A stretch of DNA of 29,059 nucleotides. Origin: a virus. Numbering within the stretch: the first letter of the stretch is position 1; the number at the start of each line of letters is the position of its first letter. Positions 1 through 29,059 of this stretch are shown one piece after another. Under the pieces are notes generated by a model. It was given only the letters and a program-made list of their open reading frames with translations, was not told the DNA's origin and made no database searches. The position numbers and the translations under genes are program-made. The stretch is taken from the IMG/VR virus record IMGVR_UViG_3300049216_000585, positions 1-29,059 of that record. One strand, given 5' to 3'.

Positions 1-372
1 TTACGCAGGCTTGCGAGCCAAGCGGTGCGCCGTTTGTAGCAGGGTCTGCCGGTCATTGGGCAGGCACGCTCTATAGAGTCGGAGCAAAGCGAGTTCATCG
101 GCGCTGGCGGCCTGCAAGGGTTCGCGCAATTGGGTGCCGTAAAGTAGGTATTCGACATCAACCTGCAGCACGCGCGCGATGCGCGCCATGTTGCCTCGCA
201 CTTGGCCGGAGCGCCCGGTCTCCCATTGCGCGACGGCGCTGCGTGAAACGCCGACATTTTGAGCCAGGTCGTCTTGTGTCCAGCCGCGTTCACGGCGTGC
301 GGTGCGAATGCGCTCGCCGGCTTCCCGCAATTCTGGGTCGATCGTCTCTGGGTGGGTCTCTCGATTGGTCAT
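1..372 (-). CDS. XRE-family transcriptional repressor (putative phage repressor)
   Basis: This 123-residue protein has a Cro/C1-type helix-turn-helix domain at about residues 18-78. The recognition region reads GWTQDDLAQNVGVSRSAVAQW, followed by VDVEYLLYG. The short C-terminal tail lacks a LexA/CI-type peptidase domain, so RecA-stimulated self-cleavage is not expected. It is transcribed away from the late genes. An AGGAA ribosome-binding site lies upstream of the ATG at 370-372 on the minus strand. A GTTAGA-AAC-TCTAAC palindrome lies in the divergent promoter about 70 bases from its start, so it probably represses the rightward promoter. That regulatory role is inferred; the domain call is secure. 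The stop codon is at the very edge of the window, and the gene looks complete. Confidence 0.88.
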   Translation of the reverse strand: MTNRETHPETIDPELREAGERIRTARRERGWTQDDLAQNVGVSRSAVAQWETGRSGQVRGNMARIARVLQVDVEYLLYGTQLREPLQAASADELALLRLYRACLPNDRQTLLQTAHRLARKPA

Positions 373-430
373 GGGAGGTTCCTATGGCGGGGGCTTCTGC
401 GAAAAAATTCCTAGATCGGAGGATTTCTGA

Positions 431-458
431 TTGACATGTTCGTTAGAAACTCTAACAT
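431..458 (+). promoter_or_regulatory. Rightward promoter for the small HTH gene
   Basis: A perfect -35 consensus TTGACA (431-436) is followed after 16 bases by TAACAT (453-458), a 4-of-6 match to the -10 consensus. Transcription would start near 465, just before the AGGAGAAGAGGG ribosome-binding site of the next gene. The site sits between the divergent repressor and the HTH gene, where a repressor-controlled promoter is expected. Confidence 0.55.
442..456. promoter_or_regulatory. Operator-like palindrome within the promoter
   Basis: GTTAGA-AAC-TCTAAC is a perfect inverted repeat with 6-base arms and a 3-base centre. It lies in the spacer and overlaps the -10 hexamer of the predicted promoter, so a bound dimer would block RNA polymerase. 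The adjacent XRE protein is the obvious candidate ligand. A weaker imperfect pair (AAATTCCT near 406-413 and AGGATTT near 420-426) could be a second site. Confidence 0.5.
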
Positions 459-482
459 ATGGGAACAGAGAGGAGAAGAGGG

Positions 483-788
483 ATGCCGCAAAAACTCATG
501 TGGACCGGGCCGCGAGACATGCAGATTAAACGCATGCGGGCGGATCGTTCGTCTTGGGACGCGATTGCGTTGTCGCTCGGCATTAGCCGAAATGCGGCGA
601 TTGAGCGGGGTCGGCGCATTGGCGCGCGGTTACCACCGCCAGAATTTGTGCCTTTCCAAGAAGATCCTGACCGCCCAGCGCTGCCACCGGGGCACGAAAT
701 TAGCTGGGGCTTGATCACCGCGGGCACCTGTTTGGCAGGGGAACCTTATGTTCCCCCAAAGGGCTACTCTAAGATCAGAGTCCTATAA
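483..788 (+). CDS. Small helix-turn-helix protein, GcrA/AsnC-like
   Basis: This is a 101-residue protein when started at the ATG at 483, which has an excellent ribosome-binding site (GGAGAAGAGGG) directly upstream. An in-frame ATG at 459 lies inside the predicted promoter and is rejected. The N-terminal third has the pattern W-x(4)-RDMQIKRMRAD-x(2)-SWDAIALSLGISRNAAIERGRRIG. This resembles the single helix-turn-helix of GcrA-type cell-cycle regulators and of small phage proteins often labelled AsnC family. It probably binds DNA and may control later phage genes, which is inference. The C-terminal half is proline-rich with no recognised domain. Confidence 0.7.
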   Translation: MPQKLMWTGPRDMQIKRMRADRSSWDAIALSLGISRNAAIERGRRIGARLPPPEFVPFQEDPDRPALPPGHEISWGLITAGTCLAGEPYVPPKGYSKIRVL

Positions 789-866
789 GAACAAACCACG
801 AACATACGTATTGATCAAGCCGTTTCTAGGGCGATTCACGATGCGGGGTCGCGATGCAGGAGGCAG

Positions 867-1349
867 ATGATGCGCGAAGTTTTGGCTCAACAGAACGGTT
901 CAGTAGGGGATCTGCCAAGCGGATTTCTGGATCGGCTGCTTGCTGTGCAACGCCTTGAAGAAGCAGGGCGCACATTGTTGGCACTGCCGTCGAGCGGCTA
1001 CACGACCCGATTTCGCACAGGTTCTTTCGACATTGTTCGATCGGCGCTGGAGAGTTATGGTTGGGGCACGCAACCGATACGGCCGAGCATTCCGCCAGCG
1101 GCACAAATTACGCGTATGGATGAGGCGCTCGGGTGGATATCGCTTGTCCCGCAAGACCGTTACGTCTTACGCCGGGTGGTTGGGGCGCGCGCCCTGGTTA
1201 ATCCACTGACCGAGCGCCATTTGTTTAGCTGGCGGCGGCTTGCGTTGGTGTTAGGTGCCGATCATAAAGCTGTGCAACGCTGGCACGGGTTGGGCATAGA
1301 TATGATTGTGAGTGCGGTCAACGAGCAGCAACTGAAGCGCGCTTCCTGA
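867..1349 (+). CDS. DUF6362-family phage protein
   Basis: This 160-residue protein is preceded by a strong ribosome-binding site (CAGGAGGCAG). It shows the DUF6362 layout: RLEEAGRTLLALPS near residue 30, an ESYGW motif near residue 63, then RMDEALGWISLV near residue 83. The C-terminal part (VNPLTERHLFSWRRLALVLGADHKAVQRWH, split by a loop) looks like a helix-turn-helix. Members are common in alphaproteobacterial prophages just upstream of the terminase genes, as here. The molecular function is not known to me; the C-terminal helix-turn-helix suggests a DNA-binding or packaging-related role. An alternative ATG one codon downstream (870) cannot be excluded. Confidence 0.78.
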   Translation: MMREVLAQQNGSVGDLPSGFLDRLLAVQRLEEAGRTLLALPSSGYTTRFRTGSFDIVRSALESYGWGTQPIRPSIPPAAQITRMDEALGWISLVPQDRYVLRRVVGARALVNPLTERHLFSWRRLALVLGADHKAVQRWHGLGIDMIVSAVNEQQLKRAS

Positions 1350-1361
1350 AGCGAGTTGAAT

Positions 1362-2042
1362 TTACAGACGTGTGAGCGTAACGCGTGCAATGCCACGATC
1401 CAATATTCCTAACTCACGCGCTGCGCGTTTCGACAAGTCAATCACCCGTTTTTTGGTGCCCTGCCGATCGTTGATCGTTACGACAACAGATGTATTGCTG
1501 CCCTGCAATGTCACCCTCAGGCGTGTGCCCATCGGGAGCCAGGGTGACGCTGCGGTCATAGCGTTTTCGTCGAACGGCACGCCACTGCTGGTGCTTTTAT
1601 TATATTTATCAGCGCTATACCATGAAGCGACTCCACGCCCGACAACGTCACCTTCGGTGGTTGTGTCAGCCGCTATCTTTTGCGGTTGCATATCAGACAA
1701 GCTTCTATCTCCTAGGTTGTCACCATCGGGAGTTTTTCTAGATGCCCGCAATGCAACGCGCGCGTTCCGTCTTATTTTGGCGGAGCGCCGGGGTGGGGCG
1801 GATGAATGCGTTGCTGAATGTGCCTCTGTTCTTCGATGCGAAAAGGGCACAGCACTATCGTTCGCGTGCGACGGTTTCGTCGTGTCTGACGAAGCTGCGT
1901 AAGCGGGTGCAGTGCTCAACAAGAATGTTGCGACAATTCCATGGAACAAACGACGACCAAAACGAGTATCTCGCAGCCGTCGCCGATACTGGAATGCAGT
2001 TGCGCTATCACCAAAGATTGTCTTCCTAGTCTGAACGAGCAT
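1362..2042 (-). CDS. RlpA-like secreted double-psi beta-barrel protein
   Basis: This 226-residue protein starts at the ATG at 2040-2042 (minus strand), with AAGGGG six bases upstream. A TTG one codon further out (2045) is a less likely start. A basic N-region and a hydrophobic segment (HGIVATFLLSTAPAYA, about residues 34-49) form a signal peptide with an Ala-x-Ala cleavage site, so the product is exported. There is no lipobox cysteine, unlike many RlpA proteins. After a low-complexity linker comes the double-psi beta-barrel (about residues 139-226) with GVASWYSADKYNKSTSSGVPF, AASPWLPMGTRLRV, INDRQG and VIDLSKRAARELG, matching RlpA. RlpA cleaves denuded peptidoglycan glycan strands or helps cell separation. 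It lies opposite to all late genes and could be a lysogenic-conversion or lysis-related gene. No SPOR domain is present. Confidence 0.8.
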   Translation of the reverse strand: MLVQTRKTIFGDSATAFQYRRRLRDTRFGRRLFHGIVATFLLSTAPAYAASSDTTKPSHANDSAVPFSHRRTEAHSATHSSAPPRRSAKIRRNARVALRASRKTPDGDNLGDRSLSDMQPQKIAADTTTEGDVVGRGVASWYSADKYNKSTSSGVPFDENAMTAASPWLPMGTRLRVTLQGSNTSVVVTINDRQGTKKRVIDLSKRAARELGILDRGIARVTLTRL

Positions 2043-2558
2043 CAAAACCCCTTTTTAAGGCCTGACTGACCGGCTAGTACGGACGCCGAGAAACATAAAA
2101 CCCAACGTGAACGCGAAGATCAAGCCCCTAGGCTGAGGATTTTCGTAACGGCAATTACAAATGGCTGCCCAAAATCGCAAACACCATAAAAATTTCTCTG
2201 CATCATTTCCAAACTTTCCTGATTCTATCAATGAATTTCTCCATAAAAATTTCGATGTGACTTCGGAACGTTTCGTGGCCGAGTAGAATTTAGAATTCGT
2301 GCTTGCGGACTTTCGAACCACCGTCTTTATGGTTTTGTTGCGTCGCAGTAGGCCGCGTATGCACGTGCTAGGGGAACATCCTTCAGAACCTTCTAGACAG
2401 TCATGTCAGCGTGTTTACGGGATACCGATAAGAAAATTATCCGCTTTATGAAAATAACCCTTCCCATACGCCCCAAATAATCCTATGTTTCTGGTTATGA
2501 TGACGCGATATACGCTGCGGCGCTCTGCGGCGCGCCAGATGAGACGGACCGCAATCCC
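2043..2558. other. About 0.5 kb AT-richer region without a convincing gene
   Basis: The region lies between the RlpA-like gene and the terminase genes. It has an 88-codon minus-strand frame (2055-2321) without a convincing ribosome-binding site or recognisable sequence, which I do not call. It contains two copies of CCATAAAAATTTC (2184-2196 and 2241-2253). A promoter for the late operon is expected here, but I could not identify one with confidence. No tRNA-like or attachment-site structure was seen. Confidence 0.5.
2184..2253. repeat. Pair of 13-base direct repeats (CCATAAAAATTTC)
   Basis: Identical copies occupy 2184-2196 and 2241-2253, 57 bases apart from start to start, in the non-coding stretch before the late operon. 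The spacing and AT-rich content would suit a binding site for a regulator or a bent-DNA element. No function is demonstrated. Confidence 0.5.
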
Positions 2559-2825
2559 ATGAGCGATGAAGATGTCCCGTCTACGCCGCTTTCCTTATTG
2601 CTAAGAGCTATGCGCGAAAAATGGATCGCCGGAGACCGCGATGCAGCCGCGGAATTGGCCCGTGCGGCGGCGCCCTACATTCATGCCCGTCAGGCCGCGA
2701 TCCGATCCGCCACCGAAAAATTGAAGGAAGTGCACCGTCTCAACGATGCAGAGCTCACACGACTCTTGGCTCTCTTTGCAGCAAGAGAGCCAGCTCCGGA
2801 GTCGGATAAGATCGTCAATAGCTGA
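2559..2825 (+). CDS. Putative small terminase subunit
   Basis: This 88-residue protein lies immediately before the large terminase. The stretch PLSLLLRAMREKWI followed by AAELARAAAPYIHARQAAI matches a pattern I associate with small terminase-like proteins of alphaproteobacterial phages (PL-x-LL-x-VMR, then AAPY-x-HPR-x-A). The C-terminal half (TEKLKEVHRLNDAELTRLLALF) is helical and probably mediates oligomerisation. Small terminases recognise the packaging site and load the large subunit. The gene overlaps the large terminase reading frame by about 80 bases, suggesting translational coupling. The call rests on position plus the short motif. Confidence 0.6.
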   Translation: MSDEDVPSTPLSLLLRAMREKWIAGDRDAAAELARAAAPYIHARQAAIRSATEKLKEVHRLNDAELTRLLALFAAREPAPESDKIVNS

Positions 2826-4161
2826 TTGGGCTCGGTTTGCCCTATCTCCAGTTGGGTTAAAGCCAGCGAAACACCACCTTAAATTGATTGGCGAGCTTGA
2901 GGCCGTCAGTCGCGGCGAGGTTGACCGACTGCTCGTGCTGATGCCACCAGGGGCTGCAAAATCAACCTATGCGTCAGTCCTGTTTCCGGCATGGTGGTTT
3001 ACGCAGCACCCAACCAGTTCAGTGCTCGGCGCATCGCACACTGCCGATCTCGCCGCCCATTTTTCCAGGCAAATTCGCAACCTTGTTGCCGAGCATGGAC
3101 CACGACTAGGGTACGAGTTGGCGCCTGATCTACGAACGGCAGCGAGTTGGCGCACCACAGAAGGTGGCAGCTACCATAGTGCCGGTGTGCGCGGCCCTAT
3201 CGTTGGACGCCGAGCCGATCTGGTTATTATCGATGACCCGCTGAAGTCCCAAGCGGAGGCAGATAGCCCAGCACAGCGCGATCATGTCTGGGCATGGTAC
3301 CGGTCCGATCTCATTCCGCGGTTAAAGCCACGCGGGCGCGTCGTCGTTATCATGACGCGTTGGCACGAAGACGATTTGGGTGGACGCTTGCTACAGGGCA
3401 ACGAGCCATGGCGCAGCCTATGTCTTCCGGCCATCGCCGGAGATGCAGACCCTCTGGGCCGAATGCCAGGGGAAGCGCTCTGGCCAGATTGGGAAGACGC
3501 GGCGGCACTGCTTCGTAAACGGGAGGCTATTGGCGAACGTGCCTGGTCTGCGCTGTTTCAGCAAAACCCAAAACCCTTGCTGTCTGGCATATTCCGGATC
3601 GACCGCATAGGTGTGATGGAGTTGGAGCCAGTCGCCGACGGTGAGGTGGTTCGCGCGTGGGATTTGGCTGCGACGGGCTCCACAGGTGGAAAAGACCCCG
3701 ACTGGACCGTTGGGTTAAAGCTTATGCGCACCGGCTCGGGGCATTTTGTGGTGTTGGATATTCATCGCTTACGCGGTGGTCCGCATGAGGTTGAGGCCGC
3801 TATCGTTGCAGCGGCAAAACTAGATGGTATGAGCGTGCCGGTTGGATTGCCGCAGGACCCTGGGCAGGCAGGGCGCGCGCAAGTGCTGTATCTCACGCGA
3901 AAACTGGCAGGGCACCAAGTGATTTCATCGCCCGAGAGCGGCGCGAAAGAAACGAGGGCTATGCCGGTTGCATCGCAATGCGGGGCCGGCAACCTCTCCA
4001 TCGTACGTGCCCGCTGGAACACGGCGTTTCTCGATGAGTTGCAAGGTTTTCCAGCAGGTAACAAAGATGACCAGGTGGATGCACTCAGCCGGGCATTCGC
4101 GATGTTAACGGCAAGCGGCACGCCTGCTCGAACGATACGTCTGCCAATCCTGGCGCGATAA
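2746..4161 (+). CDS. terL: Phage terminase large subunit
   Basis: This 471-residue packaging motor ATPase and nuclease pumps DNA into the prohead through the portal and cuts the concatemer. The ATPase domain has a deviant Walker A (MPPGAAKST, residues 66-74), Walker B (LVIIDDP, 159-165) and the coupling motif MTRWHEDDLGGRL (203-215). The nuclease domain shows the expected acidic residues at D306 (AWDLA), D371 (PQDPG) and D441/D442/D445 (NKDDQVDALSRAF). This arrangement fits the psiM2 ORF9-like large terminase group (TIGR01630). The ATG at 2746 has no strong ribosome-binding site and overlaps the upstream gene by 80 bases. A TTG at 2776 is an alternative, so the exact N-terminus is uncertain while the function is clear. 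Confidence 0.96.
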   Translation: MQSSHDSWLSLQQESQLRSRIRSSIADWARFALSPVGLKPAKHHLKLIGELEAVSRGEVDRLLVLMPPGAAKSTYASVLFPAWWFTQHPTSSVLGASHTADLAAHFSRQIRNLVAEHGPRLGYELAPDLRTAASWRTTEGGSYHSAGVRGPIVGRRADLVIIDDPLKSQAEADSPAQRDHVWAWYRSDLIPRLKPRGRVVVIMTRWHEDDLGGRLLQGNEPWRSLCLPAIAGDADPLGRMPGEALWPDWEDAAALLRKREAIGERAWSALFQQNPKPLLSGIFRIDRIGVMELEPVADGEVVRAWDLAATGSTGGKDPDWTVGLKLMRTGSGHFVVLDIHRLRGGPHEVEAAIVAAAKLDGMSVPVGLPQDPGQAGRAQVLYLTRKLAGHQVISSPESGAKETRAMPVASQCGAGNLSIVRARWNTAFLDELQGFPAGNKDDQVDALSRAFAMLTASGTPARTIRLPILAR

Positions 4162-4173
4162 GACGGAGGCGGC

Positions 4174-5610
4174 ATGTTTGGTAGCATAACCGATCGAATT
4201 CCGCGCGACCGAGACTACCCTAATCGTGTCTGGCATCTCGACTGCCTGAGGCGGGTGCTGAACGGAACACTTTATGATGTACTCCCGTTCCAATTTCATC
4301 AAGAACGCAAAGGCATAAACGGTGATGGGGACTACATCCCCATTGCTGAGCGGCGCCCCTCCATTCGATACGGGCTTTGCCGAATGGTGGTTGAAGACAG
4401 TGTGGCGCTGTTGTTTGGTGAGGGGCGGTTTCCGACGATCGATGCAAATGATCCGCCGACCAGCAAGATTATTGCTGACATTGTGAAGGAGACCCTGCTC
4501 AATCGTGTTATGCTGGAGGCGGCACTACGCGGTTCGGTCGGCTCAGTTGTCATTCTTCTTCAGGTTTTCCGTGGTCGGCTATTCTTTGAGGTTATGGACA
4601 CTCTCTATCTCACGCCGGAATGGCAGCGGGAGGCACCCGACACTCTTCAGCAAGTCACGGAGCGCCGGAAAGTCAGTGGCGCCTTGTTACGTGACCAAGG
4701 CTATGACGTTGATGATGACATGCTCAATGCCGATTTTTGGTTTGTGCGGCAGTGGGATTCCGAGATGGAGACGTGGTTCCTGCCTTGGCGTGTGGGCGAT
4801 ATGGCAAACCCTATGCGCAAAGACTCGAACCGCTCGGTTGCCCATCATCTCGGCTTTGTTCCGATGGTTTGGATCCGTAACCTACCGGGTGGTGAGGCGC
4901 CCGATGGTTCCTCTACATTCCGTCCAGCCGTAGATACCAGTGTCGAGATTGACTACCAGCTTTCGCAAGCCGGCCGCGGCCTCAAATACAGTTCAGACCC
5001 AACCTTATTGCTGAAAGAACCGGCCACCTCAGATGCCAGTCTTGTTCGTTCGGGCAGCAGCGCCATCGTGGTGAGTGCAGATGGCGACGCCAAGATGCTA
5101 GAGATCAGCGGCACAGCTTCATCGGCGGTCATCGATTATGTTCGCGCTCTGCGGGAGATGGCTCTGGAAAGCATACATGGAAACCGTAGCAGTGCGGATC
5201 GTGTGTCTGCCGCTCAGTCTGGTCGTGCCATGGAATTATTATTTGCGCCGCTCATCAGTCTCGCTGACAATCTGCGTGTGAGTTACGGCGAGGATGCATT
5301 ATTGAAGTTGATGCGCATGGTTGTGCTGGCCTCGCATCGTTACCCCATCAAGGTATTTGGTCAGCCGATTAAGCCTTTGCCATTAGACACGCGCTTGTCG
5401 TTAAAGTGGGGGCCGTGGTTTAGCCTCACTCTGGCGGACAAGATGCAGCAAGCACAGGCGGTTTCGACAGCTATGGCTGCTGGTGTTATGAGTCGCGAAA
5501 CGGCAGTGAAAGAGCTCGCTTCTATCTACGACGTTGAAGACGTCGAATTAGAACTAAAACGGATTGAAGCTGAGCAAAAAGCTATGCCGCAAGAAACGAA
5601 ACCCAAGTGA
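4174..5610 (+). CDS. Phage portal protein (SPP1 gp6-like)
   Basis: This 478-residue protein starts 12 bases after the terminase stop with a good ribosome-binding site (GACGGAGGCGGC). Portal rings of 12 subunits form the DNA channel at one capsid vertex and the docking site for terminase and neck. Features of the SPP1 gp6-like group include the N-terminal RRPSIRYGLCRMVVEDSVALLFGEG and VMLEAALRGSVGSVVILLQV. There is also a central VDTSVEIDYQLSQAGRGLKYSSDPTLLL, a stretch containing DYVRALREMALESIHGNRSSADR, and the helical C-terminal DKMQQAQAVSTAM. Strings longer than 20 residues here are read across neighbouring segments. Order terminase-portal-scaffold-capsid supports the call. Confidence 0.88.
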   Translation: MFGSITDRIPRDRDYPNRVWHLDCLRRVLNGTLYDVLPFQFHQERKGINGDGDYIPIAERRPSIRYGLCRMVVEDSVALLFGEGRFPTIDANDPPTSKIIADIVKETLLNRVMLEAALRGSVGSVVILLQVFRGRLFFEVMDTLYLTPEWQREAPDTLQQVTERRKVSGALLRDQGYDVDDDMLNADFWFVRQWDSEMETWFLPWRVGDMANPMRKDSNRSVAHHLGFVPMVWIRNLPGGEAPDGSSTFRPAVDTSVEIDYQLSQAGRGLKYSSDPTLLLKEPATSDASLVRSGSSAIVVSADGDAKMLEISGTASSAVIDYVRALREMALESIHGNRSSADRVSAAQSGRAMELLFAPLISLADNLRVSYGEDALLKLMRMVVLASHRYPIKVFGQPIKPLPLDTRLSLKWGPWFSLTLADKMQQAQAVSTAMAAGVMSRETAVKELASIYDVEDVELELKRIEAEQKAMPQETKPK

Positions 5611-5646
5611 GTTTGAGGCAACCATTCCTAGACCGCTCTCTCTCTT

Positions 5647-5671
5647 AAGGCGGATTATTTCTACCCGCCTT
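5647..5671. other. Hairpin between portal and scaffold genes
   Basis: AAGGCGG (5647-5653) and CCGCCTT (5665-5671) form a perfect 7-bp stem with an 11-base loop, flanked upstream by a CT-rich run. Without a clear T-tract downstream on the plus strand it is a weak terminator. It could stabilise or process the message between portal and scaffold/capsid genes. Confidence 0.4.
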
Positions 5672-5727
5672 TCAAAAAGAACCATCCCCTTCTCGCACGT
5701 GACAGATGCAAACTTCGGGAGACCCTG

Positions 5728-6246
5728 ATGTCTGATATAATTGAAACCACTCAAGACTTGCTTGACCCGGAAGCCCTGGTTGAAGTGACGCCGACCCGCG
5801 AGCCCACGCCTTACGAGAAGAAGCTGCGGACAGAAGCGCGGCAACATCGCATGCGCGCGCAAGAGGCCGAGCGCCATCGGGATGAAGCTGTGGCAAAAGC
5901 CATAAAAGAAGCCGAGAGCAAGGTGGCGGACATTCAGTCTTCTGCAAATCAACGTATCGTCCGCGCCGAACTGAAGGCGCATGCTGTTAAGGCCGGCATC
6001 GTCGATCTTGACGGGTTGAAACTCCTGGATATCGACAAAATAAAAATGAATGCCGAGGGTGAGGTTGAAGGCGCCGAAGAGGTCATTAGCAATCTGCGCA
6101 CCGCCAAGCCCTGGTTGTTCGGACAGAACTCCAGCAGCAGCAGCGCCAAGCCCCCTGCTGAACAAAACATCAAACCGAAAAATGCTAAGGACATGTCGCA
6201 AGAGGAGTGGCGCGCTGCGCGTGCTGAGGTCATGCGGCGTCGCTAG
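5728..6246 (+). CDS. Capsid scaffolding protein (GP20-like)
   Basis: This 172-residue, highly charged helical protein starts at ATG 5728 with GGGAGACC upstream. Residues 25-80 (EKKLRTEARQHRMRAQEAER and following) form a coiled coil. They are followed by RAELKAHAVKAGIVDLDGLKLL and a segment ending in AKPWLFG, then a low-complexity serine/proline linker and a basic C-terminus (EEWRAARAEVMRRR). This layout is typical of the phage minor structural GP20/scaffold family, in which the basic tail contacts the coat protein. It is located directly before the major capsid gene. No separate prohead protease was found, so the scaffold may be released intact or cut by an unrecognised enzyme. Confidence 0.8.
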   Translation: MSDIIETTQDLLDPEALVEVTPTREPTPYEKKLRTEARQHRMRAQEAERHRDEAVAKAIKEAESKVADIQSSANQRIVRAELKAHAVKAGIVDLDGLKLLDIDKIKMNAEGEVEGAEEVISNLRTAKPWLFGQNSSSSSAKPPAEQNIKPKNAKDMSQEEWRAARAEVMRRR

Positions 6247-6322
6247 CAAATCAGTCGCTCGGGGTGGTGTGAAACGCAAATTCCATTGACCTCAACGCGA
6301 AAGAAAGACGAAACCAGCCGAC

Positions 6323-6336
6323 CCGGGTGACCGGGA
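6323..6336 (+). promoter_or_regulatory. GNRA-capped hairpin in the capsid leader
   Basis: CCCGG-GTGA-CCGGG gives a 5-bp G/C stem closed by a GTGA (GNRA) tetraloop, about 60 bases before the capsid start codon. Such a stable element could protect the capsid message 5' end or set translation level. Function is inferred from position only. Confidence 0.4.
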
Positions 6337-6370
6337 TATTTTCAGCCTATCGGGGCCAGACGCCCAGGGG

Positions 6371-6388
6371 CTCTCTGTCATGAGAGGG
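6371..6388 (+). promoter_or_regulatory. Hairpin overlapping the capsid ribosome-binding site
   Basis: CTCTCTGTCATGAGAGGG contains a CTCTC/GAGAG stem (6371-6375 with 6382-6386) with loop TGTCAT. The 3' arm GAGAGGG is the Shine-Dalgarno sequence of the major capsid gene (ATG at 6396). Pairing would compete with ribosome binding, so it may tune capsid translation. Confidence 0.4.
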
Positions 6389-6395
6389 AACCCGT

Positions 6396-7754
6396 ATGGG
6401 AATCAGCAATTTTCCGCTTGCGCTCCAGCCGCTCATTCAAGAGGGCTATCTGGAACGTGAGTTTGAGACGGCGCTACGCTCGCGTCTCGGCTATCGTGCG
6501 ATCGCTGACCGCGAAGTGTTTTCGATCGGCATTGGTGAGACGCTCACCAAAACCCGCCCCGGTCTGAAACCGAGCGTCACCACGCCGCTCAATGCCGCAA
6601 CCAACACCAATCTTGATAACGGGCTTACGCCCACTTATGAATCTGTCGAGCAATACACAATTGCTATTAATCAGTATGCTGCGACGACCGACCTCAACAC
6701 TGTCACCAGCCGTGTCGGTATCGTGGGGCAGTTTATGCTCAATGCGTCGATCAACGGTGAGCAGGCAGCCCGTAGCTTAGATGAGATTGCGCGCAACGCG
6801 CTATTTGCCGCTTATTTCGGCGGCAACACCCGCGTGACGGTCACACTTACCGCCACAGCACCGTCGATTTCGGTAGACGACATCAGAGGTTTTCAGTTCG
6901 TCCCAGGTTATGGTGGTCTTGGTACTATTGCCAACGGCTCGCTGTCGCCGACGATGGTAGCGGTTTCGCCCAGTTCGCCGCTCACCGTTACTGTCGGATC
7001 CAACGCCTATAGTCTTATAGGTGTTGCCGCTGACACCAACAATGTCTCGACAGCACCTGGCGGCATCTCGGGGAGTTTGACGTTCGCGACCGATGTGGCT
7101 GTGTCTGATGGCTACGCAGGCACACCAGTTCAGGCCAGTAATGCCAGCGTTATTGTTCGCCCCAATGGGCGCAGCAATACCTCCATTCTGCAGTCGACCG
7201 ATACACTGGCTATGTCGAACTTGCTCGACGCAGTCGCTAAACTGCGGCAGAACTCGGTTCCGGACATCGATGGCGTCTATAACTGCTACCTTGACCCGGT
7301 ATCAGCTCGGCAACTGTTTTCCGACCCTGACTTCAAACAATTGTTCCAAGGTGCGACCTCTGCCAATTCTGTCTTTCGTCAGGGCATGACAAATGACTTC
7401 CTTGGTCTACGCTTTATGCCGACGACAGAAGCTTATGTTCAGCCACATCCTTCTATCACCAATCTCAATGTTCGCCGACCGATCATCTGCGGACAAGGTG
7501 CACTGATTGAGGGCGACTATGAGGGCATGGCCACAAGTGCGGTGGCGCCGACCGATAGCATCGTCAGCATGGTTGATGGTATTGCTATGGTCACCCGCGA
7601 GCCGCTAGATCGCTTGCAGCAGATCATTGCACAGTCGTGGTATTGGATTGGTGGTTTCTGTGTGCCCACCGATATCAACACAAGCACGACCACTATTCCG
7701 ACTGCGACCAACGCCGCTTACAAGCGGGCTGTTATGATTGAGCACGTCGGATAG
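6396..7754 (+). CDS. Major capsid protein
   Basis: This 452-residue coat protein starts 150 bases after the scaffold gene behind a structured leader. The N-terminal segment (PLIQEGYLEREFETALRSRL, then REVFSIGIGETLTKTR) leads into strands typical of HK97-fold coats. Residues about 145-245 are a Thr/Ser/Gly-rich region that looks like an inserted surface domain. The fold resumes with LSNLL-like helices around NLLDAVAKLRQN and a DPVSARQLFSDPDFKQLF segment. The C-terminal half (LGLRFMPTTEAYVQ, MVTREPLDRLQQIIAQSWYW) is characteristic of coat proteins in this terminase/portal group. No N-terminal delta domain or cleavage site is evident, matching the absence of a protease gene. The call is based on position, length and overall pattern. 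Confidence 0.85.
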   Translation: MGISNFPLALQPLIQEGYLEREFETALRSRLGYRAIADREVFSIGIGETLTKTRPGLKPSVTTPLNAATNTNLDNGLTPTYESVEQYTIAINQYAATTDLNTVTSRVGIVGQFMLNASINGEQAARSLDEIARNALFAAYFGGNTRVTVTLTATAPSISVDDIRGFQFVPGYGGLGTIANGSLSPTMVAVSPSSPLTVTVGSNAYSLIGVAADTNNVSTAPGGISGSLTFATDVAVSDGYAGTPVQASNASVIVRPNGRSNTSILQSTDTLAMSNLLDAVAKLRQNSVPDIDGVYNCYLDPVSARQLFSDPDFKQLFQGATSANSVFRQGMTNDFLGLRFMPTTEAYVQPHPSITNLNVRRPIICGQGALIEGDYEGMATSAVAPTDSIVSMVDGIAMVTREPLDRLQQIIAQSWYWIGGFCVPTDINTSTTTIPTATNAAYKRAVMIEHVG

Positions 7755-7766
7755 ACGGAGGAAGTC

Positions 7767-7985
7767 GTGTCAAAAAAAGCCGGCACGAAGCCGACATTGC
7801 GCGAAAAAATTCGCGCTGTGATGCCAGGGCGCACAGGGTTATATTTCTTCGTGGCCGGCGAAAATTTCTCGATTTATTGGCAAGGTTGCACGCTGTACTA
7901 TTTAGCGGGCGGCCGGTACTCTGTCGAGAGCGGCTTACGAGCAGCGATCTTGGCGACGGACCGTGCTGTCAGGTGGGAGCCATAA
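7767..7985 (+). CDS. Small hypothetical protein after the capsid gene
   Basis: This 72-residue protein starts with GTG at 7767, preceded by a clear ribosome-binding site (GACGGAGGAAGTC) 12 bases after the capsid stop. It has a basic N-terminus (SKKAGTKPTLREKIRAVMPGR) and an aromatic middle (YFFVAGENFSIYWQGCTLYYLAGG). I do not recognise the family. Its position directly after the major capsid gene suggests a virion or capsid-associated role such as decoration or head completion, but this is only positional. Confidence 0.65.
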   Translation: MSKKAGTKPTLREKIRAVMPGRTGLYFFVAGENFSIYWQGCTLYYLAGGRYSVESGLRAAILATDRAVRWEP

Positions 7986-7986
7986 C

Positions 7987-8031
7987 ATGCCATTAACACC
8001 AATCGCTGAGTCAGCACAGGTTTCGGTGTGA
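7987..8031 (+). CDS. Possible 14-residue leader peptide
   Basis: ATG at 7987 opens a 14-codon frame (MPLTPIAESAQVSV) ending in TGA at 8029-8031, just before the next gene's ATG at 8033. An AGGTGGGAG ribosome-binding site lies about 9 bases upstream, stronger than anything in front of the 8033 gene. It may serve as a coupling peptide that delivers ribosomes to the next start. It could also be chance. Confidence 0.3.
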   Translation: MPLTPIAESAQVSV

Positions 8032-8032
8032 T

Positions 8033-8344
8033 ATGAGCACAGGAAGTCTGCAGCCATTCCAACTTTCTGGAAGTGTCACTATTGCCACCAATAGCACCTC
8101 CAGCACGAGCGCTATACTCCCCTCTATTGGTGATGTGCTTGTTGTGAGTAACCTCAACAACGCACCGGCTTTCGTCGCTATCGGACAACACGCGGTTATC
8201 GGCGGTGCCAGCAGCCTCGTGGTCTTGCCGATGCAAAAGCGGGTGCTGAACACCAACGCTTTCGTTTCAATGGTCAGTGCTATCCTGACCGCCGGTAGCG
8301 GGAGCGTTGTCTTTGAGGTTGGTGTAGGAACGGTCTTCTCATGA
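8033..8344 (+). CDS. Small putative virion protein (beta-rich)
   Basis: This 103-residue protein is rich in Ser, Val and Thr and predicted to be all-beta: LSGSVTIATNSTSSTSAILP, DVLVVSNLNNAPAFVAIGQH, LVVLPMQKRVLNTNAFVSMV. The pattern resembles small head-decoration or fibre-base proteins encoded after the coat gene. Its own ribosome-binding site is weak, and a 14-codon frame stops two bases before it, so translation may be coupled. Its TGA overlaps the ATG of the repeat protein (ATGA at 8341-8344), implying co-translation and perhaps joint assembly with that protein. No specific family was recognised. Confidence 0.62.
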   Translation: MSTGSLQPFQLSGSVTIATNSTSSTSAILPSIGDVLVVSNLNNAPAFVAIGQHAVIGGASSLVVLPMQKRVLNTNAFVSMVSAILTAGSGSVVFEVGVGTVFS

Positions 8345-9588
8345 CGGCCGTGCCCGACAATGTGACCGTTCTTCCGGACGGCTCAACAGTCCCGGTGGTT
8401 GCTATTGCCGGGACTGTTGCTCTCTCTACGGCGGTTTCGGTTAGCAACTTTCCCACCACGCAGGCCGTATCTGGCACTGTGACGCTCGCAAACCCCGGTA
8501 CAGTCAATGGGGGAATATCGAGCGACGTCACGGTCACGAATTTCCCGACCTTGCAGGGTGTTTATGGCACGATTGCGATAAGCAATCTGCCGGCGACACA
8601 AGAGGTGGCCGGCACAGTCGGTGTCGTGCTGCCGTCGCTGGTCGCGGGTAGCGCGAGCATCGGCAATGTTGGAATTCTCGGCGGCATCACGATAGCAAAC
8701 CTACTGCCCGTACAGCCGGTTTCGGGCACTGTCGGCGTTATCTTGCCTGCTTTGCCCGCGGGTTCAAACAGCATTGGGCAGGTCGGTATTATCGGCACAC
8801 CCAATGTGTCGGTGGCGAACCTACCGGGAACGCAGGTGATCGCTGGCACAGTCACGGTTGCTAATCCCGGCACAACCGGAAGTAGTACCGTAACCGTTGC
8901 CAATCTACCAAATATCCAGACTGTGTCGGGCACCGTGGCGCTCAGCGGAACGCCAACGGTTTCCGGGTCTGTGGCTATCAGCAATCTGCCGACAACCCAG
9001 GCGGTTAGCGGGACTGTTGGTATCACCGGAACGCCCAGCGTATCGGTGATCAATTTACCCGGCACGCAAGTGATTGCGGGCACCGTGACAGTTGCCAACC
9101 CCGGAACGGCATTCAGCGCGGTTTCGGTCACGAACTTCCCAAACACGCAGACTGTGACGGGCACTGTTGCCCTCGGGGGGACGTCAGCGGTTTCTGGGTT
9201 TGTTTCGGTCAGCAATCTACCGGGTACCCAGGCGGTTGTCGGCACTGTTGCGGTCACCGGGGTGGTCACCACCCTGCCGTATGGCAGCACGCCCGTTGAC
9301 CAATCGGCCAATGCGGCAGCCATTCCCATCACTGGCTACGTCCTCCTCGCCACACTGGCAGCCACAGCAGGGCGTGCTGAGTGCGAGTGCCAGAACCAAG
9401 ACGTTTCCACTGTGCAATTGGTGCTCGATGACGGAAGCGGCACCGCGGGCAGCGTATCGAGCATTATGTTGGCGCCGGCTGCCGGAACGGGGCAACAGGG
9501 TGGCTCCTGGGTCAGTCAGGCATTTAAGGGGAGAGCCCGCGTCTACGCGCCAAACCCGGGCCTGCGTGTGATGCTGAGGGGGTGCTAA
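8341..9588 (+). CDS. Repetitive NLP/GTV virion protein (putative head or tail fibre)
   Basis: Most of this 415-residue protein (about residues 28-310) consists of ten degenerate repeats with the core V-x-N-[FL]-P-x-x-Q-x-V-x-G-T-V, spaced about 22-40 residues apart. A roughly 105-residue non-repetitive C-terminal domain follows, containing AECECQNQDVSTVQLVLDDG and ending in RVYAPNPGLRVMLRGC. Regular alternation of Val, Gly and Thr suggests a beta-solenoid or trimeric fibre shaft. Similar repeats occur in other phage virion proteins, usually without assigned function. The position between coat and neck genes favours a capsid fibre or decoration; a tail appendage is the alternative. It is coupled to its neighbours through ATGA at its start and a 3-base gap after its stop. 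Confidence 0.7.
   Translation: MTAVPDNVTVLPDGSTVPVVAIAGTVALSTAVSVSNFPTTQAVSGTVTLANPGTVNGGISSDVTVTNFPTLQGVYGTIAISNLPATQEVAGTVGVVLPSLVAGSASIGNVGILGGITIANLLPVQPVSGTVGVILPALPAGSNSIGQVGIIGTPNVSVANLPGTQVIAGTVTVANPGTTGSSTVTVANLPNIQTVSGTVALSGTPTVSGSVAISNLPTTQAVSGTVGITGTPSVSVINLPGTQVIAGTVTVANPGTAFSAVSVTNFPNTQTVTGTVALGGTSAVSGFVSVSNLPGTQAVVGTVAVTGVVTTLPYGSTPVDQSANAAAIPITGYVLLATLAATAGRAECECQNQDVSTVQLVLDDGSGTAGSVSSIMLAPAAGTGQQGGSWVSQAFKGRARVYAPNPGLRVMLRGC
8421..9265 (+). repeat. Tandem coding repeats (ten NLP/GTV units)
   Basis: DNA encoding the ten repeat units is degenerate. Two 27-codon units (8794-8874 and 9028-9108) encode nearly identical protein but differ at 17 synonymous and only 2 non-synonymous codons by my count. 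The protein pattern is therefore maintained while the DNA has diverged. Confidence 0.7.
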
Positions 9589-9591
9589 ACA

Positions 9592-12500
9592 ATGGCTGCA
9601 TCGTTTCCACCTTATGCGATCACGAATCACGCTACAGTCACCACACTAACTGCCACAGACACGCTCGGTGCCACGCATGGCGGGGCTGATGTGCAGATCA
9701 GCGTCAAAAACCTGGAAACATCGCTGAATAGTATCTACAGCGGCGTTATTACCATCATCGGGCAGCCGGCCGCTAACCAGATATTCCAGCGCGACACAAC
9801 CAGCGCCGGCAACTTCGGGCTCGGTGCCACGAGTGGCGTAGCGGGCTTGGGCCAGGTCTCGTTCACGCTCAATCTGACCGTGCCAGCCGTAGTGTTGCAA
9901 TACCGGCTTTACGCCGCGCCCGGCACGCCCAACGCTGGAGCTATGCTCCAGGATTGGACGACACTTGCGAGCAACGTCAACCCGAACGCGACCACGTTCA
10001 CACCTTCTGTCAGCGCGTCTCTGAACTGGTATGTGATGGCGTTTCGTGCCAACTATGACAACGCGAGCCTCGTCACTTCGGGCAATCCGTTCGCGGTTGG
10101 AGAGCTTGTGGCCTTCAGCGGGCAGTCGCTCGCAGTCTGCATGGTCTCGACGCTGTGCAGCGGGGATCAGGCCACCATCGCCAGCCTGGCGTCATCCATT
10201 GCTCAACCCGTTATATCCGGTGTCACATACATCAACGGCATCAACCCATTTTGTTCTATCCTCGCCGCGTGGAATGCTTCGAATGGGGGCAATTCCAGCG
10301 GCACGCTGGCGGTCAACAGCTACAACTCGACCGCACCGGCCACACAAAGCGTCAATTGGAACAGCACGACAACGGCGCCTGGCACCACATGGCAGCTACC
10401 GAACTCAGCGGCGGGCGGCTACAGCCTAGCCTCTACCAACTTGGCAGGGTGCAACTCGACGTTCGCGGTACAATTCCTGAACCGCCTCATAAAATATTGG
10501 GGCGTGCCGTGCGGTTTGGTGGGGTATGCTGTCGGCAGCACGTCACTCAATACCTGGCAGCCCGGCTTTACCTATTACAGCAACACCAACGTGCCGAACT
10601 GCACCAACTATGCGGCGCTGGAAGCCCTTCTCGCGCTCGGGGGTGGGAAGTTTCGCTGTATGCTTTGGATGCAGGGGCACAACGACGCGACCGGGAATAG
10701 CACCGTCTACACGCAGACGGCCTACAATTCGGCTGTCTACACCTCGATTGCTACTCAGGGCTTGGCGCCGCTCTTCGCAGCCCTGCGCCTGGCCAACACC
10801 TATCCATCGGCCCTATCGCAGATGGCATTGGTGCTGAGCAGCATCCCCAACTACACGAGCCAAGGGGGCGCCACGAACCCAACATATACGCCGAACGCAG
10901 TTGGATTTGTGCGCCAGGCATACGAAACATACGCCGCATCGGTTGGCGCCCCCTACGTCGATGCCCACGATATCACCATGTATGTCAGCGGAGGGCAGAT
11001 CGGCTTGCACCCCTCGCAGGCCGGATGCATCACCATGGCGGACCATTTCTTCCGGGCCTACATGGCGGCATGCACCACACAAAGCACGGCTCTGGGAGAC
11101 GGTGGCCCTAAGATCACAGCAGCGAGTAGGGCGTTCAACAGCAACTACATCGGCCTGACAGTTTCGAACCCAAATGGCGGCACCACACTCACCAGTGTAG
11201 GCACCATCGCCTCTCTGTTTGCTGTATACCAGTCCGGCACCATAGCAGCCACCTATGCGAACCCAGGTGGCACAACGATAGCCAACCAAGCCAGTGGCGG
11301 GTATGCCGTCAACAGCGCCACTATCGCCAGCCCAGGGTCGATAATCCTCAATGTGGCCGGTACATTCACCGACGGCACGAACCCGGTTGCCCTCGATGTG
11401 TGGTTCGAGCGGCCCTTCGATGGCACGACAGACTTGGCGGCGGCAATCTACGACAACGTGACGTCGGATGGGTTGCCGAACGGACGCCTCATGATGGCTG
11501 GTCCGCTTCCTATCACCGCGCCTGCGCCCACGCTGACGCTGACCGTGGCAAATTTCAGTCAGTCCAGCTACAACCCCGGCACCGCCGTATCAGTCAGCGG
11601 GACCTACATCAACGGGACGCCGAGTGGGTTTACCTACTATTTCACATCCTCAGGTGGTAATACGACTGTCACCTCTGTCGGTTCTTACACAGAAAGCGCG
11701 GGAAGCTATTCGTTTACTGCGACGGCGCCAGGGGCTACGGGTAATTACACGTTGACCGTCACGGCGGCAGGCACGTCCGCTTCCGCGACGACGGCCAACA
11801 CGATGTCGGTTTTATCTAACAGCATCGCCGTTAACACGATTGCCACACAGACCATCGCCGCAGCAGGCACCGTTACCAGTGCCGCCACGATCACCGGCAC
11901 ATGGAGCGGTTATGCTCCGACCACTTTGGATTATCAAACCGACGATCTTACTTGGCCTGTGGCTTCGTCTCCAGTCATCACCAACAGCGGCACCACCGGC
12001 ACATATTCGTTCGTGCTGCCGAGCGGGTTCTACGCGGGCGAGTATGCAGTTAGTGTCAAAGACCAGAGCACAGGCGCGCTTGGCAGCAGCAACGCGTTCG
12101 CAGTGGTCAACACCGGCACAACAGCCGGCACCAACGTGCCGCTCCCCACGCTCAGCACATCAAGCTGGGCGCCTGTGTTGCACTTCGATGCGTCGAATGC
12201 AGCGGGACAGTTTTTTCAAGGAACGTCTTCTAGCTCGCCCCAAGCAATCAACGGCTCGAAAGTAGGGTTTTTCCAAGATGCCTACGGGAATCAATACAGC
12301 CAAAGTGCCGCAAGCCAACAGCCCCAGTATGTCGTTAATGCCAAAAACGGAATGCCAGGACTACTTTTTACCAGTTCAAATTTTCAATTCCTTGGTGCCG
12401 TCAGCAACACACTTGCTAGTGCTCTCTACGCAAACGGGAATAACGGCTTCGGCATTTTGCTTGTCTGCACTTTTCGGTCAGGCGTCTATGCGCCGACTGG

Positions 12501-12987
12501 TGGAATTAGCCAAGGCAACGTAGTGCCGCTTTCGTGGGGCAACAGTGGCGTATCCATCAACGCACATCTCGACCCGCTATTCGTGGCTGGAACGACGATG
12601 ATTTTTACCTATGGGGGAGGCCCATACCAAAATTTCAACATGGCGGGATCATCTGGTTTGGCGCTAAACAACCTAAACAAATGGGTGGCGAGAAACAACA
12701 TATATTCTACAGGTACTTATGGAGATTATATACATTGGGATAATGGTGGGTCGATTTACTCAGAAAATGGTCCTTACACAATCCCGACCTCGCAATTCAC
12801 ATCGTCGTATAACTACAGTATGATAGGAGCTTCGCTGGACACCGGCGTCGGCGCTTACGGTTCGCCGAACCCTTGCAACTTCCCGTTTGACGGCTGGATA
12901 CACGAGATTCTGGTTTACACGCAGCCGATCACCAGCGCGGACAGCACGGCGCTGATCACATACGCAACGAACAAGTGGGGGAACTGA
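9592..12987 (+). CDS. Large virion protein with SGNH/GDSL esterase, Ig-like and lectin-like domains
   Basis: This 1131-residue protein has a GAGGGGG ribosome-binding site. Domains in order are an N-terminal attachment region (1-165) and an SGNH-hydrolase domain (about 170-495). The hydrolase resembles sialate/carbohydrate O-acetylesterases, with block I FSGQSLAV (Ser179), GYAVGSTSLNTW (311-322), block III MLWMQGHND (357-365) and block V GLHPSQAG (His473). The Asp normally three residues before the His is Ile470, so the acid may be elsewhere or dispensable. Residues about 510-850 are Thr/Ser-rich Ig-like beta domains (TLTLTVANFSQSSYNPGTAV). Residues about 858-1131 look like a concanavalin-A/LamG-type lectin domain (PVLHFDASNAAGQFFQG through FPFDGWIHEILVYTQ). 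It probably binds and deacetylates host surface polysaccharide. The virion location (head fibre or tail) is inferred. Confidence 0.75.
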   Translation: MAASFPPYAITNHATVTTLTATDTLGATHGGADVQISVKNLETSLNSIYSGVITIIGQPAANQIFQRDTTSAGNFGLGATSGVAGLGQVSFTLNLTVPAVVLQYRLYAAPGTPNAGAMLQDWTTLASNVNPNATTFTPSVSASLNWYVMAFRANYDNASLVTSGNPFAVGELVAFSGQSLAVCMVSTLCSGDQATIASLASSIAQPVISGVTYINGINPFCSILAAWNASNGGNSSGTLAVNSYNSTAPATQSVNWNSTTTAPGTTWQLPNSAAGGYSLASTNLAGCNSTFAVQFLNRLIKYWGVPCGLVGYAVGSTSLNTWQPGFTYYSNTNVPNCTNYAALEALLALGGGKFRCMLWMQGHNDATGNSTVYTQTAYNSAVYTSIATQGLAPLFAALRLANTYPSALSQMALVLSSIPNYTSQGGATNPTYTPNAVGFVRQAYETYAASVGAPYVDAHDITMYVSGGQIGLHPSQAGCITMADHFFRAYMAACTTQSTALGDGGPKITAASRAFNSNYIGLTVSNPNGGTTLTSVGTIASLFAVYQSGTIAATYANPGGTTIANQASGGYAVNSATIASPGSIILNVAGTFTDGTNPVALDVWFERPFDGTTDLAAAIYDNVTSDGLPNGRLMMAGPLPITAPAPTLTLTVANFSQSSYNPGTAVSVSGTYINGTPSGFTYYFTSSGGNTTVTSVGSYTESAGSYSFTATAPGATGNYTLTVTAAGTSASATTANTMSVLSNSIAVNTIATQTIAAAGTVTSAATITGTWSGYAPTTLDYQTDDLTWPVASSPVITNSGTTGTYSFVLPSGFYAGEYAVSVKDQSTGALGSSNAFAVVNTGTTAGTNVPLPTLSTSSWAPVLHFDASNAAGQFFQGTSSSSPQAINGSKVGFFQDAYGNQYSQSAASQQPQYVVNAKNGMPGLLFTSSNFQFLGAVSNTLASALYANGNNGFGILLVCTFRSGVYAPTGGISQGNVVPLSWGNSGVSINAHLDPLFVAGTTMIFTYGGGPYQNFNMAGSSGLALNNLNKWVARNNIYSTGTYGDYIHWDNGGSIYSENGPYTIPTSQFTSSYNYSMIGASLDTGVGAYGSPNPCNFPFDGWIHEILVYTQPITSADSTALITYATNKWGN

Positions 12988-13379
12988 TGAGTGGATCGGC
13001 GACACCGTTGGCAGATGCGGATAGAGTAGACACAAGGCGTTTCTGTGGGTACCCCGCATTTGGCGCCGAACCCGGTGGGTTCACAGGTTGGCGGTTCTTT
13101 CAAGCTTACGGTTTACTTGAATTCCGTATGAACAACCTCACTGCAAGCGAAGTGGCCGTCGTTCAAAACTACCTCACGACACTTCGTCTACTTGAGAGCG
13201 GGGTACCTGCATCTGCCAGCAATTTAGACACAGACCGTGCAGCCGTTTGGACGCATAATGCTGACGAGGTGAAGGACAGGACGTTATTGTTCGATGACTG
13301 GCGCCGGAGGCTCTGCACTTTCCTCGGCGTGCCATTCGGACCGGGCTTTTCCGCAGGCACGATTCGGGTGATCGTCTGA
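12987..13379 (+). CDS. Putative head-tail connector / neck protein
   Basis: This 130-residue protein starts at ATG 12987, overlapping the previous stop (TGATG), with GTGGGGG upstream. A GTG four codons earlier is less likely. Sequence highlights are RRFCGYPAFGAEPGGFTGWRFF, split by a turn, then AYGLLEFRMNNLTASEVAVV and DWRRRLCTFLGVPFGPG. The pattern of a short alpha/beta protein located between capsid and tail genes, followed by two further coupled proteins, fits a head-completion or adaptor protein. I do not recognise a named family. Confidence 0.6.
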   Translation: MSGSATPLADADRVDTRRFCGYPAFGAEPGGFTGWRFFQAYGLLEFRMNNLTASEVAVVQNYLTTLRLLESGVPASASNLDTDRAAVWTHNADEVKDRTLLFDDWRRRLCTFLGVPFGPGFSAGTIRVIV

Positions 13380-14029
13380 TGGCGAACCTGCAGAGCATTC
13401 AGGCTAAATGCAATTACGGCGCCGGGATCGCAGCGCGTATCGTTGGCGAAGCCGTCACACAATTTCGCGCAAATAATCCCATGGCGCCGCTTGATGGTTC
13501 GGGTTTCACCAGCGTGTTTAATGCTGCATTCGATGCCGACCCACTCTTGACGATGACGAAACCTGCGCTTGTCGGGCGGTGCTTATTTTACCTGATCGCC
13601 AACGCGTCAAATCTAGAGGTTGGTGATTATCTCGTTGGTCCAGAGGGGCAGTTCTTTGTCGCCTCGCTTGAACCGCTCCGCCCTCCCGTCGTAATACGTG
13701 CGAACGCTGTCCTGTCGCTGTCGCGCCCGGAAGATGCACTGCAGGCGGGCTTGGGTCCACCAGGTGGAGATAGCGTTGCGAGCGAGACGACGCTGTTTGC
13801 TGGCTGGCCCGGCTCAGTTCTGATCGCTGGCAAATCCGGACAGGGAGATGTCGACCTTCCAGGGGATGTGGGCATGGCGGGTTGGCAGATCTTGCTCCCT
13901 TACCTGTTTGGAATTGATATTCGTGGTTCGGACATCCTTACCGATCAAGCCGGCCTGCGCCACTTGGTGGTCGGCGCCGAGTTAAGCCCAATGGGTTGGC
14001 GCATTGATGCCACGCAGGAAGCAGCCTAA
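13379..14029 (+). CDS. Putative neck / head-closure protein
   Basis: This 216-residue protein is coupled to the previous gene by TGATG. An N-terminal helical segment (SIQAKCNYGAGIAARIVGEA) precedes a core with DYLVGPEGQFFVASLEPLRP, which resembles the beta-barrel of head-closure or minor tail proteins that read a position and return a value. The C-terminal half includes AGWPGSVLIAGKSGQGDVDLPGD, split by a turn, and GWQILLPYLFGIDIRGSD, followed by LRHLVVGAELSPMGWRI, as in stopper-type proteins. It sits second in the three-gene neck block. The precise role (stopper or tail-joining) cannot be settled here. Confidence 0.58.
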   Translation: MANLQSIQAKCNYGAGIAARIVGEAVTQFRANNPMAPLDGSGFTSVFNAAFDADPLLTMTKPALVGRCLFYLIANASNLEVGDYLVGPEGQFFVASLEPLRPPVVIRANAVLSLSRPEDALQAGLGPPGGDSVASETTLFAGWPGSVLIAGKSGQGDVDLPGDVGMAGWQILLPYLFGIDIRGSDILTDQAGLRHLVVGAELSPMGWRIDATQEAA

Positions 14030-14988
14030 TGGCGGATATCGCCGATGTCTTGAACGCATTGGCAGCTTTAGTAGCGGCGGCTTTGTACCCTGACGGTGCT
14101 TTCGACGCGCAAGCACATCCCCTCGCATCGACTGCCGGGCCGATCGTGAAAATTATGCGTGGGACACCTTTCGCGAAGCAGTTGGACGAAGACTTACGAG
14201 CTGGAATTGTCAATGTTACCGTGAATGAGCGCTCAGACCTTGGTCGAACGACGACGCGCTTTTTGCTTGATTGGTCGACAACGTCTATCCAGCCCAGCAC
14301 ACTAAAAGCAACAATCGCTCAGAATAGCGTTACATTCACTGGCTCCGTCACGACTGGCCAAGGAATTATGCTGCTTGTCGACGGCCAGCCTTATGCCTAT
14401 CAATGTCAGGTTGGCGATACTTTATCGTCGGTCGCATCAGCTCTCGTAGGCCTGATTTCACTCGACAAGCCCGTAGCGTCGCAAGCTGAGGTGCTGAGCA
14501 TTCCGAATGCTCGCAAGATCACGATACGCGAAGTCACGACCGGAACGTCCATCCGCCCAGTACGCCAACAGACCGCTGCTCTAATGGTCAAAGTCTATGC
14601 GCCCAGCTTCTCGATAAGGGACGCCGTTGGCGGCGCTGTAGACGCAGTCCTTGCAACGATCACGCGCTTAGCGTTAGAGGACGGGAGCGTCGCGATGCTG
14701 CGTTACTCAGGCACGAGCTATGATGATCGCCCACAAAAAGCCCTGACATTCACGAGAACTCTGCTCTATCAAGCGGAGTACTCAACCACGCAAACGCGTG
14801 TTGATACGACGATTGGTGTGGTCGAAGCTGTTATAAGCCCACACGCCATCGGTGGCGGACCAGGTCCTGTGTTTATCGCAACGGATGACGGGGCGGTGAC
14901 TGAACCGCTGCCCTCTGATCTGAATGTACTTGTGCAGGATGGTGGGGTTTTGGTGGATGCGTATGGTGACCCGGAGGTAGAATTGTGA
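14029..14988 (+). CDS. Putative tail completion / tail terminator protein with inserted domain
   Basis: This 319-residue protein is coupled by TAATG. The first 85 residues (MADIADVLNALAALVAAALY, then IVKIMRGTPFAKQLDEDL) and the last part (RDAVGGAVDAVLATITRLAL, RYSGTSYDDRPQKALTFTRT, YQAEYSTTQTR) form a tail-completion fold that is seen before sheath genes in Acetobacteraceae and related prophages. A middle insert of about 100 residues (90-190) has VTFTGSVTTGQGIMLLVDGQ and a GDTLSSVASALVGLI motif. That GDT-x(3)-VA motif recurs in phage tail proteins. It probably caps the tail tube and contacts the neck. Recognition is from family memory and position. Confidence 0.6.
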   Translation: MADIADVLNALAALVAAALYPDGAFDAQAHPLASTAGPIVKIMRGTPFAKQLDEDLRAGIVNVTVNERSDLGRTTTRFLLDWSTTSIQPSTLKATIAQNSVTFTGSVTTGQGIMLLVDGQPYAYQCQVGDTLSSVASALVGLISLDKPVASQAEVLSIPNARKITIREVTTGTSIRPVRQQTAALMVKVYAPSFSIRDAVGGAVDAVLATITRLALEDGSVAMLRYSGTSYDDRPQKALTFTRTLLYQAEYSTTQTRVDTTIGVVEAVISPHAIGGGPGPVFIATDDGAVTEPLPSDLNVLVQDGGVLVDAYGDPEVEL

Positions 14989-17117
14989 GTGCAACTGCAA
15001 TTCCGCTCGCACAGTTTGCGCAACAGCTTGCGGCTGCTGGCGCAGGTGCTGATGTCTCCTCCTGGACGGCCGCATTGGCTGCGGGTGGCACGCAGCGTAG
15101 TCTTTCGACAGCCTTTGCCGATGCGCCGTTTATCGAGTGGTTTGGCGCTTGCGGCATGGGCAATGACGACACCGCGGTATTTACGAAAGCCGTACAAAGC
15201 GGCATACCGTTCCGACTGGGTCCCAAGACCTATATCATCAATGGTTCATGGACAACGGGAAGCGCGCCGTTTTTTATTCTGAGCGGTTACGCTGGCGTCT
15301 CACGCTTGCTCCGTATGGAGGGCGGAACAACTGGCGCCTGGATTGGCCTTGAGTGCGCCATTGTTAATGTCGACGGTGTGATATTTGACGCGAATGGGTC
15401 GCAGGTTCAGGCGAACACATGGAATGTTCTTGTGGACACTCCCGTTGTTTTGGCGGAGTTCAATAAATGTGCATTTCGTAACAATAGCGGCTCGTTGGGG
15501 CGTGGTCTTGCGATTATCGGAAGTGGCACGGTCGGGAATGGCACCACTTACCTGGTTGACGCCTGTGAGTTCTCTGGAAACTCGTCCGATGGGTGCGGAG
15601 TGTTCCAGGCGACCGGTGTAGCAATTACAGGCTGTCGGTCATTTGGCAACGGTGGAAGTGGTATCGGTGCGTCAGTGTTCGGTGCTCCAACGACCACCAA
15701 CTTGAATCAGGCGGTCCTCATTCAAGGAAACCGATGCTGGAACAACGCGATCGATGGAATAAATGTCGGTACGCTCAATCCAAGCGGAGCAACCCCACCA
15801 AGCTATACGCTTTCGCTTCCATCTGCGACAACGGTGTCAATCGCAGAGAACATCGTTTGGGCAAGCGGGTCTTATGGAATCCAAGCCTATGGAGACTACT
15901 TCGAAATTTGCGGCAATCAAATAACGCAGATGACGTCTGCAGCGGGCGGCCTCGTTATCACGGCTCGCTATTCTAGGGTCAGTGAGAACAACCTGAACGT
16001 CCCTGGTGTCTATATCGGAATTGACAGCGGCGGTTGCTACGATTGCGACATTATCGATAACAGTGTAACCGGCGCCAGCATAGGGATCAATCCAGGGGGT
16101 TCTCAGTTTGTCACCGTCAGCGGAAATAAGGTCCGTGAGTGCGGCATTGGCATGTCCATTTATGACGTTGAGGCAGATGGCAATGGTGTGCCATTTCCAG
16201 TTCCAGTCACCGGTTTAACGATTGAACGAAATACCATTGTTGTGTCAGCGGGCGGCACCGGCATATCCGTTCTTGATGGTGGAACAGGTATAGCTATCGT
16301 TGAAAATCGCTTCTTACCTCATGACGACAACGTGGCGCCGAGCCAGGCACTGGCCCTGCGAACAGGAGGTGCGTCATTACGCGGTAATATGTGGAATGGC
16401 ACTGCCCGCATTGACCTAAACCCAAGCCCTCAAAATATTCTAGAAGTCCCAGATGTCTTCGACACTGTGCGTGTTCCGTCCGGCGGTGAAGTGATTGATA
16501 GTCTCTTGCCCGCAAGTGTCGCAACGTCAGCAGGCGAGGTGAGCTACCTCACGGTGACCTCTGGTGGAACGGGTTATACAACGGCCAATGTCACTTTTGT
16601 AGGGCCCGGTAGCGATGCCCAGGCAACAGCCATGGTCTATGACGGGAGCGTGATAGGGTTTCGGGTCACTAATAACGGCACCGGATATACTGCTGGAAGC
16701 ACAGATTGCGTCATTAGCGGCGATGGTTCGGGTGCAGCGGCATCGGTGACTGTGGGAAACCCCCTACAGGCAAATCGTCGTCTGCAATTGTTGACCGTGG
16801 CAGGGGTCACCCTGCGCCAGAACGGCCAACTCATGACCCAAGCTAACTCTACCCTGCGTGACCTAACTCTGTCTGGCGAAACCGCAGTCGAGCTGACGGA
16901 AAGTGGTGGCATCTGGGTGGTTTCCGGGTTTTATCCGGCTGCGCTGTTACAATCGCAGCAGAACGGAGCAGTGACTCTTGCGTCACCACTCGGCGCGACT
17001 TTGTCCCTGGCCCCTGGTAGCGGTGGCGCGTTGATAGCTGCCGGCCTACCCACGGTCGCCACGGGCCTACCCGTTGGGGCGATTTGGCGAAACGGCAATG
17101 TTCTAAACATCGTGTAG
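14985..17117 (+). CDS. Beta-helical tailspike / tail fibre protein
   Basis: This 710-residue protein starts with GTG at 14985 behind CCGGAGGTAG, overlapping the previous TGA (GTGA). After an N-terminal helical region comes the tailspike entry motif GMGNDDTAVFTKAVQSGIPF with GPKTYIINGSW. Then follows a long right-handed parallel beta-helix (about residues 110-480), recognisable from repeated short N-x-V/G-I turns (ISENNLN-like SENNLNVPGVYIGIDSGGC, DNSVTGASIGINPGGSQFV, GNKVRECGIGMSIYDV, ERNTIVVSAGGTGISV). Residues about 510-580 contain a GGTGYTTAN/NGTGYTAGS repeat pair. The C-terminal part ends in GAIWRNGNVLNIV. Such spikes bind or degrade surface polysaccharide. The gene sits before the sheath rather than after the baseplate genes, which is unusual. 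Confidence 0.82.
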   Translation: MSATAIPLAQFAQQLAAAGAGADVSSWTAALAAGGTQRSLSTAFADAPFIEWFGACGMGNDDTAVFTKAVQSGIPFRLGPKTYIINGSWTTGSAPFFILSGYAGVSRLLRMEGGTTGAWIGLECAIVNVDGVIFDANGSQVQANTWNVLVDTPVVLAEFNKCAFRNNSGSLGRGLAIIGSGTVGNGTTYLVDACEFSGNSSDGCGVFQATGVAITGCRSFGNGGSGIGASVFGAPTTTNLNQAVLIQGNRCWNNAIDGINVGTLNPSGATPPSYTLSLPSATTVSIAENIVWASGSYGIQAYGDYFEICGNQITQMTSAAGGLVITARYSRVSENNLNVPGVYIGIDSGGCYDCDIIDNSVTGASIGINPGGSQFVTVSGNKVRECGIGMSIYDVEADGNGVPFPVPVTGLTIERNTIVVSAGGTGISVLDGGTGIAIVENRFLPHDDNVAPSQALALRTGGASLRGNMWNGTARIDLNPSPQNILEVPDVFDTVRVPSGGEVIDSLLPASVATSAGEVSYLTVTSGGTGYTTANVTFVGPGSDAQATAMVYDGSVIGFRVTNNGTGYTAGSTDCVISGDGSGAAASVTVGNPLQANRRLQLLTVAGVTLRQNGQLMTQANSTLRDLTLSGETAVELTESGGIWVVSGFYPAALLQSQQNGAVTLASPLGATLSLAPGSGGALIAAGLPTVATGLPVGAIWRNGNVLNIV

Positions 17118-17125
17118 GAGAAAAG

Positions 17126-17308
17126 ATGAGTAATTATAACCTCATCGTCCATAATCCATTTGGCGACTATGCCAAGGGTGCCCTCATTACTGACCCTGCA
17201 GAGGTTCAGCGCATCTTGCAAAGCGATCATCATGGTCACGTGCTCCGGATCGCTCCAATGGCCCCCGTGCAGCCGACCGCTGAAGCCAAGCCGGAGACGC
17301 AAGGATGA
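17126..17308 (+). CDS. Small protein preceding the tail sheath
   Basis: This 60-residue protein starts at ATG 17126 after a strong TAGGAGAAAAG ribosome-binding site. An upstream in-frame ATG (17084) lies inside the tailspike gene and is rejected. The sequence NLIVHNPFGDYAKGALITDP followed by EVQRILQSDHHGHVLRI suggests a small folded protein with a disordered tail rich in Pro, Ala and Glu. Mu-like phages encode a comparably small protein (DUF2635 type) at the same place, just before the sheath, though I see no convincing sequence match. It overlaps the sheath start (ATGA), so the two are probably co-translated. Confidence 0.65.
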   Translation: MSNYNLIVHNPFGDYAKGALITDPAEVQRILQSDHHGHVLRIAPMAPVQPTAEAKPETQG

Positions 17309-18870
17309 CGATATTTACGCTAGGAACGACCAACACCGCGGCACTCACTGTACCCGGGAACTATGTAGCGATCGTCCCACCGCAGATCACCTATATCAAC
17401 GGTGTCGCGACAGGCATTTTGGGCCTTGTTGGCACTGCGGCTTGGGGGCCGGTTGGGTCGCCAACAACGGTGGGTACATACGCAGAATACGTCACGTATT
17501 TTGGCACTCTACGGGCGCGTCGCTACGACATTGGCACCGCTGTGGCTGTGGCCGTGCAGCAAGGGTGCAGTGACATCGTCTGTGTTCGAGTGACCGACGG
17601 AAGTGATACAGCAGCAACCTATGCACTGGCTTATAGCGCCCCCAGCTACGGCGCACTGCTCACTTCAAAATATACGGGCAGTTATGGAAACGCAATCGGC
17701 ATCATTATGGGTTCGGGCTCTGCCGCTGGCTCAACGCGTCTTACCCTGACATCGCCGGGTTCGGCGCCGGAGATTTTTGATAACATCAGCGGAACCGGAG
17801 CGGCATTCTGGAACAATCTTGTCAGTGTCGTTAATACTGGTTCTGGTTCACGGGGGCCGTCACAACTTGTGGTGGCGACGCTTGGGGCTAACACTGGCGC
17901 CGCCATACCCACCTATGCCGCGACAGCCAACCAAACTCTGTCCGGTGGAACCGATGGCGCCTCTGGCGTCGGGACAAGCCAGTTGCTGGGCACCGACGGG
18001 CCCGCGCGAACGGGCATGTATGCACTACGCAATGCAGGTTGCTCCGTGGCCGTGCTTGTGGATTGCGCTGACAACACAAGTTGGTCGACACAAGTGGCGT
18101 TTGCGCTCTCTGAGGGTGTCTATATGGTCGACTCCGGCCCGGCCGGGGAATCAATTTCAAATGCCACAAATGTCAAGGCGTCAAGTGGTATCGACACCTA
18201 TGCCATGAAAATTCTTTATGGTGACTGGATCTATTGGCTGGATACAACAAACAATGGTCAGACTCGCCTTATTAGCCCGACAAGTTTTTCGGCAGGGCTT
18301 TTGGCCAATCTATCGCCGGAGCAATCGAGCTTAAACAAGCAAGTTCAGGCTATTGTCGGCACTCAAAAGTCTTTCACAAATTCAGTCTATTCCCAGGCAG
18401 ATCTGGCACTTTTGGCGACCGCCGGAATTGATGTGATCGCAAATCCCGCCCCTGGTGGTAGCTATTTTGCTCCAGTGATTGGTCGTAATGCCTCTAGCAG
18501 CGCAGTCATTCACGGTGATAACTATACACGGTTGACGAATTTTATTGCCAAGACGATTAATGCGTGGATGGGTCAAGTGGTTGGGCTTTTGCAAAACCCC
18601 ACAACGCGTCGGCAGGCGTTTACATTGCTCGATCAATTCTTTTATACGCTCTGGCAGCAGGGCATTATCGGCAATGCTGACGGAACGCAACCCTACAGCA
18701 TAGTACTTAATGACAGCAACAACCCACCAGCGCGGGTTGCGCTTGGTTACCTACAGGCCAACGTGCAAGTTCAATACCAAAGTGTCATTGAATACATGCT
18801 AACCGAGATTGAAGGTGGCCAAAGCGTTCAGATATCCCGCCAGGCCGTTGCGCCGGCGCTATCAACTTAG
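17305..18870 (+). CDS. Contractile tail sheath protein
   Basis: This 521-residue protein starts at ATG 17305, overlapping the previous TGA. The N-terminus shows the sheath hallmark: VPGNYVAIVPP, then GILGLVGTAAWGPVGSPTTV and YAEYVTYFGT. The C-terminal domain contains RLTNFIAKTINAWMGQVVGL, NPTTRRQAFTLLDQFFYTLW, and an IVLNDSNNPPARVALGYLQA strand leading to the final beta-strand handshake region (YMLTEIEGGQSVQISRQ). Sheath subunits polymerise around the tube and contract on infection. Its presence, followed directly by the tube gene, identifies the phage as a myovirus. Confidence 0.92.
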   Translation: MTIFTLGTTNTAALTVPGNYVAIVPPQITYINGVATGILGLVGTAAWGPVGSPTTVGTYAEYVTYFGTLRARRYDIGTAVAVAVQQGCSDIVCVRVTDGSDTAATYALAYSAPSYGALLTSKYTGSYGNAIGIIMGSGSAAGSTRLTLTSPGSAPEIFDNISGTGAAFWNNLVSVVNTGSGSRGPSQLVVATLGANTGAAIPTYAATANQTLSGGTDGASGVGTSQLLGTDGPARTGMYALRNAGCSVAVLVDCADNTSWSTQVAFALSEGVYMVDSGPAGESISNATNVKASSGIDTYAMKILYGDWIYWLDTTNNGQTRLISPTSFSAGLLANLSPEQSSLNKQVQAIVGTQKSFTNSVYSQADLALLATAGIDVIANPAPGGSYFAPVIGRNASSSAVIHGDNYTRLTNFIAKTINAWMGQVVGLLQNPTTRRQAFTLLDQFFYTLWQQGIIGNADGTQPYSIVLNDSNNPPARVALGYLQANVQVQYQSVIEYMLTEIEGGQSVQISRQAVAPALST

Positions 18871-18885
18871 CGGAGGAGGTCACAC

Positions 18886-19323
18886 ATGCCCATCAATAGT
18901 CTGAGTGTGGGTCGTGATGTCGTTCTCGACATTATCGATCCAACGAATGGCGGTATCTTGGCGTGGTCCTCGATCACCGCTTTTCAGTCACGGCAACAAA
19001 CCAAACGGCTACAATCCATTGGCATAGATGGAAGCAACAATTTCGCAGAGATCCCACAAGGCTGGGAGGTTAGCTTCAGCCTTGACCGCAGCTCTTCGGC
19101 TGTAGACGACTATTTTGCTACTGTGGAAAACGGATATTTTACGGGCCTGAATTATGTCGGTGTCTTGGTGACCGAAACAATCTCTGAGGTTGATGGTTCG
19201 ACATCACAATACCGCTACGAAAATCTGGCGCTCAAACTTGCCGACGCCGGCAGCAAATCCGGCGATAGCCTTGTAAAAATGAAAATCGAGGGTATCGCAA
19301 GCCGTCGGCGGAAGGTGAGCTAG
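18886..19323 (+). CDS. Tail tube protein
   Basis: This 145-residue protein starts 15 bases after the sheath stop with a near-consensus AGCGGAGGAGGT ribosome-binding site. That suits the high expression a tube protein needs. The pattern (LDIIDPTNGGILAWSSITAF, PQGWEVSFSLDRSSSAVDDY, FATVENGYFTGL, GSTSQYRYENLALKLADAG, KMKIEGIASRRRKV) matches the beta-barrel tube proteins of Mu/P2-like phages. Length is close to typical. It forms the inner conduit inside the sheath. Its TAG overlaps the GTG of the chaperone gene. Confidence 0.88.
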   Translation: MPINSLSVGRDVVLDIIDPTNGGILAWSSITAFQSRQQTKRLQSIGIDGSNNFAEIPQGWEVSFSLDRSSSAVDDYFATVENGYFTGLNYVGVLVTETISEVDGSTSQYRYENLALKLADAGSKSGDSLVKMKIEGIASRRRKVS

Positions 19324-19697
19324 TGACAACAATAAAAATCCATGAAAGTGAGCGCCCAGGTGGGGCCAATGAACTCGCCCCCGGACATTTTGTGCTTGAG
19401 ACGGAAGACGGTCGGCGGATAACTTCAAAACCGGCACTGAAAGTTAGAGAGGAAATGTCCCTCTCGGAATGTCTAGGTGCCGACACACGACTTAACCCTG
19501 TGTGGGTTTTGTGGGCCACTGTTGCTTGCTGTGTAACACATATCGATAGCGAGCCGGTACGTATGCCAAGCAGCAAACTGCAGGTAGAGGCGCTGGTTGA
19601 TCGCATTGGTGACGAAGCCATGCGCGCGCTGCTTGTAAGATACCGGGCGAATAGTGAGGTACGTGAGGCTCGCGTGCTGGCCCGCGCAAAAAACTAG
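19323..19697 (+). CDS. Tail assembly chaperone, short form
   Basis: This 124-residue protein starts with GTG at 19323, overlapping the tube stop. It lies where P2 gpE, lambda gpG and Mu gp41 lie, between the tube and tape-measure genes. The sequence has a beta-rich N-terminal half (HFVLETEDGRRITSKPALKV) and a helical C-terminal half (LQVEALVDRIGDEAMRALLV). These chaperones coat the tape measure and recruit tube subunits but are absent from the mature virion. It ends GCA AAA AAC TAG, so the slippery heptamer A AAA AAC immediately precedes its stop. A fraction of ribosomes should shift to make the longer form. Confidence 0.82.
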   Translation: MTTIKIHESERPGGANELAPGHFVLETEDGRRITSKPALKVREEMSLSECLGADTRLNPVWVLWATVACCVTHIDSEPVRMPSSKLQVEALVDRIGDEAMRALLVRYRANSEVREARVLARAKN

Positions 19698-19888
19698 CTG
19701 GGCACCCCGGATTTCGGGCCGCTCTCTACCTAGTGGCTTGCGGGGTGCCCTATGACACAGCATTCGAGATGGATCCAGCGGAACAGTGGGCGGCTTGCGT
19801 CGTGTTCGGTGAACTTGGTGTCGGTGTGAGAGCCAAACTGAGGTTTGATTGGAACGCCCGCAGCTGGGGGAAGAGTGATGAAGACTAA
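19323..19888 (+). CDS. Tail assembly chaperone, -1 frameshift long form
   Basis: Predicted as 19323-19694 joined to 19694-19888, giving 188 residues. After slipping on A AAA AAC (19688-19694), the -1 frame is open for 64 codons: LAGHPGFRAALYLVACGVPY, then DTAFEMDPAEQWAACVVFGE and further to TAA at 19886-19888. This frame has no independent start with a ribosome-binding site. It ends 11 bases inside the following gene, so it is accounted for only by frameshifting. The same arrangement is conserved in lambda G/GT, P2 E/E' and Mu 41/42, where the long product links tape measure and tube protein. Confidence 0.8.
19688..19750 (+). promoter_or_regulatory. Programmed -1 frameshift signal (slippery heptamer plus stem)
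   Basis: The slippery heptamer A AAA AAC (19688-19694, in phase with the chaperone frame) is followed by the zero-frame TAG and a 5-base spacer (19695-19699). A perfect 10-bp stem comes next: GGGCACCCCG (19700-19709) pairs with CGGGGTGCCC (19741-19750). Inside the 31-base loop GCCGC (19718-19722) can pair with GTGGC (19733-19737) with one G-U, extending the structure. Spacing and stability match known -1 signals. Confidence 0.85.
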
Positions 19889-20300
19889 GAAATCTGTGCA
19901 TGAACTGAGTGCGATGTTCGCCAGAGCCGCCGAGACAATTGAGGCAGCGCGAGACGCAGCGTTGGCGCAGGCCGCACAGCGGTTAGGAGCTGCTGTGGTT
20001 GAAGAGCTACAGGCGCGGGCGCGTGAGAGGCCGGCTATGGCGGGGTTGTTTTCGGCGCTTGAGGACAGCTTCGAGAGCCGCGTCACCGACCGTGCCCTGA
20101 TTGGCTTTAAAGGCGGCGAAGGCCGCGAGGATGTGGTTGAACAGGCGACCGAATTAGAACTGGGTCATGGTAAGGGTGTGAGAGCGCCAATCTTGGCTCA
20201 GGTTGCCGCACGCTCTTCTGACGACCTGGTCACCCGCATGCGGGAGCATCTGGCTGACAGCCTTACCACTGGGTTGACCGGTGAGGGAAGGTCCTCTTGA
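19878..20300 (+). CDS. Hypothetical tail protein between chaperone and tape measure
   Basis: This 140-residue protein starts at ATG 19878 behind GGGGGAAGAGTG. An upstream TTG (19845) lacks a comparable site. It is mostly helical: ELSAMFARAAETIEAARDAA, then AAQRLGAAVVEELQARARER. The C-terminal part (ATELELGHGKGVRAPILAQV, then DLVTRMREHLADSLTTGL) loosely recalls HK97 gp10-like tail-completion proteins, where an E-x-G-T/H segment precedes a proline and a final helix. That similarity is weak. The gene overlaps the long chaperone frame by 11 bases, and its TGA overlaps the TTG of the tape-measure candidate, so it belongs to the tail assembly block. Confidence 0.6.
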   Translation: MKTKKSVHELSAMFARAAETIEAARDAALAQAAQRLGAAVVEELQARARERPAMAGLFSALEDSFESRVTDRALIGFKGGEGREDVVEQATELELGHGKGVRAPILAQVAARSSDDLVTRMREHLADSLTTGLTGEGRSS

Positions 20301-21598
20301 TCGAAGCATTTGAACTAGGGGTCGCGCTGACGCTGGAGACGGATGCAGCACGCACGGCATTAAATGGGGTCGGGCAGCAACTATCGACACTTGATCGCGA
20401 TATGGCGGCGTTCGAAAAGCGAATGACAGAGATGCCCGAAGCACTTGCTCGGCTTTCCGTACCGCAGCTTCCCTCAAGCAGCGAAAGACCTACGGGACAA
20501 GGCGAACATGTTGGGTCGTCGTCTTCCACTGCATCTTTGGCGCCCTACGATCAACGCAAGCTGCAGTCGATTGCAAACTTGTTAGATTATCCTGCAATGA
20601 CACATGCGTTCGGCGTCTCTCCGCAGGCTCAGGACTCTGCTCACGACGAAAATGCTCGAACTCTGTTTCAGAGCGACTCCGGTTCAGACGGCAATCGAAT
20701 AACGCCAGCGGCAACAGACATGTTGGGCGCGATGTCTCCATCGATGAGTGACATGATGCTTCAAGCTACAGAGCTGGCGAGAGAAGCCGCCTCCCGCGTG
20801 GATACAGTCAGTTTCCCACAAGAAACAGCCGGCTCAACCGACTCGCTCGCAAAGAGTGGAGCCCTAGAATCGGAATTCGCTGTTCACGTTGATCCTCGCG
20901 GAGAATTTCAGAGTCCGGCTTTGGGTGCAGTAGCTGAACATGGAGACTCTCCGTCGTCGGCACGTATTGGCCGAGATGAGCCTGCCTCTGCGTCGTTACC
21001 CGACTTACTTGGTGCATTCTTCAATCAGGATTTCCCGCGTGTTGCAGCACAACGCAGTGGGATGGACTTCGCGACGAGTACTGCAAACCCAGTTTTTGAC
21101 GCTATAAGCGAAGATAGGCAAATAGGTCGCCAGTTAGACACTGCGTCGTGGAGTGTGCCCTTGGCTTCTCCATCAACCCTGACATCGGCAGATATGGCAG
21201 GGTCGTTCGGTATTCGACCAGACCTAAGAATGAACTCTAGCCTCATACTACCGGGCGAGATGCAAGCAGACCCGGCTACCATTGGTGTCATAGGCTCCAC
21301 GGCGTCTTGGGGAGATAGTGCGGTGCCGCCGACATTTCCATACCCCACCGTGGCACAAGACAATGTGCGTGAAGCGCAGGCTTCATCCGAAAACCAGCGC
21401 CGAAGTGGCGCACAGTCTGAAGACCCATCGGACGGGGAGAACATGTCAAATCCGCTGGTTATCCACACCAACGTGCATATTGATGGCGAAGTGGTCGCGC
21501 GTGTCGTGAGCGAAAAAATGGTTGCTTGGATGAACGGCCCTCTTGCTGGCACGGGTGGCTTCGACGGGCGCCGATCATACACCCCGGTTGAGTCGTAA
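20297..21598 (+). CDS. Putative tail tape-measure protein (short)
   Basis: This 433-residue protein starts with TTG at 20297, behind GAGGGAAGG and overlapping the previous TGA. The N-terminal 60 residues are a helical heptad-like stretch (LTLETDAARTALNGVGQQLS, TLDRDMAAFEKRMTEMPEAL). The long middle part is polar, Ser/Ala/Pro-rich and probably disordered. The C-terminal 45 residues (LVIHTNVHIDGEVVARVVSE, then KMVAWMNG) match the beta-alpha tail end of many tape-measure proteins. No transmembrane segment was seen. If it is the tape measure, about 0.15 nm per residue predicts a tail of roughly 65 nm, short for a myovirus. Position before gpU-, gpX- and gpD-like genes supports the call. Confidence 0.62.
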   Translation: MIEAFELGVALTLETDAARTALNGVGQQLSTLDRDMAAFEKRMTEMPEALARLSVPQLPSSSERPTGQGEHVGSSSSTASLAPYDQRKLQSIANLLDYPAMTHAFGVSPQAQDSAHDENARTLFQSDSGSDGNRITPAATDMLGAMSPSMSDMMLQATELAREAASRVDTVSFPQETAGSTDSLAKSGALESEFAVHVDPRGEFQSPALGAVAEHGDSPSSARIGRDEPASASLPDLLGAFFNQDFPRVAAQRSGMDFATSTANPVFDAISEDRQIGRQLDTASWSVPLASPSTLTSADMAGSFGIRPDLRMNSSLILPGEMQADPATIGVIGSTASWGDSAVPPTFPYPTVAQDNVREAQASSENQRRSGAQSEDPSDGENMSNPLVIHTNVHIDGEVVARVVSEKMVAWMNGPLAGTGGFDGRRSYTPVES

Positions 21599-21653
21599 TG
21601 CCTGAGGCGCCAGAGCGCTGCAGGTTCAGAATAAGTAGCGATCGGTAACGAAC

Positions 21654-22418
21654 ATGGTCGATACGGTGGTAACGCTTGGTGGATACGTATTCTCCAGTTG
21701 GGGTGTGCCCGAACATATCAGTGGCGGCGGAAGACAGCGTCTCGCAGTGCATCGCCTGATTGGTGGCGCGCGTGTTATTGACGCGATGGGTTGGGACGCT
21801 GGCCAAATTCAGTTTTCTGGCAGGCTCCGCGGAGCTGGGGCCGATGTCGAAATTCGGCTGCTAGAGACATTGGCCCGCAGTGGGGTGCCTGCCATTTTTA
21901 GTTACTGGACCCATCGCTATCAGGTCTTGGTCGCGTCACTGACGTGGCAATTTGAACGCTACTACGAGATTACCTACAAAATCGTGCTGGAAGTTCTGTC
22001 AGACCTGACACAGGACGCCTTCGATTCTATTGTAGACACGTTAGATGACGTGTTTAACGCTGACCTCTCTCTGCTGGCGTCGGCAATAAATAGTAGCGTT
22101 GTGCTGCCAGTTTCGCTTTCGAGTATAACGACCGCACAAGCGCAGATTGGCTTGCTGCAGGATGCTACTCCTTCGGAACTCATGCCCCTGGCAAGCGCCG
22201 TTGCGGCAACCGGGACGCAGTTGCAGAGTCTTCAAACCTCCTTGGACCGCACTCTTCCGGTTGGGGCTGCAGGCGGGGTCGGTGCAATGGGTGATCCGGC
22301 TGATCTCGTTACAAGCCTGGTGAGTCAAACGGCAAACTGTCAGCAACTCGCAGCAGCCGTGCAAGGGGTCGCTATTACGTCACGTATGCGAGATAACCTG
22401 GGGACGGTCGGGCAATGA
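21654..22418 (+). CDS. gpU-like tail/baseplate protein
   Basis: This 254-residue protein starts at ATG 21654. The ribosome-binding site is weak (TCGGTAAC), and 55 bases separate it from the previous gene. The N-terminal 130 residues resemble the P2 gpU family: an early GGYVFSSWGVP, then AMGWDAGQIQFSGRLRGAGA, DVEIRLLETLARSGVPAIFS and WQFERYYEITYKIVLEVL. The C-terminal half is helical and alanine-rich (SLLASAINSSVVLPVSL through QQLAAAVQGVAI). P2 gpU acts near the tail tip with gpX and gpD, and here the same order U-X-D follows. The family call is from pattern and synteny. Confidence 0.6.
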   Translation: MVDTVVTLGGYVFSSWGVPEHISGGGRQRLAVHRLIGGARVIDAMGWDAGQIQFSGRLRGAGADVEIRLLETLARSGVPAIFSYWTHRYQVLVASLTWQFERYYEITYKIVLEVLSDLTQDAFDSIVDTLDDVFNADLSLLASAINSSVVLPVSLSSITTAQAQIGLLQDATPSELMPLASAVAATGTQLQSLQTSLDRTLPVGAAGGVGAMGDPADLVTSLVSQTANCQQLAAAVQGVAITSRMRDNLGTVGQ

Positions 22419-22615
22419 GTGGTTCAAAGACCATCATAGTTGTGGGTGGCAACCTGTTTCGTGTCGCAGCGGAACAACTGGGTGACGCGACGCAATGGAA
22501 TCGGATCGCGGTGCTGAACGGTCTCTATGACCCCTTTCTGCGGGGAATTACGACCCTGATTATTCCGCCAGTCGATGCAAATGCGGGCAATGGGGGTATT
22601 CTTGTTAGTCCCTGA
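22415..22615 (+). CDS. gpX-like small LysM tail protein
   Basis: This 66-residue protein is coupled to the gpU-like gene by ATGA. It reads TIIVVGGNLFRVAAEQLGDA, then TQWNRIAVLNGLYDPFL and GITTLIIPP. This is the LysM-like pattern (GDxLxxIAxxxxGDxxxWxxIaxxN) shared by P2 gpX and Mu tail LysM proteins, with the initial D replaced by N. Such proteins join the baseplate hub to the tube or help puncture. It lies between gpU- and gpD-like genes as in P2. Confidence 0.78.
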   Translation: MSGSKTIIVVGGNLFRVAAEQLGDATQWNRIAVLNGLYDPFLRGITTLIIPPVDANAGNGGILVSP

Positions 22616-23678
22616 ACCCGAACTACTAAATGGAACCAGTCGGCAGCCGAGAATTGCTTTAACCATTAATGGTATACAAGTCACCGAGATTATTTCAGCC
22701 AGCATTCATCAAAATAATTTCTATGCAGCCGACCATTTTGTGATTCTCGTGGCTGTCAGCGACACGACATTGATTTGGGCTCAGGCCGACATTGTTCAAA
22801 TAAATCTAAGGATAGCGCAAGACCAAGGCTCCACGAAGAGCGTTATAATCGGAGAGGCTGACGAAGTTGCTTTGGATCTTGCTTCGGGAACGGTAACAAT
22901 TAGGGGTCGCGATTATACCGCTCAGTTTATTGAAACGAAGACCGCAGAGAAGTTTCAAAATCTGACGAGTAGTCAAGTTATTTCAAAATTAGCGGGGCGT
23001 CATAGTCTAACCTCACAAGTTACGGCAACAACGACACCAACGGGAAAATATTACGATACTGACCATGCATTTATAACCAATGAAGTCAGTGAATGGACCC
23101 TCATGACCTACCTTGCAGGTCGAGAGGGGTTTGATATTTTTTTTAGCGGAAGCACTTTATATTTTCAGCCTGCGGCAGACCCAAACGTAAATTCTCCTTT
23201 CGAAATATTTTGCTCAACGAGCGGAACCCTACCCGTTTCAAATGTGCAGCGTCTTAGCTTACATCGCAATCTTACCCTCGCGCGGGACGTGATCGTTAAA
23301 GTTATTTCTTGGAACCACGAGATGAAAGTTCCCATTACAGCAATACAGCGTGCAAAAAAGAGTAAGGTTGGGCAGACCGGATCGCCCCCCCCAACCACTT
23401 ACATTTTTCGTGAGACCGGTCTTTCGCAGAGTCAGGCAGAAGAGTTTGCGCAAGCGAAGCTTAAGGAACTCGTTCTTCATGAACGGCGAATCGAGTTTGA
23501 TATCCCTGGCGATCTGACGGTGACTCCCCGCTCTTTGATTCGGTTGAGTGGAACGGGAACAGACTTTGATCAGATATACTTTGTCGCGCAGGTGATTCTC
23601 ACCTGTACGCTGGCGAAGGGGTTTTCAATGCGCGTGATGGCGAAGAACGCGAGCCCACATACGGTGGTTTACTCATGA
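22602..23678 (+). CDS. gpD-like baseplate hub (late control D) protein
   Basis: This is 358 residues if started at TTG 22602, which has TGGGGGT upstream and a 14-base overlap. ATGs at 22575 and 22590 in the same frame are alternatives with weaker sites. The N-terminus (PRIALTINGIQVTEIISASI) fits gpD hub proteins. There follow TIRGRDYTAQFIETKTAEKF, LTSSQVISKLAGRHSL, WTLMTYLAGREGFDIFFSG and a C-terminal domain with FRETGLSQSQAEEFAQAKLK and LIRLSGTGTDFDQIYFVAQV. This corresponds to the P2 gpD/Mu gp44 hub that sits above the spike. Its first half is clearly AT-richer than neighbouring genes. A run of eight Cs lies at 23385-23392. Confidence 0.83.
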   Translation: MLVPEPELLNGTSRQPRIALTINGIQVTEIISASIHQNNFYAADHFVILVAVSDTTLIWAQADIVQINLRIAQDQGSTKSVIIGEADEVALDLASGTVTIRGRDYTAQFIETKTAEKFQNLTSSQVISKLAGRHSLTSQVTATTTPTGKYYDTDHAFITNEVSEWTLMTYLAGREGFDIFFSGSTLYFQPAADPNVNSPFEIFCSTSGTLPVSNVQRLSLHRNLTLARDVIVKVISWNHEMKVPITAIQRAKKSKVGQTGSPPPTTYIFRETGLSQSQAEEFAQAKLKELVLHERRIEFDIPGDLTVTPRSLIRLSGTGTDFDQIYFVAQVILTCTLAKGFSMRVMAKNASPHTVVYS

Positions 23679-24241
23679 TGGAGGGCATGCGCGACCTGAT
23701 ACAACGAGAGGTGGAGCGGGCGCTACGCCGCCGGGGGTGGCCCCGTATAGGGTTGGTCGATAGCTATGACCCAACGCGGCATGCCGTCAAAGTTATGTTC
23801 CAAGATGAAGATAAGCTGTCTGGCTGGGTTCCTGTCGGGTCTGCTTGGACAGGAGATGGCTGGGGTCTACACATGGCACCTGTGATTGGGGCGCAGGTGG
23901 TCGTGTCATATCATGACGGCGACACCAACACGGGTTTTGTTTCACATCAACTCTTCAGCCGCGTCGACGCCCCACTCTCGGTCCCTTCTGGAGATATGTG
24001 GCTTCAACACCAAAATGGTTGTGCTCTGAAACTCCATGGAAGCGGATTGGTAGAACTCATATCAGGGAACATCCAGCTCGGTCAGTCCGGCTCAACATTC
24101 CATCAACTAGTACATGATGCGTTCGTCGCTTTGTTCAACGAGCATACCCATTCCGGTGTACAACCAGGGAGCGGGACGAGTGGCGCGCCCATTCAAGAGA
24201 TGGGCCAAAGCCAGTTGACGCAAAATGTCGAGGGAGCATAA
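23675..24241 (+). CDS. gpV-like baseplate spike protein
   Basis: This 188-residue protein is coupled to the hub gene (ATGA). After a basic N-terminal helix (DLIQREVERALRRRGWPRIG) comes the OB-fold region (VDSYDPTRHAVKVMFQDEDK, SGWVPVGSAWTGDGWGLHMA, PVIGAQVVVSYHDGDTNTG) of the P2 gpV/Mu gp45 family. A beta-rich shaft follows. The C-terminal FHQLVHDAFVALFNEHTHSG contains the HxH motif that binds iron at the tip of such spikes. The final 25 residues (GAPIQEMGQSQLTQNVEGA) are typical. It pierces the outer membrane upon contraction. Confidence 0.88.
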   Translation: MMEGMRDLIQREVERALRRRGWPRIGLVDSYDPTRHAVKVMFQDEDKLSGWVPVGSAWTGDGWGLHMAPVIGAQVVVSYHDGDTNTGFVSHQLFSRVDAPLSVPSGDMWLQHQNGCALKLHGSGLVELISGNIQLGQSGSTFHQLVHDAFVALFNEHTHSGVQPGSGTSGAPIQEMGQSQLTQNVEGA

Positions 24242-24606
24242 TGGCAGACTTATACGCAGTTTGGCAGCAAGATCTATCATTTGGCCTAACGTCCGATCTA
24301 CAACTTGCGAGCGGATCGCAAGCTGGCCAACAGCGTGTCCTTCGAAGGTTGCTGACAAATCCAGGAGATTACTTTGCACACCCAACATATGGTGCGGGTC
24401 TGCCGGCTAAAGTCGGCTCTTTGGCCATAGCGGCCGAACTCCAAGCGCTCGTACTCTCGCAAATGTTGCAGGAGCGAGCTGTCGCTCAAGACCCCCCCCC
24501 GAACGTCACCACAACAAATATCGTCAACGGCGTCTCTATTGTAGTGACCTATACGGATTCGGTGACGGCGGAGCCGGTCACTTTGAGTTTCGACATTAAT
24601 CGATGA
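24241..24606 (+). CDS. gp25/gpW-like baseplate wedge protein
   Basis: This 121-residue protein is coupled by TAATG. It contains the family signature NPGDYFAHPTYGAGLPAKVG near residue 40, preceded by the AGQQRVLRRLLT helix, and a C-terminal beta strand VNGVSIVVTYTDSVTAEPVT. This is the gp25-like wedge component (P2 gpW, Mu gp46) that connects sheath and baseplate. A run of nine Cs (24492-24500) encodes DPPPN and is a possible slippage point. A gap of 41 bases follows. Confidence 0.85.
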   Translation: MADLYAVWQQDLSFGLTSDLQLASGSQAGQQRVLRRLLTNPGDYFAHPTYGAGLPAKVGSLAIAAELQALVLSQMLQERAVAQDPPPNVTTTNIVNGVSIVVTYTDSVTAEPVTLSFDINR

Positions 24607-24647
24607 GTGCATTCGTTCAGCTACAAAAATAACGGGGAAGTTGCACG

Positions 24648-25790
24648 ATGAGTCAAACGATCTCCGGGCAGACCCAGGGGTTTTCTGCGCTTGTAACAAG
24701 TCAGGTTGCAGCCATCCAGGCAGCAGCAGAACCGACGGCGCCGCTCGATTTCTCTATAGGTTCGATTCTACGCGCTTTGACCGAAGGGTCAGCGTGGCTA
24801 GGGCTTTGGTTGCAGGGCCTGATTCTGCAGGTCCTCACACTGACCCGCGCGTCGACCAGTAATGGCAGCGACCTTGACACTTGGATGGCCGACTTCTCTC
24901 TCACACGCATTGCCGCTGTTGCTGCGACAGGGCAGGTGACATTTGGGCGGTATACGTCATCACAGGCAGCCACAATCCCTGTCGGCACCCAAGTCGCCAC
25001 GGGGGACGGCAGCCAGACATTCAGTGTTATTGCGGATACGACGCAACCTGCCTGGGTAGCCGCGAGCAATGAGTATGTGATACCAATTGGAACAGCGACA
25101 GCAAACGTAACGGTTCAAGCAGCGACAGCGGGAACTGCCGGAAATGTGGCGGCCGGCACAGTTTCTATTCTCTCAACACCGATATCGGGTGTGGACTATG
25201 TCGCAAATCCGAACTCTCTGGCTGGCGGCATAGCGCCAGAGACCGATGCGGCACTCCGGGCGCGGTTTGCAAATTACATCAATACGAGATCACTGGCGAC
25301 AACGGCGGCTGTTGGTTATGCCGTTACCACGGTGGCGGGAGTGGTCTCGTACAGTCTCACCGAGAATTATGATTACTCGGGTGCTTACGCACCCGGTTCA
25401 CTCTATATAGTTGTTGATGACGGCTCAGGAAATCCTTCGGCGAGTCTTATTTCCAACGTTTCCGCCGCTGTAGCAGCGACCGTTGGAGCGGGCATACGCT
25501 TTGGTGTGCTCGGGCCGGTGAGTATAAGTGCGTCGGTATCGCTAACCTTGTCGGTTGCATCTGGATATAGCCGCAGTACATTAGCGGCAGCAGTTCAGGC
25601 GGCGATCTTGGCCTATCTCAATGCTCTGACGGTGGGAGAAGGGCTGTCATACAGTAGGCTTGCGCAGATCGCCTTTGATACAGGTCCGGGGATATCCAAT
25701 GTATCTAATCTCCTGCTCAATGGTGCGACGAATGACCTAGCGGCTTCGCCGCAACAGATCATACGTGCTGGTACAGTAACGGTGAATTAG
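24648..25790 (+). CDS. gpJ-like baseplate wedge protein
   Basis: This 380-residue protein starts at ATG 24648 behind ACGGGGAAG. The pattern of the baseplate J family (P2 gpJ, Mu gp47) is clear: N-terminal DFSIGSILRALTEGSAWLGL, then TSNGSDLDTWMADFSLTR. There follow TIPVGTQVATGDGSQTFSVI, AGTAGNVAAGTVSILSTPIS and GGIAPETDAALRARFANYIN. The C-terminal end includes LYIVVDDGSGNPSASLISNV and GEGLSYSRLAQIAFDTGPGI. It forms the triangular wedge that initiates sheath contraction. It directly abuts the gpI-like gene. Confidence 0.92.
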   Translation: MSQTISGQTQGFSALVTSQVAAIQAAAEPTAPLDFSIGSILRALTEGSAWLGLWLQGLILQVLTLTRASTSNGSDLDTWMADFSLTRIAAVAATGQVTFGRYTSSQAATIPVGTQVATGDGSQTFSVIADTTQPAWVAASNEYVIPIGTATANVTVQAATAGTAGNVAAGTVSILSTPISGVDYVANPNSLAGGIAPETDAALRARFANYINTRSLATTAAVGYAVTTVAGVVSYSLTENYDYSGAYAPGSLYIVVDDGSGNPSASLISNVSAAVAATVGAGIRFGVLGPVSISASVSLTLSVASGYSRSTLAAAVQAAILAYLNALTVGEGLSYSRLAQIAFDTGPGISNVSNLLLNGATNDLAASPQQIIRAGTVTVN

Positions 25791-26366
25791 ATGGCAACCG
25801 GTGATCAAGCAGATATAACACAGCGGCTTTATGCCGTCTTGCCGCCCGCCTGGTTTCCGTCCGGCGCCACGCCCGTGCTCGGCGCCATTTTGCAAGGGCC
25901 TGCCTATGTCTTATCATTGATCTACGGGCTGGTCGGCTTCACCAAATTGCAAACGCGTATCTCCACCGCAACTGGCGGGTGGCTCGACCTCATTTCATAC
26001 GATTTTTTTGCAAGGGCGCTTCTGCGGTTGACAGGAGAGACAGATAGCGCGTTTTCCGCGCGGATAAGGGCAAACCTGTTACGGCCTGCGGCTACTCGTC
26101 CGTCGTTGATTGTCGCTGTCACCGACTTAACTGGAGAAACTCCGACCGTCATTGACCCTTGGCGCCCAGGTGATTGCGGTGCTTACGGGTACGGTGGTCT
26201 GGGCTACAATACCATTGGATATTACGGTTCTCTCGCCATGGTTGCCCAATGTTTCGTTATGGTTCCCGACCCGGCGAGCAGCAACGTGTCAGATGCTGAA
26301 ATTTATCAAGAGATATCGAGCATCATTCCTGCTGGCGTAACGGCATGGACAGAAATCACCAGTTGA
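25791..26366 (+). CDS. gpI-like tail/baseplate protein
   Basis: This 191-residue protein starts at the base after the gpJ stop. The ribosome-binding site is weak, so translation is likely coupled. It has the shape of Mu gp48/P2 gpI-type proteins: RLYAVLPPAWFPSGATPVLG, then LDLISYDFFARALLRLTGET, DSAFSARIRANLLRPAATRP and LIVAVTDLTGETPTVIDPWR. A C-terminal domain with two short GYGGLGYN/GYYGS turns follows. It probably links the wedge to the tail fibre encoded next. Family assignment relies on position and overall pattern. Confidence 0.75.
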   Translation: MATGDQADITQRLYAVLPPAWFPSGATPVLGAILQGPAYVLSLIYGLVGFTKLQTRISTATGGWLDLISYDFFARALLRLTGETDSAFSARIRANLLRPAATRPSLIVAVTDLTGETPTVIDPWRPGDCGAYGYGGLGYNTIGYYGSLAMVAQCFVMVPDPASSNVSDAEIYQEISSIIPAGVTAWTEITS

Positions 26367-26372
26367 GGGCAC

Positions 26373-27638
26373 ATGGACCGTAACATCGTCTACCCCGGCA
26401 GCATTCCGCAAGACATCGACATTCTCAATCCTAACCGCAATACGATGCTTGCCCTGGGCTTTTTGATACAGGCGACATTGGGCACTGGCACAGTCGTGGA
26501 TGGTCTGGTGTGTACTCCAGCGAGCGGTTTGGCGGTGTCCGTTGGCGGCGGCAGCATCACGCAGTTGTCGACTGTCGACGCGACGAATTATGGCTCATTG
26601 GCTGCGGATACGTCTGATGCCCTGGTCAAAATGGGCATCAATATCAGCGCAACAACACTCGATCTCGCCGGGCCGTCTCTCCCGGGTCAGGCCGTGAACT
26701 ATCTGATTGAAGCAAATTTCTCTGAGTCTGACGCGTCTCCCGTAGTGCTGCCATTCGTCAATGCGGCAAACCCATCGCAACCTTTTACCGGACCAAATAA
26801 TACTGGGGCGGCGACGAATTCCCAGCGCATCCAGCGTGTCAATTTGGTAGCAGTCGCCGGGTCTGCGGCGGCGGCGGGGGCGCAAGGGACACCTTCTCCA
26901 GATTCGGGTTATGTCGGCCTCTACGTGGTGACAATTTCGTCAGGCCAGACCCAAGTCACCCAGTCTAACATCGCCACCTATCCAGGCGCACCGTTTCTTG
27001 CCTTTAAGCTGCCGCAACTGGCGCCGGGTGTGTCACGTATGGCTGTGTTTACCAGCAGCGGAAGCTGGACCGTGCCCAGCCAGGTTAGTTTGCTGAAGGT
27101 GCGGCTCTGGGGCGGCGGTGGCGCCGGCGGCAATGGTGGTGGCGCGGGGCATGTTGGTGGGGGTGGTGCAGGGGGCGCTTATGTTGAGGGATATTTTCAG
27201 GTGTCTCCAGGAAGCGTTCTGAGTGTGACGGTCGGTAGCGGAGGTGTGGTCTCTGCCAACTCAGGCAGAGGCGGTGATACAGCTTTGGGCACGCTTGCCA
27301 CGGCCGGCGGCGGTGGTGGTGGTGGTGCGGGTTCTGCTAGTGGCGTCGGGCTCGGATCGATATACCCAGGAAGTTGGGCATTGGGTAGCGCCGTCGTCGG
27401 GGGAGCCAATGTGACAGACGGGCTAGGTGGTCAAAATGGCATCGTGGCAGGCAGCACATTGATCAGCGGCCAGGGCGGCGGCGTAAACGGCGGATGTGGG
27501 GCGCTGAGTGCGGCGGGCGACGGTTCTACAAATATCTCCGGGCTCACAGCAAACGCCCCAGGGGCCGGAGGGTCTGGAGGCATTGCCTCTGGAAATGGTG
27601 GAAATGGTTCTCCAGGGCAGATCATCATTGAGTGGTGA
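26373..27638 (+). CDS. Tail fibre with polyglycine-rich receptor-binding domain
   Basis: This 421-residue protein has a GAGGG ribosome-binding site. The N-terminal 220 residues attach to the baseplate: RNIVYPGSIPQDIDILNPNR, then TPASGLAVSVGGGSITQLST and GYVGLYVVTISSGQTQVTQS. From about residue 225 comes the glycine-rich domain seen in many phage fibres, opening with VFTSSGSWTVPSQVSLLKVR and LWGGGGAGGNGGGAGHVGGG, and ending in GNGGNGSPGQIIIEW. Stacked polyglycine helices in such domains present variable loops that recognise the receptor. Position after gpI-like supports a tail fibre. I see no fibre assembly chaperone next to it. Confidence 0.82.
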   Translation: MDRNIVYPGSIPQDIDILNPNRNTMLALGFLIQATLGTGTVVDGLVCTPASGLAVSVGGGSITQLSTVDATNYGSLAADTSDALVKMGINISATTLDLAGPSLPGQAVNYLIEANFSESDASPVVLPFVNAANPSQPFTGPNNTGAATNSQRIQRVNLVAVAGSAAAAGAQGTPSPDSGYVGLYVVTISSGQTQVTQSNIATYPGAPFLAFKLPQLAPGVSRMAVFTSSGSWTVPSQVSLLKVRLWGGGGAGGNGGGAGHVGGGGAGGAYVEGYFQVSPGSVLSVTVGSGGVVSANSGRGGDTALGTLATAGGGGGGGAGSASGVGLGSIYPGSWALGSAVVGGANVTDGLGGQNGIVAGSTLISGQGGGVNGGCGALSAAGDGSTNISGLTANAPGAGGSGGIASGNGGNGSPGQIIIEW

Positions 27639-27710
27639 ACCATTGGGGCAAACGCTTGGTCGCAGATCGATCCTGACTTTTTCCGTGACAGAAGCAGAGG
27701 GAAATTTGGG

Positions 27711-28160
27711 ATGGATGTGACGAGTTGGGCGACGATATTAGGTGTGGGTACAACAATCCTCGGCGTATTTTTCGCTTTCTTTCGCTTTGTCGCATCAGGG
27801 ACAGAAGCCATCCGCACAGAAATGGGCGAACAGCTTAGAATCGCTCGCAACGAGGGTGAAGCCCGCATCACGAAGATGGCGGAAACGGAAATGCGATCAC
27901 GCAACGCGATGATAGGGAACGTCACGGCCGTGACCAAAAAAATTGATGCAGACCTAGACCGGCTAAAACGCGAATCGGTGCGGCGTGAAGAGATGGCTTC
28001 TTTGGAGGCGCGGATGAATGGCATACTGATGAAAATCGAAACCAAGCTTGACTATCTTGTGGAGAAATTGGGTGATTGGAGAGGTCTTGAGGCTCAGATC
28101 AAGCTGACCGGAGAGCGCTTAGATGGCATCTCAAAGCGATTAGAACGAAATGATCTATAG
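27711..28160 (+). CDS. Membrane-anchored coiled-coil protein (possible lysis accessory)
   Basis: This 149-residue protein starts at ATG 27711 with AGAGGG upstream. One N-terminal transmembrane helix (ATILGVGTTILGVFFAFF, residues 7-24) is followed by about 110 charged residues predicted to form coiled coil, including EQLRIARNEGEARITKMAET and ETKLDYLVEKLGDWRGLEAQ. This topology fits an inner-membrane spanin-like, XhlA-like or DUF2730-like protein. Position after the tail fibre is where many phages place lysis genes. No endolysin is seen in the window, so the role stays uncertain. Confidence 0.65.
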   Translation: MDVTSWATILGVGTTILGVFFAFFRFVASGTEAIRTEMGEQLRIARNEGEARITKMAETEMRSRNAMIGNVTAVTKKIDADLDRLKRESVRREEMASLEARMNGILMKIETKLDYLVEKLGDWRGLEAQIKLTGERLDGISKRLERNDL

Positions 28161-28177
28161 GGAATCGGCACGCTCTA

Positions 28178-29059
28178 ATGGGCCATAGCCCTGTATCGGT
28201 ATACTATAATGAAAACGACAAAGGCGCCGTCGAGTGGCTGCACACTCTCATGCGGTGGCATCTTATCCCTTCCGGCGAAATTGATGAACGAAGCATCGTT
28301 GACGTACAGCCGTCAGATCTCCGGGGGTATCAGCATGTGCATTTCTTCGCCGGGATTGGCGGTTGGGCTTATGCCGCCAGCCTTGCCAGGTGGCCACGAG
28401 AGACCCAGTTGTGGACAGTCAGTTGTCCCTGTCAGCCATTCTCTTCAGCAGGGCAAAAACGCGGCTGCGAAGACCCACGGCACCTCTGGCCGCATGTCGC
28501 TCGTCTTGTCTCGGCCAACAGACCCGCTTGCCTCGTGGGTGAACAGACTTCGAGCGCGCTGGGATATGCCTGGTTCGACGAAGTTGCCTCTGACATGGAA
28601 GCTGCATCTTACGCCTGCCGGGCGGTTGATATACCGTCTGTCGCCGTCGGGGCGCCGCACCGGCGCCAACGCCTATGGTGGGTCGCTGTCCCCCAAGACG
28701 GAGCCTGCGCTTTGGCCAACGCCACAGGCGCAAGAGGTGACGTCACGCTCAGGAAACCGCAAGGGCGAACTTCTCTTGCAAGGTCTGCTGCGCCGCACCA
28801 AGCACCAGCGGAGTTTTGGACCGGAGCCATTCTTATTGAATGCGCCGACGGCAAGCGGCGCCCTGCCAAACCCGGAATTCGCTGGTTGGCTGATGGGCTA
28901 CCCGGCGGAATGGTGCGCGTGCGGTCCGGCGACACCGACACGCCAAACGCGACACGCGAGGTAAATCGCGCAGCTCTTTGGCGCGGTTTCGGCAGTGCCG
29001 TCGTGCCGCAACTGGCAGCGGAAATACTCAGCGCGTTGCTGCAAGATGGCCTTCGCTAG
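28178..29059 (+). CDS. Phage C5-cytosine DNA methyltransferase
   Basis: This 293-residue protein transfers methyl groups to cytosine C5. Motifs in order are the N-terminal YNENDKGAVEW and RSIVDVQPSDL found in this phage group, motif I FFAGIGGW (56-63) and motif IV SCPCQPFSSAG (82-92) with catalytic Cys85. Motif VI is GEQTSS (121-126), with GEQ in place of the usual ENV, and motif VIII is GAPHRRQRLWWVA (158-170). Motif IX/X is FGSAVVPQLAAEIL (271-284). The region between motifs VIII and IX that recognises the target is short, and a CADGKRRPAKPG segment (222-233) is typical of the group. The ribosome-binding site is weak. It probably protects phage DNA from restriction. Its +1 frame is also open and conserved over most of its length. 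Confidence 0.88.
   Translation: MGHSPVSVYYNENDKGAVEWLHTLMRWHLIPSGEIDERSIVDVQPSDLRGYQHVHFFAGIGGWAYAASLARWPRETQLWTVSCPCQPFSSAGQKRGCEDPRHLWPHVARLVSANRPACLVGEQTSSALGYAWFDEVASDMEAASYACRAVDIPSVAVGAPHRRQRLWWVAVPQDGACALANATGARGDVTLRKPQGRTSLARSAAPHQAPAEFWTGAILIECADGKRRPAKPGIRWLADGLPGGMVRVRSGDTDTPNATREVNRAALWRGFGSAVVPQLAAEILSALLQDGLR
28335..28964 (+). CDS. Overlapping +1-frame protein inside the methyltransferase gene
   Basis: This frame is open from 28209 to 28964. I prefer the ATG at 28335, which has CCGGGGGT eight bases upstream, giving 209 residues. The frame shows motifs I recall from separately annotated phage proteins: NRLRARWDMPGSTKLPLTWK, LTPAGR, a GRRTG segment, WPTPQAQE, and near the end ALPNPEFAGWLMGYPAEWCA. 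These align with a widespread pattern (RLRAR, GSTLY-LTWK, TPSGR, SxRRTSG, WPTP, LNPxxxRWLMGYPPEW). Expression is not shown. It may be a genuine overprinted gene, or a conserved by-product of the methyltransferase frame. The product has no assigned function. Confidence 0.5.
   Translation: MCISSPGLAVGLMPPALPGGHERPSCGQSVVPVSHSLQQGKNAAAKTHGTSGRMSLVLSRPTDPLASWVNRLRARWDMPGSTKLPLTWKLHLTPAGRLIYRLSPSGRRTGANAYGGSLSPKTEPALWPTPQAQEVTSRSGNRKGELLLQGLLRRTKHQRSFGPEPFLLNAPTASGALPNPEFAGWLMGYPAEWCACGPATPTRQTRHAR

Follow-up and report, generated by a model that had tools for sequence, protein, structure and literature searches.

The last gene of the window, by which we mean the whole 29,059-base stretch of viral DNA analysed here, carries a second gene within it. 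In frame 0 it encodes a C5-cytosine DNA methyltransferase, referred to as alpha; in the +1 frame it encodes another protein, beta, which, judged from comparisons of related sequences, is under selection in its own right. That is, the overprinted gene is real in an evolutionary sense. We consider it likely that the locus specifies a split, M.EcoHK31I-type C5 methyltransferase made of two polypeptides, with the motif IX subunit overprinted in the +1 frame. Beta itself is best read, with good probability, as the motif IX or small-domain subunit of this enzyme; its expression and its assembly with alpha are what we infer.

Alpha (28178-29059, plus strand) is a complete ORF of 293 amino acids with motifs I-VIII and X, and its stop codon coincides with the end of the virus record. 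It matches Pfam family PF00145 above the cut-off (3e-14, residues 78-175) and PHROG family phrog_363 (5e-57), and has the hallmarks of such an enzyme: the catalytic PCQ of motif IV, motifs VI and VIII, and a large domain of the SAM-binding kind. Motif X (GSAVVPQ; 28991-29011, plus strand, frame 0) is recognized by its sequence and by a predicted helix. Beta (28209-28964, plus strand; these coordinates include the stop) occupies the +1 frame of alpha and, counted from the first ATG, has 251 codons. It matches phrog_1008, named 'DNA methyltransferase' (6e-17), as well as phrog_31772; searches of Pfam, NCBIfam and PADLOC found no family. A first-pass annotation of this DNA had proposed a second conserved protein in the +1 frame of the methyltransferase gene, and the ORF is indeed there. 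Every one of the +1 peptides that it listed, i.e., NRLRARWDM, STKLPLTWK, LTPAGR, WPTPQAQE and NPEFAGWLMGYPAEW, is found in beta. Its superposition of the two frames is correct overall, with one pair off by a residue: the counterpart of WLMGYPAEW is LADGLPGGM and not ADGLPGGMV. The neighbouring genes are of phage tail type, and no endonuclease is seen nearby. The ORF immediately upstream (27711-28160; 149 amino acids) has a hydrophobic N-terminus and a charged tail, and shows a weak match to the 'lipoprotein' family phrog_462 (2.5e-4). Farther upstream, an ORF of 421 amino acids (26373-27638) has a long glycine-rich C-terminal half, as in tail fibres.

A tblastn search with the +1 protein matched 109 phage records, all at less than 60% identity, and the places listed are mostly annotated as methyltransferases. 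The GenBank record of Escherichia phage K1G annotates both frames, the second as a 'putative Mte8-like protein' at an 88-base offset, and thus in +1; this K1G protein matches phrog_1008 at 1e-55. Both frames are also annotated in Paenibacillus phage DevRi, where the annotation bears the remark 'Not called by any program'. Most of the other phage records inspected annotate one frame only. Six phages were read over the whole gene: K1G, Cy-LDV1, ctNMl277, PHB09, epsilon15 and FoX4. Most of the gene is open in +1 in each, and they have much of RL.....GST..LTWK..TP, WPTP and NPxxxxWLMGxPxxW in common. Our literature search found no paper that describes an overprinted methyltransferase arrangement in phages; a Paenibacillus phage paper names methyltransferases, and the overlap goes without mention in the passages found.

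Viral contigs were searched with a DNA pattern for WLMG[YF]PxxW, which yielded about 120 stretches, a set chosen for the motif. Nearly all of them are the +1 frame of a methyltransferase, and no copy of beta outside methyltransferase genes was seen in this search. The first-pass annotation had counted a lack of independent homologues against an overprinted gene; this lack does not matter, because the codon-level tests suffice. Because the pattern set had been picked by motif, the main tests were redone on 160 loci selected by methyltransferase motifs alone, 80 of them viral and 80 from bacterial genome contigs of many phyla. All 160 loci have a match to the beta profile in the +1 frame. The median longest open run in this unbiased set is 276 codons in +1 and 67 in +2. 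The +1 frame is open in all relatives examined, which bears out the earlier proposal of an overprinted gene of about 630 bases.

Some individual loci show further arrangements. At L056 (2766-3680) one in-frame stop splits the methyltransferase ORF, and the +1 beta ORF is still open. L118 (133-1933) holds a tandem pair of methyltransferase copies, each with its own beta-like ORF in +1. At L338, a different C5 methyltransferase subfamily is overlain by a +1 ORF of another kind (YSLSPKACAGILRRAAKRG), whose motif recurs widely. This candidate for a second overprinted family (SPKACAGILRRA) was dropped, since the motif is mostly not over a PCQ-bearing ORF: of the 120 loci that its pattern picked (L402 onward), only 8 have it in the +1 frame of such an ORF.

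To assess selection on beta, synonymous codons were shuffled within 140 non-redundant genes and the window, while the methyltransferase protein and the codon usage were kept. The identity of the +1 columns is 0.313, against 0.220 in this null. The median beta-profile score is 226 bits, compared with 56 bits after shuffling (maximum 136), and the median for the longest open +1 run is 275 codons, compared with 131 (5% of shuffles exceed 262). Stops in the +1 frame number 516, against 822 in the shuffles. They are common upstream of alpha residue 36 and then nearly absent until past motif IX; at residue 110, for example, they occur in 0% of genes, against 43% expected. Identity is raised in the other frames as well, an increase that shared ancestry and constraint showing through would produce, but stops are not depleted there as they are in +1. 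Genes with 44-50% GC still have an open +1 frame. Synonymous choice in the methyltransferase frame of the relatives, which the first-pass annotation had suggested checking, turned out to be constrained. This constraint spans about 130 codons and tracks the +1 codons, and it keeps +1 residues such as W, P and G while +1 third positions vary.

The residues of beta that exceed the synonymous null define a conserved core (28499-28961, plus strand), with peaks at alpha residues 108-187 and 230-243. At 30 columns the +1 frame is more conserved than alpha. The W of the LTWK element (28590-28601, plus strand), at alpha residue 140, is 97% conserved, and the alpha residue there is L in 86% and M in 11%. 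The WPTP block (28713-28724, plus strand), whose repeat number varies in the family, is a candidate target-recognition region. The C-terminal element NPEFAGWLMGYPAEW (28869-28913, plus strand) is assigned to C5-methyltransferase motif IX, read in +1, from the ratio of substitutions among codon positions, from its +1 identity and from an in-frame homologue compared with M.HhaI. Across this segment, identity is 0.66 in the +1 frame and 0.47 in alpha, against 0.22 expected.

The frame that dominates evolution changes along the gene. For 65 independent pairs from the unbiased set, we calculated the ratio of substitutions at alpha codon position 3 to those at position 1. This ratio is 2.22 for alpha residues 1-34 and 2.81 for residues 35-79, and then falls to 1.86 (80-120), 1.42 (121-150), 1.18 (151-172) and 1.04 (173-228). 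In the last of these segments, the variable region, neither frame dominates. At motif IX (229-243) the ratio is 0.61 (0.49-0.75), and from residue 270 on, i.e., around motif X, it is 2.49. Because each first codon position of alpha serves as a third position in beta, residues 229-243 evolve as a beta gene, and both ends as an alpha gene.

Could these patterns arise with no second protein? GC-rich genes yield long alternative ORFs by chance, as the shuffled runs above illustrate, and the beta ORF is called by few annotation pipelines. It might therefore be argued that the +1 frame is no gene, and that its openness and conservation echo a conserved methyltransferase in GC-rich DNA. We reject this explanation as scarcely credible, because shuffles with the same protein and codon usage fall far short of the observations and because codon positions at motif IX change in the way expected of a +1 gene. 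The open +1 frame of the genes with lower GC content, and the columns at which the +1 residue is the more conserved, also speak against it. Synonymous constraint by itself is silent on what is being kept, and could in principle reflect a nucleotide-level signal, such as an RNA structure or a regulatory DNA site. That, too, is extremely improbable: the constraint is long and follows the +1 codons, stops are depleted in +1 to a much greater degree than in any other frame, and residues such as W, P and G are retained while +1 third positions vary.

The identity of the C-terminal element is central to what beta may be. NPxFxxWLMGYPxEW is the best conserved part of the protein and resembles motif IX (VMGYPDSY in M.HhaI). 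In an in-frame relative, L100, RLNPDWVEWLMGYPISWTD stands directly before motif X, and phmmer aligned this stretch to M.HhaI residues 270-318, MGYPDSY included. The alignment is short and weak alone (i-Evalue about 50), and gains meaning because the remainder of the enzyme, ahead of it, matches strongly. The assignment of beta's element to motif IX is one of resemblance, through the match of the in-frame relative to M.HhaI and not through beta itself. The enzyme of mycobacteriophage Graduation likewise carries this WLMG motif in frame, directly before motif X. A wider sample of viral C5 enzymes, picked by motif IV, contains 66 with a recognisable motif X. A fixed pattern located motif IX solely in frame 0 for 12 of these, solely in +1 for 29, and in both frames for one. 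In the 'both' case (L046) and in one frame-0 case (L309), what the pattern caught in frame 0 is the phrase PNVGRVVNGLP, which is not motif IX. Assignment by eye, which is a matter of judgement, gave about 22 enzymes with motif IX in frame 0, about 37 with it in +1, 7 that are unassignable, and none with both. Between motifs IV and X, enzymes of the frame-0 class average 9.5 stops in +1, and those of the +1 class 1.0. In the subfamily of the window, no motif IX was seen in frame 0 of alpha. Among the 66 viral C5 enzymes motif IX sits in frame 0 or in +1, and there is no convincing case of both.

Structure prediction gave different pictures for the two chains. The alpha family profile matches the M.HhaI sequence over motifs IV-VIII. 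The AlphaFold model of alpha (78 sequences) has a large domain at residues 11-170, most blocks of which score pLDDT 93-97 and fall to 75-86 in places, and a motif X helix at 277-289 (pLDDT about 93 at 281-290); Foldseek matches this model to M.HhaI and M.HaeIII. Residues 178-211 and 235-259 are mostly below pLDDT 50, and no folded small domain is predicted. The model of beta (97 sequences) is poor overall (pLDDT 62, pTM 0.27), with confident parts limited to a helix at residues 81-93, a hairpin at 103-121 and the motif IX helix at 197-203. LTWK forms the first strand of the predicted hairpin, paired with LTPAGRLIYRLS, at pLDDT 87-91. Neither a comparison of the beta model with solved structures nor a profile search of solved structures matched anything. 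Such partial confidence is what a chain that needs its partner to fold might show, without amounting to proof.

The start of beta is probably one of two ATG codons internal to alpha. The ATG at 28284-28286 (plus strand; alpha residue 36) is preceded by a weak Shine-Dalgarno sequence (-2.1), and an ATG at this position is the commonest first ATG in the family. The other, at 28335-28337 (plus strand; alpha residue 53), was the start proposed in the first-pass annotation. This ATG exists, and the GGGGGT before it contains a strong Shine-Dalgarno-like GGGGG with a computed energy of -9.9 kcal/mol. Its certainty is nevertheless lower than had been implied, for the nearest relative, L007, lacks it and shares the ATG at 28284 instead. 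Across the family, ATG frequencies at alpha residues 36, 42 and 46 are 0.48, 0.55 and 0.34, against 0.31, 0.30 and 0.21 expected; at residue 36 the Shine-Dalgarno energy is only marginally better than that of the shuffles, and at 42 and 46 it is better. An ATG precedes the beta core in 135 of 141 genes, and in 124 of the 141 one such ATG has an energy of -4 or better. The family does not share any one start codon. The excess of +1 conservation is strong only from about residue 108 (28499); the earlier part of beta is open, with a sequence that is hardly conserved.

Translation of beta from such an internal start is not the only conceivable route. Beta could instead be made as a fusion, by a programmed +1 frameshift from alpha. 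At L113 (4036-5117) a methyltransferase N-terminus is in frame with the C-terminal half of beta, and at L109 beta and motif X share one ORF behind a separate N-terminal part, as such a fusion might lead one to expect. We regard this route as unlikely. Stops in +1 are common before residue 36, ATGs are enriched where the stops cease (36, 42 and 46), most genes have an ATG with a good Shine-Dalgarno energy before the core, and the K1G and DevRi records annotate beta as a separate ORF. At L113, L098 and L121 the frames run on or switch in mid-gene, and these could be natural fusions, decay or sequencing errors. As to function, the first-pass annotation had suggested a methyltransferase partner, an inhibitor or an anti-restriction protein. 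The first of these is favoured, in the form of a motif IX or small-domain subunit, and nothing points to either of the others. An effector outside the enzyme, be it an inhibitor, an anti-restriction protein or a regulator, would agree with the lack of a Pfam or NCBIfam family for beta. Such a role is nonetheless quite improbable, given that the best conserved element of beta is a methyltransferase motif that alpha is missing, that this motif appears in one of the two frames only, that PHROG names the family 'DNA methyltransferase', and that the pattern search of viral contigs showed no beta copy outside methyltransferase genes.

In the split methyltransferase that we favour, alpha would be the product of frame 0 and form the catalytic large domain, motifs I-VIII and X included. 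Translation in +1 would probably begin internally, some 36-53 codons into the alpha gene, and make beta as a separate protein of 209-226 amino acids. Beta would consist of a helix (NRLRxR), a hairpin (LTWKxxxTPxGRxIxxL), variable WPTPxxxD blocks and motif IX (NPxFxxWLMGYPxEW). Most likely it would dock on alpha and complete the DNA-reading small domain that alpha is missing, in the manner of the small M.EcoHK31I polypeptide, and the pair would methylate the phage DNA, presumably against host restriction. A bolder version, which we hold with more doubt than conviction, is that the whole small domain, target recognition as well as motif IX, has moved to an ancient +1 gene in many phage and prophage C5 methyltransferases, and that much of the frame-0 text beneath beta may be a passenger. 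If so, these phage enzymes would change specificity through a hidden overlapping gene that most annotation misses.

Beta is a long, conserved, same-strand overprinted gene that often goes unannotated in phages, and it is probably half of a common enzyme. If motif IX is in +1 in about 37 of 66 viral C5 methyltransferases, annotation and predictions of specificity that use frame 0 only would be incomplete for them. Cloning alpha with recoded codons could silently lose beta. The locus is also an unusually clear natural case for the study of two proteins encoded by one sequence, in which dominance passes from one frame to the other along the gene.

M.EcoHK31I (YGGCCR) and M.EaeI are naturally two-polypeptide C5 methyltransferases, and M.AquI has the target CYCGRG. 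The small gene of M.EcoHK31I lies inside the large one, in another frame. M.EcoHK31I is part of a restriction-modification system, unlike the locus in the window with its tail-type neighbours. In M.EcoHK31I, motifs I-VIII and X are on the larger polypeptide, as is the predicted target-recognition domain, and motif IX is all that the smaller one has (PMC3404938); the enzyme has been called naturally split (PMC3439449). Similarly, the large chain in the window has motifs I-VIII and X, and motif IX is on a second, smaller ORF, putatively a polypeptide of its own; the likeness is one of features. In contrast to the small subunit of M.EcoHK31I, beta also has a conserved helix, a hairpin and WPTP blocks upstream of motif IX. 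Moreover, the predicted target-recognition domain of M.EcoHK31I is on its large subunit (PMC3404938), whereas that region of alpha looks disordered. M.AquI is likewise a single C5 methyltransferase made of two subunits, split unlike M.EcoHK31I (PMC3404938). Its split falls in the variable region and leaves motifs IX and X together, a layout not found in the window and resembled at L109 (1666-3343), where motifs I-VIII are in one ORF and a beta-type motif IX and motif X in a second, in +1. Beta and its relatives match both PHROG 1008 and PHROG 31772, 'DNA methyltransferase' families whose name is silent on overprinting upon another methyltransferase. M.HhaI and M.HaeIII resemble the large domain of alpha in sequence and predicted fold, but they are monomeric, with motif IX and the small domain in one chain. 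The two-polypeptide mechanism therefore has precedent; what stands out is how widely it has spread in phages and how often annotation omits it.
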